A program made the translations under genes and the position numbers. Positions 1-64,000 of a stretch of 64,000 nucleotides of DNA are shown piece after piece. The stretch is from Gluconobacter albidus. Lineage in GTDB: Bacteria > Pseudomonadota > Alphaproteobacteria > Acetobacterales > Acetobacteraceae. The DNA is taken from NCBI RefSeq assembly GCF_002723915.1, contig NZ_BEWL01000005.1:1-64000 (forward strand), given 5' to 3'. Position 1 is the first letter of the stretch; each line of letters opens with the position of its first letter. The notes beneath the pieces were generated by a model that ran no database searches, had not been told where the DNA came from, and was given only the letters and a program-made list of their open reading frames with translations.

Positions 1-49
1 GGGGGCTACCGAGAGGGGTCAACAGGAAAATTGCATTTTTGTGAAAAAA

Positions 50-1018
50 TCAGATTCCGTGGAACTTTTTGAACCAAACGGCGAATTCCCTCATGCCATC
101 CTCAAAGGAGACTTCAGGCTTCCACCCGCACAATTCTCTCACTTTTTCCAAAGAAGCCCATGTCGATTCCATATCCGCCACAGGACGGGGGTGCCGTTCA
201 ACAAGAGCCCTCTTCCCCAAATCCCGTTCAAGCAATGCGATCATGCGGGTAACTTTTTCAGGCCTGTCCCCCCCAAGATTAAGCAGGCGCGCCTTTCCTG
301 CTTCTGGCGGCTTGGCAAAAACCTTCACCACACCTCTGACAATATCATCGATATAGGTGAAATCGCGTGAAAGATCCTTCCCTTCATAAAGGGTGACGGG
401 CCGATCTTCTGAAATCGCTTTTGCAAACCCGTAATAAGCCATGTCAGGCCGTCCCCACGGACCATAGACCGTGAAAAACCTCAACCCGGTCTGCGGGATA
501 CCATACAGATATGAATAGGATTCCGACGTCAGTTCGGCGGCACGCTTGGTGACCGCATACAGAGAACTCGGCTGTTCGACCCGATCCGTTTCCCGAAAAG
601 GGGTTTCCTGATTGCGCCCATAGACCGAGGACGAAGACGCATACACAACATGCGTCAGTTTTTTCAGACTTCGGCACGCTTCAAGAAGCGAAACCTGCCC
701 CATCACATTGGAAGTCACATAAGAATAGGGATCCACCAGAGAATACCGGACACCAGCCTGAGCGGCGAGATGGATCACGCACTCCAGATCGGAATGTAGC
801 CCGATGACATCCTGCATGGTCTGGGCATTGGCCACATCCACTTTCAGAAAGCTGAACTTGGGATGAGGCTCCAGCTGGCCTAACCGCGCCATTTTCAGGG
901 AAGGATCATAATAGTCGTTGAGAACATCAATCCCAACGACCTCCATCCCCTGCTTCAGAAGGGCTGCGGCAACATGAAACCCGATAAATCCGGCAACTCC
1001 GGTAACCAGAATCTTCAC
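50..1018 (-). CDS. NAD-dependent sugar-nucleotide epimerase, UDP-glucuronate 4-epimerase type
   Basis: Extended short-chain dehydrogenase/reductase of 322 residues. The N-terminus has the Rossmann GxxGxxG fingerprint (VTGVAGFIGFH, residues 5-15). The active-site serine region reads YASSSSVYG and is followed by the YxxxK pair in LYAVTKRAAE. The DVLNDYYDPSLK segment after the second strand is typical of bacterial UDP-glucuronate 4-epimerases, which interconvert UDP-glucuronate and UDP-galacturonate in the cytosol for polysaccharide synthesis. It is the last gene of a minus-strand run with the DUF192 gene (7-nt gap) and the MBL hydrolase. The exact substrate is inferred from resemblance; other UDP-sugar epimerases remain possible. 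Confidence 0.82.
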   Translation of the reverse strand: MKILVTGVAGFIGFHVAAALLKQGMEVVGIDVLNDYYDPSLKMARLGQLEPHPKFSFLKVDVANAQTMQDVIGLHSDLECVIHLAAQAGVRYSLVDPYSYVTSNVMGQVSLLEACRSLKKLTHVVYASSSSVYGRNQETPFRETDRVEQPSSLYAVTKRAAELTSESYSYLYGIPQTGLRFFTVYGPWGRPDMAYYGFAKAISEDRPVTLYEGKDLSRDFTYIDDIVRGVVKVFAKPPEAGKARLLNLGGDRPEKVTRMIALLERDLGKRALVERHPRPVADMESTWASLEKVRELCGWKPEVSFEDGMREFAVWFKKFHGI

Positions 1019-1025
1019 AGGCCCA

Positions 1026-1502
1026 TCAGTGCTTCAGGGCAGAACTGGTAACAACATCCCCCACACGGATCCCCAGCTTCTCCGTCACACCACCCGCGAG
1101 CTCGAGCGTATTAGCAACTACACCATCGCTCCGCAGGATAGCTTCGCTCAGGGGAACAGCATTTTCCGCGATGGCATGAATATGATTTGTGGAATCAATG
1201 AAAACAATGTCCAGAGGCACAAGCGTATTGCGCATCCACATGTCTGACACCTGCGGCGCTGGCCACATGAACAGCATGCCCTCGTTCTCAGGCAGATGCT
1301 TACGGAACATTTCTCCGACTTCCTGCTGGCGATACGTCTTGGCCAGTTCCACCGTGAACACATGCTTCTGCCCATCACGGGTCGTGATTGTCAGGCTGTC
1401 CGTTGGCAGACGCGCCTGCGCCTGCGTGATCGGATCTTCCGCTCTGGCAACGCCAGCACTCATTCCAAGAGCCGCCAGCAGCACAAAACTTAAAATTCGC
1501 AT
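1026..1502 (-). CDS. Exported DUF192 family protein
   Basis: 158 residues. The N-terminus is a clear Sec signal peptide (MRILSFVLLAALGMSAGVARA, cleavage expected after ARA near residue 21). The mature part carries the DUF192 pattern: RQQEVGEMFRKHLPENEGMLF followed by MWMRNTLVPLDIVFID and a C-terminal ALELAGG-like turn (NTLELAGGVTEKLGI). DUF192 proteins are small periplasmic or exported proteins with no established function. It sits between the MBL hydrolase (19-nt gap) and the epimerase (7-nt gap), so it is probably co-transcribed with both. The grouping does not suggest a pathway. Confidence 0.85.
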   Translation of the reverse strand: MRILSFVLLAALGMSAGVARAEDPITQAQARLPTDSLTITTRDGQKHVFTVELAKTYRQQEVGEMFRKHLPENEGMLFMWPAPQVSDMWMRNTLVPLDIVFIDSTNHIHAIAENAVPLSEAILRSDGVVANTLELAGGVTEKLGIRVGDVVTSSALKH

Positions 1503-1521
1503 GAGGATATGACTTTCAGGT

Positions 1522-2172
1522 TCAGGAAATCAGGAACGGATTGGTGCGACGCTCTTCGCCGATGGTCGTCGGCATTCCATGTCCACACAGAACCACGGTA
1601 TCATCTGGCAAATTCAGAAGATGGGTCCGGATGCCATCGATAAGGGAGCGTGAATCCCCATAGGCAAAATCCGTACGACCAACCGTTCCACGAAACAGCG
1701 TATCTCCTGCCAGCACCCGTCGGTTACCGTGATCCACGAAAACGACATGCCCCGGAGTATGACCCGGAACATGCGCCACATGCAGGTCCTGTCCCAGAAA
1801 ATGCAGAACCTCACCGCCTTCAACGAAGCGATCAGGAACCACATTTTCCATGCCGGTGATCCCGAAAGCCGCAGCCTGTTTCGTAATACTCTGCAAAAGG
1901 AATTCGTCCCGCCGATCCGGCCCTATAACCGGAACACTCTGATCCTGCCGTTTTTCAAGAGCTTTTTTCAGGGGAGCGGCCCCACCGGCATGATCCAGAT
2001 GACCATGCGTCAGGAGAATGGCCTCGACAGACAAGTCGCCCAGTTCCTGAAGGATATCATCAACATCCCCGCCTGGATCCACCACGACAGCGCGGCCCGC
2101 GTCGTTCGAGAGAATGGTGCAGTTCTGCCGCAAGGGCGTAACCGGCACCCGCTTCGCATACAAAGGAGTCAT
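1522..2172 (-). CDS. MBL-fold metallohydrolase (glyoxalase II-like)
   Basis: 216 residues from the chosen start. The zinc-binding HxHxDH signature is intact (LTHGHLDHAGG), and further ligands are visible in HVPGHTPGH, LAGDTLFRGTVGRTD and LCGHGMPT. This is the layout of glyoxalase II/YcbL-type hydrolases that cleave thioesters or small ester substrates. A longer reading from 2229 exists, but the ATG at 2172 is preceded by a strong GGAGG on the minus strand and begins the conserved MTPLYAKRVPVTPLRQNC segment. First gene of the run with DUF192 and the epimerase. YcbL-type hydrolases are small and single-domain like this one, but the substrate is not evident. Confidence 0.85.
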   Translation of the reverse strand: MTPLYAKRVPVTPLRQNCTILSNDAGRAVVVDPGGDVDDILQELGDLSVEAILLTHGHLDHAGGAAPLKKALEKRQDQSVPVIGPDRRDEFLLQSITKQAAAFGITGMENVVPDRFVEGGEVLHFLGQDLHVAHVPGHTPGHVVFVDHGNRRVLAGDTLFRGTVGRTDFAYGDSRSLIDGIRTHLLNLPDDTVVLCGHGMPTTIGEERRTNPFLIS

Positions 2173-2324
2173 CACCCCTCCTCCCAGACGATCCGTTCTG
2201 ATGTGGCGATACAGGCTCCGCCTCCGCACGACAAGTCAATCAGGGGATTGCCGCGCGCAGATCATTGACCCGTTTTCACAGGAAGGTCACTCTTGCCCTT
2301 TCCTCTCCAGACCAAGGTGTCATC

Positions 2325-2675
2325 ATGAGCCGCATCATCCGCACGGAACCCAACGCCATCCTGTCCAAGGCTGTCGAATATCACGGATTCATCTTCACTC
2401 AGGGCGTTGTGGCCGCGGATCTTTCTCAGGGCATTGAAGAACAGACCCGCAGCGTGCTCGCCCAGCTCGACCAGATTCTTGAGGAACACGGCACCGACAA
2501 CACGCGCATCCTTCAGGCCCAGATCTGGGTGAAGGATATCGCCGATCGCGCTGCGCTCAACACGATCTGGTCGGCCTGGCTTCCGGAAAACGCAGCACCC
2601 GCCCGTGCCTGTGTTCAGGCCGTGATGGCCGACCCGAAAATTCTTGTCGAGATCATGCTCACAACAACGAAGTAA
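2325..2675 (+). CDS. RidA/YjgF-family reactive-intermediate deaminase
   Basis: 116 residues, the family's usual length. The C-terminus has the RidA signature PARACVQAVMADPKILVEI; its arginine is the residue that binds the substrate carboxylate in characterised members. The N-terminus (MSRIIRTEPNAILSKAVEYHG) and the central LDQILEEHGTDNTRILQAQIW also fit. RidA proteins hydrolyse reactive enamine/imine intermediates released by PLP enzymes. The ATG at 2325 was preferred over an upstream in-frame ATG at 2265, which would add 20 residues foreign to the family. Single gene, convergent with nothing; intergenic DNA follows up to the CHAP gene. Confidence 0.88.
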   Translation: MSRIIRTEPNAILSKAVEYHGFIFTQGVVAADLSQGIEEQTRSVLAQLDQILEEHGTDNTRILQAQIWVKDIADRAALNTIWSAWLPENAAPARACVQAVMADPKILVEIMLTTTK

Positions 2676-2847
2676 TCTGACCCGAACGATTGTGGCGAGA
2701 ATGCAGCACGATGTGGTGTCAAAAAGATTTTCCATGGAAATGAAAATTTAACACACAGGTCTGCATTCTGCTCTTGTCAGGGTTGCAGGAAGGTTGTTAC
2801 CTCCCTGTAACCCGAACAACACACAACCAATCAGGATCCTAAAGATC

Positions 2848-3564
2848 GTGAAGCATAAAAGTTGCCGGAAAACCTTTCTCTCCGCTCTGGCGCTCTCCGC
2901 TGTCGCGTTCTTTTCAGGACAGGCCCAGGCCCGTCACAGTTCGGGTCATCATGGACGGACTGTTTTCCACGCCCACCGTTCCATCAGTCACCACCATTCC
3001 TATGCTCACGTCATCCAGTGCGTCGCCTATGCCAAAACGGCCTCCGAGGTCGAACTGCACGGCAATGCGCGGGACTGGTGGTATAATGCTGCTGGCGTTT
3101 ACGCGCGCGGGTCTGCACCGCAGGCCGGATCGGTTCTGAACTTCCGGGCTATCCGCCGCATGCCACTCGGCCATGTCGCTGTCGTGCGTTCGGTTGAAGA
3201 CAGCCGCACGATCTATATTGACCAGTCACACTGGGCCTCGAACGGCATCGCACACAATGTCCGCGTCGTTGACGTTTCTCCCAACAACGACTGGAGCGCC
3301 GTTCGCGTCAGCCTCAATGACCGCAGCGGTCGACTGGGCAGCATCTACCCGACATACGGCTTCATCTATCCCCACTCCGACGAAGGTGACCGCAGCCCGG
3401 CCCCGCATGTTGTGCTGGCCCGTGCTTCGACCTCCTCGAGTTTTCGTCACAGTGCTGTCGTGAATGGCTCCGATGCCCTGAGCCATCCAATGCTCAGCAC
3501 GGAAGTTGCCGAAGCGCCGGACGACGCCTTCACCTCGGACGCGCCAGACCGCTCGATTCGCTGA
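2848..3564 (+). CDS. Secreted CHAP-domain protein (probable peptidoglycan amidase/endopeptidase)
   Basis: 238 residues from a GTG start that opens a good signal peptide (MKHKSCRKTFLSALALSAVA, then a GQAQA cleavage site). The CHAP core follows: QCVAYAK supplies the catalytic cysteine, ARDWWYNAAGVYARGSAPQAG is the usual second block, and GHVAVV supplies the histidine. CHAP enzymes cut peptidoglycan crosslinks. The C-terminal 70 residues are low-complexity and variable. The start is uncertain: a TTG at 2794 would give 256 residues but places a long tail ahead of the signal peptide. The leader upstream contains a short GTTAC/GTAAC inverted repeat near 2796-2811. Confidence 0.8.
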   Translation: MKHKSCRKTFLSALALSAVAFFSGQAQARHSSGHHGRTVFHAHRSISHHHSYAHVIQCVAYAKTASEVELHGNARDWWYNAAGVYARGSAPQAGSVLNFRAIRRMPLGHVAVVRSVEDSRTIYIDQSHWASNGIAHNVRVVDVSPNNDWSAVRVSLNDRSGRLGSIYPTYGFIYPHSDEGDRSPAPHVVLARASTSSSFRHSAVVNGSDALSHPMLSTEVAEAPDDAFTSDAPDRSIR

Positions 3565-3591
3565 TATAATCGGGGAAATATAACTCGGCGC

Positions 3592-4050
3592 TCAATCCGG
3601 CCGGGATTCCCGATGATAGGGATGGCCGGTATTGATGGCCTGGGCCCGGAAAACCTGTTCGGCGATCAGAACCCTGACCAGCATGTGCGGCCAGGTCAGT
3701 TTCCCAAGGGAAATCACGGAATCAGCGCGCTGGATCACGCTCGAATCCAGCCCTTCCGCACCACCGATCAGAAAATGAATGGGACGCCCCGACTCCTGCC
3801 AGCGGGACAGCATCTCCGCCAGACGCAGACTGTCAGGCGTCTTGCCGCCCTCATCCAGAGCCACGATCAGCGCATTGTCGGGACAGGCCCCCAGCAGAGC
3901 CGCAGCATCCTTGCGCTTCTGCTCCTGGACGCTGCCCTTTGACGGCGCGAGTTCCGTCACCGTCAGGGCGGGCCGGATCCGGCCCGCATAACGTTCGAAC
4001 AGTTCGCGCTCCGGCCCGGCTTTGAGCCGGCCGATTGCGACCAGTTTCAT
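3592..4050 (-). CDS. rlmH: 23S rRNA (pseudouridine1915-N3)-methyltransferase RlmH
   Basis: 152 residues, full length for the SPOUT-class RlmH. Recognisable blocks are [31 protein letters not shown] (the SAM-binding knot), [19 protein letters not shown] and the terminal YRAxxI-like [13 protein letters not shown]. It methylates pseudouridine 1915 in helix 69 of 23S rRNA. It directly abuts rsfS: the rsfS TGA is immediately followed by the rlmH ATG, so translation is very likely coupled. It is the last gene of the ychF-proA-nadD-rsfS-rlmH cluster, convergent with the CHAP gene. Confidence 0.96.
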
Positions 4051-4554
4051 TCAGTCCTGCTCTTCGCCCTGTCCGACCGCGACTTCGTTTTCGCTGCCAT
4101 CCAGATCCGTGCCCCACATCCGCTCCAGACCATAAAGCTCGCGGCTTTCCGGCTTGAAGAGATGAACAACAACATCACCAGCGTCGATCAGGACCCAGTC
4201 GCTACCATTCGCGCCTTCGATCAGGATACGCTTGATGCCGATCTCATTGAGTTTCTTCTCGATGTGATGCGCCATCGCGGAGATCTGGCGGTCGGCGAGA
4301 CCGGTCGCAATGACCATGCGGTCTGCGAAGTTCGCACGGCCTACAAGATCCAGCACAACGATGTCTTCACCCTTGTCTTCATCCAGACTCGTGGTGATGA
4401 CCGCAAGCATGCTGGTCAGAACGTCCGGCTGCACGGCTTCGCGCTTGACGGCCGTTTTCTTCGGTCCGGCGACAGCAGCCTTCTTGCGAGCCGTTCCCGG
4501 CACCTTGGCAGCCTCGGCCAGTGCCGCATCGGGGGAGCTGGTTTTCCGGCGCAC
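4051..4554 (-). CDS. rsfS: Ribosomal silencing factor RsfS
   Basis: 167 residues from a GTG start. The RsfS domain (about residues 45-150) is complete: LTSMLAVITTSLDEDKGEDI, ADRMVIATGLADRQISAMA, GSDWVLIDAGDVVVHLF and RELYGLERMW. RsfS binds ribosomal protein L14 and blocks 30S-50S joining under nutrient limitation. The first 45 residues are a basic Ala/Lys/Pro-rich extension absent from most homologues. The start is open: the GTG has no good ribosome-binding site, whereas AGGAGT at 4604-4609 is ideally placed 8 nt before an in-frame ATC at 4596. Lies between nadD and rlmH. Confidence 0.93.
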   Translation of the reverse strand: MRRKTSSPDAALAEAAKVPGTARKKAAVAGPKKTAVKREAVQPDVLTSMLAVITTSLDEDKGEDIVVLDLVGRANFADRMVIATGLADRQISAMAHHIEKKLNEIGIKRILIEGANGSDWVLIDAGDVVVHLFKPESRELYGLERMWGTDLDGSENEVAVGQGEEQD

Positions 4555-4601
4555 AGGCTTTTTGGCCTGCGATTCGGGAGAGGTCGTCTTGGTGATGGTT
4601 T

Positions 4602-5189
4602 TTACTCCTGATCGGACTCCGGACGAAACTGGCCGGACTCACGCAACGCTGTAGCCGATATATCGTTCTGCGGCGCAGAAAGGAACGTCCATGCGTTGCC
4701 TTTTCGCTCCGCAAGCACCGGAGATTCCCGCGAAGGCCGTCTCTTATGCCGTAAAACAGACGCCGCAGCCCCTCTGAGCGCGGGTGAAACGCTTCCCGGG
4801 CGCGGAGCAACGGCTATGGGAACCATCGCCGCCAGGCGCCGCCAGCGCTTCCATCGCGAGAGTTGCGCCAGGCCGTCCGCCCCCATCAGCCAGACAAACC
4901 GCACATGCGGAAAGCGCTGCTTCAGCAACGCCATGGTCCTGACAGTAAAGCGCTGCCCCAAACGGGATTCGATATCGGTCGCAACGATTCGCCGCCCATC
5001 TGCAATCCGCTCCGCAGAAGCAAGACGCACCCTGAACGGTGCCATCCCCTTGCCTGGCTTGAGCGGATTCCCCGGCGAGACCATGAGCCATACCTGATCC
5101 AGCCGCAGCGCCCGCAATGCCCGCCGTGCCACCATGAGATGACCGGCATGGGCGGGGTTAAAAGATCCTCCCAGCAGGCCGATCCGCAT
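4602..5189 (-). CDS. nadD: Nicotinate-mononucleotide adenylyltransferase NadD
   Basis: 195 residues from the ATG at 5189. The N-terminus has the nucleotidyltransferase signature GLLGGSFNPAHAGHL, with the HxGH active-site motif in HAGH. VWLMVSPGNPLK and FVWLMGADGLAQL are the usual next blocks, and the C-terminal ISATALRES corresponds to the ISSTxIR motif. It converts NaMN plus ATP to NaAD in NAD synthesis; NadE, the next enzyme of that pathway, is at 41.1-43.1 kb. A longer reading from 5267 was rejected because it precedes the family start. Stop codon TAA overlaps the ribosome-binding site proposed for rsfS. proA lies 33 nt upstream. Confidence 0.94.
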   Translation of the reverse strand: MRIGLLGGSFNPAHAGHLMVARRALRALRLDQVWLMVSPGNPLKPGKGMAPFRVRLASAERIADGRRIVATDIESRLGQRFTVRTMALLKQRFPHVRFVWLMGADGLAQLSRWKRWRRLAAMVPIAVAPRPGSVSPALRGAAASVLRHKRRPSRESPVLAERKGNAWTFLSAPQNDISATALRESGQFRPESDQE

Positions 5190-5221
5190 GTTCCGGCCGT
5201 CGCCAGACGTCGGAATACTGC

Positions 5222-6490
5222 TCAGCCCCGCACCTGTCCGGTGCCGATCACCTCGTAGCGATAGCATGTCAGCTGTTCGAGCCCCACCGGGCCGCGTGCA
5301 TGCATGCGGCCAGTCGCAATCCCGATTTCCGCTCCGAATCCGAATTCTCCACCGTCACAAAACTGCGTGGACGCATTCCACATCACAACCGCACTGTCCG
5401 TTCCATTAAGAAACCCAGCCGCGGCCTCCGCATCCTCCGCAATAATGGCCTCGGTATGCGAGCTTCCATGCCGGGCGATGTGATCCAGAGCGTCCTCAAC
5501 CCCATCCACCACCGCAACCGACAGCACCGAATCCAGCCATTCCGTCCTGAAATCTTCAGTTCGGGCCGCTTCAAGTGTCGGCACAATCGCGCGGGCCCGG
5601 TCATCAGCCCGGAACGCGCATCCTTTCGCCCCCAGATCCTGAACCAAGAGCGACAGGAGTGTCGGCGCAATCGCAGCGTCAATCAGCAACGTTTCCGTTG
5701 CCCCACAGACGCCCGTCCGGCGCATTTTCGCGTCCAACAGCACCTTCCGCGCCATGGCCGGATCAGCGCTTGCATGAACATAGGTGTGATTCAGGCCATC
5801 CGCATGGGCAAGAACCGGAACGCGGGCTTCGCGCTGCACCCGCTCCACAAGGGATTTGCCACCACGCGGAATAATCAGATCAATCTGCCCCGAAGCCTGC
5901 AACATGGCTCCCACCAGAGCACGATCGGCAGATGGCAGAATCTGCACACAGGCTTCATCCAACCCGGCGGCCCGTAATCCATCTTCCATCGCAACCTGAA
6001 TCGCGCGCGCCGAATGCAGGCTCTCCCCGCCCCCGCGTAAAATCACAGCATTGCCTGACTTGATGCACAGCGCCGCCGCATCCGCGCCAACATTCGGACG
6101 GCTTTCGTAGATCATGCCGATCACGCCAAGTGGTGTCGCAACCCGGCGGAAGTGCAAACCATTCGGCCGATCCCACTCTGCCAGAATACGTCCCACCGGG
6201 TCCGGCAGACGCGCAACATCCTCCAGACCCCGCGCCATGGCCTCGATCCGCTCCGGCGTCAGCGTCAGACGATCACGGAAAGCTGCATTCCGGTCTTCGG
6301 AAAGGGCAGCCAGATCCTTCCGGTTGGCCGCAACAATCCCGGCAGACCGCTCCCGCAAAGCTTTTGTAGCCTCAAAAAGCGCAAGATTACGGGTTTCCTC
6401 GCTGGCGCGCGCCAGATTCCGGCTGGCACGGCGGGCCTTTTCCGCCAGACCGCCCAGAATCCGGACGGCGTCTTCCCCCGTCTCAGACAT
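5222..6490 (-). CDS. proA: Gamma-glutamyl phosphate reductase ProA
   Basis: 422 residues from the ATG at 6490, the normal family length. Landmarks are YESRPNVGADAAALCIKSG (NADPH-domain entry), GNAVILRGGGESLHS, LIIPRGGKSLV, and the catalytic cysteine in RRTGVCGATETLL. The C-terminus has GADIGIATG-like GAEIGIATGRMHARGPVGLEQLT. It reduces gamma-glutamyl phosphate to glutamate semialdehyde, the second step of proline synthesis; proC lies about 10 kb away at 16.95 kb. Its ATG overlaps the ychF stop by 8 nt, so ychF and proA are translationally coupled. A 92-residue N-terminal reading extension to 6766 is only the shadow of ychF. Confidence 0.96.
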   Translation of the reverse strand: MSETGEDAVRILGGLAEKARRASRNLARASEETRNLALFEATKALRERSAGIVAANRKDLAALSEDRNAAFRDRLTLTPERIEAMARGLEDVARLPDPVGRILAEWDRPNGLHFRRVATPLGVIGMIYESRPNVGADAAALCIKSGNAVILRGGGESLHSARAIQVAMEDGLRAAGLDEACVQILPSADRALVGAMLQASGQIDLIIPRGGKSLVERVQREARVPVLAHADGLNHTYVHASADPAMARKVLLDAKMRRTGVCGATETLLIDAAIAPTLLSLLVQDLGAKGCAFRADDRARAIVPTLEAARTEDFRTEWLDSVLSVAVVDGVEDALDHIARHGSSHTEAIIAEDAEAAAGFLNGTDSAVVMWNASTQFCDGGEFGFGAEIGIATGRMHARGPVGLEQLTCYRYEVIGTGQVRG

Positions 6491-7577
6491 TGAAACGGAA
6501 CAGCAGGACGTCTCCATCCTGCACCACATATTCCTTGCCTTCGATCCGCAGCTTGCCGACTTCCTTGGCCCCGGCCTCGCCATTGCAGGCCACGTAATCG
6601 TCGAACGCCACGGTTTCGCAGGCGATGAAGCCACGCTCGAAGTCGTTGTGAATGACAGCAGCGGCCTGAGGTGCCTTCGTCCCGGCCGTAATCGTCCAGG
6701 CGCGGGATTCCTTCGGTCCAACCGTGAAATACGTCCGCAGACCCAGAAGTTTGTAACCAGCCGCAATCACACGATCCAGTCCGCTGTCCGTCAGGCCCAG
6801 ACCGTCCAGAAATTCCGTACGGTCTTCATGCGGCAACTGACTGACTTCCGCTTCAATGGCGGCCGACACCACGACAACGCCCGCACCCTCGGCTTCGGCC
6901 CGCTTGCGCACGGCTTCCGAAAACGCGTTGCCGGTGGACGCCGAGGCTTCCTCGACATTGCAGACATACAGAACAGGCTTCGTCGTCAGAAGCTGAAGAC
7001 GGGACGCCTCAACCTCCTGTCCCTTCGGAACAGCCGTCCGCGCCGGCTTGCCATCCCGCAGAGCCACAAGCAGCGGCTCCAGGAGTTCAAGCTGTGCCTG
7101 TGCCTCACGATCGTTGCCGCGGGCGCGTTTCTGAAGCCCGATCTGGCGCTTCTCAAGGCTCTCCAGATCCGCCAGCATCAGTTCAGTTTCAATGATGTCC
7201 GCATCCCGAACCGGATCAACGCCACCTTCAACATGCGTGATGTCGTCGTCTTCAAAGCAGCGCAGAACATGCACAATGGCATCGACTTCACGGATATTGG
7301 CAAGGAACTGGTTCCCAAGCCCTTCGCCCTTGGACGCGCCGCGAACCAGACCGGCAATATCCACGAACTCAAGGCTTGTGGGAACCTTGCGGATGGACTT
7401 GCCGATCCGCGCCAGTTCATCCAGCCGCGCATCCGGCACGGCCACACGCCCCGTATTCGGCTCGATGGTGCAGAACGGGTAATTTGCAGCCTGTGCAGCC
7501 GCCGTTTCCGTCAGGGCATTGAACAGCGTGGACTTGCCAACATTGGGCAGACCAACGATGCCGCAATTGAAACCCAT
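6483..7577 (-). CDS. ychF: Redox-regulated ribosome-binding GTPase/ATPase YchF
   Basis: 364 residues, full length. OBG-family P-loop [18 protein letters not shown] is followed by the G3 region [18 protein letters not shown]. Instead of the G4 NKxD motif there is CNVEEA, the NxxE variant that gives YchF its preference for ATP. The C-terminal TGS-like domain ([13 protein letters not shown] to the end) is intact. YchF associates with ribosomes and stress responses. It heads the minus-strand operon leading into proA, with an 8-nt overlap. The roughly 120 bp between it and the next gene presumably carry the promoter; no clear boxes were identified. Confidence 0.95.
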
Positions 7578-7701
7578 TCGTGCTCTCCATCATCATTAAA
7601 AGACCGCTCGGACGCGAACGACCCGTTCCAGAAAATTCCGTTGCCCTGTTGTTCGCAGAAACCGGAGAGGCTCACAACCTCCCACCCTCGCGAAACAGGC
7701 T

Positions 7702-7998
7702 TCAGCCCACGATTCCCGCCAGATCCTGCAAGGCCCGCACATGCGCCTTCAAAGCCGCACGCCCCTGTGCAGTCAGAACCAGCCAGGTTCGCTGCCGCCC
7801 CCCCAGAGGCGCCTTGCGCAACCGCACATAACCCGCTTCCTGCATCTGCGCGAGATGTTTGGACAGGACCGAGTCACTCACGCCCAGAAGGTCCCGCGCC
7901 CGGCCAAATTCCATGTCGTTCACCTCCGACAGGGCCGCAGCAAGCTGCAAGCGAACCGGAGGATGAATAACAGGATCGAATTGGGGAACAACCGTCAC
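7702..7998 (-). CDS. Small winged-helix transcriptional regulator
   Basis: 98 residues from a GTG whose GTGA overlaps the TGA of the upstream membrane-protein gene. The protein is a single winged helix: VRLQLAAALSEVNDMEFGRARDLLGVSDSVLSKHLAQMQEAGYVRLRK contains helix-turn-helix LLGVSDSVLSKHLAQM, and the wing follows with GGRQRTWLVLTAQGRAAL. This pattern matches the PF13601-type regulators, which resemble MarR/ArsR and often sit beside a membrane protein. The longer reading to 8667 is the shadow of the neighbouring gene. Inference: it represses its own operon and perhaps the divergent CPBP gene through the two palindromes at 8481-8523. Confidence 0.82.
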   Translation of the reverse strand: MTVVPQFDPVIHPPVRLQLAAALSEVNDMEFGRARDLLGVSDSVLSKHLAQMQEAGYVRLRKAPLGGRQRTWLVLTAQGRAALKAHVRALQDLAGIVG

Positions 7999-8471
7999 AA
8001 CCGCGCCGTCATACCAGCCTGCCAGGCTCTCCGCCAGAGCAGTGCAACCCCATAGCCGATCGCAAAACTGCCCAGCGTCGCAATCCACGGCAGCCACGCT
8101 AGATGGAGTACCCTCGCCCCCGCTCCAGACAGCGCCATCATCGCATAAACCCCCAGAATCATACCGATTGCGATCTTCCGGGTGCGCCCCCGACGGTATC
8201 CATTGACGAAATATCCCATCTGCCGCCGCGCGAGCGCGTAGAAAATGCCCATCAATGCGACGCACAGTCCTTCCAGCAGAAAAATGAAGGACGGGTCCAG
8301 ACTCATCGCAAAGGTCAGAAGCGCCAGCAGACCGCCCATGACCGGCGCATTCCACCACGGACAGACCAGCTCCTTCGGAAGCCTGTTCCTGAAGGCGTCC
8401 AGGGCTTCCAGCTGCGCACGCGCATCGTCCCGACTCCTCACATCCGTCGTTTCGAATCCATCCTGCTGCAT
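7995..8471 (-). CDS. Small integral membrane protein paired with a winged-helix regulator
   Basis: 158 residues from the ATG at 8471. After a charged cytosolic head (MQQDGFETTDVRSRDDARAQ) there are four likely membrane spans, roughly residues 40-58 (VMGGLLALLTFAMSLD), 60-80 (FIFLLEGLCVALMGIFYAL), 98-120 and 122-145. Between the second and third is the basic loop ARRQMGYFVNGYRRGRTRK. No enzymatic motif was seen. The ORF can be read further upstream to 8657, but that would run across the palindromes and the divergent promoter. It shares a four-base stop/start overlap with the regulator, the usual arrangement for this regulator family. Function unknown. Confidence 0.72.
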   Translation of the reverse strand: MQQDGFETTDVRSRDDARAQLEALDAFRNRLPKELVCPWWNAPVMGGLLALLTFAMSLDPSFIFLLEGLCVALMGIFYALARRQMGYFVNGYRRGRTRKIAIGMILGVYAMMALSGAGARVLHLAWLPWIATLGSFAIGYGVALLWRRAWQAGMTARL

Positions 8472-8480
8472 AGCCTTGAC

Positions 8481-8523
8481 TTTCCAATATGGAAAATGAT
8501 GATCTGATTTTCCAATATGGAAA
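8481..8523. promoter_or_regulatory. Pair of identical 15-bp palindromes, putative operator
   Basis: The perfect palindrome TTTCCAATATGGAAA occurs at 8481-8495 and again at 8509-8523, with centres 28 bp apart. Both lie in the short gap between the regulator/membrane-protein operon (start 8471, minus) and the CPBP gene (start 8536, plus). Two perfect copies in a 64-bp divergent promoter region are unlikely by chance. The natural candidate to bind them is the winged-helix protein encoded at 7702-7998; that assignment is inference. Confidence 0.72.
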
Positions 8524-8535
8524 GAGAACAGGCCC

Positions 8536-9333
8536 ATGACAATCCTGCACGACATCCCGACAGCAAGAATTCTGGCAATCCTCTGGCTCGCATTCCTGCT
8601 GGCCGCCTGCGTGCACCACAGCCGCAGGGGAATGCAGGACTGGAAAATCTTCCGCACTGCCCCCCATACTCAGGAAAGACGCCGCTTCTATCTGAAATGG
8701 CTGTTGCAGAGCGTCCTGTTTTTCGATCTTGGGGGTCTCGTGACGCTCTGGATTCTGCCTGAATCCGTGAAGCCCACATCCCTTATCCAGCTACGCCTGT
8801 CCGCACCGGCGACACCGGTCAGCACGACGCCTCCTGAAATATCACCCGCGTTTTTCGCAGGATTCACCTGCGGGCTTCTGATCCTCGCGGGCATGTTCAT
8901 TCTGCTCCGCAAGCTGAAGCGGCCCGCACTCCTCAACCCACTTGGTGATTTTTCTGCCCTGATCCCACGCACCCTGCCCGAAGCCGGGCTGGCCTTTCTG
9001 CTCTGCCTGAATGCGGGTCTGGGAGAAGAGCTTTTCTTCCGTCTGGCACTTCCCCTGCTCGCAGGCCAGCTCACCGGGAGCCTGATCGCAGGCGCAGCGC
9101 TCTCAACACTGCTGTTCGGGGGAATGCACTGGTATCAGGGGCGCAAAGGCGTGCTGATCACAACGGTCATCGGCCTGATCTTCATGCTCCGCGCCCTCCA
9201 CGGACCCCCCCTGATCTGGCTGATGGGATTTCACGCCCTGATGGATGTCATGGCCCTGTTTGTCAGACCTGCCCTGACCGGCCATTTCAGCCGGAACACC
9301 GTTACGCCGCCAGCAGGGCAACCTTTGTCATGA
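8536..9333 (+). CDS. CPBP-family intramembrane metalloprotease
   Basis: 265 residues, polytopic. The conserved C-terminal CPBP (Abi) domain is present: [10 protein letters not shown] carries the EExxxR motif, LLFGGMHW supplies the FxxxH motif, and GFHALMDV the third conserved histidine and aspartate. In the family these residues coordinate zinc for proteolysis within the membrane; roles range from prenyl-protein processing to bacteriocin immunity. The start ATG follows an AGAACAGG ribosome-binding region just beyond the second palindrome, so expression may answer to the neighbouring regulator. The 3' end overlaps the convergent pth gene by 32 bp. Confidence 0.85.
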
Positions 9334-9871
9334 AGGCTTCGTGCTCTTTCTTCGCAAGAAGGGGCGCTGCGTCCGCCATGGCCTCAAGCCAGCGCTCGAG
9401 TTCCGGCTCTTCCGCCTTGGCGAAATTCCCCAGCACATGACCCGTCACACGATCCTTGTGCCCCGGATGACCGATTCCCATCCGCACGCGCCAGTAATCC
9501 GGCCCCGACAGACACTTGTCCATCGAGCGCAGACCATTATGCCCGGCGGCGCCACCACCACGCTTGATGCGCAGCTTGCCGAAAGCAAGATCGAGTTCAT
9601 CGTGAAATGCGGTGATATCGTCCGACGCAATCTTGAAGAACTGCGCGGCCTGCTGAACACTGTCACCCGACAGGTTCATATACGTCATCGGCTTGAGGAG
9701 CAGAATCTTCTGCCCCCCGATGACGCCTTCGGAAGTCTCCCCCCGGAAGCGCTTGCGCCACGGTGAAAAACCGTGGCGCCTGGCGATCTCGTCGACCGCC
9801 ATAAAGCCGATATTGTGTCGATGACGGCTCATCCCCGGCTCGGGATTGCCGAGACCGGTCCAGAGCCTCAT
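9302..9871 (-). CDS. pth: Peptidyl-tRNA hydrolase
   Basis: 189 residues from the ATG at 9871. Hallmarks of Pth are [21 protein letters not shown] (with the catalytic histidine in HNIG), [42 protein letters not shown] and MGIGHPG. It frees tRNA from peptidyl-tRNA that drops off the ribosome and is essential in most bacteria. It follows rplY by 4 nt, the common rplY-pth pairing. Upstream in-frame sequence to 10009 is the shadow of rplY. Its 3' end overlaps the convergent CPBP gene. Confidence 0.96.
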
Positions 9872-9875
9872 GACA

Positions 9876-10532
9876 TTACTTCTTCTTTGCGCCCGGCTTC
9901 GTAGCAGCGGCAGCTTCAGCAGCGGCCTTGGCAGCAGCTTCGGCTTCCATTTCGGCGTCAATGGTCGGTGCCGCGATGGAGGCGATGACCATGTCCGCAG
10001 CCTGACCACTGGCCAGAACAGCGCCTTCGGTGCCCTTGAGGTCCGTCCAGCGCACGTTTTCGTGGATGTCGAGGCCGCTCAGATCTGCCGTGAAGTGCTC
10101 CGGAATGTTGGCCGGATCAGCCTGCACGTCGATGTAATGACGCACAACGTTCAGAACGCCGCCACGCTTGATGCCCGGGGACTTCTCTTCGCCAACGAAA
10201 GCGATGGAGACTTCCACGTGGATCTTCGTGCCAGCCGTAACGCGCTGGAAGTCCACATGGATCGGGGCATCGGAAACCGGGTGCAGCTGCACGTCGCGGA
10301 TCAGGGCCGCAACCGGCTCTGCGCCTTCGACAGCAAGGTTGTACACGCGCGAGGACCAACCACCGCGATGCAGTTCCTTCATGATCACACGCGGATCAAG
10401 TGCGATGATGGAGGGCTCTTCCTTGCCACCGTAGATCACGGCCGGCACCAGGCCCTCACGTCTCGTTGCGCGCGCTGCCCCCTTACCAGCCTTCGCACGC
10501 GTCGAGACAGCAAGTGTCGTCAAATTAGCCAC
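9876..10532 (-). CDS. rplY: 50S ribosomal protein L25 (general stress protein Ctc form)
   Basis: 218 residues, the long Ctc type with the L25 5S-rRNA-binding domain (about residues 1-95; [21 protein letters not shown] and [22 protein letters not shown]) followed by the beta domain ([34 protein letters not shown]). The last 30 residues are an Ala/Glu/Lys tail ending in KPGAKKK. It binds 5S rRNA in the large subunit. Operon with pth, 4-nt gap. The promoter must lie in the roughly 200 bp shared with the divergent MFS gene. Confidence 0.95.
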
Positions 10533-10729
10533 TGTTACGCTCCTGCGTATTGAATTTCGTCAACACAGACCTCCAGGGGTGCCTGTGCGAGGCGCGGAGT
10601 AGCGGAAAACCGCCACCGATACAACCATTTTCGGACTCAACGGCCCTGCTGCACCCCTCTGGACCATCCCGTCCCGCGACCGCTACGATTGCGTTCCGTT
10701 TCCACAGTTCCCGGCAGATATCCCCTCCG

Positions 10730-12061
10730 ATGAGCATCGCCGCCCGCATCGAATGCCTGCCCTTTACCCGCTTTCACTGGAAACTGCTGTTCCTCGGCGG
10801 CCTCGGCTATACCTTCGACGGCCTCGATTCCGCCATTGTCGCCTTTGCGCTGCCCATGCTGAAAAACCAGTGGCATCTGAGCGGCCCGGCGCTGGGCCTG
10901 CTCGGAAGCGCCACCTATCTGGGCTACGGGCTGGGCGCCCTGCTATCCGGCTGGTGGGGAGACCGGTCGGGCCGCCGCCGCGTCATGATGAGCGCGCTGG
11001 CCATTTACGCCATCGGCTCGCTCCTGTCCGCCGGATCGTCCTCCTTCATCGCCTTCTTCCTGTGCCGCCTGCTATCCGGGATCGGGGCCGGTGCGGAAGC
11101 CACGATCATCGCACCCTATCTCAGCGAATTCGTCGCCGCGCGCTATCGGGGCGCCTTCACCGCGGCCCTGACCGGATTTTATTCCTTCGGCTACGTCACG
11201 GCGGCGATTCTGGGATTCATGCTTGTCCCCGCCATGGAGGATGGCTGGCGCTGGGCTCTGGCCCTGACAGGCTTTCCAGTCCTCATGCTGCTGTGGTGGC
11301 GCCGCGCTCTGCCCGAATCCCCCCGCTGGCTCGACGAACGGGGCCACACGGCAGAGGCCTGCCGGATCGTCGGCGATATTGAAGAAAGCGCAGGCCTCGC
11401 GGTCGGCCTGACCACCGCGACCGACCGTGGCGCTCCTTCCCTGCGCCCGGTCCGGGATCTGTTTGCCCCGAACCTGCGGCGCTCCACCTTCATGAGCTGG
11501 GCTATGTGGCTCGCCATCACTTTCAGCTTCTACGCCTTCTTCACCTGGATCCCGACCCTGATGATCGAACGGGGCATGACCATCACCCGAAGCTTCGGCT
11601 ACGCCATCTCGATCTATTTCGCCCAGCTCCCTGGCTATGCCTGCGCCGCCCTGCTCACTGACCGCCTTGGACGACGCGGAACCGTGGCCCTGTTCATGCT
11701 CGCCGGAGCACTCAGCGCCATCGGCATGGCCGCCAGCCGGACTCCCATGGAGGTCCTGATCTTCGGCATCCTGCTGTCCTTTTTCATGAACGGCACTTTC
11801 GGCGGCATCTACGCCTACACCCCCGAACTCTTCCCGACCGCCCTGCGCGCCCGGGGCATGGGCCTCGCTTCCGCCATCGCACGCCTCGGCGCCATCGCCT
11901 CCCCCGTCCTGATCGGCTGGCTTTACCCGCTCGCCGGCTTTCCCGGCGTCTTCGGCTTGACCACCCTGATCCTCCTGTCCGGCGCCACCGTCACACTCCT
12001 CTTCGGCCCCAGAACGGAAAAACGTCCCCTCGACGAAAACCAGACGTTCGCACAGACCTGA
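10730..12061 (+). CDS. MFS transporter, sugar/aromatic-acid porter type
   Basis: 443 residues from the ATG at 10730, with about twelve predicted membrane spans. Two copies of the MFS loop 2-3 motif are present, GDRSGRRRVMM in the N-half and DRLGRRGTVA in the C-half. ALPESPRWLDERG lies in the central loop and RARGMGLASAIARLGAI near the end, both typical of the sugar-porter/metabolite-H+ symporter branch (YdjE- or NiaP-like). The opening MxxFHWKLLFLGGLGYTFDGLD also fits. A 60-residue upstream in-frame extension lacks family similarity and runs toward the rplY promoter. Substrate cannot be told from sequence. Confidence 0.85.
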   Translation: MSIAARIECLPFTRFHWKLLFLGGLGYTFDGLDSAIVAFALPMLKNQWHLSGPALGLLGSATYLGYGLGALLSGWWGDRSGRRRVMMSALAIYAIGSLLSAGSSSFIAFFLCRLLSGIGAGAEATIIAPYLSEFVAARYRGAFTAALTGFYSFGYVTAAILGFMLVPAMEDGWRWALALTGFPVLMLLWWRRALPESPRWLDERGHTAEACRIVGDIEESAGLAVGLTTATDRGAPSLRPVRDLFAPNLRRSTFMSWAMWLAITFSFYAFFTWIPTLMIERGMTITRSFGYAISIYFAQLPGYACAALLTDRLGRRGTVALFMLAGALSAIGMAASRTPMEVLIFGILLSFFMNGTFGGIYAYTPELFPTALRARGMGLASAIARLGAIASPVLIGWLYPLAGFPGVFGLTTLILLSGATVTLLFGPRTEKRPLDENQTFAQT

Positions 12062-12156
12062 TTTTTGCCTCAGCCCGCCTCATGCCGCATTCCAAACGGA
12101 ATCATGCCTGATTTTCATTACAGAAGTGTTCTGCCTTTGCAGAATGGGATCTCAGG

Positions 12157-13350
12157 GTGCAGACAGTTACGATAGGCTCACAACGCAATCCGGGGATCGA
12201 CCTGCTCAGGGGCATTTCCATTATCCTCGTCGTCATCCATCACCTCGCTTTGCGCATCCCCCTGGTGCACACCGGCCTTTCCACAGTCTTCCCCGACTTT
12301 CTGCTGAAAGCCCTGACCTGGGACGGCGCCAAAGGCGTAAAGATCTTCTTCGTCATTTCAGGCTTTCTGATTACCGATCACACAATCCGCCGCTGGGGCA
12401 GTCCAGGTAAAATCAACGTCTTCGCTTTCTCCGGACGCCGCGCCTGCCGGATCCTGCCATGCCTGCTGGTTCTGTTGGGAATTCTCGCGGTTCTCAAAAT
12501 CGCGGGGGCGCCTGACTTCCGCTTCCATCACGACAGCCAGACGCTGCCCGGCGCCATTTTTGCAGCCCTGTTCATGCATCTGAACCTCTATGAAGCCCGG
12601 ACGAACTACCTACCGGCCAACTGGGACGTATTGTGGTCGCTGTCGGTCGAGGAACTGTTCTATCTCGCCTTCCCGATCCTCTGCCTCCTGAGTGGGCGCA
12701 TTCCAAAACTGATCGGCCCCGGACTGCTTGTCTGCATTTTCGCGCTGCTCGCCCTCTCCCTCCCGTTTGCTGAATGGCAACTCCGGGACGCCTCGGAAAT
12801 CTGGCAGGACGAAGCCTATGGACCGGGTATTTCCGCAATCGCCATGGGCGTCTGCACAGCCCTGCTCGCACACCGGATGCCTCCTGCCATGTTTGCGCGC
12901 CTCACGCCTTGGCTGGGCTGGGCCGGAACCTTCGGTGTCGGGCTCTATTTGCTGGACAGCCATATCCTCTGGCAGACCCTGAACTACGGCGCTCCACTGT
13001 TCTTTACATTATCCTGCGCGGTCCTGCTGCTCGCCTTCTACAACGGCTGGGGCAAGGCGACCGCAAACCGGTTTCTGGCATGGCCGCGTCAGTGGGGACG
13101 ACTAAGCTATGAAATCTATCTCAGCCACATGTTCGTCGTCATGCCGATGGTCCACCTGTTCAGAGCCACCGGAGAGAACTGGACGTTCGGCTGGGTCTGG
13201 TTCCTCCCGACCCTCGGCCTGTCCTTCTGCCTCGGCGTCCTCGTGGACCGTTTTCTCTCACGCCCCGCCGATCGCTGGCTGCTGGAGAAATCCGGCCTTC
13301 GCCGCCCTCAGCCCAGTGGAGAGGCCAGCGGGCGGATCGCCGAAATCTGA
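12157..13350 (+). CDS. Acyltransferase 3 (OafA/YrhL-like) membrane protein
   Basis: 397 residues starting at GTG, with about ten hydrophobic spans. The acyltransferase-3 fingerprint is clear: IDLLRGISIILVVIHHLALR near the N-terminus, with the conserved RG and H, then FFVISGFLIT, and LWSLSVEELFYLAFP with the SxEE motif. These enzymes transfer acetyl or other acyl groups onto surface sugars in the inner membrane. The GTG was chosen because GGGAT/CAGG precedes it and the conserved segment starts within ten residues. The 3' end overlaps the convergent pgeF gene by 43 bp. The polysaccharide acylated is unknown; a large glycosyltransferase locus lies 18 kb away. Confidence 0.85.
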   Translation: MQTVTIGSQRNPGIDLLRGISIILVVIHHLALRIPLVHTGLSTVFPDFLLKALTWDGAKGVKIFFVISGFLITDHTIRRWGSPGKINVFAFSGRRACRILPCLLVLLGILAVLKIAGAPDFRFHHDSQTLPGAIFAALFMHLNLYEARTNYLPANWDVLWSLSVEELFYLAFPILCLLSGRIPKLIGPGLLVCIFALLALSLPFAEWQLRDASEIWQDEAYGPGISAIAMGVCTALLAHRMPPAMFARLTPWLGWAGTFGVGLYLLDSHILWQTLNYGAPLFFTLSCAVLLLAFYNGWGKATANRFLAWPRQWGRLSYEIYLSHMFVVMPMVHLFRATGENWTFGWVWFLPTLGLSFCLGVLVDRFLSRPADRWLLEKSGLRRPQPSGEASGRIAEI

Positions 13351-14087
13351 TGCCCGATATGCCCACCGCCTGCGAGTGTGCGGCGGCGATGGCTGAAGAA
13401 ACGCGGATCTGTCAGCGTATCGACGCCCAGAATCTGTACGGTCCGGACTCCGGCCTGTTCCAAGCGAAACCCGCAATAGCCCGGCAGATCAAACAGGAAA
13501 TGCCCGGCGCGGGGCGCTGAACGGAAAAAGATTTCCCCCTCCGCCCCATAAGCCAGAACAGCATCGCGCATATCCGGCCCGACTTCATAGCTCGCCGGTG
13601 CAATGCAAGGCCCGACAACAGCCCGAATTCCCACAGCCCCCAGCGCAACCATCTGCGCTACCACGGATTCGAGAATCCCGCCCGCAGCGCCACGCCAGCC
13701 CGCATGGGCCACACCCACGATCCGTCCATCCTCAGAAGACAGCAGCACCGGCCCGCAATCCGCCGTAATGACGCTCACGCCGATCTCCGGACGGTCCGTC
13801 ACCAGCGCATCCCCGACCTCCCCGGCCCCCGCGACCCAGAGGGACGTTTCGGCCGTCACAGGCACAGTGATGTCACTATGCGTCTGCTTCAGCCCCAGCA
13901 GATGATCCGGCTCCACCCCGATCGCCTGTGCCACCCGGGCCCTGTTCTCCGTCACATTCGCCAGGTCGTCCTGCGAGGACAGCGAACAGTTCAGGCTGTC
14001 ATACGGCGCCAGCGAGACGCCCCCGAGCCGCGTGAAGAACCCGTGCGGCACCCTGAGAACCGATCCCGTCAGCACAGCCTCAGACAT
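13308..14087 (-). CDS. pgeF: YfiH/PgeF-family purine nucleoside phosphorylase (laccase-domain protein)
   Basis: 259 residues from the ATG at 14087. Conserved zinc-site blocks are GLKQTHSD, TADCGPVLL and VAHAGWRGAAGGILE, with GPCIAPASYEVG and FDLPGY further on. Family members were first described as multicopper polyphenol oxidases; later work assigns them zinc-dependent purine nucleoside phosphorylase/adenosine deaminase activity and a role in peptidoglycan editing. It overlaps the end of lgt by 8 nt, so it is coupled to it. The 86-residue upstream extension is a shadow of lgt. Confidence 0.88.
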   Translation of the reverse strand: MSEAVLTGSVLRVPHGFFTRLGGVSLAPYDSLNCSLSSQDDLANVTENRARVAQAIGVEPDHLLGLKQTHSDITVPVTAETSLWVAGAGEVGDALVTDRPEIGVSVITADCGPVLLSSEDGRIVGVAHAGWRGAAGGILESVVAQMVALGAVGIRAVVGPCIAPASYEVGPDMRDAVLAYGAEGEIFFRSAPRAGHFLFDLPGYCGFRLEQAGVRTVQILGVDTLTDPRFFSHRRRTLAGGGHIGHQISAIRPLASPLG

Positions 14088-14901
14088 GTGCCGACACCTG
14101 CGCCAGGCGCCGCATCGCATAAACCATGAGCCCCATCCCCGCGAGCGCCATCGGAATGCACAGCAACTGCCCCATCGTCGTGCCACCGGACAGGAACCCG
14201 ATATTCGCATCCGGCTGCCGGAAAAACTCGCAGAAACTCCGTGCACAGGCATAGCCGAACAGGAACAGCCCCGACAGGAACCCGAACCGCTCACGCGCCG
14301 CCGGACGGCTGGCTGCAAACAGCATGACGCACAGCAGCAGCACACCCTCGGTCAGGGCTTCATATAATTCGGAAGGATGACGCGGAATCGGCCCACCCGT
14401 CGGGAAAATCATCGCCCAGGGCAGATCCGGAGACGCCGGACGCCCCCACAGCTCCCCGTTCACGAAATTCGCACAGCGCCCAAGCCCCAGCCCGATCGGC
14501 ACCACCGGCACGATCCGGTCCGCAAAGGCCAAAAAGCTCAGACGGTTCTTCCAGCTGAAATAGGCCAGCGCCAGAATGACGCCCAGCGCCCCACCATGAA
14601 ACGACATCCCACCGTCCCACGTCTTGAAGATCTCCAGCGGGTGCGAAAGATAATCCATCGGCCGGTAGAACAGGACGTAACCCAGCCTCCCCCCCAGCAA
14701 CACACCAAGAATGGCGTAAAACAGGAAGTCGTCGACCTGCTCTTTCGTCGCCACTTCCGGCGCCAGACGGTTCAGCCGCTTCGCAATCGGCAGCGCAATG
14801 ATGAACGACACCATATAGGCGAGCGCATACCAGCGCACCGCAAGAGGGCCGACATGAAAGGCAACCGGATCAAAATCAGGAAAGATCAGGGGATGGCTCA
14901 C
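14080..14901 (-). CDS. lgt: Prolipoprotein diacylglyceryl transferase
   Basis: 273 residues, seven-span inner-membrane enzyme. Lgt signature residues are visible in FHGGALGVILA, GRCANFVNGELWGRPAS (the conserved GRxxNFxNGE block) and PRHPSELYEA. It transfers diacylglycerol from phosphatidylglycerol to the lipobox cysteine, the first step in lipoprotein maturation. It lies 11 nt after hldD and overlaps pgeF by 8 nt, so hldD-lgt-pgeF forms one transcription unit on the minus strand. A lipoprotein that would depend on it is encoded at 25050-25442. Confidence 0.95.
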   Translation of the reverse strand: MSHPLIFPDFDPVAFHVGPLAVRWYALAYMVSFIIALPIAKRLNRLAPEVATKEQVDDFLFYAILGVLLGGRLGYVLFYRPMDYLSHPLEIFKTWDGGMSFHGGALGVILALAYFSWKNRLSFLAFADRIVPVVPIGLGLGRCANFVNGELWGRPASPDLPWAMIFPTGGPIPRHPSELYEALTEGVLLLCVMLFAASRPAARERFGFLSGLFLFGYACARSFCEFFRQPDANIGFLSGGTTMGQLLCIPMALAGMGLMVYAMRRLAQVSAHV

Positions 14902-14912
14902 GGAATCGGCTC

Positions 14913-15893
14913 TCAGAGATTGGGGTGGGAACGGGAAAGATAGTCGCGCACATACTGCCCGATTCCATCTTCAAGAGACGTAAACGGCGCATCATAGCCC
15001 GCAGCGCGCAGGCGGCTCATATCCGCACAGGTAAAGGACTGGTACTGCCCGCGCAGCTTCTCGGGCATGTCCACGAATTCGACATCCCTCGCCCGCTTCG
15101 CAGCGTCACAGACCGCATGTGCCAGATCGAGATAACTCCGCGCCACACCGGTCCCGCAGTTGAACAGCCCGCTGGCCTGAGGATGATCGAACAGCCACAG
15201 CATGACGCTGACAACGTCCCCGACCCAGATGAAGTCCCGCTGCTGCTGCCCGTCGGCCAGTCCCGGCACGTCCGAGCGGAACAGCTTTGCAGCACGATCC
15301 TGCACGACCTCGTCATATTTGACCTTCACGACCGAGATCATTGACCCCTTGTGGTATTCGTTCGGCCCATAAACGTTGAAGAACTTGAGCCCGGCCCATT
15401 GCGGCGGCACAGCCGCTCCGCTTTCGATTTCCCGCTTCACCCACAGATCGAAAGCCTGCTTGGACCAGCCATACAGGTTCAGCGGCCTCAGGCCATCAAT
15501 GCCATCCAGCCCGTCACGGAACATCTCCGGCCGATCCGCCGCCCCGTAGGTCGCGGCAGAGGACGCATAAATCATCCGCACACCCCGCGCCGCGCACCAC
15601 CGCCACAGTTTCTGCGACAGGGCCACGTTGCTCGACCAGACAAGATCTCCGTCCCGCGCCGTGGTGGCGCTGATCGCCCCCATGTGAAACACGGCTTCCA
15701 CATCAGGTTCGGTCGCAAGGAAACCTTCCAGCTCAGCAGGCGTGATGATGCGATCCGGCGCATGGGACGCCAGATTGCGCCACTTCACCCCGTCCCTGAG
15801 CCGGTCAACCACAACCGTCCGCAAGCCCCGGCGACGCAGGGCGGCATGAAGACACGAACCAATGAATCCGGCCCCGCCGGTGACGATAATCAT
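14913..15893 (-). CDS. hldD: ADP-L-glycero-D-manno-heptose 6-epimerase
   Basis: 326 residues from the ATG at 15893, preceded by AGGAAGG. Extended SDR fold: IIVTGGAGFIGSCLH at the N-terminus, HMGAISATTARDGD, and the YxxxK catalytic pair in LYGWSKQAFDLWV. KFFNVYGPNEYHKGSM is specific to the HldD/RfaD branch and distinguishes it from UDP-glucose epimerases. It makes the heptose donor for the LPS inner core. The ORF remains open to 16514, but that part is antisense to ubiK and ybjN and was left out. First gene of the hldD-lgt-pgeF run, divergent from ubiK. Confidence 0.93.
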   Translation of the reverse strand: MIIVTGGAGFIGSCLHAALRRRGLRTVVVDRLRDGVKWRNLASHAPDRIITPAELEGFLATEPDVEAVFHMGAISATTARDGDLVWSSNVALSQKLWRWCAARGVRMIYASSAATYGAADRPEMFRDGLDGIDGLRPLNLYGWSKQAFDLWVKREIESGAAVPPQWAGLKFFNVYGPNEYHKGSMISVVKVKYDEVVQDRAAKLFRSDVPGLADGQQQRDFIWVGDVVSVMLWLFDHPQASGLFNCGTGVARSYLDLAHAVCDAAKRARDVEFVDMPEKLRGQYQSFTCADMSRLRAAGYDAPFTSLEDGIGQYVRDYLSRSHPNL

Positions 15894-15974
15894 CCTTCCT
15901 GTATAGTCTGCCCCCGATAACGATCCAAGCGACGCGCCCGACACGACACGCCGCAGAACAGCAGGACCCTCACC

Positions 15975-16265
15975 ATGGCTGACAGACCCCGCTTTTTCGA
16001 CGACCTCGCTGGCCTTGCCGGTAACGCATTTTCCGCCGTGACCGGCGCCCGCGAAGAGCTTCATGCCATCGTCCGCACCCGCGTGGACGAAATCCTCAAC
16101 AGCCTCGACCTCGTGCGACGTGACGAATTCGACGCGGTACAGGAAATGGCAACCCGTGCGCGCATGGCACAGGACGCAACAGAACAGCGTCTGGCCGAAA
16201 TCGAATCGCGTCTGGCTTCTGTCGAGGAGCTTGCAACCGAAGAAAAAGGCGGCCCACAGGGCTGA
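15975..16265 (+). CDS. ubiK: Ubiquinone biosynthesis accessory factor UbiK
   Basis: 96 residues of the BMFP/YqiC family. The N-terminus RPRFFDDLAGLAGNAFSAV is an amphipathic membrane-binding helix, and the C-terminal half (RRDEFDAVQEMATRARMAQDATEQRLAEIESRLASVEEL) is a coiled coil that forms trimers in homologues. UbiK helps organise the Ubi enzyme complex under aerobic conditions with UbiJ. It precedes ybjN and proC on the same strand, and a TetR/COQ9-like gene follows, which hints at a ubiquinone-related neighbourhood. Confidence 0.88.
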   Translation: MADRPRFFDDLAGLAGNAFSAVTGAREELHAIVRTRVDEILNSLDLVRRDEFDAVQEMATRARMAQDATEQRLAEIESRLASVEELATEEKGGPQG

Positions 16266-16385
16266 TCTGCAACAGTCCCCGAAACCAGTGTGACTTTTGC
16301 AACGCGTAATGCTTGCACCCGAGGCCAAGGCTCCATAACGTAACTGATGTCGGGAGCGGGTTTTCCGCTTCCGGCCGCAGACATC

Positions 16386-16424
16386 TGGAGCGCCGCACCG
16401 GCGCCAGGCCGGTGCCAGGCTCCA
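16386..16424 (+). repeat. Strong stem-loop in the leader of the YbjN-domain gene
   Basis: Nested inverted repeats: outer arms TGGAGC (16386-16391) and GCTCCA (16419-16424), inner arms CACCGGC (16396-16402) and GCCGGTG (16408-16414) around a 5-nt loop. It ends 19 nt before the ATG at 16444. No U-tract follows, so it is not an obvious intrinsic terminator. It may be a leader structure or processing site; this is inference. Confidence 0.5.
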
Positions 16425-16443
16425 CGGCCTTGGGAGACCCGCC

Positions 16444-16950
16444 ATGCCTGCCCTGAGCACCTCACTCACCAATGAAACAGAATCCCATCCGCTCGACCTG
16501 ATGGAACAGGTCATGGGCCTCTATGAATGGGAGTTCGAACGCCTCGGCCCGTCCGAAATGGCCGCCCAGGCCCCCGGACAGTGGTGCGACTATTCCCTGT
16601 ACTTCACATGGTCCGACGAACTGTCGGCCCTGCATCTGAACTGCATCATGGACCTGCGCTCCCCCGCAAAGCGCCGGCCGGCCGTCCACGAACTCGTTTC
16701 CCTCGCCAATAACCGCCTCTGGATCGGCCATTTCGCCGTCGATCCCGACACAGGCACGCCCTCCTACCGACATACGCTCCTGCTGCGCGGCGTGCAGACG
16801 CTGCCAGGCGAAAGCATGGAAGACCTCGTGGAAATCGCGATGTCAGAATGCGAGCGTTTTTATCCCGCCTTCCAGTTCGCGCTCTGGGGCGGAAAATCAC
16901 CGCAGGAGGCCATAGACGCCGCCATGCTCGACTGTGTGGGAGACGCCTGA
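16444..16950 (+). CDS. YbjN-domain protein
   Basis: 168 residues, soluble. The YbjN fold is suggested by alternating blocks QWCDYSLYFTWSDELSALHLNCIMDL, RRPAVHELVSLANNRLWIGHFAVD and MEDLVEIAMSECERFYPAFQFALWGG, which match the YbjN domain found next to proC in Rhodospirillales. YbjN-like proteins resemble type III chaperones; in E. coli YbjN affects motility and stress responses. GGGAGA precedes the ATG. It ends 2 nt before the proC GTG, so the pair is coupled. Confidence 0.8.
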   Translation: MPALSTSLTNETESHPLDLMEQVMGLYEWEFERLGPSEMAAQAPGQWCDYSLYFTWSDELSALHLNCIMDLRSPAKRRPAVHELVSLANNRLWIGHFAVDPDTGTPSYRHTLLLRGVQTLPGESMEDLVEIAMSECERFYPAFQFALWGGKSPQEAIDAAMLDCVGDA

Positions 16951-16952
16951 CA

Positions 16953-17774
16953 GTGCCATCCGTCCCTTCAATCCTTCTTGCAGGGTGCGGCAAGCTGGGA
17001 GGCGCGCTCCTCGACGGGTGGCTCGCCTCCCCCACTCCGCCACGCCTCGTCGTCCTTGACCGACACCGAACCAGTCCGGACGATACGATCACCGTCGTCC
17101 GGACAGCCGCCGAAATCCCTGCCGATTTCCAACCCGACATCATCGTCCTCGCCGTTAAACCTGGCGCTGCCGAAATCGTGATCGACGCGCTTGGAAAAGC
17201 GCTGGGGCCGCGCCTGAACGGTGCCGCCCTTCTCTCAGTCATGGCGGGCCGTACCTGCGAGGCTCTTTCGGAAGCAGCCCGGCTTGCGGGCGCGGAAATT
17301 CCGGTCCTGCGCGCCATGCCCAACACCCCCTCCTCGGTCGGTGCCGGGATCAGCGGTCTCTACGCTTCGGCCGCAGCCACCCCGGAGCAGACCTCCATCT
17401 GTCACGATCTGCTTTTCGCGGTTGGCGACGTCGTACCGGTCGAAAACGAAAACGATCTGTCGGTCGTCACGGCCATTTCCGGCTCCGGCCCGGCCTATGT
17501 GTTCCTTCTGGCCGAACTGCTGGAAAAAGCTGGGCAACAGCATGGTCTGGCGCCGAATGTCGCCCGCCGTCTGGCCCGTGGAACAATCTATGGCGCAGGA
17601 CGCATGCTCGACGATCTGCCCGAAAGCGCAGAAGACCTCCGCAAGGCCGTCACCAGCCCCAACGGCACCACTGCCGCGGCTCTGGCCATCCTCATGAAAC
17701 CCGATGCGTGGCCCGAAACGGTTCCAAAAGCTATTGACGCTGCTACAAAACGGGCCGACGAACTCGCTGGCTGA
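16953..17774 (+). CDS. proC: Pyrroline-5-carboxylate reductase
   Basis: 273 residues from a GTG start. The dinucleotide-binding motif LLAGCGKLGGALLDGWLA opens the protein. ILAVKPG, LRAMPNTPSSVGAG, AISGSGPAYVFLLAE and the C-terminal VTSPNGTTAAAL are the ProC signature blocks. It performs the last step of proline synthesis, downstream of ProA at 5.2-6.5 kb. Length matches the family. An upstream ATG at 16848 is in frame, but its leader lies within ybjN and lacks similarity. The GTG is 2 nt after the ybjN stop and uses GGGAG inside ybjN as ribosome-binding site. Confidence 0.95.
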   Translation: MPSVPSILLAGCGKLGGALLDGWLASPTPPRLVVLDRHRTSPDDTITVVRTAAEIPADFQPDIIVLAVKPGAAEIVIDALGKALGPRLNGAALLSVMAGRTCEALSEAARLAGAEIPVLRAMPNTPSSVGAGISGLYASAAATPEQTSICHDLLFAVGDVVPVENENDLSVVTAISGSGPAYVFLLAELLEKAGQQHGLAPNVARRLARGTIYGAGRMLDDLPESAEDLRKAVTSPNGTTAAALAILMKPDAWPETVPKAIDAATKRADELAG

Positions 17775-17855
17775 CGGTTTCTTTATGGGAGAGAGCTTGT
17801 CGGCGGACCGCAATGCTCCCACCAATAGACCAGAAGCTTTCGACAGGAGACCCGT

Positions 17856-18545
17856 ATGGACGGACGGCAGGACCCCTTTGAATCCGACGACATGGCACTG
17901 AGTGGTCCGCCGGACATGGCGCAGGAAGCCTTCGACGCCGCCCTCCTCCAGTCTGCCCTGTCGCTCGCCGCAAGCGAGGGATGGCACCGCTTTTCGCTCG
18001 TGGATGCCGCCCGGGACGCCGACCTGCCGGTCGAGACAGTCCGCAAACGCTATCCCGTCAAAGCTCTCCTCCTGCTCCAGCTCGGGCGTCTGGCCGACGC
18101 CAGCGCCCTGCGTGACGATGGTAATGGCGGCACGCTGCGCGAATATCTCTTCGACCTGATCATGCGCCGCTTCGATATTTTTCAGGAATATCGCGAAGGG
18201 GTGCGGGCAGTCTTGCAGGCTGTTCCCTACGATCCCGCTCTGGCCGCCTTTCTAGCTGGCACAACCCTTGATTCCATGAAATGGCTGGCAGAAACAGCCG
18301 GAATCGACTGTACGGGTTTCGGCGGCGTATGGCGCATCAATGCCCTTGCAGCCGTCTGGGCACATGCCATGCGGGCTTGGGAAAAAGACGAAAGCCCGGA
18401 CCTAGCGGCGACCATGGCTGCCCTCGATGGCGCACTGGACCGTGCCGAGCGATACGGGATTCTCAAGCCCTCAGCCCGGCGCAAAATGGACGAGGCCCTG
18501 AACAATACCGGCCTGCCAGACCACGATCTCGAACTGGAGTCCTGA
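17856..18545 (+). CDS. TetR-fold protein, regulator or COQ9-like
   Basis: 229 residues. The N-terminal third looks like a TetR/COQ9 helix-turn-helix: AALLQSALSLAASEGWHRFSLVDAARDADLPVETVRKRYPVKALLLLQLG. The C-terminal part (SMKWLAETAGIDCTGFGGVWRINALAAVWAHAMRAWEKDESPDLAATMAALD) resembles the lipid-binding region of alphaproteobacterial COQ9, including a W-x-D-x-S/D-xx-T element. COQ9 proteins have a TetR fold without DNA binding and assist ubiquinone synthesis. The proximity of ubiK favours the COQ9 reading, but a true TetR regulator cannot be excluded. Last gene before tRNA-Gln. Confidence 0.65.
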   Translation: MDGRQDPFESDDMALSGPPDMAQEAFDAALLQSALSLAASEGWHRFSLVDAARDADLPVETVRKRYPVKALLLLQLGRLADASALRDDGNGGTLREYLFDLIMRRFDIFQEYREGVRAVLQAVPYDPALAAFLAGTTLDSMKWLAETAGIDCTGFGGVWRINALAAVWAHAMRAWEKDESPDLAATMAALDGALDRAERYGILKPSARRKMDEALNNTGLPDHDLELES

Positions 18546-18570
18546 CTTCGGACTTTACGAAGACAACCGG

Positions 18571-18612
18571 TTCGGACTAGAAGTCCGAAAGCATGCGCTC
18601 CAGAGAGCGCAT
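18571..18612. repeat. Two perfect hairpins between the TetR/COQ9 gene and tRNA-Gln
   Basis: TTCGGACT-AGA-AGTCCGAA (18571-18589) and ATGCGCTC-CAGA-GAGCGCAT (18593-18612) are both perfect 8-bp stems with 3- and 4-nt loops, 3 nt apart. A further half copy, CTTCGGACT, lies at 18546-18554. The pair ends 4 nt before tRNA-Gln. They could form a terminator for the upstream gene or processing structures for the tRNA precursor. Confidence 0.6.
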
Positions 18613-18616
18613 CGAT

Positions 18617-18691
18617 TGGGGTGTAGCCAAGCGGTAAGGCAGCGGATTTTGATTCCGCCACGCGGAGGTTCGAATCCTCCCGCCCCAGCCA
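18617..18691 (+). tRNA. tRNA-Gln (anticodon TTG)
   Basis: A complete cloverleaf can be drawn. Acceptor stem TGGGGTG pairs with CGCCCCA (one G-U). The anticodon stem GCGGA/TCCGC encloses loop TTTTGAT with anticodon TTG. The T arm is GGAGG-TTCGAAT-CCTCC. The discriminator is G and CCA is encoded. It is the insertion site of the mobile element that follows; the last 17 bases are duplicated at 30725-30741. Confidence 0.97.
18675..18691 (+). other. Left attachment site (attL core) within tRNA-Gln
   Basis: TCCTCCCGCCCCAGCCA, the 3' end of tRNA-Gln from the T arm to CCA, recurs at 30725-30741 with one mismatch (G to A at the eighth base). The tyrosine integrase gene begins 98 bp inward, the standard arrangement for tRNA-targeted elements. 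The integrated copy keeps the tRNA intact. Confidence 0.87.
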
Positions 18692-18745
18692 AACTCCGAT
18701 ATAAATCATTGATATCAAACAGATTTTATTCGGGTAAAAAATTGA

Positions 18746-18780
18746 GTTTTGGGACTTTTCTCCATTTTCGTCCCCAAAAC
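18746..18780. repeat. Inverted repeat near the left attachment site
   Basis: GTTTTGGGAC (18746-18755) faces GTCCCCAAAAC (18770-18780) across 14 bp, one base short of perfect. It lies between attL and the integrase start codon, where arm-type integrase or excisionase sites and the int promoter are expected. The motif TTTTGGGAC also occurs near 26999-27007 ahead of the helicase operon. Confidence 0.5.
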
Positions 18781-18788
18781 TGGCTCCA

Positions 18789-20423
18789 ATGCTCAAACGA
18801 AAAAATGGCTGTTACCACTTCCGCAGAGTAGTCCCTTCACATATTCGTGATGCTTTGGGTCAGACTGAAATCTGGCTCTCTCTAGGCACGCACAGGAAGA
18901 GAGACGCCACGTCCCGTGCGGGCATGATATATGGACAGGTCGAGAACCTGTTCTGTTTCCTGTCGGGTGGTGGTGCCTTGCCTGAAAAGTTTGACCTTAA
19001 GAATTATCTTCTGGAGATGGTGAAGCGCCACCCGTCTGATTTCAAAGAGGATTGGCTGGCAGGAGCCAGTGCTGGAATTGACGTAAAGAAAAAATATCTC
19101 TCAGGAGCCTCTGACAGATTCCTTCAGCAGTTCGTGCAGGACGTGGATGGCCGAAACGCTCACCTTCTGAACGAAATCCAGCGTCTGGGTGCAGAACTGG
19201 AAGCTGCCAAAGCAGCAGGCAATCATGAGCGGGAAGGTCAACTGTTAGCCCTGCTGGGTCAGGCCATCTCCAAGATACCCGATATGAGCCAGCAGGCTCC
19301 CGCTGCTCCTGTCATGCACCACCAGATTCCGCCAAAAATCTCCTCAGTACCCTTCAGAGACATCGCCAACAGGTATCTGGAAATTAAGAGGGCAAGCGTC
19401 TCCATAGAGACCTATAACCACTTTGTAGCCGCATGCAGTCTGTTTGGCAGATTCACTGACACCACCCGTGAGCTGCATACTTTTACCCGTAAAGACTCAT
19501 CAGCTTTCATCAACGTCTTGAGACAGATGCCCAAATACTGGGGGAAATCTCCCAAAGAAGAAACGATGACTCTGGGAGAAATTGTCGCATACCACCGGAC
19601 GCGAAATCCTGGATACGTGACTTTATCAACAGACACGATGAGCCGACACATCAACAAGATGGCCGAAATCTGGAGTTATGCCATCTCGATTGGAGAACTG
19701 GACGACAAGAAGGAATACGATATCTGGTCGAAGCATATGGTAACGGCCATTAACGAACAGACCGTGGACAGAAGGCCGTTCAAGGAAACAGAGTTGGCGG
19801 CTCTCATGGAAACCCTGTGGAAGCCACGGATTAATATCAACACAGTCAGACAGATTATATCCGTTGCGACCTATACAGGCATGAGGCTGGAAGAAATTTG
19901 CAGACTTCGCCCATGCGATATTCATGAAGTTGAGGGTGTTCTCTGTTTCGATATCCGGATTCATCGAGATGCGGATGGGAAGGAAATCTGGAACCCAAAA
20001 TCAGAGGCCGGTGAACGTCTCATTCCCGTTCATTCTTATATCAAGAACTCTACCGGATTGATTGAACGCGCCAAAAACTGCGAGAAATCCAAAAGAGACC
20101 GGATATTTTTCGACCTTCCTTATGCTGCCTCCACTAATAAATATGGAGCGGCTTTCTCTCAAAGGTTTAGCAAGTTCAAGAAAGATGCGGGTCTGCCTCG
20201 TGAGACAACATTTCACAGTTTCCGACATCTGTTCCGAACCATGCTTGGTCACCGAAGCGATGGACTGAACTACCCGGTAGAGTGGATTGACCAGATTCTG
20301 GGCCATGAAACAGCCGGAATGGGAAGCCATTACAATGCAGGGACAACACCATCGAACCTGATGAAAGTCGTTCGAACAGTGAAGTTCGAAAGCTGGGACC
20401 CCATGGAAATAAAAAACCGATAA
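18789..20423 (+). CDS. Tyrosine-recombinase integrase
   Basis: 544 residues. The N-terminus KRKNGCYHFRRVVPSHIRD is the arm-binding start seen in DUF6538-type integrases. A SAM-like core-binding domain spans about residues 190-310. The catalytic domain has the first arginine in YTGMRLEEICRLRPCDI, HxxR as H476-R479 in FHSFRHLFR, H506 in LGHETAG, and nucleophile Y515 in GSHYN. All catalytic positions look intact, so the enzyme is probably active. It would catalyse integration and excision at tRNA-Gln. The gene is 98 bp inside attL and reads into the element, typical of tRNA-site islands. Confidence 0.93.
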   Translation: MLKRKNGCYHFRRVVPSHIRDALGQTEIWLSLGTHRKRDATSRAGMIYGQVENLFCFLSGGGALPEKFDLKNYLLEMVKRHPSDFKEDWLAGASAGIDVKKKYLSGASDRFLQQFVQDVDGRNAHLLNEIQRLGAELEAAKAAGNHEREGQLLALLGQAISKIPDMSQQAPAAPVMHHQIPPKISSVPFRDIANRYLEIKRASVSIETYNHFVAACSLFGRFTDTTRELHTFTRKDSSAFINVLRQMPKYWGKSPKEETMTLGEIVAYHRTRNPGYVTLSTDTMSRHINKMAEIWSYAISIGELDDKKEYDIWSKHMVTAINEQTVDRRPFKETELAALMETLWKPRININTVRQIISVATYTGMRLEEICRLRPCDIHEVEGVLCFDIRIHRDADGKEIWNPKSEAGERLIPVHSYIKNSTGLIERAKNCEKSKRDRIFFDLPYAASTNKYGAAFSQRFSKFKKDAGLPRETTFHSFRHLFRTMLGHRSDGLNYPVEWIDQILGHETAGMGSHYNAGTTPSNLMKVVRTVKFESWDPMEIKNR

Positions 20424-20518
20424 CGCTGCACTGAAACAAAACTGCATTTCTGTCTGCTATACTTCCCTCTCAGGACTGGAAAACATCCCGGAGACCAGTT
20501 TGGAGAAGGAAGTACGAC

Positions 20519-20611
20519 ATGTATCTACGACAGAACCATTATAGACCATTCTGCCTCTCTCCACGATTACACGGGGAAAGATGCAGGATGATGTGCAGTA
20601 TGACGAGATAG
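20519..20611 (+). CDS. Possible 30-residue leader peptide overlapping the rep start
   Basis: A short ORF beginning MYLRQNHYRPFCLSPRLHGE. It is preceded by a better ribosome-binding site (GGAGAAGGAAG, 7 nt upstream) than the rep gene has, and it overlaps the rep start by 31 bp in another frame. Such leaders can couple or limit translation of replication initiators. No similarity is claimed; it may be chance. Confidence 0.22.
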   Translation: MYLRQNHYRPFCLSPRLHGERCRMMCSMTR

Positions 20612-21936
20612 ACCACTGGATAAGAACCACCAGACCCGATGTCTGGCGCAGGCTGTTACCCCTGCATGGGATTTACAAGAACGAAATTACCCGCAAGGTC
20701 GCAGAAAACTGCGCGTTTCTTGCCTGTTTCGAAGAGACCGAACAGGTCGCCATGGAAGTCGTGGACTGGGTTGAAACCCTATCCGATGACCTTGTTTCCG
20801 GCTTTGACCTTCTCTCCCAGTCCTACAGTGAACTGAAGCAGACCCAGCGAATCACGGGACAGGTTCTCACACGCAAAGCCAACAGGTTACGCCGCAATCT
20901 CCGCAGGGTTCTGGAACTCTCCCCCGAACAGGACAGGGTGCAGCAGGCCTTTGATGACGAGAAGCTGGCTGCCAGCAAATCGTTCATCGTGGTTCCAGAC
21001 AGACAGAATCCGGACACTGGCCTGTCAGCGCATACGCTGCGTCAGTGGCAGCTTAGAAAACACTATGCCGTCACTTTGGCGATAGCCGACAGCCTGCATG
21101 ATTTTGCTACCGGATTTCTGGGCTATCAGGGGCTGTTCCTGACCCTCACGTTACCCGGAGAGTATCACGCCTGTTCCTATGAAGAGGCCAAGGCAGAAAT
21201 CTCCAGACGCTGGAAAACCGTCAGACGCAAGGCACGGGAGAAAGATGTCCTCCTGCTGGGCATGACTGCGCTCGAACTCCAGGACGACGAAACACCCCAC
21301 TATCATATCCAGCTCTACATCGACCCAACTCAGAGAGTATGGCTTGAGGAGCAGATACTTCAGGCATTTCCGAACGAGATTGAACGACAGGCGGAAGCCA
21401 TCAAAGACATCCGGGATGTGCTGTCTGTCTCTCTTTATCTCACCAAGGACTACGGCAAGCCCGAGACCAACCTGACCTTCATTGGCCTGACACGCGACAT
21501 CCGAGCCCGCTACACGAATGTCTACGCAGGTAAGCGATACGGAACCCTGTCCGATGCCAGGATTGCCACAGCTCACAGACTGATAAAGCGGAAAGCCTTT
21601 GGCGGAACAGCACTGCTTCTGATGCGGGGATTTTCCGATGAGAGAGTAAACCGAATATCAGCCCGACATCCCGATTTCCATTATGTCCGCACAGGGATGC
21701 CAAGGGTTCTGACAGCTCTGGTGCATACAATGCATTTCAGGACAGTGAAGGATTTCAATGCATCCCCTGTCAGCCAGACCTCCATGGTCAGACAGAAGGT
21801 TTCAGCAGGGAAAACAGGGGTTCAGTCTCTCTTTGTTCCAACTTGTTTAAATGACTACCAAGAAGGTGTCCCGGCTTCAGCCTGTGGATGGGAGCGGCTT
21901 CAGTCCAGAGGGCAACCTCCTCCTTTTCAGGGCTGA
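20581..21936 (+). CDS. HUH-endonuclease replication initiator (phage GPA-like)
   Basis: 451 residues. Three rolling-circle motifs appear in order. Motif I is LFLTLTLPGEYHAC (residues 185-198). Motif II, the metal-binding HUH, is H240-Y241-H242 in PHYHIQLY. Motif III is SLYLTKDYGK, with tyrosines 286 and 291 as candidate nucleophiles. The TLTLPxxYH wording and paired tyrosines resemble the gene A/GPA family of phage and plasmid initiators. It would nick the circularised element and start rolling-circle replication. The last 25 residues look unlike folded protein and overlap the next small ORF. Immediately downstream lie the mobilization genes. Confidence 0.8.
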   Translation: MQDDVQYDEIDHWIRTTRPDVWRRLLPLHGIYKNEITRKVAENCAFLACFEETEQVAMEVVDWVETLSDDLVSGFDLLSQSYSELKQTQRITGQVLTRKANRLRRNLRRVLELSPEQDRVQQAFDDEKLAASKSFIVVPDRQNPDTGLSAHTLRQWQLRKHYAVTLAIADSLHDFATGFLGYQGLFLTLTLPGEYHACSYEEAKAEISRRWKTVRRKAREKDVLLLGMTALELQDDETPHYHIQLYIDPTQRVWLEEQILQAFPNEIERQAEAIKDIRDVLSVSLYLTKDYGKPETNLTFIGLTRDIRARYTNVYAGKRYGTLSDARIATAHRLIKRKAFGGTALLLMRGFSDERVNRISARHPDFHYVRTGMPRVLTALVHTMHFRTVKDFNASPVSQTSMVRQKVSAGKTGVQSLFVPTCLNDYQEGVPASACGWERLQSRGQPPPFQG

Positions 21937-22081
21937 AAGTGAAACCCTGACAGCCTCCACCGACCAGACCCAGATTGGCGCAAAAACCAGAGAAATCCCC
22001 AAGAGGCGCGAAATCTTCCCTGAACCGGAACGTGTCTGTCAGACCTGTCTCACCCGTTCCCTGCACAGAGTGGTGTCATAA
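21851..22081 (+). CDS. Small hypothetical protein overlapping the rep end
   Basis: 76 residues in a different frame from rep, overlapping its last 86 bp and ending 25 nt before mobC. The sequence has no recognised motif; it ends with CQTCLTRSLHRVVS. No convincing ribosome-binding site precedes it. It may be a real small element gene or simply an open frame across the rep-mobC junction, which is also a plausible oriT location. Confidence 0.25.
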   Translation: MTTKKVSRLQPVDGSGFSPEGNLLLFRAESETLTASTDQTQIGAKTREIPKRREIFPEPERVCQTCLTRSLHRVVS

Positions 22082-22106
22082 TCCTCCTCAGAAATGAGGA
22101 CCAACC

Positions 22107-22409
22107 ATGAAAACGGAGACATTGCATATCCGGGTGAAACCGGAAGAACGGGAAAGACTGAAAAGTACAGCAGGAACACGCAGACTGTCTGTCTGGTGCA
22201 GGAAAGTTCTGCTGAACGAACTGGCAGGAGGGGCTTCAATTGCAGAGGAGCTTCTAGCCTTGCGTCGTGAGCTGTCTGCCATCGGGAACAACCTGAATCA
22301 GATAGCCAGACGACTGAATACAGGGGAGCAGGTCGATATCGCTGCCCTCCCTGCTGACATCGACACCCTGAAAGCCCGCATCAACAGGGTTCTGAGGCGG
22401 GTGCGATGA
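22107..22409 (+). CDS. mobC: MobC-like relaxosome accessory protein
   Basis: 100 residues. The N-terminus LHIRVKPEERERLKSTAG is a ribbon-helix-helix-like start, and LLALRRELSAIGNNLNQIARRLNTG matches the MobC signature. MobC proteins bind oriT and help the relaxase melt the nick region. AGGACC precedes the ATG, and a small CCTCA-GAAA-TGAGG hairpin lies at 22086-22099. The stop overlaps the relaxase start as ATGA, so the two are coupled. Confidence 0.85.
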   Translation: MKTETLHIRVKPEERERLKSTAGTRRLSVWCRKVLLNELAGGASIAEELLALRRELSAIGNNLNQIARRLNTGEQVDIAALPADIDTLKARINRVLRRVR

Positions 22410-24184
22410 TACTCAAGAGCAACCCCATCAAAACAGCTTCCGGGTCAGGAGCCATTTTCCACCATCTGGTCGAGAAGACTGACGAGAACGAGCATATTCT
22501 GCTCTGGAAAGGCAGACGTCAGGATGTCGATGACTGTATCGCTGATGCAGCAGCGTTTCATCGCGTGAATGCCGTTCAGCACTTCCAGGTCTCTTCGAAA
22601 GAGAAGCTGTCCGACGAACAGTTTGCTGACTGCATCACCATGCTCGCGAAAGAGTTCGGATTTCAGGCCTCGGATGTGTGTCTTGCCGTCATTCACACCA
22701 AGACCCGCCACGATGGCAAAGCAGACAATCGCCACTGCCAGTTTCTGGTTCGCACGACGCATGCCGAGACCGGCAAGGTTCTCGATGTCTCGCATCGCTA
22801 TGAACGTCAGGAAAAAGTCGCCCGTCTGTTCGAGCTGAAACACGGTCTTGAGCTGACCAAAGGGCGTCACAACGTGGCAGTGTATCACGCTGTTCCAGAG
22901 GAATTTCGGGACCGTCTGAAAATTCTGTGCGAAGGACCGCTCCCGAACTCCTGCCTGTCAGACCCGCAATCGAAACTGTCCCAGAGACAGGGAGCCAGTC
23001 CGTTCGACATCAAATACGAGGTCCGGGAGCTGTTCTCCCGTAGCCAGAGCTGGCAGGCATTTGAACAGACCCTCACAGAGCGTGGCTGGTCTCTGGAAGC
23101 GGGACAGAAGAAACCGGATGTTCTCATTCTGAAGGACGAAAACGGGGTCTTTGTGGGGTCTCTGGCTCGTTTGCTGGGCCTGAAGAAAGCCGAGCTTCAG
23201 CAACTCAGAACAGACCCGGAGGTCATGAAGAAAAAGGGAGTAGCCAGCCCTGGCCCTCGTGACACACGAGACCCAACTGGCAAGGGGGAAACCCCCGTTG
23301 ACCCCCATAGCGAGAGAGCTGAGGATTCCGATAGCAGGTCCGACACACAGGGGGAGTCCAGCGCTTCCTCCACATCTGGAAAGTATCCAGCACCTGAGAA
23401 GAGAGGACCAAAAACCCCTCACTGGCTGGGACCCATTGCTCCGCTTCTGCACTCGTCCCGCTCGACAATTACGGAGGGGATGTCACACGCGGAAATCCAG
23501 TCGGTCATCGACTTCAACGCTCAGGAAGCGGAAAGAGATGACCAGCTCCGGGAGCTACTGCACGACCAGAAACGCTCTGCGGCCCTGCTGACCGAAATCC
23601 TCACCAGCTTTCAAAGCCAGTGGCAGACCCTGCCTCCTGAACCCTATCCCGACCCGAAAAGTCGCGATGCATCGGTTCTTCGCAAAACGCAGGAACAGAG
23701 ACTGGAGCCAGCCCGTCAGGCGTGGAAACAGGCCAAAGAAAAAGCGAGTGTCTGGAATCTCTGGAACGGAGCTGACATCCAAAGAGCCAGAGCCGCGTTC
23801 GAGGCTCTTCTGCATCGCTATGGCTATGACCGTCACGAGGTCGGCAAACTCGACCTGCTGGACGATGACAACTTTGCCTATGCCGTGAACTGGATGGCGG
23901 AACGTGTCGTGTCAGGTCGGGAGCGTCAGCACAGGGCGTGGCAGAAGACCCCCGAGGTTCGCAGATACCTGACAGCGAAAGCCGAGATGGAGAGACTTGT
24001 GGCTCATCTGGACGCCACAAAGGACGTGGGACTGTTGCTCTTGGCGAGAACCAACCCGGAGGAGGCCCTGAGACGTCTGGCAGCACTGAAGGAAAACGAG
24101 AGACACGCCCAGCCAGTCATGAAAATTCAATTTCCTGACCAGCCCCGGCAAAAGCGTTCTCCCGTTCAGACCTTCTCGCTTTAA
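22406..24184 (+). CDS. Mobilization relaxase (MobA/VirD2-like)
   Basis: 592 residues. The N-terminal 180 residues carry relaxase-type blocks: AVQHFQVSSKEKLSDEQFADC (motif with conserved H and S), VCLAVIHTKTR and the DNRHCQFLVRTTHAETGKVLD metal-binding region, where HCQ replaces the common HxH. The middle (about residues 280-350) is low-complexity, and the C-terminal half is helical and charged. It would nick oriT and lead the strand into a helper's conjugation pore. The assignment rests on these motifs plus the ATGA overlap with mobC; the catalytic tyrosine was not located with confidence. Its TAA and that of the convergent gene overlap at TTAA. Confidence 0.78.
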   Translation: MILKSNPIKTASGSGAIFHHLVEKTDENEHILLWKGRRQDVDDCIADAAAFHRVNAVQHFQVSSKEKLSDEQFADCITMLAKEFGFQASDVCLAVIHTKTRHDGKADNRHCQFLVRTTHAETGKVLDVSHRYERQEKVARLFELKHGLELTKGRHNVAVYHAVPEEFRDRLKILCEGPLPNSCLSDPQSKLSQRQGASPFDIKYEVRELFSRSQSWQAFEQTLTERGWSLEAGQKKPDVLILKDENGVFVGSLARLLGLKKAELQQLRTDPEVMKKKGVASPGPRDTRDPTGKGETPVDPHSERAEDSDSRSDTQGESSASSTSGKYPAPEKRGPKTPHWLGPIAPLLHSSRSTITEGMSHAEIQSVIDFNAQEAERDDQLRELLHDQKRSAALLTEILTSFQSQWQTLPPEPYPDPKSRDASVLRKTQEQRLEPARQAWKQAKEKASVWNLWNGADIQRARAAFEALLHRYGYDRHEVGKLDLLDDDNFAYAVNWMAERVVSGRERQHRAWQKTPEVRRYLTAKAEMERLVAHLDATKDVGLLLLARTNPEEALRRLAALKENERHAQPVMKIQFPDQPRQKRSPVQTFSL

Positions 24185-25053
24185 AGCGCTGCCTTGACCG
24201 TACTGCCTGAGAGCTTGGCATCAACAGAGCCATTCATCTGCTTGAACAGTTCAGCATACATGACCTCTTCAGCCCGTAAATCTTCCAGTGTCAGACGGAG
24301 GCCGGAGACATTGGAGAGGTTTTCACCGACCGGAATCACCGTCACCGAGAGATAGGCCATCTCATGGGGTGTCGTGTAGGTCAGCGGTTCATTCGCTTCC
24401 GCAGTCGTCCCGGTCTGGGTCGTCACGACCTTTCCATCCGGTCCGGCATAGGCTGTCCCGGAGGGTGTGCCATAGCGGGTCATGGGCTGAAGATGCAGAC
24501 CGTATTTGGACGCGATATCCGCCTGAAGGTCCGCGTAATGCGGGGACGCTTCCATGGGAAAGGACGCAGAGCGTTCAATCTTCGTAACCACCGCCCCCAT
24601 GACAGGAATGGACAGGCGCACAGTCAGGGTGTCCTGTCCCTTCTGACAGGTCAGGGTGCTGGGGAAATACTGCGTGTTGACCCCGACCCCCTTGTAGGTG
24701 GTGGACAGATAGGTGTTCGTCACCTGAGGAGCTTTGCCGCAATAGGACGTCATGGTGCTGGTGGCATCAGCCTGCGTCATGCCAAGCTTAAGGCCAAGAA
24801 TGCTGTCCTGCCCGAACACGTTGTCGAGGGGCTGATAGGTTACGGTCTGCTTGAGATGCACCCCGCCATTGTCGGGAGGCGTCTGTGGCTGGGACGGTGG
24901 CACAGACAGTCCCAGAAGATGGGCACAGGCCGGTGTGATGAGTCCCTGATTATGCGCCAGCAGACACTGCGTCAGGCTCTGGGCATGGCCGGAGAGTGGA
25001 AGACTGCCAACCGCAAACATGAGGGCGAAAGCCGGAAGGAAAGACCTGCTCAT
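24181..25053 (-). CDS. Secreted protein of unknown function (element cargo)
   Basis: 290 residues from the ATG at 25053. A Sec signal peptide (MSRSFLPAFALMFAVGSLPL, cleavage after GHAQS) leads a periplasmic or exported domain with four cysteines (TQCLLAH, ITPACAH, SYCGKAP, LTCQKGQ), which could form two disulfides. The region ILGLKLGMTQADATSTM resembles a BamE/SmpA-like helix start, but no family is assigned. The start overlaps the stop of the lipoprotein gene by ATGA. It is the third gene of a minus-strand trio convergent with the relaxase. DsbB at 43.5 kb would support disulfide formation in the host. Confidence 0.72.
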   Translation of the reverse strand: MSRSFLPAFALMFAVGSLPLSGHAQSLTQCLLAHNQGLITPACAHLLGLSVPPSQPQTPPDNGGVHLKQTVTYQPLDNVFGQDSILGLKLGMTQADATSTMTSYCGKAPQVTNTYLSTTYKGVGVNTQYFPSTLTCQKGQDTLTVRLSIPVMGAVVTKIERSASFPMEASPHYADLQADIASKYGLHLQPMTRYGTPSGTAYAGPDGKVVTTQTGTTAEANEPLTYTTPHEMAYLSVTVIPVGENLSNVSGLRLTLEDLRAEEVMYAELFKQMNGSVDAKLSGSTVKAAL

Positions 25054-25442
25054 GATTGCTGCCTCAGTCCGCTGCCGCCAGTATTCTGGCTGGTGGTGAA
25101 ACTGTGATGGACCACGATGTCCTTGTGGAGTGTCACCTTGAGGATATTGCTTTTGGCGCTGTCTCTGGTTCCCAGAACGCCAAGCCCTACAACGTCCTGC
25201 ACCATGGACAGACCATCCTGCCGGGTGGACGAATACACATACACCCACTGCTCATTGCCGTTCTCGAAGGACGTTTCGGACGGCTCGCCATAGAGTTGAC
25301 GGAGCTGGGACGAGGTTGTCACACCATCGCGAATGGAGCGGTCGATATCCGCAGCCGTGACACTCTTCAGGGACGCATTGCCAGCCGAGGAGCAGGCACT
25401 CAGACAGCCCAGCACAACAGCCAGAACCGCTGTTTTCATCAT
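25050..25442 (-). CDS. Lipoprotein with a BamE-like fold (element cargo)
   Basis: 130 residues. Lipoprotein signal MMKTAVLAVVLGCLSAC with lipobox LSAC puts the acylated cysteine at about residue 17. The mature segment SIRDGVTTSSQLRQLYGEPSETSFENGNEQWVYVYS has the helix-strand pattern of the SmpA/BamE group, which includes many small lipoproteins beyond BamE itself. It ends HHSFTTSQNTGGSGLRQQS. ATG codons at 25442 and 25439 are both possible. It overlaps the following secreted protein by 4 nt and follows the membrane-protein gene after 43 nt. A role in envelope modification on behalf of the element is inference. Confidence 0.75.
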   Translation of the reverse strand: MMKTAVLAVVLGCLSACSSAGNASLKSVTAADIDRSIRDGVTTSSQLRQLYGEPSETSFENGNEQWVYVYSSTRQDGLSMVQDVVGLGVLGTRDSAKSNILKVTLHKDIVVHHSFTTSQNTGGSGLRQQS

Positions 25443-25485
25443 CTTCAAGACGGTTTTCCTTTTTGATGGAGAGGCAGAACCCACG

Positions 25486-26154
25486 TCACAGGCTCTCAAG
25501 AAAGCGGGGGTTGCTGTTGATGGTCGTGCTGAGGGTCTGGATGGCCTGTCGCTTGTTCTGAAACAGACGCCACAGAACGCGCAGAAACCCGATGACCACG
25601 AACAGAGCGCCCAACAGGATGACAGCGACCATGACCCAGGTCGCCACAAGCCAAAGCGGATTGGTGCCCTGACGGGTGTAATGACCAACCAGATTCCGGA
25701 AGATGTCTGCCCCCTTCAGAATCAGGGCAAGGACAAGCAGAACCATCAGGGCGCGGGCGGTCATCCTGCCAACGGAGGCAAACAGAACCGACCACGGAAG
25801 GGTGTTATGGACGATTGAGGAGTGACCGAGAGACAGGTTGCGGATGTAGAGCATCCGTCCAACTTTTTCCCCCTTCACATTGCCCCAGACGAGACAGACC
25901 TGCTGGCCCTCTCTCACCTGACACGGCACATCCACCTGAAACTGGCGACCGTCAGACGCGACAACCCAGAACTTCTGGTAGTGACGGGTAGAGAAAGTTT
26001 TCTCGGCAGGAATATCCACAAACAGCGTATCTCCGACCTTCATGCTGCTCGCGGGAGGCCGGTACGTGATGTCTTCCGACCACTGGCGGACGCTGTGAAC
26101 CGTTCCCCGGATTCCGTGAAGCCAGAAGGGTTTTCCGCAGAGTTCAATATCCAT
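25486..26154 (-). CDS. Bitopic membrane protein of unknown function (element cargo)
   Basis: 222 residues from the ATG at 26154; an upstream ATG at 26271 would give 261. The N-terminal 130 residues are soluble, with a short beta-rich module (MKVGDTLFVDIPAEKTFSTR, QVDVPCQVREGQQVCLVWG). Two strong membrane spans follow at about residues 140-160 (ARALMVLLVLALILKG) and 175-200 (LWLVATWVMVAVILLGALFV). No catalytic motif was seen. First gene of the trio with the lipoprotein and secreted protein. An envelope complex made by all three is plausible but unproven. Confidence 0.65.
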   Translation of the reverse strand: MDIELCGKPFWLHGIRGTVHSVRQWSEDITYRPPASSMKVGDTLFVDIPAEKTFSTRHYQKFWVVASDGRQFQVDVPCQVREGQQVCLVWGNVKGEKVGRMLYIRNLSLGHSSIVHNTLPWSVLFASVGRMTARALMVLLVLALILKGADIFRNLVGHYTRQGTNPLWLVATWVMVAVILLGALFVVIGFLRVLWRLFQNKRQAIQTLSTTINSNPRFLESL

Positions 26155-26355
26155 GCCGTGCCCGAAACCTTCCGAAAAACAGGGGAGAAACATGACCCAC
26201 CCTGTTATCGGGAGAGCGGCATCCAGTTCCCTGTCCGTGCTGAATTGCTCTGCAACATATCCCGTAAACACCTGATTTTGTTATGATTCAGGGAGGAGAC
26301 CGGAAGGGCCTGAAAGGGTCCCACAAAGGTGTCCCGGAACAACAGGACAGGGATT

Positions 26356-26916
26356 ATGGGAAAATATGGCTATGCACGCGTAAGCACGTCACGACAGCAG
26401 ACGGACAATCAGGTCACGGACCTTCTGCGGGAGGGCGTGCCGGAAACGCAGATTGTGACGGAAACAGTGTCAGGGGCGACCGCGTGGAAATCGCGTCCGG
26501 CCCTGAAGAAACTGGTCAGACGGCTTCAGGCCGGGGACACGCTGACGGTGGTAAAGCTCGACCGTCTGGGGCGTAATGCCCTGGATGTCCTGACCCTCAT
26601 CGACGTGCTGAAAAAACGGGAGATTTCTGTCAGGATTCTCAATCTGGGGATTGATACCGCAGGCGCTGGCGGCAAGCTGTTCCTGCTGCTTCTGGCGGGA
26701 TTTGCGGAGTTTGAACGCAACATCATCCGCGAGCGGGTGCTGTCAGGGCTGGAGACGGCCAAAGCGAAAGGCATCCGCCTCGGAAGAAAGCCGACACTGA
26801 CAGAAGACGACATCGCTCAGGCGCGTCGTCTCAAGGCTCAGGGACTGTCTGCCAGAGAAGTGGCGAAACTCCTGCACGTCTCCAAGATGACGGCCTGGCG
26901 AGCCATGAACTCCTGA
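26356..26916 (+). CDS. Serine recombinase (resolvase/invertase family), first copy
   Basis: 186 residues from the ATG at 26356. The catalytic serine is in YGYARVSTSRQQTDNQ (S10). KLDRLGRNALDVL and GFAEFERNIIRERV are further resolvase blocks. The C-terminal helix-turn-helix is LSAREVAKLLHVSKMTAWRAM. This is the small Tn3-resolvase/DNA-invertase type. Its base composition is like the rest of the element and unlike the AT-rich operon that follows. It may resolve multimers of the element or belong to an older insertion. Confidence 0.92.
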   Translation: MGKYGYARVSTSRQQTDNQVTDLLREGVPETQIVTETVSGATAWKSRPALKKLVRRLQAGDTLTVVKLDRLGRNALDVLTLIDVLKKREISVRILNLGIDTAGAGGKLFLLLLAGFAEFERNIIRERVLSGLETAKAKGIRLGRKPTLTEDDIAQARRLKAQGLSAREVAKLLHVSKMTAWRAMNS

Positions 26917-27029
26917 AATCCGTCCCGCAATCCCTGTCCCAGAATTGCAGAACCGGACTCTCAGCCATGCAAAATCACCCTATTCCCAAATCAGGTGCTT
27001 TTGGGACGGAAATCTCATCGTATTATTCA

Positions 27030-27066
27030 ATGACGGAAACAGGTTTAATATATATAATAATAAACC
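27030..27066 (+). promoter_or_regulatory. Promoter with overlapping palindrome upstream of the helicase operon
   Basis: A sigma70-like pair ATGACG (27030-27035) and TATAAT (27053-27058) is separated by 17 bp. The -10 box sits inside an inverted repeat with arms GGTTTA (27042-27047) and TAAACC (27061-27066). Transcription would start just before the ATG at 27098. The layout suggests repressor control of the operon; the repressor is not identified. Confidence 0.5.
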
Positions 27067-27097
27067 GAATTACGAAACCTGACAGAGAATTATAGAA

Positions 27098-29215
27098 ATG
27101 CCAATAAAATACATACCAACAAAATTAGACGATTCATCGAACCCCATCACGTCTCAGATAATAAAAGAAATTACTCAAAAAACACTATTTAGTGCGGCAG
27201 ATGAAGGTGTTTTATATTACGGATGGCCAAGATTTACAGACTATGATTCTATAAAGCACTTTGCAGACCTTACTCTGGTTTCTGCAAAAAGAGGATTAGT
27301 ACTTATACGCGTACTTCACTCCGATGAAGAACGCCTCATCTCAGATGAAAAACAAAGTATATTGCAGGTAGCCGCTAGCGCGATTGGTTTATTAATAAAA
27401 AGTAGCCTTCTGCGAAAGCGAACAGCACTATTTTTTGATGTAATTCCGGTAATTTATGCGTCTGGGGTCGCAGATAATCCCGAAGCAGAGGTACCTACAT
27501 TCGGGTCTTTACAAAATCTCTTTCGCTTTCTCGAAGCAATTGAGGACCAAGAAATACCCAATAACGCACTAGATGAAATTCAATCTATCCTCGAAGGGCC
27601 CAAAGCTCTAGGCGCCCCTACAAAAAGAAGTATAAAAAATCCTTCAACGGAAAAAATTGCCAACTCTTTAAAAAAACTTGAAGAAGAAATAGCAAAATTT
27701 GATACCAAACAAAGGCAGGTAGCATTAACGGCAATAGCCGGACCTCAGAGAATTAGAGGTCTTGCCGGGTCTGGTAAGACAGTAATACTTGCAATGAAGG
27801 CCGCAATTACACACTTGGATAATCCAGATGCTAAAATTTTAGTTACTTATTATACTAGAAGTCTGCACGATAGTCTGCGAAGAATGATTACGAAATTTGT
27901 CAGGCATTTTGGCGATGGAGAGCCCAACTGGGAAAACATCCATGTCTATCACGGGTGGGGACGTCAAAATGTACCCGGAACATACCGCACAGCAGCCCTA
28001 CGAGCAGGCTTGTCGCCAATGGACTTCGGTTCTGCCCAAAGGAATGCGCGAGGCGGGGAGAGTGGATTCAGCTACGTATGTCGCCATCTCGTAGCGAGCG
28101 AACGTATTGAGCCTTACTACGACATAACCTTAATTGATGAGGGTCAAGATTTCCCTCCAAGCTTCTACCAACTCTGCTTTTATCTGACTAAAGGAGAACG
28201 AGATGCCAAGCAGATAATTTGGGCTTACGATGAACTCCAAGACGTTTTTGACGTCCGTGTCCGTACCCCGGAAGAGCTCTTCGGTACTGATACTGACGGC
28301 AAACCTCGTATTTCCTTGAGCCGCTCGTGCCCTCAAGAGATGGAAACAAACGATTTTGTTCTACCCAAGTGTTACCGAAATCAGCGAAATACACTTGTTC
28401 TAGCCCATGCGGTCGGGTTTGGTTTATATGGTACACCAGTTCAAATGCTTCAAAATCAGAAGCACTGGGAAGACGTCGGGTATGAATTACTCCGCGGAAA
28501 TCTAAATCAAGGTTCCTCCGTTGTTATTACACGTCCACAAAAAAATAGTCCAACTACCTTGGATACACCCGACGATACACCTCTTATCGAAGTGAAGGGT
28601 TTTAACGAAGTCGGACATGAGGTGGAGTACTGCGTAACAGAAATACAAAAATTCATATCTGAAGGCGGACTACTCCCTGAAGATATAATGGTAATATCGG
28701 TCGATGACAGAGTGGCCAGGGACTACTTAAACATAACCGCACAAAAATTGTCAGATATTGGATATAAAACCAATAATATTATTGCGGATAGGTACAGTGA
28801 ACCTCCATTTAAAATTGAAGGAAAAATAACTCTATCAACCGTTTATCGAGCGAAAGGAAATGAAGCTGCCGTAGTTTTCGTTTTAGGATGCGACGCAGTA
28901 TCCCTAGAATCTCGAACAGGAAGAAATAGATTATTTACAGCATTCACAAGAACAAAAGGATGGTTAAGGATTACTGGATTTGGCTCACGATTTTCTGCAT
29001 TAGAAAAAGAAATACTTTCAGCCCTGAGTGATACTCCTGAAATGAAATTTATAATGCCAGATATTAATAAAATCGATTTAATACAAAGAGACCTATCCGA
29101 AAAAGATGCGAGACTTCAGCGCGCAGAGAGTGAAATGCAACGCATAAAGGAGAGCCTGAATCTTTCAGATGAAGACATGAAGAATATTTTTGCAAAGAAA
29201 GATAAATTAAAATGA
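27098..29215 (+). CDS. UvrD-like superfamily 1 helicase/ATPase, candidate defence protein
   Basis: 705 residues, encoded in DNA much richer in A+T than the flanks. SF1 helicase motifs are in order: Walker A GLAGSGKT (residues 221-228), Walker B ITLIDEGQD (343-351), a motif III-like IIWAYDELQDVFD, LPKCYRNQ (about 422-429), motif V ITLSTVYRAKGNEA and motif VI RNRLFTAFTRTKG. The N-terminal 120 residues (ADEGVLYYGWP...DLTLVSAKRGLVLIRV) recall a NERD/PD-(D/E)xK fold, but the usual ExK is degenerate. A coiled coil ends the protein. It overlaps the next gene by ATGA. Helicase activity is well supported; defence is inference from context. Confidence 0.82.
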   Translation: MPIKYIPTKLDDSSNPITSQIIKEITQKTLFSAADEGVLYYGWPRFTDYDSIKHFADLTLVSAKRGLVLIRVLHSDEERLISDEKQSILQVAASAIGLLIKSSLLRKRTALFFDVIPVIYASGVADNPEAEVPTFGSLQNLFRFLEAIEDQEIPNNALDEIQSILEGPKALGAPTKRSIKNPSTEKIANSLKKLEEEIAKFDTKQRQVALTAIAGPQRIRGLAGSGKTVILAMKAAITHLDNPDAKILVTYYTRSLHDSLRRMITKFVRHFGDGEPNWENIHVYHGWGRQNVPGTYRTAALRAGLSPMDFGSAQRNARGGESGFSYVCRHLVASERIEPYYDITLIDEGQDFPPSFYQLCFYLTKGERDAKQIIWAYDELQDVFDVRVRTPEELFGTDTDGKPRISLSRSCPQEMETNDFVLPKCYRNQRNTLVLAHAVGFGLYGTPVQMLQNQKHWEDVGYELLRGNLNQGSSVVITRPQKNSPTTLDTPDDTPLIEVKGFNEVGHEVEYCVTEIQKFISEGGLLPEDIMVISVDDRVARDYLNITAQKLSDIGYKTNNIIADRYSEPPFKIEGKITLSTVYRAKGNEAAVVFVLGCDAVSLESRTGRNRLFTAFTRTKGWLRITGFGSRFSALEKEILSALSDTPEMKFIMPDINKIDLIQRDLSEKDARLQRAESEMQRIKESLNLSDEDMKNIFAKKDKLK

Positions 29216-29916
29216 AAGAAAGAGATTTTTCAAAAGAAATTCGGAACGCTTGGTCTTTGGTGGATAAGAAACTCGAAATAGGACGTTCAGCTATATGCTT
29301 GAACTCCCTCGCTATCGACGCGGCCGTCAGAGATGTTTTTTTATCCGAAGAATCATCCTACGCTGATATATATAGATGTGCTTTGAGTAGGTCTTCATAT
29401 AATTTTATCTTAAAAGATTATTCCTATTTTCAATTTACTTGGAATTCATCCGATGATTGGCGTCTTGCTTTTTTTCCAAATCCATGGCTGGCGGGTAATC
29501 AAACAGCCCTTCAGTCTCTCGAAGAATGGGAGACTATGGAGTCCGAAGGAATTCTGGCAGATGAAGACGTATCGGCACTACTTGATGATATGCCCTATAT
29601 TTCGGCGGTACCTCCAATTAGATTCGAATATTCAAGAAATCAATATAAGGAAATTAGACATCCTTGCGCTCACTTCCATATAGGGCGCCATACTGAGAAT
29701 AGATGGTCATCCTCGTTACTAATAGGGCCAGAGGCATTCGTTTCACTCATTTCTAGCCAGTATTACGCTACAGAATGGAGCGCACTGAGCCGTTTTTCTT
29801 CAGAATTTTCAGAATATTGTATAGATGAAAAATTTATGGAGATAGTTTCAAATCTCAAATTCTGTCCGGATTTCTCCGAAAACGAAAAAAGATTGTTCCA
29901 TTTTGGAAAAGGTTAG
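29212..29916 (+). CDS. DUF2290-like protein partnered with the helicase
   Basis: 234 residues, AT-rich like its partner. The central IRFEYSRNQYKEIRHPCAHFHIGRH is the DUF2290-type pattern (FEY...HPxxHxHxG), and a C-terminal SLISSQYYATEW follows. No catalytic function is established for that family. The start overlaps the helicase stop by ATGA, so the two products are made together and may form a complex. The conserved histidines in HPCAHFHIGRH could bind metal; this is speculation. The family call is from memory of the motif and should be confirmed. A hairpin lies 10 bp after the stop. Confidence 0.62.
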   Translation: MKERDFSKEIRNAWSLVDKKLEIGRSAICLNSLAIDAAVRDVFLSEESSYADIYRCALSRSSYNFILKDYSYFQFTWNSSDDWRLAFFPNPWLAGNQTALQSLEEWETMESEGILADEDVSALLDDMPYISAVPPIRFEYSRNQYKEIRHPCAHFHIGRHTENRWSSSLLIGPEAFVSLISSQYYATEWSALSRFSSEFSEYCIDEKFMEIVSNLKFCPDFSENEKRLFHFGKG

Positions 29917-29926
29917 TAAAATTGAG

Positions 29927-29966
29927 TATAATACCGCCATAGATTGAGATTTGTGGCGGTATTATA
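29927..29966. repeat. 13-bp inverted repeat between the helicase operon and the second resolvase
   Basis: Perfect arms TATAATACCGCCA (29927-29939) and TGGCGGTATTATA (29954-29966) are separated by 14 bp. A partial third copy, TAACCGCCATAAA, follows at 29991-30003, and CTCCGCCAAAATTATA is just beyond. Resolvase res sites consist of such repeated half-sites next to the resolvase gene, so this may be the recombination or operator site of the recombinase at 30032. It could also terminate the helicase operon, though no U-tract is present. Confidence 0.6.
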
Positions 29967-30031
29967 GAACCGCAGAAAACAGCCAGAAAATAACCGCCAT
30001 AAATCTCCGCCAAAATTATAAGGAGAATTAT

Positions 30032-30589
30032 ATGAAATACGGTTATTGCAGAGTGTCCACAGTAGGACAGGATTTGAAGGAACAGGAAGACGCCCTAATG
30101 GCTCTTGGAGTTCCAAAAGCGAATATCTTCAAGGAAAAGATTTCAGGTGTCATCAGGTCAGATGACAGACCTCAATTCGGGAAGCTTCTGAAAAAGATTC
30201 AGGCCGGGGATGAGCTGGTCGTGATGAAGCTCGACCGACTTGGAAGGTCTACTCTCGATATCCTGACAGTCATCCAGAACCTGAGAGGTCAGGGAATTGC
30301 CATCACTATTGAGGGAGTGGGGACCATCAGGGATGACATGATGGGAAGCCTTACTATGAACCTCCTGGCGTCCTTTGCAGAGTTCGAGCGTGCTCTGATT
30401 ATCGACCGGACCCAGTCAGGCAGGAAGCGAGCCATGGCCAATGGTGTCAGGATGGGAAGAAAGGAGAAGCTTTCTCCCCAAGCTCAGAATGCCATCAAGC
30501 GACGCTATGGGAGCGAGACCGGGAAAGCCTTAGCCAACGAGTATGGCGTTGGCTTGAGGACAATCCAGCGAATAGCTTCCGCAGCATGA
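30032..30589 (+). CDS. Serine recombinase (resolvase/invertase family), second copy
   Basis: 185 residues from the ATG at 30032, which has a strong AAGGAGAA upstream. The catalytic serine is S9 in YGYCRVSTVGQDLKEQ. KLDRLGRSTLDIL and SFAEFERALIIDRTQSG are the other conserved blocks. The C-terminal helix-turn-helix is GKALANEYGVGLRTIQRIAS. It differs substantially from the copy at 26356, so the two are not recent duplicates. Lies 136 bp before attR. Confidence 0.92.
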   Translation: MKYGYCRVSTVGQDLKEQEDALMALGVPKANIFKEKISGVIRSDDRPQFGKLLKKIQAGDELVVMKLDRLGRSTLDILTVIQNLRGQGIAITIEGVGTIRDDMMGSLTMNLLASFAEFERALIIDRTQSGRKRAMANGVRMGRKEKLSPQAQNAIKRRYGSETGKALANEYGVGLRTIQRIASAA

Positions 30590-30626
30590 TGCAAAACGGA
30601 TTGCAAAACAGCCCAGATAAGCTATC

Positions 30627-30662
30627 CTCGTCTCCGTAGTTATCTCCAAAGTCGTCTCCAAA
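30627..30662 (+). repeat. Three tandem 12-bp repeats near the right attachment site
   Basis: CTCGTCTCCGTA (30627-30638), GTTATCTCCAAA (30639-30650) and GTCGTCTCCAAA (30651-30662) sit head to tail, sharing the core TCTCC. They are about 60 bp inside attR. Short direct repeats here are typical of arm-type integrase or excisionase binding sites. No protein-coding gene is evident between 30590 and 30724. Confidence 0.55.
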
Positions 30663-30724
30663 CTTGGCTGTTTTTCTCGACCTAACTGCTTGATTTTATT
30701 GAGACATCGGCTTTTTTGGCTAAT

Positions 30725-30741
30725 TCCTCCCACCCCAGCCA
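30725..30741 (+). other. Right attachment site (attR core)
   Basis: TCCTCCCACCCCAGCCA matches the 3' end of tRNA-Gln at 18675-18691 in 16 of 17 positions. It marks the end of the element; the host HU gene stop begins 9 bp further on. The single mismatch shows which copy is the incoming one: the tRNA copy keeps the base that pairs in the acceptor stem. Confidence 0.85.
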
Positions 30742-30749
30742 CCCTCCAT

Positions 30750-31019
30750 TCAGACAGACTGCTTCAGTCCCGGACTGGCCTTGAACCGCACGGTCCGTCC
30801 CGCAGAAACCGTGACGGACTCCCCGGTTCTCGGATTGACTGCCTGCCGTGCCCTGGTTTCACAGACCGTGAATGTTCCGAAAGACGGCAGCGTAAATCCT
30901 CCTTCTTCCCGTAATTCCTCGATAATCGCCTCAATCATGTCATTGACGGCCCTCTGGGCAACAACCCCAGTGCAATTCATGGAATCCTGAAGAACTGCGG
31001 CAAGAAAAGCTTTGCTCAT
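30750..31019 (-). CDS. HU-family DNA-binding protein
   Basis: 89 residues from the ATG at 31019. The HU/IHF fold is clear: VAQRAVNDMIEAIIEELREEGGFTLPSFGTFTVCETRARQAVNPRTGESVTV, with the DNA-intercalating NPRTGE loop and the final FKASPGLKQSV. It is about the normal HU length. It sits just outside the right end of the mobile element and is therefore a host gene. HU proteins also assist site-specific recombination. Upstream in-frame sequence to 31106 was excluded because it lacks similarity. Confidence 0.92.
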   Translation of the reverse strand: MSKAFLAAVLQDSMNCTGVVAQRAVNDMIEAIIEELREEGGFTLPSFGTFTVCETRARQAVNPRTGESVTVSAGRTVRFKASPGLKQSV

Positions 31020-31205
31020 GAATGAAACTCCGGATTTACTGAATACAGATCGGGTCTTTCCAATACAGAAACGCCGCTCAAGCGCATCAAGGGGCAAGTT
31101 GTCCATCGTCTCGAGATGTCATAATATTTCATATAGATTTGCTTCAGAAACAACCATAATATCATGAATTTAACGTTTCTTTCCCCCTCTGGCGGGTCCG
31201 CAACG

Positions 31206-32090
31206 ATGTCTGTCTGCCTGTTTGCCTATTACAGTCCGGATTCCAGACTCCCGCCCCACACCCGGCATCTGCTCAGCCAGATTGCCTCCTGCGGTTTCAC
31301 GATCCACATCGCAGCCTCGGGCCTCTCGGACGCTAACGCCCACCTGCTTCAGAAAGATCTCGCAGACCCGGCCGATCCGATCGCCGCGACTGTCCATCCG
31401 CGCCCCAATACCGGGCTGGACTTCGGAGCCTGGCAGTTCCTGCTTGCCAAAGGATGCGCGGACAACGCGTCAGAAATTCTTTTCGCCAATGACAGCGTCT
31501 TCGGCCCGCTCCTCCCCCTGCAGCCCATCATGGAGCGGATGCGGGAAAAGGATTTCCAGATCTGGGGCATGGTCCGCTCCGAGGCGGTCGTGTCCCATCT
31601 CCAGTCGTGGTTCCTGTGCATGACGCGCGACGCCCTGAACCACCCGGCGATCCAGCGCATTTTCAACCAGCCCTTCAACGACATGACCAAGGACGAAATC
31701 ATCCTCCACGGAGAACTCGGCCTTGGGCTGGCCATCAAGGCATCTGGTTTATCCACGGGAGCCTCCTGGGGCAGCACCCGCGGCCTTGCCCGTCTTCTGG
31801 CCCTCAACCCCATGCATGCGGACTGGCGGACTGTTCTGCGGTCGGGCAACGCTCCGTTCATCAAAACCGAGCTGCTGCGCGACAATCCAAGCGGCATCGC
31901 CTCCATCCATTTATGGAGAGCGGAAATCCCAGATCCGACCTTTTTCAATCCGGACTGGATCGCGGCCTATCTGGCCGCAACCCCACCCCGTAACCGCTCT
32001 GGCCGGGCAAGCCTGCGCGCCAGAGCGGTTCAGGCGTTCGCCAGCGAAGACCGCCGCCACGCCCTCACAGCCCTGCTCCTCGGACGCTAG
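31206..32090 (+). CDS. RgpF-like (rhamnan synthesis F) glycosyltransferase
   Basis: 294 residues from the ATG at 31206; an ATG at 31164 would add 14. The RgpF family pattern is clear in RPNTGLDFGAWQFLL and ILFANDSVFGPLLPL, with MVRSEAVVSHLQSWFLCM and GASWGSTRGLARL further on. Members act in rhamnose-containing polysaccharide assembly. It faces the large glycosyltransferase gene at 32087, overlapping by 4 bp at the stops. Opens a surface-glycan locus that continues to 39.5 kb. The polymer made is unknown. Confidence 0.8.
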   Translation: MSVCLFAYYSPDSRLPPHTRHLLSQIASCGFTIHIAASGLSDANAHLLQKDLADPADPIAATVHPRPNTGLDFGAWQFLLAKGCADNASEILFANDSVFGPLLPLQPIMERMREKDFQIWGMVRSEAVVSHLQSWFLCMTRDALNHPAIQRIFNQPFNDMTKDEIILHGELGLGLAIKASGLSTGASWGSTRGLARLLALNPMHADWRTVLRSGNAPFIKTELLRDNPSGIASIHLWRAEIPDPTFFNPDWIAAYLAATPPRNRSGRASLRARAVQAFASEDRRHALTALLLGR

Positions 32091-34774
32091 ACCCTTCGGC
32101 CCGAGGCCTGTTTCAGAAAGCCATAAAGCTCATCTGCCTGTATGTCATAGGTCGCAAGCCGATCTCGAAAGGGGTTGGCGTAAGCCTCAAAACGCTCGGG
32201 TGCATCCAACAATGACGAGACAGCCTCGGCCAACGTCCTGGCTTTGCCGTCCAGCGGCAGGCAGGTTCCGTTCAGCCCGTCTACTACGTCCTCAGACTGC
32301 CCCCCCGGAGATGTCGTCACAACCCAGACATCCCGTGCCAGCGCCTCACGCACCGTCAGGCCATAGCTTTCCTTCCATTGCGACGGAAACAGCAGCACGT
32401 CGACCTGATCGTAAAAATCGTCCAGCCCTGACTGCGTATAGGCAGGAACAACACGAAGCTGCCCCCGCACCGACCAGTCTTCAGGAAAAATCGACTGGAA
32501 GCCCAGATTGAGCTTGTTATCAACCAGCACAAGCTCCCAGTCACTCCGGGACAGAGACTGCATCGCTTCTTTCAGCAGACCATAGCCCTTGACGGCCTCC
32601 GTCCCCCCGACAAACCCGAACCGTAGCGGTGTACCGGCAGTTCGCTTCCTGCGCGGACGCTCAGGCCAGCGAAACCCGTTCCGGTTGACCACGATCCGCT
32701 CGGGCGCAATCCCGTTCGCCAGATACAGCTCACGATGCGCCTGTGACGGGCTGATCAGCAGAGCCGCCCCATTCAGCGCCTGTCGCATCACCACAGCCCG
32801 ATCCGCGAGATGCCGTGCCCCTGGCACACAGGCCTGACAGACAGCCGGATCAATGGTCGTCTGGAAGCAGTAACGCCCCTCAGCCCGAACCATGAACTGA
32901 CGCTCACACAACCACCAGGCATCATGCAGCGTCAGAACATAGGGAACCCCCTTCTCCTGACAGACCTGCAAAAGCCCGGCTCCAAGACCCTGCGCGGCAT
33001 GAACATGAACGACATCCGGCTGACAGGCCTCCAGAATTTCCGCGAACCTTGCAGCCATGGCCGGATTGTCCAGTTGCCCCAGCCCCCCCTGATCATCAGG
33101 CAGAACCGAGGCAAAAACCGTCATGCCATCCACATCGTAGCGAATATCGCCATCAGGAAGATCCATAACGCTCGGTCGGGACGTCAGAACACTGACTTTC
33201 ACCCCTTTGCGCACCAGCCGGCCCCCCATCTCCTCAGCCACGATCGTGGCCCCCCCAAAAGAGCGGGGAGCGAAATAGACATTCGCCATAAGAACCCTGA
33301 GGTCCTGCGCTTCCCGAATGACCGGAACACCGAACAGAAGCCGGGCCTGTGTCTGCACCATCGCCTCGGGCGCATAACGGGCCATCACGTCTTCATACGC
33401 CGCCTCTGCCAGACGCCTGCGGTAACCGTCGTCCCGCGCCAGCCTGAGAAAGGCGTCCCGCCATCCCTCGGCATCCGCCGCCAGACACCCATTTTTGCCA
33501 TCCCGCATCACACTCAGAAAAGCCGCGCGGGGCGAACAGATCGCAGCTACCTGAACAATGGCCGCTTCAAGAAACTTGATATTGCTCTTGCAATCGTTGA
33601 ACAGCGTCGGTTCCAGCGGTGCAATTGCAATATCCGTCTGCGACAGAGCTTGGAGATATTCAGCATAGGACAGTTCGGTCAGACGTTCGACCCGCTCTCC
33701 AAACCGCTCAAATACGGGGGAAAGCTGCAACTGCCCGATCACCCTCAGGCAAAGCCGGGGCTCCTCAGCCATCGCAGCCAACAAGCCTGCCTCCGCCTGC
33801 CTGAAATCCGCATCATGGGTATTGGTGCCTGATCCGTAAGACACCCACACACGCCCGGACCCTGAATGCACAGGCAGGGACGCTGCAATTTTCAGCGTCT
33901 CCACATCCAGAGCATTCTCCAGAACCATCACATCCGACAGACCCGTCCTGCGCATGGCACCTGCAAGCGCCTCGGTAGAAGCAATGCCCCGACCACAGGC
34001 CAGCATACACCGGCGAAACAGCACTACCCCCGACAGCAGAAGATCGCGCTCCTCCGCAGGAAGAGCTTCGATATTTCCGTTCTGACGATATTCCTCTTCA
34101 TCAAAAATCAGATCATCGACCTCCCAGCGAGGAGCAAGCTCCAGCCGATGAGCCTCCTGAACCAGCTTCAGAACATCCTCAAACCCGGGGACCCGATAAA
34201 AAATGACCTGTGTACAAAGCTGCAACGCCGACATGGCATCAGCAATATCGCGCCAGTCAACAACCTGAACCGACCAGCCCAGCGCCGTCAGAAAATCCCG
34301 CTTCTGCCAGACACGATACTTGGCACACTGTCGCAGACTGAGTTCCGCGATGATCAGAACCTTCGGTCGCAACCCCTCTGCCTGATGTCCGCAAGCGGCT
34401 TTGTAAGGATGGGGCTGCCCCGTTTCGCTACCGGCTTCAGGAAGACCATCCCGCACTTTCGCGCCAACCCGTTGCAGACGACGCAGGCGATGGACGACAG
34501 TCTTCTGAATCCCAGCCAACCCGTCCCGCCCCCACAGACGCAGAAACCGTCCCGGAACCTCCCGCACAGGTATGCCGGACAGCAGTTTACCCAACATCAA
34601 TGCACGAATAGCGCGCAGAGGAAGCGTCACACGCCAGGACAGGGAGGTCTGAATCAAAGAAAGCTGCCGAAGAAGAAGCTGATTTTCCTTTTGCAGCTGC
34701 TCGGCCCTCAATCCATTCAGCCGGGCCGCACTTCGATAGCTTTCAGTCAGTGTATCACGCGCGTCATCGCGCAT
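32087..34774 (-). CDS. Large two-domain glycosyltransferase (GT4-type C-terminus)
   Basis: 895 residues. A short N-terminal coiled coil (LRAEQLQKENQLLLRQLSLI) leads a first GT-B-like module at about residues 130-480 (KVLIIAELSLRQCAKYRVWQKR, WEVDDLIFDEEEY, the latter shared with the giant GT at 36567). A second, canonical GT4 module at about 490-880 follows (RVLMANVYFAPRSFGGA, PDVVHVHAAQGLGAGLL, FGFVGGTEAVKGYGLL, LLFPSQWKESYGLTVREALA). In the GT4 module the usual E-x7-E nucleotide-sugar region reads ESYGLTVREALA. It probably builds a surface polysaccharide or glycosylates a protein. It lies downstream of the RTX repeat gene on the same strand, with a terminator between. Confidence 0.85.
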   Translation of the reverse strand: MRDDARDTLTESYRSAARLNGLRAEQLQKENQLLLRQLSLIQTSLSWRVTLPLRAIRALMLGKLLSGIPVREVPGRFLRLWGRDGLAGIQKTVVHRLRRLQRVGAKVRDGLPEAGSETGQPHPYKAACGHQAEGLRPKVLIIAELSLRQCAKYRVWQKRDFLTALGWSVQVVDWRDIADAMSALQLCTQVIFYRVPGFEDVLKLVQEAHRLELAPRWEVDDLIFDEEEYRQNGNIEALPAEERDLLLSGVVLFRRCMLACGRGIASTEALAGAMRRTGLSDVMVLENALDVETLKIAASLPVHSGSGRVWVSYGSGTNTHDADFRQAEAGLLAAMAEEPRLCLRVIGQLQLSPVFERFGERVERLTELSYAEYLQALSQTDIAIAPLEPTLFNDCKSNIKFLEAAIVQVAAICSPRAAFLSVMRDGKNGCLAADAEGWRDAFLRLARDDGYRRRLAEAAYEDVMARYAPEAMVQTQARLLFGVPVIREAQDLRVLMANVYFAPRSFGGATIVAEEMGGRLVRKGVKVSVLTSRPSVMDLPDGDIRYDVDGMTVFASVLPDDQGGLGQLDNPAMAARFAEILEACQPDVVHVHAAQGLGAGLLQVCQEKGVPYVLTLHDAWWLCERQFMVRAEGRYCFQTTIDPAVCQACVPGARHLADRAVVMRQALNGAALLISPSQAHRELYLANGIAPERIVVNRNGFRWPERPRRKRTAGTPLRFGFVGGTEAVKGYGLLKEAMQSLSRSDWELVLVDNKLNLGFQSIFPEDWSVRGQLRVVPAYTQSGLDDFYDQVDVLLFPSQWKESYGLTVREALARDVWVVTTSPGGQSEDVVDGLNGTCLPLDGKARTLAEAVSSLLDAPERFEAYANPFRDRLATYDIQADELYGFLKQASGRRV

Positions 34775-34792
34775 TCCGTCAGGCTTTCAAAA

Positions 34793-34836
34793 AGGTCAAA
34801 AACACGAAAGGCCGAACCCTTGCGGATCCGGCCTTC
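34793..34836 (-). terminator. Intrinsic terminator after the RTX-like gene
   Basis: On the minus strand AAGGCCG (from 34835) pairs with CGGCCTTT (to about 34808) around a 14-nt loop, followed by TCGTGTTTTTG. The stem-loop plus U-rich tail lies about 40 bp past the RTX-like gene stop and before the glycosyltransferase start at 34774. Confidence 0.6.
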
Positions 34837-34874
34837 CTGAACACCACAGATCTGTCAGATGACAGAGCCCATGA

Positions 34875-36254
34875 TCAGCTCAGGGTGAAGTTCGAAGCGT
34901 TCAGATCGCTGACGCCAACGAACGTGATCTTGGAGCTGTCGGACAGTGCGATCGTGGTGTTACCACCAGCAACCGTAGCGCTCGACAGGACATTCGCCAG
35001 ACCGTTGTTGTTCTGAAGGCCATACTGATACAGAGCCATCAGGTTGCCGGCAGCGCTGCCGAAGTCGGTGATAGTATAATCGCCACCAGCAGCACCCTTG
35101 GTCAGGGCGAACAGGTTTGCAGCGCCCGAACCACCCGTGAGGGTGGCAGAACCCGATCCACCAACCAGCGTATCGGCAGAAGAACCACCGATGATGGTTT
35201 CGTTGCCCTTGCCTGCGAAAGCGTGCAGCGTGCCATTGGAAGATGCAGCCGACACGGTCTCGTTGCCATCACCACCAACGAACAGGTTGGTCGAGCTTGC
35301 AGAACCGCCAACCAGCAGCAGGTCGAGGCCCGAAGCGCCGAACAGCGTGGACGTACCAGCGGAGACGGTCGTTGCACCCGTGCCGTTCAGGAACGTCAGG
35401 GAGCCCGAGGCCGTGATGGAATTGGACGTACCGCGAACCTGCCAGAGGTCGGCAGAAGCCGAAATCGTGTCATTCAGGCCGCCCGAGACGGTGCTCATGG
35501 CGCCGGTCGAGAAGTACGTGCTGGAGCTGCCGCCCGTGATGAAGCTGTTGTTGCCGCCCGAAACAGTGTTGTGCGACGTCGTGTCGTACACCGTTGCATT
35601 GGAACCCAGCGTAACCACGGAGCTGCCGCCGAGCAGCGTAACCGTATCCGTACCGGTCAGACCGTCGATGGTGTCCTGACCCTCGGAGCGAACGACGTTC
35701 GTCCCGCTGCCCAGAACGATGCTGTTGTTGCCAACACCACCGCTGATGGTGTTGTTACCGCTGGTACCCGTAATGGTGTCGTTGCCGTCACCCGTCGCAA
35801 CGGTCCAGTTGCCCGAGGAACCGGCGCCATTGAACGTATTGTTGCCAACACCACCAACGAACGTACCGTTCTGGTTGCCAGCCTTGAACGTAACACCGGC
35901 ATAATCACCGGCAAGAACGCTGATGCTGCTGGCCGTGCTGCCCGAAACGTCCAGGCTCACAGCTGAATTCAGCGTGTCCTGACCGGATTCGGAATAGCTG
36001 CCAACGGAGATGTACTGGGTGGTACCGCCAGAAACGGAATAATCACCGCCCTGACTAATCAGACCATGGCCAGGATTGGAACCCGTAGCAGAGTTGCTAC
36101 CGGCGACCAGGTCATAAGATTCGAGACCGCCACTGGTGTGGAGGGTGGAAAGAGCAGTCTGGTACTGCTGCGCCAGAAGCTGGGTCTGACCACCATTGAC
36201 CGTGACCGCAAAGGTCTGGCCGGAGGCGCCAACGACTGTAGTAATGTTAGCCAT
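34875..36254 (-). CDS. Secreted RTX-like beta-roll repeat protein
   Basis: 459 residues from the ATG at 36254, which sits 9 nt after AGGAG. Almost the whole protein is Gly/Ser/Thr/Asn-rich repeats of the hemolysin-type kind, for example GDGNDTITGTSGNNTISGG and GGSSADTLVGGSGSATLTGG. It ends FVGVSDLNASNFTLS, which fits a C-terminal type I secretion signal. There is no N-terminal signal peptide. RTX repeats bind calcium and fold outside the cell; many are adhesins or S-layer-like. Codon use is strongly biased to preferred codons, suggesting high expression. It is flanked on both sides by giant glycosyltransferases. No type I transporter is in the window. Confidence 0.82.
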   Translation of the reverse strand: MANITTVVGASGQTFAVTVNGGQTQLLAQQYQTALSTLHTSGGLESYDLVAGSNSATGSNPGHGLISQGGDYSVSGGTTQYISVGSYSESGQDTLNSAVSLDVSGSTASSISVLAGDYAGVTFKAGNQNGTFVGGVGNNTFNGAGSSGNWTVATGDGNDTITGTSGNNTISGGVGNNSIVLGSGTNVVRSEGQDTIDGLTGTDTVTLLGGSSVVTLGSNATVYDTTSHNTVSGGNNSFITGGSSSTYFSTGAMSTVSGGLNDTISASADLWQVRGTSNSITASGSLTFLNGTGATTVSAGTSTLFGASGLDLLLVGGSASSTNLFVGGDGNETVSAASSNGTLHAFAGKGNETIIGGSSADTLVGGSGSATLTGGSGAANLFALTKGAAGGDYTITDFGSAAGNLMALYQYGLQNNNGLANVLSSATVAGGNTTIALSDSSKITFVGVSDLNASNFTLS

Positions 36255-36566
36255 TACCATGCACTCCTAAAATAAGGTTGCCTCGCACCGGCGGCCCTCG
36301 GACCACCCAAATGATCGAGCGACGAGTCTTGCACATACCAGAGCCGAATTGTCAAAGGCAATCAACTTTGCGCACGATACAAGGATTCACGATCCAACAT
36401 TTACAGATTCGAAAGGCAGCGCCGACAAAGAGTTCTCCATTTTCATTATATAAAAATGGAAAAGAGCGGATCACCCAACTCTTCAATCAAATCCTTTTAT
36501 ATCGAAAAAGTTCCGTCAATGTTAATTTCGTAAGAAATAAACATTAAGACTACCGCTTCAGTCCTT
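36255..36566. promoter_or_regulatory. AT-rich divergent intergenic region, RTX gene and giant glycosyltransferase
   Basis: 312 bp with no plausible gene. It contains the AGGAG ribosome-binding site for the RTX gene and an inverted repeat CCATTTT (36437-36443) / AAAATGG (36453-36459). A minus-strand TATAAT-like box lies at 36445-36450 inside that repeat. No convincing -35 was found. Probably holds promoters for both divergent genes and an unusually long leader for the RTX transcript. Confidence 0.5.
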
Positions 36567-39503
36567 ATGGAAAACGGCATGTCCTTTTTTCAGGATATGC
36601 TGCCCTCCGCAGAAAAACCGACCCGCACAGGCCTTCTCGTGAATTTTTCCAAACCGCCTTCTCTCCCCTCTTCAGAGGCCGACCGTTTTCTGGTCCGTCT
36701 GGCGCTTCTCCTGACATCAGAAAAGACCGATGACCGTATCACTTCGAACCGACAGGATGTGGCCGATCACGTTCACTTGATCGCCTGGCTGACGATGATC
36801 CTGACCGAGGAGAAGGGCATCTCAACCGCCCGGATCGAATACTCACCGCGCCTTCCCAGCCACACCGGGCAGAATCTCCGTCAACTTCTGGACACACACC
36901 TTCCGGCCAGCGACATCCGGATCGTGCCCCACCCGCCCCGGAATAACGAAGTGTCTCCCCCCGTCCTGCTTCAGGTCATCGGAGACGCAACAGATGGATC
37001 TGCCTCATTTCCTGTTTTACAGTTCGGAGCTCATCACCCTGAAGGGTCCTTCGCTTTCGCTCCCGAAAATGTCCTGATCCATGCAGGCGATTCCCCATTT
37101 CTGGGATTTCTACTCTCCGACACGCCGGAAAGCAGACATTACCGACAGGCCATCCAGCAGCTTCTCCGCAACGACCGGAAAACGCGTCTCCTGCAGACCC
37201 GGACACAGAAGGTGCAGCAGGAATCTCTGGAAAAGACACACATTATTCAGGATCTGCGCGTTTCACTTCGCATGCTGTCCAACAGCAAGGCAGCGACTCT
37301 TGCAGACATACATCCGAATAACCCTGCAGAAAAGAACACTGCACCTTCCGTCGAAGCGGCTTCCATTCCGGTGCCTCCCCTGTGGCTCCGGGCCTGCCGC
37401 CGCCTGAAGCGCTCCCTTCGTCCCCGGCCTTCGCCCATCGACATTCCCGCTCCGAATCCCGCTACTGACGAGGACGTCACACTCTCTTCTCCAACTCCTT
37501 TTTCCGTCTCCCGCGTCCTTTTCATCGCCGGCGAACCGGGCACTCCCGGCGTTCTCTACCGGTGCGACAGGAATGCGGCCGCAGCCCGGGATGCGGGCTT
37601 CGAGGCCAGAGTCGTCCCCTGTGCCTCTGTGGGCTTCGACGATATCCGCTGGGCAGACGTCATGGTGTTCTGGCGCGTTGAATATAGCGGTCATGTCAGT
37701 ACGATTTTCGATCTCGCCAGATCCGAAAACGTCATGACCATTTTTGACGCGGACGATATTGTCTTTGTGCCGCATTACGCACGCGTCGATCTGATTGACG
37801 GTATCCGCTCGATCGGCGCCACGGAAGAACAGATCGAGCGCTGCTTCTCGGACATGCGCCGCACCTTCCTGCGCTGCGACCAAGGCTCTACCACGACGGC
37901 GGAACTGGTGTTTGCCATGCACAGCCTTCGCCCCGTCGTTCACCTGCTACCCAATGTCTACGACATGACCTCGCTAAAGCGCGCCCGGATGGCGCTGCGC
38001 ATGCGTGGAGAGCCGGGCAGCGTCAACGCCGAAGACGGACTGGTCCGCATCGGCTACGCCGCAGGCTCCCGGACACATCAGCGGGATTTCGGCCCCATCT
38101 GCACTACCATCGCGGATATCCTGCACGAACGCCCGCAGGTCCGGCTTGTCCTGTTCCGCGAACCCGACACACATCGCCCCATTCTGCTCATGGACGAATT
38201 TCCCAGCCTGATCCCTGTGCAGGACCAGATCGAATGGCGCGACATGGTGCCGCTCGCGGAGCTTCAGGACGAATTTGCCCGGTTCGACATCTCCATCGCC
38301 CCCCTGGAGACAGGAAATGTTTTCTGTGAGGCAAAGAGCGAGATCAAATTTTTCGAGGCCGCCCTGTCCGGCGTGGTGACGGTCGCCTCTCCCACAGGTC
38401 CGTTCCAGCGCGTCATCCATCACGGAGAAACCGGCCTTCTCGCCAGTAGTCCGGCCGAATGGCACGATGCTCTGATCGCTCTGATCGACAACCCCGAACG
38501 GCGCATCCGGATGGCGCGGGATGCCTATCATTCCATTCTCTGGCCCTTTGGTCCGCAGGCCCAGGCCCGGCGGATGAAACTTGCGCTGACTTCCCTGAAT
38601 GGCGACGACGCAGCGGCCCTCGCCGTGGAAACAAGCCTGGCCAGAGATCGCCTTGCACCGTCAGGCCTGCCCGTCATTCCCGCCAGCCGAACCCTTTTTC
38701 ACCATGATGCCCTGGGGGAAGCACCGGTCACGGTTGTCATCACGTCCTATAATTACGAAGCGCATCTTCTGGACGCTCTGGAATCCGTCGCCGCCCAGAC
38801 CCTGCCGGTACTGGATCTGATTGTCGTGGATGACGGATCGTCCGACGGCTCGCTTGCTTTGACGACAACATGGATGGAACGGCACCGCGAACGCTTTAAT
38901 CGCCTGATCCTGCGTCAGTCCCTCACGAATGCCGGTCTGGGTGGCGCACGCAACATCGGAATGGATGCAGCCGAAACAGTGCATGTCATGCAGCTCGATG
39001 CCGACAATATCCTGCGCCCCGAAGCCTGCGAAGTACTTCTGAATTCCATGAATGACGGCACGGCCTATGCCTATCCGCTCATCGCCTGTTTCAACGAAAA
39101 CGGCCCGGTCCTGATGGATATGACTGCTGACACCCACCACCAGCCGAGTACCCCGAAACTTCTGGGAGACCTGCCCTTCAACCCGCTCTCCCTCGTTTCC
39201 GGAAACCGTATCGACGCGATGGCCATGGTCACGAAATGGGCCTGGGCTGCCGTCGGCGGTTACTATGTTTCACGTGAAGCAATGGGCTGGGAAGATTTCG
39301 ATCTGTGGTGCTCAATGGCGGAACGCGGCCTGCCCGGCCATCATGTCCCGCAAATTCTAGCTGATTATCGCCAGCATGAAACATCCATGACGAATGCCTC
39401 GACTGAAAAAGACGCCCACAAAGCCCGCGTCGTGGCCTTCGTTCAGGACCGCCATCCGTGGATCCGCCTCAGCGCCGAACAGGCAAAACCCCGGAAAAAC
39501 TGA
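36567..39503 (+). CDS. Giant glycosyltransferase with GT-B and GT2 domains
   Basis: 978 residues; ATG at 36579 is an alternative start with a slightly better upstream purine tract. Residues about 1-300 are unassigned. About 310-660 form a GT-B-like module (RVLFIAGEPGTPGVLYRCDR, FDADDIVFVP, FDISIAPLETGNVFCEAKSEIKFFEAAL) related to the first module of the enzyme at 32087. About 715-960 form a GT2 module: VTVVITSYNYEAHLLDALESV, IVVDDGSSDGS, MQLDADN (DxD), WEDFDLWC. Such fusions make repeating surface glycans. A bidirectional terminator follows. Confidence 0.85.
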   Translation: MENGMSFFQDMLPSAEKPTRTGLLVNFSKPPSLPSSEADRFLVRLALLLTSEKTDDRITSNRQDVADHVHLIAWLTMILTEEKGISTARIEYSPRLPSHTGQNLRQLLDTHLPASDIRIVPHPPRNNEVSPPVLLQVIGDATDGSASFPVLQFGAHHPEGSFAFAPENVLIHAGDSPFLGFLLSDTPESRHYRQAIQQLLRNDRKTRLLQTRTQKVQQESLEKTHIIQDLRVSLRMLSNSKAATLADIHPNNPAEKNTAPSVEAASIPVPPLWLRACRRLKRSLRPRPSPIDIPAPNPATDEDVTLSSPTPFSVSRVLFIAGEPGTPGVLYRCDRNAAAARDAGFEARVVPCASVGFDDIRWADVMVFWRVEYSGHVSTIFDLARSENVMTIFDADDIVFVPHYARVDLIDGIRSIGATEEQIERCFSDMRRTFLRCDQGSTTTAELVFAMHSLRPVVHLLPNVYDMTSLKRARMALRMRGEPGSVNAEDGLVRIGYAAGSRTHQRDFGPICTTIADILHERPQVRLVLFREPDTHRPILLMDEFPSLIPVQDQIEWRDMVPLAELQDEFARFDISIAPLETGNVFCEAKSEIKFFEAALSGVVTVASPTGPFQRVIHHGETGLLASSPAEWHDALIALIDNPERRIRMARDAYHSILWPFGPQAQARRMKLALTSLNGDDAAALAVETSLARDRLAPSGLPVIPASRTLFHHDALGEAPVTVVITSYNYEAHLLDALESVAAQTLPVLDLIVVDDGSSDGSLALTTTWMERHRERFNRLILRQSLTNAGLGGARNIGMDAAETVHVMQLDADNILRPEACEVLLNSMNDGTAYAYPLIACFNENGPVLMDMTADTHHQPSTPKLLGDLPFNPLSLVSGNRIDAMAMVTKWAWAAVGGYYVSREAMGWEDFDLWCSMAERGLPGHHVPQILADYRQHETSMTNASTEKDAHKARVVAFVQDRHPWIRLSAEQAKPRKN

Positions 39504-39523
39504 GCCTCTTCCAGACCGGCCAC

Positions 39524-39562
39524 AAAAAACCCGCTCCCGGACAGCTCCGGAAGCGGGTTTTT
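39524..39562. terminator. Bidirectional intrinsic terminator
   Basis: AAAACCCGCT and AGCGGGTTTT form the outer stem around an inner CCGG-acagct-CCGG hairpin, flanked by A5-6 on the left and T5 on the right. It lies between the convergent giant glycosyltransferase (stop 39503) and the aldehyde dehydrogenase (stop 39616) and can serve both. Confidence 0.85.
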
Positions 39563-39615
39563 CATAACCTGAAAGATCGAACCGGGCTCCCCGAAAGAAG
39601 CCCGATACGCCCCAA

Positions 39616-41007
39616 TCAGAACGGTGCGTCGATATCCACAACGTCGATCAGCTTGTGATTGACGAATTCCTTGATGCCCAGACCGATCAGCTCGCGGCCA
39701 TAACCCGAACGGGCCACGCCACCGAACGGCAGATCAGCCTTCACCATCGTCGGATGGTTGATATAGACCATGCCCGTATAGATCTGCTCGGCAACCTTTA
39801 CGCCACGCTTGGTATCCTTCGTGAAGACCGAACCACCCAGACCGAACGGCGAGTCATTGGCAATGCGAATGGCGTCCGCATCATCCTTGGCACGATAGAG
39901 CTGTGTCACCGGACCGAAGAACTCCCAAAGACGGGCTTCATTGTTCTCGTGCAGGTTGGTCATCAGCAGCGGCTGGAAGAACGCACCCTTCTCCGGCACC
40001 GACGGGCCAATCGCCTCGACAACCGCACCATGCTTCTTGGCTTCCTCGACCTGAGCCTTCAGATCGTCCGCAGCCTTCTGCGACGACAGCGGCGCCAGCG
40101 TGGTGGACGCATCCATCGGATCGCCAGCCTTCAGCTTGAGAACTTCCACCTTGTACAGCTCAAGGAAACGATCATAAACGGCATCCGCCACGATCAGACG
40201 CTTGGCGGACACGCAGACCTGACCGGCATTCCAGTGACGGCCGAAAGCCGCCCATTTCGCGGTCTTCTCCAGATCAGCATCGTCCAGGACGACGAATGCG
40301 TCAGAACCGCCCAGCTCCATCGTGGACTTCTTCAGGGCCTGCGCTGCAATCCCGGCAACAATGGCACCTGCGCCTTCGGACCCCGTCAGAGCCACGCCAC
40401 AGACGCGCGGATCCTTAAGGATCGTCTCGGTGTGATGACGGGCGGCATACAGGTTGCGGAACCCGCCCTTCGGCAGCCCGGCTTCCTTCATCAGGTCATC
40501 GAACGCAGCCGCGCACTGCGGCACGTTGGATGCGTGTTTGAGAATGACCGTGTTACCGGCAGAGAGCTGCGGCGCAATGATGCGGGCGATCTGGTAGAAC
40601 GGGAAGTTCCACGGCTCGATCGCAAACACGATGCCCTGCGGCTGGTGGATCAGAACGGCATCGCCCGAGTTCGGGTCCGCAACCGGCAGCTTCTCGGATT
40701 TGAGAAGCTCTTCGGCATGCTTGGCATAATATTCGAAGATTTCAGCCGACAGGATCGTCTCGGCCTTGGCTTCGGCATAAATTTTGCCCATTTCCAGCGT
40801 CAGAAGACGGGAATACTTGTCGATATCACGACGAAGGATATTGGCGGCGGCGGTCATGATCTTCGCACGCTCGGCGAAAGAGGTGTGGCGCCAGCTCTTG
40901 AACGCATCATAGGCTTCGGTCAGCGCGGTCTGGACTTCCTGATCGGTGGCATCCGGGAAAGTCTTGAGCGTTTCACCGGTATAAGGGTTGATCGTAGCAT
41001 AAGCCAT
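39616..41007 (-). CDS. NAD(P)-dependent aldehyde dehydrogenase, succinate-semialdehyde type
   Basis: 463 residues, full-length ALDH. Cofactor-binding WNFPFYQIARIIAPQLSAGNTVILKHAS, the catalytic glutamate in TMELGGSDAFVVL, and the nucleophilic cysteine in NAGQVCVSAKR are all present. The C-terminal FGGVARSGYGRELIGLGIKEF is typical of the GabD/Sad branch that oxidises succinate semialdehyde, although acetic acid bacteria use such enzymes on several aldehydes. Single gene, convergent with the giant glycosyltransferase. Substrate is inferred from similarity only. Confidence 0.9.
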   Translation of the reverse strand: MAYATINPYTGETLKTFPDATDQEVQTALTEAYDAFKSWRHTSFAERAKIMTAAANILRRDIDKYSRLLTLEMGKIYAEAKAETILSAEIFEYYAKHAEELLKSEKLPVADPNSGDAVLIHQPQGIVFAIEPWNFPFYQIARIIAPQLSAGNTVILKHASNVPQCAAAFDDLMKEAGLPKGGFRNLYAARHHTETILKDPRVCGVALTGSEGAGAIVAGIAAQALKKSTMELGGSDAFVVLDDADLEKTAKWAAFGRHWNAGQVCVSAKRLIVADAVYDRFLELYKVEVLKLKAGDPMDASTTLAPLSSQKAADDLKAQVEEAKKHGAVVEAIGPSVPEKGAFFQPLLMTNLHENNEARLWEFFGPVTQLYRAKDDADAIRIANDSPFGLGGSVFTKDTKRGVKVAEQIYTGMVYINHPTMVKADLPFGGVARSGYGRELIGLGIKEFVNHKLIDVVDIDAPF

Positions 41008-41100
41008 GACGGGTCATATTCCTGTATGGTGACGTGTTTGCGACATATTGGCACGAATGCCGAAAGACAAAACCCCCTAACATTCCTCCCTCCCGAAAGT

Positions 41101-43134
41101 TCACAGAGCTGTGTTCGTTTCGGGGAGATTATCCCATAACTCCTCAAGCCACGCCGTCGCCGTACTGTCAGAGGGCGCGCGCCAGTCTCCCCGTGGCGAA
41201 AGAGAGCCGCCCGCGACCAGTTTCGGCCCGTTGGGCATGGCGGAGCGCTTGAACTGGCTCGTCCCAAAAAACCGCCGCAGAAAAATTTCCAGCCAGTGCC
41301 TGATTTCGGCCAGATCGTATGAAATTTTTCGATCTTCCGGATAATGCGCGGGCCAGTCTCCGCGGGATGCGTCCCCCCAGGCAATCTCAGCCAGAAACGC
41401 GATCCGGGACGGGCGGAACCCATGACGCAGAATATGATAGAGCGTGAAATCCTGAAGCGGATAGGGCCCGATCGTCTGCTCCGTGCTCTGCACACCCTGC
41501 CCGGTATCAGGAACCAGCTCGGGCGTGATCTCCGCGCTGACAATCCGCTCCAGAACGGGCCCAACACCTTCACCCAGCTTTCCCTCACGCGCCAGCCAGC
41601 GGATAACATGCTGGATCAGAGTCTTCGGCATCCCGGCATTGACGTTATAGTGGGACATCTGGTCCCCCACGCCGTAGGTGCACCAGCCCAGCGCCAGTTC
41701 CGACAGATCGCCCGTCCCGATCACAATCCCATTGCGGTAATTGGCGATCCGGAACAGGAAATCGGTCCGCAATCCCGCCTGCACGTTCTCGAACGTGATG
41801 TCATGCACGGGCTGCCCTTCCGCAAAGGGATGGTCGATCCCCGCCAGCATGGTCTGCGCCGTGGGCCGGATATCAAGCTCGTTCACCTCGACACCCAGCG
41901 CTTTCATGAGCGCATGAGCCAGAGATCGGCTTTCGGTTCCGGTCGCAAATCCGGGCATCGTGTAGGCCAGAACATGCGTTCGCGGCCAGCCAAGCTCATC
42001 CGCCGCCCGCACCGCCACCAGAAGCGCGAGCGTGCTGTCCAGCCCGCCTGAAACGCCAATCACAGCCCGCTGCGCCCCACTGGCCTGCAATCGCCGTCGC
42101 AACGCACTGACCTGAATAGTCCAGCCCTCGTAACAGTCCCGCGCCAGCGTCCGCGCATCGGACGGCACAAACGGAAACCGCACAACCTCCCGCTTAAGCC
42201 CCAGATCCGTCATCGGAGGCTGAAGCATGAACCCGACAGCCCGGAACTCCTGACCCGCCTGCCCGAACTGCCCGGTCCGCATCCGCTCCTGCCGCAACAG
42301 ATCCAGATCCACATCCGCCACAACCAGCCGCTCGCCCTGCGGAAAACGGTCCGACTGCGCCAGAAGTCGCCCGGCCTCATGGACCGATACCTGTCCGTCC
42401 CAGGCCAGATCCGTCGTGGATTCCCCCTCGCCTGCCGCCGCATAGGCATAGGCCGTGAGCGTCCGCATGGACTGCGCCTGGCATAGCAAAGACCGGTCAT
42501 CCGTCCGCCCGATCGTTACCGGCGAGGCAGACGGATTGAGAATGACCGTCGCGCCCCCTTCCGCAAGCTTCCCGCTCGGCGGAGACGCAACCCACAGATC
42601 CTCACAGATTTCCACGCCGAGCGTCAGGCCGCGCTGATCTTCTGCCTGAAACAGCAGATCCGCACCAAACGGCACGTTCTCCTCAAACAGGCAAATGCTC
42701 CCCGACGTACGCAACCCGGACGTGAAATGTCGCGGCTCATAGAATTCCCGATAGCGCGGCAGATGAGATTTCGGCACCACGCCCAGAATCCGCCCCCGAT
42801 GCACGACCGCCGCACAGTTATAGAGCAGTCCGCCCCGCACCAGCGGCACCCCCACCACCGCAACGGACAACAGATCCCGCGACCCCGCCACAACCCGTCG
42901 GAGAGCCTCAAGCGCTCCCTCCAACACCACATCCTGAAACCGCAGATCGTCCAGCGTATAGCCCGTCAGCCCCAGTTCAGGGAAAACCACCGCCGCCACA
43001 CCCTGCCGATCACAGTCCCGCAGAACATTCAGCGTCCGTTCCGCATTCTTCAGCGGATCAGCAAGCATCACCGGCAGCGTACAGGCTGCGATCCGGGCAA
43101 ACCCCTGATGATACAGGGAACGGAACAGGGTCAT
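41101..43134 (-). CDS. nadE: Glutamine-dependent NAD+ synthetase
   Basis: 677 residues from the ATG at 43134 (GGAGG upstream), the length of the mycobacterial-type two-domain enzyme. The N-terminal nitrilase-like glutaminase has E in [11 protein letters not shown] in [15 protein letters not shown] and C in [11 protein letters not shown]. The C-terminal synthetase has the ATP pyrophosphatase P-loop [15 protein letters not shown] and [16 protein letters not shown]. It converts NaAD to NAD+, using ammonia channelled from glutamine, and follows NadD at 4.6 kb in the pathway. The upstream 19-residue extension to 43191 was excluded. Confidence 0.95.
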
Positions 43135-43295
43135 GACAATCCTCCGGCAGGCAGGCTTCACGAAAACAGGAACCGCGCGCCCGGCCCCCACATAAAACGG
43201 ATGCTGCGAAAATGAACCCGTTCATCCCGCCGCCGTTCAGCCTTTTCAACACCCGCTTCTCCGTCGGAGGGCGCGACTGACAAAGGAGACACCCC

Positions 43296-43472
43296 ATGGA
43301 CCTGCTACGCTGGACCATTGCCTTCCTGATCCTGGCCCTGTTCGCCGCGGTGCTGGGCTTCGGCGGAATTTCGGCAGACTTTGCCTATATCGGCAAGATC
43401 CTTTTCTTCATTTTCCTGGTGCTGCTGGTCATCAGCCTCATCTTCGGGCGCGGACGCGGCACCCGTCTCTGA
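43296..43472 (+). CDS. DUF1328 (UPF0391) small membrane protein
   Basis: 58 residues with two membrane spans: [19 protein letters not shown] and [20 protein letters not shown], ending GRGRGTRL. This is the full length and shape of the YtjA/UPF0391 family, whose function is not established. AAAGGAG stands 7 nt before the ATG. It ends 9 bp before the convergent dsbB stop. The gene is shorter than the usual ORF cut-off. Confidence 0.87.
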
Positions 43473-43481
43473 GTACAGCCT

Positions 43482-43997
43482 TCAGCGGCGGGAGCGTCCC
43501 ATGCGGACGCTCCCGACCAAGGCAACCAGAAAGACTGCTACAGCATACAGACCACCGAGTTCCGTCATGGAAACCGGCAGACCGAACAGGTAATCCGGCG
43601 AATCACACGGCTTGTTCGGCCGGGCTGGCATGGCCGACATCCAGTCCTTGAAACTGCCACCATGAAAAACCGGTGCCCGGCATTCGGGGGCGGGGCTAGG
43701 CCAGAATTTATGCTCCACGCCCGCATGCAGCACCGCCAGCCCGATGCTGGTCATCAGGCATAAAATCCCGGCAAAAACCGTATAACGCGCATAACGTCTG
43801 GGCAGAACGATCGTGACAATCCCGATCCCGATCAGCACCCACCACGGGCGCCGCTCCCAGAGGCAAAGCTCGCAGGGCGCGAGCTTCAGCCAGTGTTCAG
43901 CAAACCAGACAACCCCGAGCGCCACCGCGCCGGCCAGAACATAAAACCCACCCAGCGCAGACGTGGAAACGGGGCGACGTGGTCTGTTCATGGGCAC
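43482..43997 (-). CDS. dsbB: Disulfide bond formation protein DsbB
   Basis: 171 residues with four membrane spans. The first periplasmic loop has the redox pair CELC in LAPCELCLWERRPW, and the second pair is C in PAPECRAPVF and NKPCDSPDY. DsbB reoxidises DsbA and passes electrons to ubiquinone. Here the second loop is close to the classical spacing. The start overlaps the otsA stop by 10 nt; ATG at 43991 is an alternative. It is the last gene of the mlaD-DUF2155-otsBA-dsbB run. Confidence 0.88.
   Translation of the reverse strand: MPMNRPRRPVSTSALGGFYVLAGAVALGVVWFAEHWLKLAPCELCLWERRPWWVLIGIGIVTIVLPRRYARYTVFAGILCLMTSIGLAVLHAGVEHKFWPSPAPECRAPVFHGGSFKDWMSAMPARPNKPCDSPDYLFGLPVSMTELGGLYAVAVFLVALVGSVRMGRSRR
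43490..43514. terminator. Perfect 10-bp hairpin at the dsbB/DUF1328 convergence
   Basis: GGGAGCGTCC and GGACGCTCCC flank a 5-nt loop, inside the last codons of dsbB and 18 bp past the DUF1328 stop. It is GC-rich without a U-tract, so termination would be weak or Rho-assisted. It may protect transcript ends from both genes. Confidence 0.4.
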
Positions 43998-45331
43998 GGA
44001 TGGATTGCCTCCAGGCTATCAAGAAACTGCTTGGACCAGCTTCCTGCGGTATTGCGGGAAACTTCCTCATACATTGCCGACCATGCCGCATGGCGGGCCT
44101 GCACGTCCATGGTCAGCCCGATATGCAGCGCATCGGCCATCCCTTCGGCATCCAGCGGATTGATCAGAAGGGCTTCGGGCATTTCCGGAGCAGCACCCGC
44201 AAACCGCGACAGCACCAGCACGCCGGGATCCTCCTCGTCCTGAGCCGCGATGAACTCCTTGGCCACCAGATTCATGCCATCGCGCAGTGGTGTTACGAAC
44301 CCCACATCCGCCATCCGGTACAGACCAGCCAGAATATCACGCCCGATCGGCCAGGTCGTATACCGGATCGGCACCCAGTCCGGCGTGCCATAAGCGCCAT
44401 TGATCGTCCCGACCAGCCCGTCCAGTTCTTCCTTGAGCAGCCGGTAGCTCTCCACCCCGCCACGCGAAACCGGCGTGACCTGAAGGAACGTCACCTGCCC
44501 CCGATGTTCAGGATAATTTTTCAGAAGAGCCTCGAACCCCTTCATCCGCTCCGGAAGCCCCTTGGAATAATCCAGCCGGTCCACCCCGATGATCAGCCGC
44601 GTGCCTTCCAGCGTATCGACGATCTTCACAACCTCGTCCGAAGCCGCACTCTTGATCGCCTGCTGGCGGAAACTCACGGGATCAATCCCGATGGGCACCG
44701 CCTTGACGGCAGCTTTCAGACCATAGGCCTCGAAACATCCCCTGAGATTGGCCTCATCTTCCGGCGTCTGCACCCCGATCAGATCACAGGCCGCCAGACC
44801 CGTCAGCAGCATGTCGAGCTTGGGCAGAAGCCGCGCCACACTCCAGGGCGGGAACGGAATATGCAGGAAGAAGCCAATCCGCCCCGTCACGCCCCTGTCA
44901 CGCAGCATCTGCCCCAGCGGGAACACATGATAGTCATGGATCCAGATCGTATCGCCCGGCTCCAGAAACGCGATCAACCGGTCCGCAAAAACCCGGTTCG
45001 CCTCATAATAGACGTCGCAGTCCTCGCGCGTGTAGCGGATCAGGTTGGTGCGGTAATGGCACAGGGGCCACAACACACCATTGGAAAAATTAAGATAGAA
45101 GCGGTCGTACTGCTTCTGCGTCAGATCAAACGTCACATAATTAACGTTCCCGACCTGCTCACGCTGGACGGGCCGATCGGCCGCATCCGCATGCTGATGC
45201 CCCGACCACCCGAACCAGACGGTCTCCCGCGTCTGGACCGCGTCGTACAGGCCAACCGTCAGCCCGCCTGCAGGCTGCGTCCGCTCCCCTGGCGCGGGTG
45301 TGCGGTTCGATACAATGATCAGGCGCCCCAT
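43988..45331 (-). CDS. otsA: Trehalose-6-phosphate synthase
   Basis: 447 residues of GT20. Recognisable blocks are [11 protein letters not shown] at the start, [57 protein letters not shown] (nucleotide-sugar site) and [19 protein letters not shown]. It makes trehalose 6-phosphate from UDP-glucose and glucose 6-phosphate for osmotic and desiccation protection. It overlaps otsB by 13 nt and dsbB by 10 nt. Confidence 0.95.
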
Positions 45332-46041
45332 CCGCGTCCCTCCGAAAGATCGTGCAGCCAGCGTCGGAACGTGGCCGCATCTGGAAAATCATCCGGAATG
45401 AGCCAGCCCTCGCCACCCATCTGGCGCGCAGCCCTCACCCCGTCCCGGTCCGTTACGTCATCGCCGGCAAACAGCGGAAGGCGTCCCCTGAAAGGCGGTT
45501 CCGCCATCAGTTCCTCAAGCGCCTTGCCCTTGTCGATCCCCAGCGGCCGAAGCTCGATGGCCATCTGCGCATCCTGAAGATGAAACCCGTGGCTCTCCAC
45601 GGGCCAGACCGACGTCAGTTCCCGGAACGCCGACTCCGCCTCGGGAACACGGCGATAATGCAGCACCATTCCAGCTTTTTTGTGTTCAATGCTGGCCCCG
45701 GGATAACGGACGGCAAGCTCCTCGCTTTTCGCGGTCCAATCGGCCGGAACCAGCGGCAACACGCGCTGGCGCACCTCCTGATCCGGCGCCGGACGCACGG
45801 CAACACCGTGCTCCCCTGCCACGGCATATGGAATACCCGGCAGAAAATGATCAATCTGGGCGATGGGTCGCCCCGTGATGATCGCCAGCGCACCGTCGAG
45901 CATATCGCGCAGCCGCTGCAGATCGGCCGTCAGCCCGTCCGGAACACGGACGGCTTCAGGCGTGGGAGCGATATCTACAAGGGTACCGTCAAAATCAAGC
46001 AGCAGGGCTGCCCGGGATGGGGAAAAGGGAACCTGAATCAT
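45319..46041 (-). CDS. otsB: Trehalose-6-phosphate phosphatase
   Basis: 240 residues, HAD superfamily. Motif I is LLLDFDGTLVDIAP with the nucleophilic aspartate, motif II lies in ALAIITGRP, motif III in GIDKGKALEEL, and motif IV in LPLFAGDDVTDRDG. VAGEHGVAVRP is the typical OtsB cap-side block. It removes the phosphate from trehalose 6-phosphate made by OtsA, with which it overlaps by 13 nt. Confidence 0.95.
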   Translation of the reverse strand: MIQVPFSPSRAALLLDFDGTLVDIAPTPEAVRVPDGLTADLQRLRDMLDGALAIITGRPIAQIDHFLPGIPYAVAGEHGVAVRPAPDQEVRQRVLPLVPADWTAKSEELAVRYPGASIEHKKAGMVLHYRRVPEAESAFRELTSVWPVESHGFHLQDAQMAIELRPLGIDKGKALEELMAEPPFRGRLPLFAGDDVTDRDGVRAARQMGGEGWLIPDDFPDAATFRRWLHDLSEGRGWGA

Positions 46042-46090
46042 GAAGCTGTCATTTCTTCCTGTTTCTGGGTCATTCCGCCCCGTCCCATCC

Positions 46091-46768
46091 TCATTCGAGG
46101 CCGGGATCAGCCTCGGGAGGCGTCAGGGGCTGCCCTGAAGGCGGCGCCGGAGCAAGGGACGGTGCCGCACCTGTGGAGGGCGCGAGCGGAATGGGATTAT
46201 GACTGTCCGGAGCAAGCGGTACAGGACCACCCGAGGCGGAACTGGGCGCAGATACCGGAGCATCGCCGCCTTCTTCCACCGGAACGTCCGCACCGGCGAG
46301 CACGGGCGCCTTTACCGCCGGCAGGGGTCCCGCCTGCGGTGCCGTCGGCACACCCGCACAGGAGACAACGCGCACATCGTACAAAGGGCTGCCATAAGTT
46401 GCGACAGAAGGTTCCTGCGCCAGCATCCAGCCATCAAAAGGCGGCCGTCCTGGGTCGCTGCTGTCCTTCAGATGCAGCAGAGCCCCGGCATCCGCCGCCA
46501 GCGTCTGCGGCCGGCTGACACAGGACTCAACCCCAACCGAAAGACTGCGATAGGTCGCACTCCCGCCCACAGGAACCGTCAGAAGTTCCAGATGGCCGTC
46601 CAGCCGATCGAGAACACGCAGCACCGCCTGTGACTGCCCCTGCCAGGTCGCAGCCGGATACATGACCGGGGGCGCCACGCCCATCGCAGCCTGCGCTACC
46701 CCCGACAGACACGCCCCGGCAAGGCCGCACAGAAGCGCCGCCCGGCCCGTAATACGCCGTTTCATCAT
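46091..46768 (-). CDS. DUF2155 domain protein, exported
   Basis: 225 residues. An N-terminal signal peptide (ITGRAALLCGLAGACLSGVAQA) is followed by the DUF2155 domain (about residues 30-150): TWQGQSQAVLRVLDRLDGHLELLTVPVGGS, then FDGWMLAQEPSVATYGSPLYDVRVVSCAG. The last 70 residues are Pro/Ala/Ser-rich. The domain is common in alphaproteobacteria beside mla genes; function unknown. Overlaps the upstream 78-residue gene by 4 nt. Confidence 0.85.
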   Translation of the reverse strand: MMKRRITGRAALLCGLAGACLSGVAQAAMGVAPPVMYPAATWQGQSQAVLRVLDRLDGHLELLTVPVGGSATYRSLSVGVESCVSRPQTLAADAGALLHLKDSSDPGRPPFDGWMLAQEPSVATYGSPLYDVRVVSCAGVPTAPQAGPLPAVKAPVLAGADVPVEEGGDAPVSAPSSASGGPVPLAPDSHNPIPLAPSTGAAPSLAPAPPSGQPLTPPEADPGLE

Positions 46769-47001
46769 GACGGTTCTCCCCCGGAGCGCCCCTGCAAAGG
46801 ATTCTTCAGATCCGACAGCATGACCTGAAACGTCTGCAACATCGCCTGTGGCGCAACCCCCATCAGAACCCCGTCTTCAAAAGCATCCTGGAGCGCCTGA
46901 CGCAATTCCGCATCGTTCTCGCGCAGGATCTGCACCTTCTCCACACAGGACACGGGGTTCCCCTCATGGTCGACCCACAGAAAAGCACCTTCCTGCGTCA
47001 T
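46765..47001 (-). CDS. Conserved-context small hypothetical protein
   Basis: 78 residues, acidic and probably soluble, beginning MTQEGAFLWVDHEGNPVSCVEK and containing ELRQALQDAFEDGVLMGVA. It was not recognised. It is placed tightly between mlaD (3 nt) and DUF2155 (4-nt overlap), so it is a real co-transcribed gene rather than chance. It could be a chaperone or accessory subunit for either neighbour; nothing in the sequence decides. Confidence 0.72.
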   Translation of the reverse strand: MTQEGAFLWVDHEGNPVSCVEKVQILRENDAELRQALQDAFEDGVLMGVAPQAMLQTFQVMLSDLKNPLQGRSGGEPS

Positions 47002-47004
47002 GAC

Positions 47005-47529
47005 TCAGGGCTCGTCCGACAGACTGCCCGCAGCCGGCTTGGACGCAGCAGCCTTCTGGCTCTTCTGCAAAGAATCCGTCACGGAGAAAATGAACTTGCT
47101 CAGAAGCTGCTCCAGACTGATGGAGCCTTGGGTTTCCGTCATGACACCGCCGGGCTTTACCAGCGAATCCGCCCCACCCGGAGACAGCGCAATATACTTG
47201 CCACCCAGCAGGCTGTCAGACGTCACGATCGCAGCGGAATCCGTGGGCAGCTTCACATCTGGCGCCAGCGTAAACGTCACCTGCGCCTGAAACGTCTTCG
47301 GATCGACCGTCGTGCCGGTCACATGCCCGACGGTAATTCCGGCCAGACGCACATCGGACCCCACATTCAGCCCGTCGATCTGGCTGAACGAGGCATGAAC
47401 CGGATAGCCTCCGTCGTTACCCTGATGATGCCCGACCATCGCCGCCACCAGAAGTCCCGCAAGGCAGACAAGGACTGCGAACCCGGCCAGAAGCTCCAGC
47501 CGGTCATGGCGGACCGTAACAGCGGTCAT
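47005..47529 (-). CDS. mlaD: MCE-domain lipid transport protein MlaD
   Basis: 174 residues. A single N-terminal membrane anchor (LLAGFAVLVCLAGLLVAAMVG) is followed by one MCE domain: VHASFSQIDGLNVGSDVRLAGITVGHVTGTTVD, and later SDSLLGGKYIALSPGG. MlaD forms a periplasmic hexameric ring in the phospholipid transporter that keeps outer-membrane asymmetry. The other mla genes are not in this window. First gene of the run through DUF2155 and otsBA. The divergent TSCPD gene starts 197 bp away. Confidence 0.92.
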   Translation of the reverse strand: MTAVTVRHDRLELLAGFAVLVCLAGLLVAAMVGHHQGNDGGYPVHASFSQIDGLNVGSDVRLAGITVGHVTGTTVDPKTFQAQVTFTLAPDVKLPTDSAAIVTSDSLLGGKYIALSPGGADSLVKPGGVMTETQGSISLEQLLSKFIFSVTDSLQKSQKAAASKPAAGSLSDEP

Positions 47530-47726
47530 GACAATACCCTCGTGAAAATCATCCTTCCTGCACTACCCGACTCCGCTTCCCGCGTCCAATCCCCCCGCAG
47601 AAATCGTCCCGATCAGGCGTGGGAAAAATGTTATCCCCCATATCCCCATGTTCCCACCCATTAGCGCCCGTCGAGAGGCCCTTTTCCGGCTTACGGCCCA
47701 ACCGGCACAGGGCGTAGATTTACATC

Positions 47727-49250
47727 ATGACAGCTCGCCTTCACTGGACCGGCGTTCGCATGAGGACGCTTCAGGTCATGACCGACCCCGACGACAGCGC
47801 CATGCGCTCCGTCACCCTTCCCGCTGCCTGGGATGACGAGGCCGCACAGGCCCTTGCGCGCATCACCCTGAATGGCGGACCGGTCAGACTTGCCGCCGAA
47901 GCCGCGCGCTGGGTGGACACGATCGACGCGTGCCCCCCTCTGCCCGGCACCCCGGCGAACACCCCCGCTCCGGGGCGCAGCCTGTCCTATCTTCTGCTGA
48001 TGCAGCAGATGACCCCCAATACGGCGCTGTGGCAGTGCCAGCCGGACGAAGCGCCGGGCTTCACCATCCGCCTGTCCAGCTTCGTGCAGGATTCCGGATT
48101 CGCCACGGAACATTTCGTCGCCTGCCTGCGTCTGGCCTGCGACGCCCTGCGCCGCCTTCATGCCGCAACACGGATCGAACGCACCGGCGAGCTGCCCCTG
48201 TTCGATCTGCCCGCGAAGCCTGAAGACGAAGCCGCAGGTCTCGTCCTCCTGACCGATCTGGACGCCTGCCTGGCGGCCCTCGGTCTCGACTATGACAGCG
48301 ACGACGCCCGGAACGCGGCCCGCGCCCTGTCCGCACTCGCCACCACGGTGGCCCGCGCCGGGACGAAACTGCCGCCGCCCGCCATCCCGGAATCCCCGCT
48401 GACAGACCTCCGCGCCGCTGCATCCTCGGCCTACAGTACACAGGAAGGTCGGCATTTCTGCCCGATCGAAACCGGCTTTTCCTCGCCCGGTCCGACCGAG
48501 GGGCTTCTGGGCGTCGAAACCTGCGGCCTCGCCCCGGCATTTTCTCCCCTGCGCGAAGACGGACATCTGCGCGCCTCCACGCTGACCCGGCTGGCCTGCC
48601 GTGGCCTGACGCCCGAATCCGCGCTGGCACTGGCGCTGGCGGGCGAAACGCCGCTGCCGCCCGTTCGCCCCGAAGCACAGGGCGCCATGCATACAGCCCT
48701 CAAAAGCGTTGTGGATTTCCTGCCCGCCGTCCCCGAACCCGATCTCGCCGATCTTCAGGCCAGACTGGCCCGCGGCGTGCGGCGTCCACTCCCGATGCGC
48801 CAGACCGGTTTCACCCAGCGCGCCGCAGTGGGAGGGCACAGCCTCTTCATGCGCACCAGCGAGTTCGAAGACGGAACGCTCGGCGAAATCAGCATCACCC
48901 CGCCCCGCGAAAGCCCCATGGCCCGCGGCCTGATGGACTGCCTGGGTCATGCCGTCAGCATCGGCCTGCAATATGGCGCCCCGCTGGAATCCTTCGTGGA
49001 GCGATTCGCTTATACGCGCTTTGGCCCCGCGGGCACCGTGGAAGGCGATCCCTCCACGGCCTACGCGACCTCAATGCTGGATTATGCCTTCCGCACCCTG
49101 TCGGACGCCTACCTCGGTCAGCCCATGCCCGACGCCCCACGCCTCGAACCCGGTTCGGAAGACCCCGCCCCCATGCTTCCCTTCGGACGAAGCTCGGGCG
49201 AGAGCCCGGAATGGAAAGACCGCGGACGCCGCCTGAAGCTGGTCAGCTAG
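47727..49250 (+). CDS. Orphan TSCPD protein related to the class II ribonucleotide reductase C-terminus
   Basis: 507 residues. The C-terminal part carries the TSCPD region normally found at the end of NrdJ: LGEISITPPRESPMARGLMD, ISIGLQYGAPLESFVERFAYTRF, GDPSTAYATSMLDYAFR, YLGQPMPD. The reductase catalytic barrel is missing, and the N-terminal 270 residues are not recognised. It may be a decoupled regulatory relative of NrdJ or a modified enzyme of unknown purpose. Single gene, divergent from mlaD; an alternative start is the ATG at 47760. Confidence 0.8.
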   Translation: MTARLHWTGVRMRTLQVMTDPDDSAMRSVTLPAAWDDEAAQALARITLNGGPVRLAAEAARWVDTIDACPPLPGTPANTPAPGRSLSYLLLMQQMTPNTALWQCQPDEAPGFTIRLSSFVQDSGFATEHFVACLRLACDALRRLHAATRIERTGELPLFDLPAKPEDEAAGLVLLTDLDACLAALGLDYDSDDARNAARALSALATTVARAGTKLPPPAIPESPLTDLRAAASSAYSTQEGRHFCPIETGFSSPGPTEGLLGVETCGLAPAFSPLREDGHLRASTLTRLACRGLTPESALALALAGETPLPPVRPEAQGAMHTALKSVVDFLPAVPEPDLADLQARLARGVRRPLPMRQTGFTQRAAVGGHSLFMRTSEFEDGTLGEISITPPRESPMARGLMDCLGHAVSIGLQYGAPLESFVERFAYTRFGPAGTVEGDPSTAYATSMLDYAFRTLSDAYLGQPMPDAPRLEPGSEDPAPMLPFGRSSGESPEWKDRGRRLKLVS

Positions 49251-49290
49251 GGCGAAAACGGGTTTCGATGGCTCCGGCGAGCAGAATACA

Positions 49291-49319
49291 TTGACAGTCA
49301 ACGGACTCGCCGGTAGCTA
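49291..49319 (+). promoter_or_regulatory. Putative sigma70 promoter of the F0 ATP synthase operon
   Basis: TTGACA (49291-49296), 17-bp spacer, TAGCTA (49314-49319), about 75 bp upstream of the atpI start at 49394. The -35 is a perfect consensus match and the spacing is ideal; the -10 is moderate. It lies in the 143-bp gap after the TSCPD gene. Confidence 0.5.
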
Positions 49320-49393
49320 GCGCCTGCGCTGAGAAGGAATCCGGTTGAATGGCCGGGTGAAAACGATGCGTACAGGGTAAGGGATCAGATCTC

Positions 49394-49762
49394 ATGGGAC
49401 ACGCCCCTGCCGGTAACGACGGAAACTTCGACGAACGCCTCCGGCGTGCCCGTCAGAAGCTCGATCCCCGCTCAGGGGAATTCGCCGTAACCGACGCGGG
49501 CAATGATGACAGTTCCATGTCATCCCTTGGACTGGCGATCCGCGTGGGAACCGACCTTGTGGCCGGGCTCGCGGTCGGTGTAGCCATAGGCTACGCCTTG
49601 GGTCACTGGTTCGGGTACAGGGCTTTGTTCCTGTCCGTCTTCGCCCTGACGGGATGTGGTGCCGGCATGTTGAATGTCTGGCGGGTTTTGAAGGATTCGG
49701 ACATGGTGTCCGGACCGAAAGATGACGGGAGAAGCCAGCGTGGCAGCCGGATCGACGATTGA
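49394..49762 (+). CDS. atpI: ATP synthase accessory protein AtpI
   Basis: 122 residues. After an unstructured charged head there are two membrane spans: SLGLAIRVGTDLVAGLAVGVAIGYALG and LFLSVFALTGCGAGML, joined by the conserved GHWFG turn. AtpI heads F0 operons and helps assemble the c-ring. The 3' end overlaps atpB. The long hydrophilic N-terminus is unusual but occurs in Acetobacteraceae. Confidence 0.88.
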   Translation: MGHAPAGNDGNFDERLRRARQKLDPRSGEFAVTDAGNDDSSMSSLGLAIRVGTDLVAGLAVGVAIGYALGHWFGYRALFLSVFALTGCGAGMLNVWRVLKDSDMVSGPKDDGRSQRGSRIDD

Positions 49763-50489
49763 CGCGCTCGGACAGTTCGAGCTCCATCCGGTTCTCGGAC
49801 ATCTGGGAGAAGCCCTGCGGTTCTCGCAGTCACCACTGTTCATGCTGATCGCCGTCGCCATTGTTCTCGTTTTTCTGTATGTCGGAATGCGTCCTGCCGC
49901 CGTTGTGCCGGGTCGCCTTCAGGCCGCCGCCGAAATCAGCTACGACTTCGTACATGACCTTGCCGTCAGCACGATCGGCGAAAATGGCGCGACGTTCTTC
50001 CCGTTCGTCTTTGCGATTTTCTTCTTCATCCTGGCCGGCAACTATCTCGGTCTGCTGCCCTTCTCCTTCACGTACACCAGCCACATCGCCGTGACCTTTG
50101 GTCTGGCCATCATGGTGTTCGTCATCTCGATCCTTGCTTCCATCCGTTTTCAGGGTGTCGGCTTCCTCAAGCACTTCCTGCCCGCTGGAACGCCTGTCTG
50201 GCTTGCTCCGCTGCTGGTGCCGATCGAGCTCATCTCTTTCCTTTCGCGTCCGGTCAGCCTGTCGATCCGACTTTTCGCCAACATGGTGGCGGGTCACGTG
50301 CTTCTGGAAGTGTTTGCCGGCTTCACGATCATGCTCGCCGGTCTGGGCGCATTCGGCCATGTCCTGGCCATCGCCCCGATCGCGATCAATGTCGCGCTGA
50401 CGGCCCTAGAACTGCTGGTGGGTGTGCTGCAGGCCTATGTGTTCGCCATCCTCACCTGCATCTATCTGCGTGAGGCCGTCGCTCACTGA
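49740..50489 (+). CDS. atpB: F0F1 ATP synthase subunit a
   Basis: 249 residues from a GTG start. The proton-channel arginine lies in FLSRPVSLSIRLFANMVAGHVLLEV, and the C-terminal ALELLVGVLQAYVFAILTCIYL is the conserved last span. The GTG at 49740 is 6 nt after GGGAGAA; an ATG at 49722 would add six residues but lacks such a site. Either way it overlaps atpI. Subunit a forms the half-channels that carry protons past the c-ring in the inner membrane. Confidence 0.95.
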   Translation: MAAGSTIDALGQFELHPVLGHLGEALRFSQSPLFMLIAVAIVLVFLYVGMRPAAVVPGRLQAAAEISYDFVHDLAVSTIGENGATFFPFVFAIFFFILAGNYLGLLPFSFTYTSHIAVTFGLAIMVFVISILASIRFQGVGFLKHFLPAGTPVWLAPLLVPIELISFLSRPVSLSIRLFANMVAGHVLLEVFAGFTIMLAGLGAFGHVLAIAPIAINVALTALELLVGVLQAYVFAILTCIYLREAVAH

Positions 50490-50540
50490 GCCACCCCGCT
50501 TCGCACTAACCCTTTAATCGACCCAACAAGGAACCTGACA

Positions 50541-50798
50541 ATGGACGTTCAAGCCGCTCACGAATTCGGCATCAGCATCGCCCAGGCCGCCCGTGACCTC
50601 GGTGCCGGTATTGCCGTTTTCGCCCTCGCCGGTGTCGGCATGGGTCTCGGCAACATCTTCTCCACGCTGATCAGCTCGGTTGCCCGCAACCCGGCTTCGC
50701 GTCCGCATGTCTTCGGCATCGGCATGCTGGGCTTCGCGCTGACGGAAGCCGTCGCGCTGTTCGCCCTGCTGATCGCGTTCCTGATCCTGTTCGCCTGA
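50541..50798 (+). CDS. atpE: F0F1 ATP synthase subunit c
   Basis: 85 residues forming a helical hairpin. The polar loop is ARNPASRP and the proton-carrying glutamate lies in [18 protein letters not shown] of the second helix. The first helix has the glycine-rich [26 protein letters not shown] precedes the ATG. Multiple copies form the rotor ring in the membrane. Confidence 0.97.
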
Positions 50799-50806
50799 GG
50801 TCGAAC

Positions 50807-51367
50807 ATGTACCGTACGCCACGCCTCTTCCTGTTCGCCGCTCCGCTTGCGGCCGTGCCGGGCCGTGCCGTGGCTGCGGGCATGCCACAGCTGAACTTTC
50901 ACGATCCGCTGCTGATCGGACAGGTCGTCTGGGGAGCCGTCATTTTCGGCGGCTTCTATCTCGGCCTGAGCCGCTTCGCACTGCCGCGTGTCGAACGGGT
51001 CCTGACCAACCGTCGGACCCGCATCCAGAGCGATCTGGATGTTGCCCGCAAGGCAAAAGCCGAGGCTGACCGCGCCAGCGCGGAACTCCTCAGCGCCCGT
51101 CATGAAGCAGCCGAGCAGGCCCGCGCCCACGTGGAGCGGATCCAGAGCGAAGCCCGCGCCAACGCGGATGCTCACGCTGCGGAAACGGCCAAGCGTCTCG
51201 AAACCGAGATCGCAAACGCCGAGACCCGAATCACCCAGTCCCGTGAACAGGCCCTGTCCAGCCTGTCCGAGATCGCCACCAGCACCGCCCAGGATCTGGT
51301 TTCGCGTCTGATCGGTACACAGGACGAACAGTCTGTCGCCAGCGCCGTCAAACGCGTCAGCGCCTAA
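50807..51367 (+). CDS. F0F1 ATP synthase subunit b'
   Basis: 186 residues. The first 25 residues look like a cleavable leader (LFLFAAPLAAVPGRAVAAG), then one membrane span (QVVWGAVIFGGFYLGL), then a long charged coiled coil that reaches the F1 head. Presence of paired, different b-type subunits is typical of photosynthetic and alphaproteobacterial enzymes. Starts 9 nt after atpE and ends 7 nt before the b gene. Confidence 0.92.
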   Translation: MYRTPRLFLFAAPLAAVPGRAVAAGMPQLNFHDPLLIGQVVWGAVIFGGFYLGLSRFALPRVERVLTNRRTRIQSDLDVARKAKAEADRASAELLSARHEAAEQARAHVERIQSEARANADAHAAETAKRLETEIANAETRITQSREQALSSLSEIATSTAQDLVSRLIGTQDEQSVASAVKRVSA

Positions 51368-51374
51368 GGAGACG

Positions 51375-51878
51375 ATGATGTTCCACGATCCCCGGTTCTG
51401 GACCGCTCTCGCCTTCGTCCTGTTCTTCGTCATTTTCGGGCGCAAGCTCTGGGTAGCCCTTACCGGCCACCTGGATGCCCGCGCTGAAAGCGTCCGTCAC
51501 GACCTCGACGAAGCAGCCCGCCTGCGTCGCGAAGCCGAGCAGATGCTGGAAGATGCCACCCGCGAGCGTGAAAAGACCCTGGCCGAAACACAGGCCATGC
51601 TTGCACGCTCCGAAGCCGAGGCCGCCGGTCTGGCAGAACGCGCCCGCAAGGACGCTGAAGCCGCCGCAGCCCGCTACGAGAAGATGGCGCAGGATCGGAT
51701 TCACGCTGCCGAGCGCTCGGCCATCCGTGAAATTCAGGATCGCGCTGCCCAGATCGCAGTCGCCGCAGCCCGCGACGTTGTGTCGACCCGCCTGACGGAA
51801 AGCCCCGACATCGCCTCCAGCCTGCTCGACCAGAGCATCAACAGCCTGCCGGAAGCCCTTCGGCGCTCCGCTGCCTGA
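51375..51878 (+). CDS. atpF: F0F1 ATP synthase subunit b
   Basis: 167 residues. One N-terminal span (FWTALAFVLFFVIFGRKLWVAL) is followed by a long coiled coil rich in Ala, Glu and Arg, ending AARDVVSTRLTESPDIASSLLDQ. It pairs with the b' product as the peripheral stalk. GGAG precedes; ATGs at 51375 and 51378 are both possible. The F1 genes are not in this window, as expected for alphaproteobacteria with split operons. Confidence 0.95.
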   Translation: MMFHDPRFWTALAFVLFFVIFGRKLWVALTGHLDARAESVRHDLDEAARLRREAEQMLEDATREREKTLAETQAMLARSEAEAAGLAERARKDAEAAAARYEKMAQDRIHAAERSAIREIQDRAAQIAVAAARDVVSTRLTESPDIASSLLDQSINSLPEALRRSAA

Positions 51879-51882
51879 TCCG

Positions 51883-52650
51883 ATGCCCACCTCCACGGTG
51901 CAAGGTTCCTTTCATGACGACGGACAGCCCATAAGGCTCTCCGTCGTCATGGCCGTTCTGAACGAGGCGGACAATATCCTCCCCGTCTGTCAGGAACTGG
52001 CTGAGACCTTCGGTGCCGACCCTTCAATAGAAATTCTGGCCATTGACGACGGCAGCACTGACGCCACCGTCAAAAAGCTGCTGGAAGCCCGGCAGACCCT
52101 GCTGCCCCGCCTGCGGATCATCAGCCATCCGAAGCGCCTCGGAAAATCAGCCGCTCTCCGAACAGGCATCACCGCCGCGAAGGGACAATGGATCGCCACC
52201 ATTGACGGCGACGGGCAGGATGATCCGTCCGCCATCCTGACAATGCTGGAGCGTGCGACATCGACTCCGGACGCCCCGCCTCTGGTGGTCGGCGTCCGGC
52301 GCAAGCGCAACGACCGCCTCTCACGCCGGGTCGCCACGCGCTTCGCAAACGGACTGCGCCGTCGTCTCCTGAACGACGGCTGCCCCGATACAGGCGCACC
52401 GCTCAAGCTCTTCCCGCGCAACCTCTTCCTGAAAATTCCACAATTTGAAGGCGTCCACCGCTTTCTTCCCGCCCTGCTGGGACATTACGGCGCACCGCTG
52501 ATCTGCATCGAAGTCCAGCATCGCGCCCGACTGCATGGCAGCTCGAAATATACCAATTTTAACCGGGCTCTTGTGGGTATCCGTGACCTTCTGGGCGTCA
52601 TGTGGCTTCAGAACCGCACGCATCTGCCCGATCACCTGACCGAACACTGA
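51883..52650 (+). CDS. GT2 glycosyltransferase (polyprenyl-phosphate sugar transferase type)
   Basis: 255 residues. The GT2 core is LSVVMAVLNEADNILPV, ILAIDDGSTDATVK, IDGDGQDDPSAI (DxD), and VRRKRNDRLSRRVATRFANGLRRR, which resembles DPM1/ArnC-like enzymes that load sugars onto polyprenyl phosphate. The two C-terminal membrane spans of ArnC are missing, so it may need a partner. It starts 4 nt after atpF and may be co-transcribed with the ATP synthase genes. An ArnT-like transferase follows. Confidence 0.85.
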   Translation: MPTSTVQGSFHDDGQPIRLSVVMAVLNEADNILPVCQELAETFGADPSIEILAIDDGSTDATVKKLLEARQTLLPRLRIISHPKRLGKSAALRTGITAAKGQWIATIDGDGQDDPSAILTMLERATSTPDAPPLVVGVRRKRNDRLSRRVATRFANGLRRRLLNDGCPDTGAPLKLFPRNLFLKIPQFEGVHRFLPALLGHYGAPLICIEVQHRARLHGSSKYTNFNRALVGIRDLLGVMWLQNRTHLPDHLTEH

Positions 52651-52723
52651 AACCGTCACCGGGTCACGCTTTCGCGGCTCCCTGCCGCACGTCCGGCCTG
52701 ACAGAACGGCGCGGAGAGTGCCC

Positions 52724-54376
52724 ATGATCCTGAACCTCCGGCATTATGCTTTTCTGGGGCTGCTGGCCTTTCTGCTCGCCCTGCCAGGCCGCATGACACT
52801 TCCGCCGCTTGACCGGGACGAACCGCGCTACATGGAAGCATCGGAACAGATGCTTCTCTCGCACAACTTCATCGACGTCCGCTTTCAGGACAAGCCACGC
52901 TATCTTCAGCCAGCCGGAATCTATTGGTTGGAAGCGGCCTCCACCGCTACCGCCGAAAAAATCTTTGGCCCATCGGTGCTGCGCAAGACCTGGCCGTACC
53001 GGATTCCCAGCCTGCTCGCCGCCACGATGATCGTGCCATTGACGGCCTGGATCGGCGCAACCCTGTTCGGAGGCCCCACCGGCCTGATGGCCGCTGGCCT
53101 GCTGATGGTCTCGACCCTGTTCGTCGCCGAAAGCCATATGGCGACCATCGACACCGTCCTGCTGCTTGATATCCTGTGTATTCAGGCCGCACTTCTGTGC
53201 GCCTTCACCGATCGACAAAAAAACCGCCCCACCCATCTCCGGGTCGCGGTTGCCTACTGGCTCGCTCTGGGTGTGGGTCTCATGCTCAAGGGCCCCGTCG
53301 TCCTCATTCCGGGTTTCGGCACCCCTCTGGCCCTGTGGCTGATGGAGCGGGGCCGGTCATGGTGGGCACGTCTTCGCCCCCGCTGGGGCTGGCTCATCAT
53401 GCTTGCCGTCGTCGTTCCCTGGTGCGTCGCCATCGAAGTCATCAGCGGCGGAGACTTCTTTGCCCGTGCGGTCGGACGCAATTTTCTCGGCAAGGTGGCC
53501 CATGGTCAGGAAGCCCACGGACTGCCCCCCGGCTTTCACCTTCTGGTCTTCGGACTGGCCTTCTGGCCCGGATCGCTTTTCGCCGCCCTCGCCATCCCGG
53601 CCGTCTGGAAGAACAGAAAACTTCCACAAGTCCGCTTTCTGCTGAGCTGGATTCTCCCACACTGGCTGGTATTTGAACTGATCGCCACCAAACTCCCCCA
53701 CTACGTCCTGCCGACCTATCCCGCGATTGCCATTCTCACCGCAGCCAGCCTGATGATCTGGCCCATTCCCAAAAGCCCGCGATGGGCAAAAGCCCTGCTC
53801 GGCGCTTACGGCGTTGTGTGGACAATCCTCGGTGTCGGCTTCTGCTTCGCTGGCAGTATTGCTCTCTACAGTCTTGATTACACAGTCTCTCTCTCAGCGC
53901 TGATCGCTCTGGGCGGTGCCCTGCCGCTGGTGCTCGGAGCTGTCATGCTGCTGCTGAAACGGGACCGCAAACAGGCTGCCTTCTGCGCCATGGGCGCAGC
54001 CGTCATCGCTCATGCCGGCCTTTTCCTAGGCGTCATCCCTAATCTGCAAACCATCCGCCTCAGCCCCCGGATCGCAGACCTCTTCGAAAACGTCCGTCCC
54101 TGCCCTGACAGCATCCTCGTCTCTTCATCCTATTCAGAGCCAAGCCTCGTCTTCCTTGCCGGTCCCAACACTCAGCTCATAGGCCCCGCAGCCGCAGCAG
54201 AATATCTGCACAATCACCCGCAATGCAGTCTGGCGTTGATTGATCGCCGGGATGAACCCATTTTTAATAAAGAATTAACCAAATACGGCCTCGACATTGT
54301 CGAGTATGGGCGCCTTCAGGGCATCAATTATTCAAACGGACATCATCTTGATTTAGGGCTTTTCGCCCCTCGATGA
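52724..54376 (+). CDS. ArnT/PMT-like lipid-linked sugar transferase
   Basis: 550 residues from the ATG at 52724 (GGAG 8 nt upstream; GTG at 52718 is an alternative). About twelve membrane spans. The catalytic acidic motif DRDEPRYMEASEQML in the first periplasmic loop is the ArnT/PMT signature, and LGVGLMLKGPVVL and ELIATKLPHYVLPTYPAIAIL match ArnT. Such enzymes move a sugar from polyprenyl phosphate to lipid A or another surface acceptor. The GT2 gene just upstream would supply the donor. The sugar is unknown. Confidence 0.88.
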   Translation: MILNLRHYAFLGLLAFLLALPGRMTLPPLDRDEPRYMEASEQMLLSHNFIDVRFQDKPRYLQPAGIYWLEAASTATAEKIFGPSVLRKTWPYRIPSLLAATMIVPLTAWIGATLFGGPTGLMAAGLLMVSTLFVAESHMATIDTVLLLDILCIQAALLCAFTDRQKNRPTHLRVAVAYWLALGVGLMLKGPVVLIPGFGTPLALWLMERGRSWWARLRPRWGWLIMLAVVVPWCVAIEVISGGDFFARAVGRNFLGKVAHGQEAHGLPPGFHLLVFGLAFWPGSLFAALAIPAVWKNRKLPQVRFLLSWILPHWLVFELIATKLPHYVLPTYPAIAILTAASLMIWPIPKSPRWAKALLGAYGVVWTILGVGFCFAGSIALYSLDYTVSLSALIALGGALPLVLGAVMLLLKRDRKQAAFCAMGAAVIAHAGLFLGVIPNLQTIRLSPRIADLFENVRPCPDSILVSSSYSEPSLVFLAGPNTQLIGPAAAAEYLHNHPQCSLALIDRRDEPIFNKELTKYGLDIVEYGRLQGINYSNGHHLDLGLFAPR

Positions 54377-54592
54377 CTGTACACATCGCAGAATTCAGAC
54401 GATACTGGAGAAAATATGGGATCTTAATGGCGCGTCCCGCGTATCATAAAATTGAAACCTCGCGTGTCTCACGCTCTGATATTTGATAACAAACAGTCAA
54501 CATAACCAAGTCTTTGACGGCGCCAGTTTTTATCCTAAGCTTGAAATACTATGTCAGAATCAAAGCATTAATGATTTGTCAGGAGAAAATTA

Positions 54593-57229
54593 ATGATTAT
54601 CTGCCAAATTGATGAATTTTCTGTTAACGGTATACGGGGATGGGCAACAGATACTGAAAATCCCTCGCAGCCCGTATTCCTTCACGCTTTGGCAGACGGT
54701 CAGGAATTCCTTCAGTTTCATTGCACGGATCTGCGTGAAGATGTGCATGCCTCCGGTATTCCTTCACTCAATACCGGCTTCCAGATCCCAATGCCGCACA
54801 GCCTTCTTGACGGCAAAACACATACTATAACCTTCAAAAACCGCCTCCAGCAGATTGAAATCTATTCACAAGGCCAGGGGCTGGAACATATTTCCTTCTC
54901 TGGCAGGCTCCCTGTAGAAACCCATTCTTTCGTCGATGGCCTGAAACAGGGCGTTCTGAATGGCTGGGTCGTCCGTGGCAATGCAGCCGAAGGATGGAAG
55001 GGGGGCCAGCAAATTCTCGTGACCTGTAACGGTCAGAAAATTGCCCAGATCGAGGCCAACAGATATCGAGGCGATGTTGGAAAAGCCCTGTCCTGTGACC
55101 CTTATTGCGGCTTCCAGTTTTCGCCACCAGACCTATATCGCAAACCCTACGAGCAGGAATTCCGTTTCTACGTCCTGCCCGATATGCTGGAAGTTGCCAA
55201 CAGCCCATGTCTGACCAGCTTTGTCACGGACGCCAACGAATCCCTGATCATTGACGTGATCGACCAGATTGACGCGCTCCATGTGGAACTGACGCGCCTG
55301 CGCCGCAAAGTCAGGGAAATTCTCCCGCAACCCGGATTTACCATCGCCGATTATCATTCCTGGGCAACGGCCTACTTCCCGGTTCTTCGCAAATATGTCG
55401 ACCGTACCCGCAACGATGACCTTATCTTGGGGAACCCGCTGGTCAGCATTGTCTGTCCGGTCTGGAATCCGGATCTCACGGATTTTACAGCAGCAATCGA
55501 AAGCGTCCGCGCCCAGACATGGCAGAACTGGGAACTCATCCTTGTTGATGACTGTAGCAAAAATGCTGAACTGCGCGCCGTCATCGAAGATTTTGCCAAA
55601 GCTGACTCCCGCATAAAGCCGCTCTTCCAGAAACAGAATGGTGGCATCAGCATTGCGACCAATGCGGGACTTGAAGCCGCCCAAGGTGAATGGGTCGCGT
55701 TTTTCGATCACGATGATCTGCTCGCGGATGTCGCCGTCGAATACATGCTCCGGGAAGCCACAAGAAGCCGCGCCGATCTGATCTATTCAGACGAAGATAA
55801 AATTGACGCCAGCGGTTATTACCGGGAGCCCGCTTTCAAAACGGACTGGAACTATAGGCTTCTTCTTGGCGTCAACTATGTCTGCCATTTCGTGATGATC
55901 CGTCATTCTGCCCTGCAGAAAGTCGGCGGCCTCAACAAGGAATATGACGGCGCACAGGACCACGATTTCCTGCTTCGCGCCTCCGAGCACATTCCTTCAG
56001 AAAAAATCCATCACGTTCCTGAAATTCTGTATCACTGGCGCATCACTGCAAATTCAACGGCTTCCGACATTGGCAACAAGCGCTATGCCATTGATGCGGG
56101 CATCAAAGCGGTGAACGACCATCTCGAACGTCGCAATCTGCCCGCAAATGTCGATTCCCAGATGGGAATGACGCTTTACACAGTGAACTGGCAGTTCAAT
56201 CAGTTTCCGTCGGTCACGATCATCATTCCCTACAAGGATGAAATTCCCACGACCGCCCGCTGCCTGGATGCCATCCAGAAATATACACGCTATCCGAATT
56301 ACAAGGTTATTCTGGTCAACAACTGGTCGATCACAGAGGAAGCGGAGGCTTTTGCACAGAAAGTCGATGACATTCCCAATGTTGAGATCCTGACCGTCAA
56401 AGAACCTTTCAACTACTCCCGCATCAACAATCTCGCAGCAAAAGACGAAACATCCGATTTCCTTTTATTCCTGAACAACGACGTTTTTGTTGAGCAGGAA
56501 AACTGGCTCGAAATCCTTGTCAACGAAGCCCTTGCAGATCCGCAGGTTGCAATCGTCGGCGGCAAATTCGTCTATCCCAATCAGACCGTGCAGCACGCCG
56601 GGGTCCTGCTCGGGATCGGTGATGTCGCCGGGCATGCCCATGTCGGCATCCCGCGGAACGAAGGCGGTTACGCAGGTCGTGCCTACTTCCCACAGGAAAT
56701 CTCGGCTGTGACCGCCGCCGGAATGCTGATCCGTCGTCCAGCCTTCGAACTGGTCGGAGGCTTTGACGAAGAGCACCTCAAAGTCGCGTTCAACGATATT
56801 GATCTGTGCCTCAAGGTGCGCGACGCTGGCTACAAGGTCATCTGGACCCCGGATTTCTGTGCAGAGCATCATGAAAGTCTGAGCCGCGGCAGCGATGATC
56901 GTCCTTCAACAGAACGCCGCTTCTTCCACGAAACGCAGTTCATGATTGAAAAATGGGGCAATACGCTTCGTGCGGATCCATTCTACAATCCGCATTTCAC
57001 CCTCGACAGACAGGTCTTTTTTGACCTGACAATCCCGGGCGTGGATGAAACGCGATATCCCCCTCTCGAATCTGCGAGAAAGAAAATTCGTCCTCTCTGG
57101 GACACTTCAACGCTCACAGCAGAATCAAAGCCGTCTCCTGCCACGAAAAAGCCCGTGACTAAAAAAATCCAGACCAAAACCCGGATCAAGAAACCCTCTG
57201 CTACAACCGCAGCCAAAGCGGCTGAATAA
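54593..57229 (+). CDS. Giant glycosyltransferase with two GT2 domains
   Basis: 878 residues with AGGAGAA ahead of the ATG. About residues 1-220 are beta-rich and unassigned. The first GT2 domain, about 280-500, has PLVSIVCPVWNPDLTDFTAA, LILVDDCSKNAELR, FFDHDDLLADV (DxD) and DGAQDHDFLLRA. The second, about 540-790, has VTIIIPYKDEIPTTARCL, FLLFLNNDVFVEQENWLEIL and NDIDLCLKVRDAGYKV. The last 40 residues are a Lys/Thr/Pro/Ala-rich tail. It is preceded by a 216-bp AT-rich gap that probably contains its promoter. It belongs with the enzymes at 32-39 kb in building a surface glycan. Confidence 0.87.
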   Translation: MIICQIDEFSVNGIRGWATDTENPSQPVFLHALADGQEFLQFHCTDLREDVHASGIPSLNTGFQIPMPHSLLDGKTHTITFKNRLQQIEIYSQGQGLEHISFSGRLPVETHSFVDGLKQGVLNGWVVRGNAAEGWKGGQQILVTCNGQKIAQIEANRYRGDVGKALSCDPYCGFQFSPPDLYRKPYEQEFRFYVLPDMLEVANSPCLTSFVTDANESLIIDVIDQIDALHVELTRLRRKVREILPQPGFTIADYHSWATAYFPVLRKYVDRTRNDDLILGNPLVSIVCPVWNPDLTDFTAAIESVRAQTWQNWELILVDDCSKNAELRAVIEDFAKADSRIKPLFQKQNGGISIATNAGLEAAQGEWVAFFDHDDLLADVAVEYMLREATRSRADLIYSDEDKIDASGYYREPAFKTDWNYRLLLGVNYVCHFVMIRHSALQKVGGLNKEYDGAQDHDFLLRASEHIPSEKIHHVPEILYHWRITANSTASDIGNKRYAIDAGIKAVNDHLERRNLPANVDSQMGMTLYTVNWQFNQFPSVTIIIPYKDEIPTTARCLDAIQKYTRYPNYKVILVNNWSITEEAEAFAQKVDDIPNVEILTVKEPFNYSRINNLAAKDETSDFLLFLNNDVFVEQENWLEILVNEALADPQVAIVGGKFVYPNQTVQHAGVLLGIGDVAGHAHVGIPRNEGGYAGRAYFPQEISAVTAAGMLIRRPAFELVGGFDEEHLKVAFNDIDLCLKVRDAGYKVIWTPDFCAEHHESLSRGSDDRPSTERRFFHETQFMIEKWGNTLRADPFYNPHFTLDRQVFFDLTIPGVDETRYPPLESARKKIRPLWDTSTLTAESKPSPATKKPVTKKIQTKTRIKKPSATTAAKAAE

Positions 57230-57260
57230 CACCGAAGTTCTTCGATAAATAAATTCAACC

Positions 57261-57299
57261 GGCCATGGGCTGCTGCATGCAATAATGCAGTCCATGGCC
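57261..57299. terminator. Large hairpin after the giant glycosyltransferase
   Basis: GGCCATGGGCTGC pairs with GCAGTCCATGGCC, 12 of 13 base pairs, around a 13-nt loop. It lies 32 bp past the glycosyltransferase stop. No clear U-tract follows on the plus strand. It probably ends or stabilises that transcript; tRNA-Ala on the opposite strand terminates toward it. Confidence 0.5.
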
Positions 57300-57399
57300 T
57301 ATTGGGTATGGCCAGATCGAAAAACCGTTTCCTGACAAATCAACGACAAGAAAAAAGCAGTTTTCAAAAACTGTCTTATTTAAGAGAAAGAGATGACCG

Positions 57400-57475
57400 T
57401 GGTGGAGCTGAGGGGAATCGAACCCCTGACCTCCTCATTGCGAACGAGGCGCTCTCCCATCTGAGCTACAGCCCC
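57400..57475 (-). tRNA. tRNA-Ala (anticodon CGC)
   Basis: Read on the minus strand: acceptor GGGGCTG pairs with CAGCTCC (one G-U). The D arm is GCTC-AGATGGGA-GAGC. The anticodon stem CCTCG/TGAGG encloses TTCGCAA with anticodon CGC. The T arm is AGGGG-TTCGATT-CCCCT. The discriminator is A and CCA is encoded. Confidence 0.95.
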
Positions 57476-57617
57476 ACGGTCAAGCAATAGTTCTCCTCTT
57501 CCCACACACTGTCAAGCAGAGCTGCGCGCAGGATGTTGTTCTGTGCTACTGCTATGGCTACAAGCTTTTTCCGACCGGCCTTTCGGCTGCCCCGACCGAC
57601 ATTCGACGAGGTTTTAC

Positions 57618-57923
57618 ATGGTTGCCCTGCACGCCATTATCCTGATGCTGATCCAGGCTTTCGTATGGATTCTTCTGGCGTATTGCATTCTGTCGATGCT
57701 GCTTGGTTTCGGGATTCTCGATATCCGCAACCGCTTTTTCTATTCCATTTTCAACACACTGGCCAAGATCGTCGAGCCCGTGATGTCGCCAATCCGCAAT
57801 ATCCTGCCAAATACGGGTGGCATAGATTTTGCCCCCATGGTGGTCCTGCTGCTGATCCAGTTTCTGGTCTATCCGGCCGTAAACCGGATCTTTTTCATGC
57901 TCGCAACCCAGAGCAGCTTTTAA
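57618..57923 (+). CDS. YggT-family membrane protein
   Basis: 101 residues from the ATG at 57618. Two hydrophobic spans (ALHAIILMLIQAFVWILLAYCILSMLLGFGI and FAPMVVLLLIQFLVY) flank the YggT signature IVEPVMSPIRNILPNTGGIDFAPM. Members are linked to cell shape, division and osmotic tolerance. An upstream ATG at 57543 is in frame but the added segment is hydrophilic and atypical. Confidence 0.87.
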   Translation: MVALHAIILMLIQAFVWILLAYCILSMLLGFGILDIRNRFFYSIFNTLAKIVEPVMSPIRNILPNTGGIDFAPMVVLLLIQFLVYPAVNRIFFMLATQSSF

Positions 57924-57929
57924 AAAGCT

Positions 57930-58139
57930 TTATCTCAGGAAGCGCCACACATCTTCAAGCGCCTCAATGAGGCTGTCAGCGGTTTCCTGATGCAGCATCC
58001 CGTCCGGACGTTGCATCAGGACCGACCATTTCCCTCCCTGCGGGCGCTCCATCTTGATGCTCCAGTCCCCGGGAATACGGGAGAAAACCCGCTCCATACG
58101 TGCTTCAGCCGTTAACGGCTTTGCGTAATTATGTCCCAT
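57930..58139 (-). CDS. Small hypothetical protein
   Basis: 69 residues, basic at the start and with a Trp-rich beta-like middle: GDWSIKMERPQGGKWSVLMQRPDGMLHQETADSLIEALEDVWRFL. It was not recognised. It sits between YggT (convergent, 6 bp) and tldD (same strand, 41 bp) and has the composition of a real protein, with alternating hydrophobics and a final helix. Probably a genuine small gene read with or without tldD. Confidence 0.55.
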   Translation of the reverse strand: MGHNYAKPLTAEARMERVFSRIPGDWSIKMERPQGGKWSVLMQRPDGMLHQETADSLIEALEDVWRFLR

Positions 58140-58180
58140 CGCTGATTGCTTTCGCCTTTCCGACCGAGATTTTTCGAGGG

Positions 58181-59644
58181 TCAGCCCGTACCACCCACCG
58201 TCAGACCGGAGATTTTCAGGGTCGGCTGCCCAACACCTACCGGCACACCCTGCCCAGCCTTGCCGCAGGTTCCAATCCCCGGATCAAGCGCCACATCGGA
58301 CCCGATCATGGAAATCTGGTTCATGGCATCCGCCCCGTTTCCGATCAGAGTCGCCCCCTTTACCGGACGGACGATTTTCCCGTCTTCCACCAGATAGGCT
58401 TCCGAGGCCGCAAACACGAATTTTCCCGACGTAATATCAACCTGCCCGCCGCCGAAATTCACGGCATAGAGGCCCCGTTTGATCGAGCGGATCATCTCGT
58501 CCGTCGTGGCACTCCCTTCCAGCATCAGCGTATTGGTCATGCGAGGCATCGGAGCATGAGCATAGGACTGGCGACGCCCGTTTCCGGTCGATTTCGTTCC
58601 CATCAGCCGGCCATTCAGACGGTCCTGAAGATATCCGGTGAGAATCCCATCCTCAATCAGCACTGTCCGGGACGTCGGCGTGCCTTCATCATCAACACTA
58701 AGCGACCCCCGACATTCGGGTAGCGTTCCGTCATCAACCACGATCACGCCTGGAGAGGCCACACGCTTGCCGATCATCCCTGAAAAGGACGACGTTCCCT
58801 TGCGGTTGAAATCCCCTTCCAGCCCATGACCTACGGCCTCATGGAGCAGAATGCCCGGCCAGCCCGGCCCAAGCACCACATCCATCTCGCCCGCAGGGGC
58901 CGGCGCTGCATCCAGTGTGATCAGGGCCTGTTTCAGCGCCTTGTCGACAGCATCCCGCCACGTTTCCGGGGCCAGCAGACGGTCCAGTTCGTAACGACCA
59001 CCCAGACCACAGCTTCCACTCTCGCGCTGACCATCCTTTTCCACAACGACCGACACGTTCATCCGCACCAGAGGTCGCAGATCCGCAACAGCGCCCCCGG
59101 CATCCGCCCGACGCATGATCTGCACCGCCTGCCATTCGGAGCTCAGCACGGCACTTACCTGCACCACACGGGAATCCAGCCCCCGCGCATAGGCATCAAT
59201 TTCGCTCAGAACCGCAGCGCGGGCCGCAAAATCCGTCCCCTCAAGCGGACGGGAGTCTCCATAGAGCCGCTGGTTCGTCGCCTGCGGCCCTGGCGCCATA
59301 ACGCCACTCCGTCCCTGCCGAACGGCCCCTACCGTACTGACGGCCCGCGCCAGAGCCTCGCGGCTGATATCGTCAGCATGAGCAAAAGCCGTCTCCGTTC
59401 CCAGAACAGCCCGCAAACCAAACCCTGAAGACGTATTGAAGCTGGCCGAACGGATCGTCCCGTCATCCAGACTGATACTCTCGTTTTCCCGATATTCCAG
59501 AAAAAGCTCACCGTCATCCACACCCTCAAGCCCCCGATCAACGAGTGCCTTGGCATCGTCACGGGTCAGCTTTGAATCAGGCCGCCCGAAAAACAGGGCA
59601 TCGGTCGTCGCAAGAGCGCCCAGAGCATCAGCAGCAACAGACAT
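58181..59644 (-). CDS. tldD: Metalloprotease TldD
   Basis: 487 residues, PmbA/TldD family. The zinc motif HExxxH is in ILLHEAVGHGLEGDFNRKG, and the C-terminal half has the conserved DDGTLPECRGSLSVDDEGTPT and YAHAPMPRMTNT. TldD with TldE processes modified peptides and degrades antitoxins such as CcdA. The TldE/PmbA partner is not in this window. Confidence 0.94.
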   Translation of the reverse strand: MSVAADALGALATTDALFFGRPDSKLTRDDAKALVDRGLEGVDDGELFLEYRENESISLDDGTIRSASFNTSSGFGLRAVLGTETAFAHADDISREALARAVSTVGAVRQGRSGVMAPGPQATNQRLYGDSRPLEGTDFAARAAVLSEIDAYARGLDSRVVQVSAVLSSEWQAVQIMRRADAGGAVADLRPLVRMNVSVVVEKDGQRESGSCGLGGRYELDRLLAPETWRDAVDKALKQALITLDAAPAPAGEMDVVLGPGWPGILLHEAVGHGLEGDFNRKGTSSFSGMIGKRVASPGVIVVDDGTLPECRGSLSVDDEGTPTSRTVLIEDGILTGYLQDRLNGRLMGTKSTGNGRRQSYAHAPMPRMTNTLMLEGSATTDEMIRSIKRGLYAVNFGGGQVDITSGKFVFAASEAYLVEDGKIVRPVKGATLIGNGADAMNQISMIGSDVALDPGIGTCGKAGQGVPVGVGQPTLKISGLTVGGTG

Positions 59645-59691
59645 GAAAAATCTCCAGACAGAAACAGAAAACGGGTGGCAGAACCGTGCTT

Positions 59692-60855
59692 TTAAGAAAG
59701 GGCTTTTTCCAGCCGTTTCAAGGCTTCGGAGAGGATCTCGGGCTTTTTGCAGAATGCGAACCGGATCAGGTTCTGCGGTGGAGCATCCCCCTCAGGGTCA
59801 TAGAAGGCTGAAACCGGAATCGTCGCGACCCCTGCATGCTCAACCAGCCAGCGCGCGAAGTCCACATCATCGCGCCCATCCGCATGACGTGAGATATCCG
59901 CCACGATGAAATAGCTTCCATCGGCGGGCAATGTCTCAAAGCCCAGACGATGCAGACCGTCCCGCAACAGATCCCGCTGCATTTCCATCTGCGCCGACAG
60001 AGCCTGGTAATAGCTTTCGTCCTTTTTCAGCCCATAAGCCACAGCCCGCTGAAGGTTCGGAGCAGTCGCGAACACCAGAACCTGATGCGCCTTCGCCACC
60101 ACCGATGCCAGCGCGGCCGGCGCGGTCACATAGCCGACTTTCCATCCCGTCAGAGAGAAACTTTTGCCCGCACTTCCGATCCGCATGCACCGCTCCCGCA
60201 TTCCCGGCAGCGTCATCAGAGGCATATGTTTCACGTGAAACGTCAGGTGTTCATAAACCTCGTCACAGATCGCATACGCATCATACTCCCGCACCAGATC
60301 CGCAATCAGTTCAAGCTCCTCGCGGACAAAAACCTTCCCGGACGGATTCATCGGCGAATTGAGCATGATCGCCTTGGTCTTCGGCCCAAACGCTGCCCGC
60401 AATTCCGCTTCCGGCAGCGACCAGTGCGGCGGCTGAAGCCGCACACAGCGTGGAACGGCTCCCAGAAGCCTGAGCGCCGGCAGATAGGTGTCATAAAGCG
60501 GCTCGATCACCACCACCTCATCCCCCGGCTCCACCACCGCCATCAGACAGGCCGCCAGTGCTTCGGTCGCCCCGGACGTCACCACAACTTCCGTCGCCGG
60601 ATCGACCTCCAGCCCATAGAAACGTCGGTTGGAAGATGCCACAGCCTCGCGCAGCTCCAGCAGCCCCGTCAGCGGCGCATACTGGTTACGCCCGTCCTGC
60701 AGCGCCTCCGCAGCCACCTGAATGATATCCTGCGGCCCCTCCGTATCCGGGAATCCCTGCCCGAGATTGATCGCCCCATGTTTTACGGCCAGCTGGGACA
60801 TGATCGTGAAAATGGTCGTCGGAAGACCCGCAAGATACTGATTCGGAGTTTTCAT
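59692..60855 (-). CDS. PLP-dependent class I/II aminotransferase
   Basis: 387 residues from the ATG at 60855. PLP-binding elements are SGATEALAACLMAVVEPGDEVVV, LNSPMNPSGKVF, YAICDEVYEHL and the Schiff-base lysine in GSAGKSFSLTGWKVGY. The overall pattern matches methionine/kynurenine aminotransferases (YbdL-like). An ATG six residues upstream is also possible. Substrate is not decided. It follows the membrane-protein gene on the same strand after 72 bp and precedes tldD. Confidence 0.9.
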   Translation of the reverse strand: MKTPNQYLAGLPTTIFTIMSQLAVKHGAINLGQGFPDTEGPQDIIQVAAEALQDGRNQYAPLTGLLELREAVASSNRRFYGLEVDPATEVVVTSGATEALAACLMAVVEPGDEVVVIEPLYDTYLPALRLLGAVPRCVRLQPPHWSLPEAELRAAFGPKTKAIMLNSPMNPSGKVFVREELELIADLVREYDAYAICDEVYEHLTFHVKHMPLMTLPGMRERCMRIGSAGKSFSLTGWKVGYVTAPAALASVVAKAHQVLVFATAPNLQRAVAYGLKKDESYYQALSAQMEMQRDLLRDGLHRLGFETLPADGSYFIVADISRHADGRDDVDFARWLVEHAGVATIPVSAFYDPEGDAPPQNLIRFAFCKKPEILSEALKRLEKALS

Positions 60856-60927
60856 TGATGAGGTCCAGAACACACGAAAAACACAAAGCGCCTCACCATT
60901 GCAGGCCAGCGCGGGGCTGAAAAGCCT

Positions 60928-61554
60928 TTAGTCCCGCATCCGTGTTTTCCGACGCATATCGCGCAGCAGGATCTGCCCCAGCCCCCGCATAAGAAGCATC
61001 GCCAGCACGATCAGAACGATCCCGACACCACAGGAAACAATAGCTGCCGTCCAGGAAAGGGGAACGGCATTCTTCGGTGCACCATCCGTCGTAACCGTGA
61101 TGGAAAACAGACTGTCATGCACGCCGAATACGTCCTGCGGAACAAAGAACCGCAACGCGGGCATCGCCGCCAGCAGAACCCCCGCCAGACCGAACACAAT
61201 GACCACCAAGCCACCAGCAAACGCCAGAAGGCTTCCCGCAGCCAGCCGCAACACAACCCACAACAGGGCAAACGGATTGGACTGCTGCACCCCGACCGAC
61301 AGCTCATGCCGGATCGTAAAACGTGCAGCCAGCCTGCCCGGCTTCCCCAGCTTTTCCAGAAGTGCCTGTACGGCGCCATCGCCCAGCCGCGCCTGCGCCG
61401 CAACCTGCGCCCGCACTTCAGCAACAATCAGGTCCCGCTCGCTCTCGGGCAGGCTCAGCAGGCCGCCCCGGAATTCATGCAGATAACGCTCAACCGGCAG
61501 GGACAGAAGATCACTGTCTTTCCAGCCATCCAGAGATTCGGCAGCACGGGTCAT
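60928..61554 (-). CDS. DUF1700-like HAAS-domain membrane protein
   Basis: 208 residues from the ATG at 61554, which has GGGAAA upstream; ATG at 61599 would add 15. The N-terminal helical HAAS-like domain (VERYLHEFRGGLLSLPESERDLIVAEVRAQVAAQ) is followed by three to four membrane spans (LLWVVLRLAAGSLLAFAGGLVVIVFGLAGVLLAAM, then WTAAIVSCGVGIVLIVLAMLLM). Such proteins often pair with PadR regulators; none is adjacent here. Function unknown. Confidence 0.72.
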   Translation of the reverse strand: MTRAAESLDGWKDSDLLSLPVERYLHEFRGGLLSLPESERDLIVAEVRAQVAAQARLGDGAVQALLEKLGKPGRLAARFTIRHELSVGVQQSNPFALLWVVLRLAAGSLLAFAGGLVVIVFGLAGVLLAAMPALRFFVPQDVFGVHDSLFSITVTTDGAPKNAVPLSWTAAIVSCGVGIVLIVLAMLLMRGLGQILLRDMRRKTRMRD

Positions 61555-61747
61555 GAGGATATTTCCCAAAAAGAGTCTCGCTGCCCTCTTTCCATGCAAG
61601 TTCCGGACCAGACGTGGAAAGCTTTGATCCGCTTCCGCAAGATTCTACCTCAAATCCGCAGAATGGCGTAATTTCCCATACTCGACAGACGGGCATTTGT
61701 CGCTTAATCGTTTTGCAGCCGTTTACACGATGCAAGGCGACAGATCG

Positions 61748-63280
61748 ATGGCCAAGAAAGCCCCCACTTCCTCTACCGCGACACCGAAGGCCGCCCCGGC
61801 GCGCCGTACCTCGAAGGCCGCAGCGCCCAAGGCTGCCCCCGCAGCTTCAGGCAAGCCGCCCGCTCCGAACCCGCAGGCCGTGGCCCGCGTCTTCGAGATG
61901 ATCCAGGAGCACGCGGCGGAATTCGTCGATCTGCGCTTCACCGACCCGAAGGGCAAGTGGCACCACACGACCCAGACGGTCTCGACCATCGAAGACGACA
62001 CCTTCGTCGAAGGCTTCATGTTCGACGGCTCGTCCATCCAGGGCTGGAAAGCCATCAACGAGTCCGACATGGTCCTGCTTCCGGATCCGGAAACGGCCGT
62101 CATGGACCCGTTCTCCGCCAAGCCGCAGCTGATCCTGTTCTGCGACATCATTGATCCGAAGACGGGCAATTTCTACAACCGCGATCCGCGCTCGACCGCC
62201 AAGCTCGCAGAAGCCTATCTTAAGTCAGCCGGCTTCGGCGACACGGCGTTCTTCGGTCCGGAAGCCGAGTTCTTCATCTTCGACAACGTGCAGTTCGGCA
62301 CAGGCCCGAATTTCGGCACGTATCAGCTCGACAGCATCGAAGGTCCCGGCGCCTCCATGAAGGCCTATCCGGAAGGCAACATGGGCCATCGCCCTGTCGT
62401 CAAGGGTGGCTACTTCCCGGTCCCACCCGTGGACAGCGAGCATGACCTGCGCGCCGAAATGCTCTCGACGATGGGCGAAATGGGCCTGCCGATCGAAAAG
62501 CACCACCACGAAGTCGCACAGTCGCAGCACGAGCTCGGCACGAAGTTTGACACGCTCGTGAAGTCCGCCGACTTCATGCAGATCTACAAGTACTGCGTGC
62601 ACAACGTTGCCCATTCCTACGGCAAGACAGCCACGTTTATGCCGAAGCCGATCTCGGGCGACAACGGCTCGGGCATGCATGTCCACCAGTCCATCTGGAA
62701 AGACGGCAAGCCGACCTTCGCCGGTGACAAGTATGCAGACCTGTCCGAAGACGCGCTGTTCTACATCGGTGGCATCATCAAGCACGCGAAGGCTCTGAAC
62801 GCCTTCACGAACCCGTCCACCAACTCCTACAAGCGCCTGATCCCGGGCTTCGAAGCGCCCGTGCTTCTGGCCTACTCCGCAGCGAACCGTTCGGCTTCGT
62901 GTCGTATCCCGCACGCGACCAACCCGAAGGCCAAGCGCGTCGAAGTCCGCTTCCCGGACCCGATGGCAAACCCCTATCTCGCGTTCGCCGCCATGCTGAT
63001 GGCCGGCCTCGACGGCATCCGCAACAAGATCCACCCGGGCGACGCCATGGACAAGGATCTGTACGAACTGCCGAAGGAAGAACTGGCCCAGATCCCGACG
63101 GTCTGCGGTTCGCTCCGTGAGGCTCTCGAAGCCCTCAAGGAAGACCACGCATTCCTTCTCGAAGGCGGCGTCTTCACCAAGGACCAGATCGAAAGCTACA
63201 TCGACATCAAGTGGCCGGAAGTCTACAAGTTCGAACACACGCCGCATCCGGCAGAGTTCGAGATGTACTACTCGGTCTGA
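61748..63280 (+). CDS. glnA: Glutamine synthetase type I with N-terminal extension
   Basis: 510 residues from the ATG at 61748. The catalytic core is complete: [47 protein letters not shown] and [15 protein letters not shown]. The adenylylation tyrosine is present in [11 protein letters not shown], so activity is probably controlled by GlnE. The first 40 residues are Ala/Lys/Pro/Ser-rich and absent from typical homologues of about 470 residues. It makes glutamine from glutamate and ammonia. No glnB lies upstream. A terminator follows the stop. Confidence 0.95.
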
Positions 63281-63306
63281 TCCGGGTCAGAACATCACGT
63301 CTACGG

Positions 63307-63340
63307 AAAGCCCGGCCTTCGTGCCGGGCTTTTCTGTTTT
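63307..63340 (+). terminator. Intrinsic terminator of glnA
   Basis: AAAGCCCGGC and GCCGGGCTTT form a 10-bp stem around the CTTCGT loop, followed by TCTGTTTT. It lies 26 bp past the glnA stop and before the TRIC gene. Confidence 0.9.
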
Positions 63341-63365
63341 CAACACACCACGTCAAGACGGCCCG

Positions 63366-63995
63366 ATGATCCCTCCCGCCCTTCAGGCCTTCTCCTCCTC
63401 CGCTCTGCCCGTCCTCGACATTGCAGGCACGATCGTGTTCGCGATTTCCGGCGCGATCGAGGCCGCACGCGCGCGCCTGACCATCGTGACGTTCATGTTC
63501 TTTGCTGCCATTACCGGCGTCGGTGGTGGAACCGTGCGGGACCTGCTGATTGGCGCCCCCGTCTTCTGGATGCACACCTCCATCCCGATTACGGCCTGTC
63601 TGCTGTCCGCCATTGCCGTGTGGTTCACCCCGGCCCGCTTCTGGCCAGCCCGCGCCGTGGAATGGTTTGACGGTCTCGGGATCGCAGCCTATGGCGTCTT
63701 CGGCTCAGCCAAGGCGCTGGCCTACGGCATCCCGCTGATCCCGGCGGCTCTCATGGGAATCGTCAGCGCCTGCATGGGCGGTATTTTCCGGGATGTGCTG
63801 GCAGGCGTGCCGTCCATCATCATCCGGCCGGAGCTCTACGTCACGGCCGTTGCCCTGGCGTCAGGAGCCTATGTCTCCCTGACGGCGCTGGGTCTGAGCA
63901 CCACAATTGCCGCAGATCTCGCCGTTCTGGCCGGCTTCAGCCTGCGCGCTGCGGCCCTCATCAAAGGGCTCGGCCTGCCGCATTACAAACGATAG
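63366..63995 (+). CDS. TRIC-type (UPF0126) cation channel family protein
   Basis: 209 residues from the ATG at 63366, seven membrane spans in two repeats. Each repeat has the family motif: ISGAIEAARARLTIVTFMFFAAITGVGGGTVRDLLIG in the first, GIVSACMGGIFRDVLAGVPS in the second, with the paired GGxxRD elements. Prokaryotic TRIC homologues are monovalent cation channels. The ORF remains open upstream into glnA but that part is a shadow. The gene ends 5 bp before the window edge and is complete. Confidence 0.85.
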   Translation: MIPPALQAFSSSALPVLDIAGTIVFAISGAIEAARARLTIVTFMFFAAITGVGGGTVRDLLIGAPVFWMHTSIPITACLLSAIAVWFTPARFWPARAVEWFDGLGIAAYGVFGSAKALAYGIPLIPAALMGIVSACMGGIFRDVLAGVPSIIIRPELYVTAVALASGAYVSLTALGLSTTIAADLAVLAGFSLRAAALIKGLGLPHYKR

Positions 63996-64000
63996 GCGGC

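What the first reader, a model, noticed from the sequence alone, without database searches (positions are those of the whole stretch)
27098..29916. AT-rich helicase + DUF2290-like two-gene operon, candidate antiphage defence system
Seen: two genes overlapping by ATGA, with composition far more AT-rich than everything around them, carried as cargo in a mobile element and bracketed by two serine recombinases. The first is an SF1 helicase with complete Walker A/B and motifs V-VI and an N-terminal region recalling a degenerate NERD/nuclease fold. The second matches the DUF2290 pattern (FEY...HPCAHFHIG). Known: many defence systems are helicase plus partner pairs on such elements. Inference: this pair is a defence system or an element-maintenance module; I do not know a named system with this exact composition.
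Basis: partly seen in the sequence, partly recalled or inferred. Interest (0 to 1): 0.8.

Follow-up and report, generated by a model that had tools for sequence, protein, structure and literature searches.

The report
Known phage-defence pair in swap slot
The two genes are a known bacterial anti-phage gene pair (helicase plus DUF2290 protein), and in this acetic-acid bacterium they sit in a sharply bounded slot of a mobile element where related elements carry other, often defensive, genes.

Summary
Window 27098-29215 encodes a 705-aa SF1 helicase and 29212-29916 a 234-aa DUF2290 protein, overlapping by ATGA. Both match PADLOC's Helicase and DUF2290 models, so this is the named "Helicase + DUF2290" system. 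A member was reported to inhibit phage T7 (PMC9122126, passages). The defence reading is supported; "no named system" is wrong. DUF2290 follows the helicase in 90 of 99 helicase-anchored loci; 7 of the 9 misses end within 250 nt of the helicase.

The helicase keeps its SF1 motifs, but its NERD-like N-terminal region lacks the catalytic ExK (0 of 73) that two DUF2290-free relatives keep. I infer that the helicase senses foreign replicating DNA and DUF2290 is the effector; its chemistry is unknown.

Outside the given coordinates: the pair is cargo of a 12-kb integrative mobilizable element in tRNA-Gln (four empty sites). Its cargo slot has base-precise edges. Fourteen related slots hold 13 different cargoes, and 8 of the 14 match defence models: restriction-modification twice, Thoeris, PARIS, Lamassu-like, PDC-M53, Ppl-like and this pair.

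The parts
27098..29215 (+). SF1 helicase of the Helicase + DUF2290 system, 705 aa; SF1 core about residues 200-650, N-terminal NERD-like region without the ExK
   Evidence: (PADLOC Helicase E 1.1e-138)
29212..29916 (+). DUF2290 protein, 234 aa; R137, H150, H154, R164, F176 invariant in 87 sequences, D69 in 86
27009..29926 (.). cargo cassette: the stretch that differs between related elements; 2918 bp, 40.3% G+C
26329..26916 (+). serine recombinase 1 (195 aa, GTG start as listed), left of the slot
26983..27006 (.). inverted repeat TTCCCAAA...TTTTGGGA ending 2 nt before the left slot edge (27008/27009)
29927..29966 (.). inverted repeat with 18-nt arms that begins at the right slot edge
30032..30589 (+). 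serine recombinase 2 (185 aa), right of the slot
18692..30741 (.). integrative mobilizable element, 12,050 bp, in tRNA-Gln (18617-18691); att repeat 18675-18691 / 30725-30741
18789..20423 (+). tyrosine recombinase (integrase) of the element
   Evidence: Phage_integrase E 2.4e-11
20581..21936 (+). replication-type protein (REP_ORF2-G2P)
   Evidence: E 4.6e-7
22107..24184 (+). mobilization genes: MobC/NikA-like (22107-22409) and relaxase (22406-24184)

Best explanation
This is a Helicase + DUF2290 anti-phage system carried as the exchangeable cargo of a tRNA-Gln integrative mobilizable element in Gluconobacter. Proposed working: the SF1 helicase binds or moves along DNA structures made when phage (or some plasmid) DNA replicates. 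That event releases or activates the DUF2290 partner, the effector, which damages nucleic acid and stops the infection. Shown here: identity of both proteins, conserved pairing, an intact helicase core, lost NERD catalytic motif, an invariant R/H/H/R set in DUF2290, the element, the empty sites and the swap slot. Inferred: that the helicase senses, that DUF2290 is the effector, and that the effector is a nuclease. My odds: about 0.95 for membership, 0.9 for the element and slot, 0.4 for the sensor/effector mechanism as stated.
For: PADLOC Helicase E 1.1e-138 and DUF2290 E 1.7e-19. DUF2290 directly downstream in 90 of 99 helicase-anchored loci; 7 of the 9 misses end 0-247 nt after the helicase. 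Distances of the two proteins go together over 71 pairs (Mantel r 0.83, 0 of 1000 permutations as high). SF1 residues 73 of 73, ExK at the NERD place 0 of 73, while two NERD helicases without DUF2290 keep it: the nuclease role seems to have left the helicase. DUF2290 has R137, H150, H154, R164 in 87 of 87 and D69 in 86, as expected of an active site. T7 inhibition by a member (PMC9122126 passages). Loss of the helicase PA1372 removes the cost and the SOS response caused by plasmid pNUK73 in P. aeruginosa PAO1 (PMC4410645 passages); PMC11637435 (passage) assigns PA1372 with PA1371 to this system.
Against: The DUF2290 model (mean pLDDT 95) has no Foldseek match at E 0.001 or better in the PDB (best 0.94) or the viral library (best 0.50), so nothing in the fold search says nuclease. 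In the pNUK73 work the helicase raised rep expression, and its loss did not relieve four other plasmids, so it is no general plasmid sensor. Mantel correlation also follows from shared ancestry. The helicase profile was built from DUF2290-linked helicases and only the best 80 of 523 genome hits were kept, which favours finding the pair. L056 and L057 have room but no DUF2290 was found; the partner looks broken in L010 (split in two) and short in L092 (73 aa).
Confidence: 0.85

Rival explanations
1. DUF2290 is an RNA-targeting toxin related to TumE (DUF6516): the helicase acts like an antitoxin/sensor and infection frees DUF2290 to stop translation.
For: Same order of motifs by eye (DG, RLxY, RxD, HxH, PxxF). 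The profile alignment picks out the RYD...HxHIG stretch. TumE is also the downstream gene of a pair and inhibits protein synthesis, with an RNase activity proposed but unproven (PMC10584680 passages). TumE also had no confident PDB match (same passages).
Against: hhalign probability 1.1-1.5%, P 0.034-0.048; 5 of 100 column-shuffled controls score as high. Cutting out the DUF2290 loop, a choice made after seeing the data, gives 2 and 3 of 100, and global mode gives 44 of 100. No match of the model in the viral structure library.
Confidence: 0.2
2. The complex works as a DNA nuclease in the manner of Gabija or Hachiman: the helicase finds damaged or replicating DNA and DUF2290 cuts DNA.
For: Two-gene SF1/SF2-type helicase plus effector plan; Hachiman's HamB senses DNA damage and frees the nuclease HamA (PMC12278908, abstract in the listing). 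Weak GajB matches of the helicase (E 4.3e-7).
Against: DUF2290 matches no nuclease family in Pfam (87 members scanned) and no nuclease fold in the PDB.
Confidence: 0.25
3. The pair serves the element's own maintenance or transfer, not defence.
For: It lies within a mobilizable element and the helicase PA1372 is tied to plasmid rep expression.
Against: Related elements with the same backbone carry quite different cargo in the slot, and the pair is also found on unrelated plasmids, inside a BREX cluster and beside restriction-modification genes.
Confidence: 0.05
4. The slot edges are precise only because one ancestral insertion was later replaced by ordinary homologous recombination in the conserved flanks, with no role for the two recombinases.
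For: Recombinases and flanks are 73-98% alike between elements, enough for homologous exchange between the closer ones.
Against: Thirteen cargoes without detectable DNA similarity all begin at the same base; exchange in the flanks moves existing cassettes but does not by itself make new cargo with the same edges.
Confidence: 0.45

Closest known systems
Helicase + DUF2290 (Rst_HelicaseDUF2290; Rousset et al. 2022)
   Same: Both proteins, gene order, overlap, carriage on mobile elements in hotspots.
   Different: Carried in an integrative mobilizable element slot between serine recombinases rather than a P4-like satellite or the prophage hotspots of that paper; DUF2290 only 16-37% identical to the 12 others.
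PA1372/PA1371 of Pseudomonas aeruginosa PAO1
   Same: Assigned to this system by PMC11637435 (passage); low G+C and mobile surroundings (PMC4410645 passages).
   Different: Known for a plasmid fitness cost, not for phage defence, in the passages seen; I did not compare the sequences.
NERD-domain SF1 helicases (e.g. Haloarcula L262, Deinococcus L263)
   Same: 27-30% identical over the whole length.
   Different: ExK kept, no DUF2290 next to them in the two inspected.
Gabija (GajA + GajB)
   Same: SF1 helicase plus partner plan; weak GajB match.
   Different: Partner is DUF2290, not the GajA ATPase/TOPRIM protein.
TumE-TumA toxin-antitoxin
   Same: Possible shared motif order with DUF2290; downstream gene position.
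   Different: Profile similarity not beyond chance.
Defence hotspots of P2-like phages and P4-like satellites
   Same: A fixed place of a mobile element that holds different defence systems.
   Different: Here the edges are base-precise inverted repeats, each beside a serine recombinase gene.

Membership tests
Helicase + DUF2290 system | helicase matching the system's helicase model | tested here: met
   PDLC03002 E 1.1e-138 over residues 13-689
Helicase + DUF2290 system | adjacent DUF2290 protein | tested here: met
   PF10053 E 1.5e-16; PDLC02998 E 1.7e-19; ATGA overlap
Helicase + DUF2290 system | protects against phage | not testable with these tools
   reported for another member against T7 (PMC9122126 passages)
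NERD-helicase nuclease | PD-(D/E)xK-type catalytic ExK in the N-terminal domain | tested here: not met
   E at the place in 0 of 73, ExK 0 of 73; E.K elsewhere in the stretch in 6 of 73; Pfam NERD in 0 of 11
Gabija | GajA partner | tested here: not met
   partner is DUF2290; GajB-like score of the helicase far below its own family
HEPN ribonuclease | all-helical fold with conserved RX4-6H | tested here: not met
   model mixes helices and strands; R149 of RHPCAH in only 13 of 87
TumE toxin (PF20126) | significant profile similarity | tested here: inconclusive
   5 of 100 shuffles as high; 2-3 of 100 after a post-hoc cut, 44 of 100 in global mode
Integrative and mobilizable element | integrase, relaxase, att repeat, empty site | tested here: met
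Integrative and mobilizable element | actual excision and transfer | not testable with these tools
   needs cells

The most novel reading that the evidence does not exclude
The element carries a purpose-built exchange slot: two serine recombinases with their own inverted-repeat sites at the slot edges capture and swap defence cassettes with single-base precision, a new platform for shuffling antiviral genes, and Helicase + DUF2290 is one of its cassettes. In addition DUF2290 is a new effector enzyme that took over from the helicase's dead NERD nuclease.
Probability: 0.3. Interest if true: 0.75.

Novelty: new member of a known kind. Interest (0 to 1): 0.45.

Why it matters
The gene pair itself is a known system of unknown mechanism; this work gives a testable reading (dead NERD in the helicase, five invariant residues in DUF2290 as a target for mutants). 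The larger interest lies around it. A slot with identical edges and 13 different cargoes in 12 Acetobacteraceae genomes would be a natural trap for finding new defence systems (five of the 13 cargoes match no PADLOC model), and it makes the question of how defence genes are exchanged experimentally accessible in harmless acetic-acid bacteria.

Tried and rejected
Rejected: (1) HEPN reading of RHPCAH in DUF2290: wrong fold class, R149 not conserved. (2) TumE homology as an established fact: controls do not support it; kept as a lead. (3) Gabija membership: wrong partner. (4) Schlafen kinship of the helicase: human SLFN11/SLFN14 rank first in Foldseek (E 9.2e-17), but TM-scores are only 0.31-0.42, close to UvrD's (0.38); 50 of 1639 rows were shown. 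One of 10 relatives has a sub-threshold Pfam SLFN-g3_helicase match (E 3.3e-4). I draw nothing from it.

Dropped before counts: of the places, L170 (G364) and, fetched, L190 (G149) share too little to fix a slot edge; the weaker places G295 and G316 were not fetched. L189 (G378) shares only 42 nt of the left repeat and is not counted. Right edges could not be fixed for L161, L163 and L164, so right-edge figures rest on 11 of 14 slots (10 in the identity figures, L169 left out as a near copy of L162). A4 holds the window plus 72 of the 88 helicases listed; A3 holds the window plus all 86 DUF2290 proteins listed there. L022 and L095 are the same DNA, so 99 helicase-anchored loci are at most 98 distinct. 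Not every cargo ORF was scanned with PADLOC.

Gave nothing: first genome scan with DUF2290 alone, tandem alignment of A4 to a NERD family in Pfam, TumE in the PDB, DUF2290 profile in the PDB (best E 1.5), promoter/terminator scan (10 against 7.5 +/- 2.9 expected).

Full report
Observation. The window encodes a 705-aa helicase at 27098-29215 and a 234-aa protein at 29212-29916, overlapping by ATGA. Pfam names UvrD_C_2, UvrD-helicase and DUF2290. The stretch is 40.3% G+C against 54.2% in the element backbone and about 60% outside. Serine recombinases lie on both sides.

What it is. PADLOC's Helicase (E 1.1e-138) and DUF2290 (E 1.7e-19) models match. The system is in print: Rousset et al. 2022 report a helicase with a DUF2290 protein among two systems that specifically inhibit phage T7 (PMC9122126, passages), and DefenseFinder lists it as Rst Helicase+DUF2290 (PMC12278908, passage). 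A search of the library for DUF2290 lists 8 papers; I saw passages of four of them, and none gives a mechanism for this pair. PMC10952713 says the role of the helicase domains was not explored (passage). The other four were seen only in the listing.

Pairing. DUF2290 lies directly downstream of the helicase in 104 of 113 loci. Some of these were found by DUF2290 itself; among the 99 helicase-anchored loci L015-L113 it is 90. Seven of the nine misses end 0-247 nt after the helicase; L056 and L057 have room and no match. The helicase profile came from DUF2290-linked helicases and the best 80 of 523 genome hits were kept, so this count favours the pair. Of 14 plasmid regions viewed, 12 hold the pair (one, L006, by its ORFs, as no genes were annotated; one, L010, with DUF2290 split in two) and two NERD helicases lack DUF2290. 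Neighbours include a BREX cluster, restriction-modification genes, an abortive infection protein and toxin-antitoxin genes. The family is sporadic: 4 of 397 genomes of the host's family, 8 of 299 of its phylum.

Host. Genome G218, of the window's genus, holds a contig whose DNA lies within L019, Gluconobacter thailandicus. The window is therefore Gluconobacter (inference from the tool's genus label).

Anatomy and mechanism. SF1 residues of Walker A, Walker B, motif V and motif VI are kept in 73 of 73 helicases; the NERD-place glutamate is kept in 0 of 73 and ExK in 0 of 73, with an E.K elsewhere in the stretch in 6. Two related helicases without DUF2290, annotated as nuclease-related, read IECK and IEVK there. 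DUF2290 has R137, H150, H154, R164 and F176 in 87 of 87 sequences and D69 in 86. Its model is confident (mean pLDDT 95) and unlike any solved structure at E 0.001 or viral model. The helicase model (pLDDT 92) resembles SF1 helicases. I infer that the nuclease work passed from the NERD domain to DUF2290. Independent support that the helicase acts on replicating foreign DNA comes from PAO1: inactivating PA1372 removes the fitness cost and SOS response caused by plasmid pNUK73, though not the cost of four other plasmids (PMC4410645, passages); PMC11637435 assigns PA1372 and PA1371 to this system (passage).

TumE lead. DUF2290 and the translation-blocking toxin TumE (PMC10584680, passages) share a motif order by eye. 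The test is weak: hhalign P 0.034 and 0.048 with 5 of 100 shuffles as high; after cutting out a loop, chosen post hoc, 2 and 3 of 100, and 44 of 100 in global mode.

Element. tRNA-Gln at 18617-18691, integrase, replication-type protein, MobC and relaxase follow. The tRNA's last 17 nt recur with one mismatch at 30725-30741. Of 12 relatives fetched from the genus, four have the tRNA followed at once by the right flank (L128, L129, L132, L135), three hold a related element (L127, L136, L137) and five hold other sequence. So the element is 18692-30741.

Slot. In relatives the backbone, recombinase 1 and, mostly, recombinase 2 are kept, but the cargo differs. Over 13 elements mean pairwise identity falls from 0.93 to 0.33 at the left edge and, over 10, rises from 0.34 to 0.87 at the right edge. 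The common left end is ...GGTG(T/C)TT(T/C)TG(G/A)GAC; the right end begins TATAATACCGCCATAGATTG in most. Of 14 slots in 12 genomes, only L162 and L169 share cargo DNA. PADLOC matches at E 0.01 or better: window; L137 NotI-type restriction-modification, L163 Thoeris ThsA/ThsB, L164 Lamassu-like LmuB with an LmuA-like hydrolase, L166 PDC-M53A/B, L167 SacI-type restriction-modification, L168 Ppl-like; L161 PARIS AriA/AriB. No match: L159 (HATPase), L160 (ParA-like), L165, L188, and L162/L169 (M23 peptidase). That is 8 of 14 slots, or 8 of 13 cargoes. Controls: 0 of 10 chromosomal ORFs of the window (some may not be genes), and 1 of 8 backbone proteins, a weak MobC match (E 0.0075). PADLOC's ATPase and methylase models are broad, so L168 and the restriction-modification calls lean on partial or common domains.

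How the slot works is open. Precise edges beside inverted repeats and recombinases suggest site-specific exchange; homologous exchange in the flanks is the rival. Two searches of the paper library for such a slot brought no description of it in the listings; that is a narrow search.

Verdict. Membership is about 0.95 certain, the element and slot 0.9, the mechanism 0.4. The pair is a new member of a known kind; the slot is the more interesting part.

Noticed in passing
window 26983-27008 and 29927-29966; L137, L159-L169, L188: Base-precise cargo slot between two serine recombinases with 13 different cargoes in 14 related slots.
   Followed up: yes
window 21873-22106; L127 5377-7106, L136 5370-6889, L137 5370-6886: Second variable place: between the replication-type gene and mobC three related elements carry about 1.5-1.7 kb that the window lacks.
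   Followed up: no
tRNA-Gln 18617-18691; L130, L131, L133, L134, L138: The tRNA-Gln site is a general integration place: five relatives have other sequence right after the tRNA, three of them alike.
   Followed up: partly
L189 2097-2138: A different element shares 42 nt of the left slot repeat directly before a 1024-aa ORF (phosphorylase-like with STAND-type domain; PADLOC PDC-M60C E 2.4e-21).
   Followed up: partly
window 27043-27067: Palindrome GGTTTA...TAAACC before the helicase, overlapping a promoter-like TATAAT (27030-27058); promoter matches are not above chance.
   Followed up: no
L007: The pair sits on an 11.4-kb Acinetobacter nosocomialis plasmid that also has tet(39) and BrnTA.
   Followed up: no
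helicase model mc89702b4b2bc: Human Schlafen 11 and 14 rank above UvrD in the fold search, at low TM-scores.
   Followed up: partly
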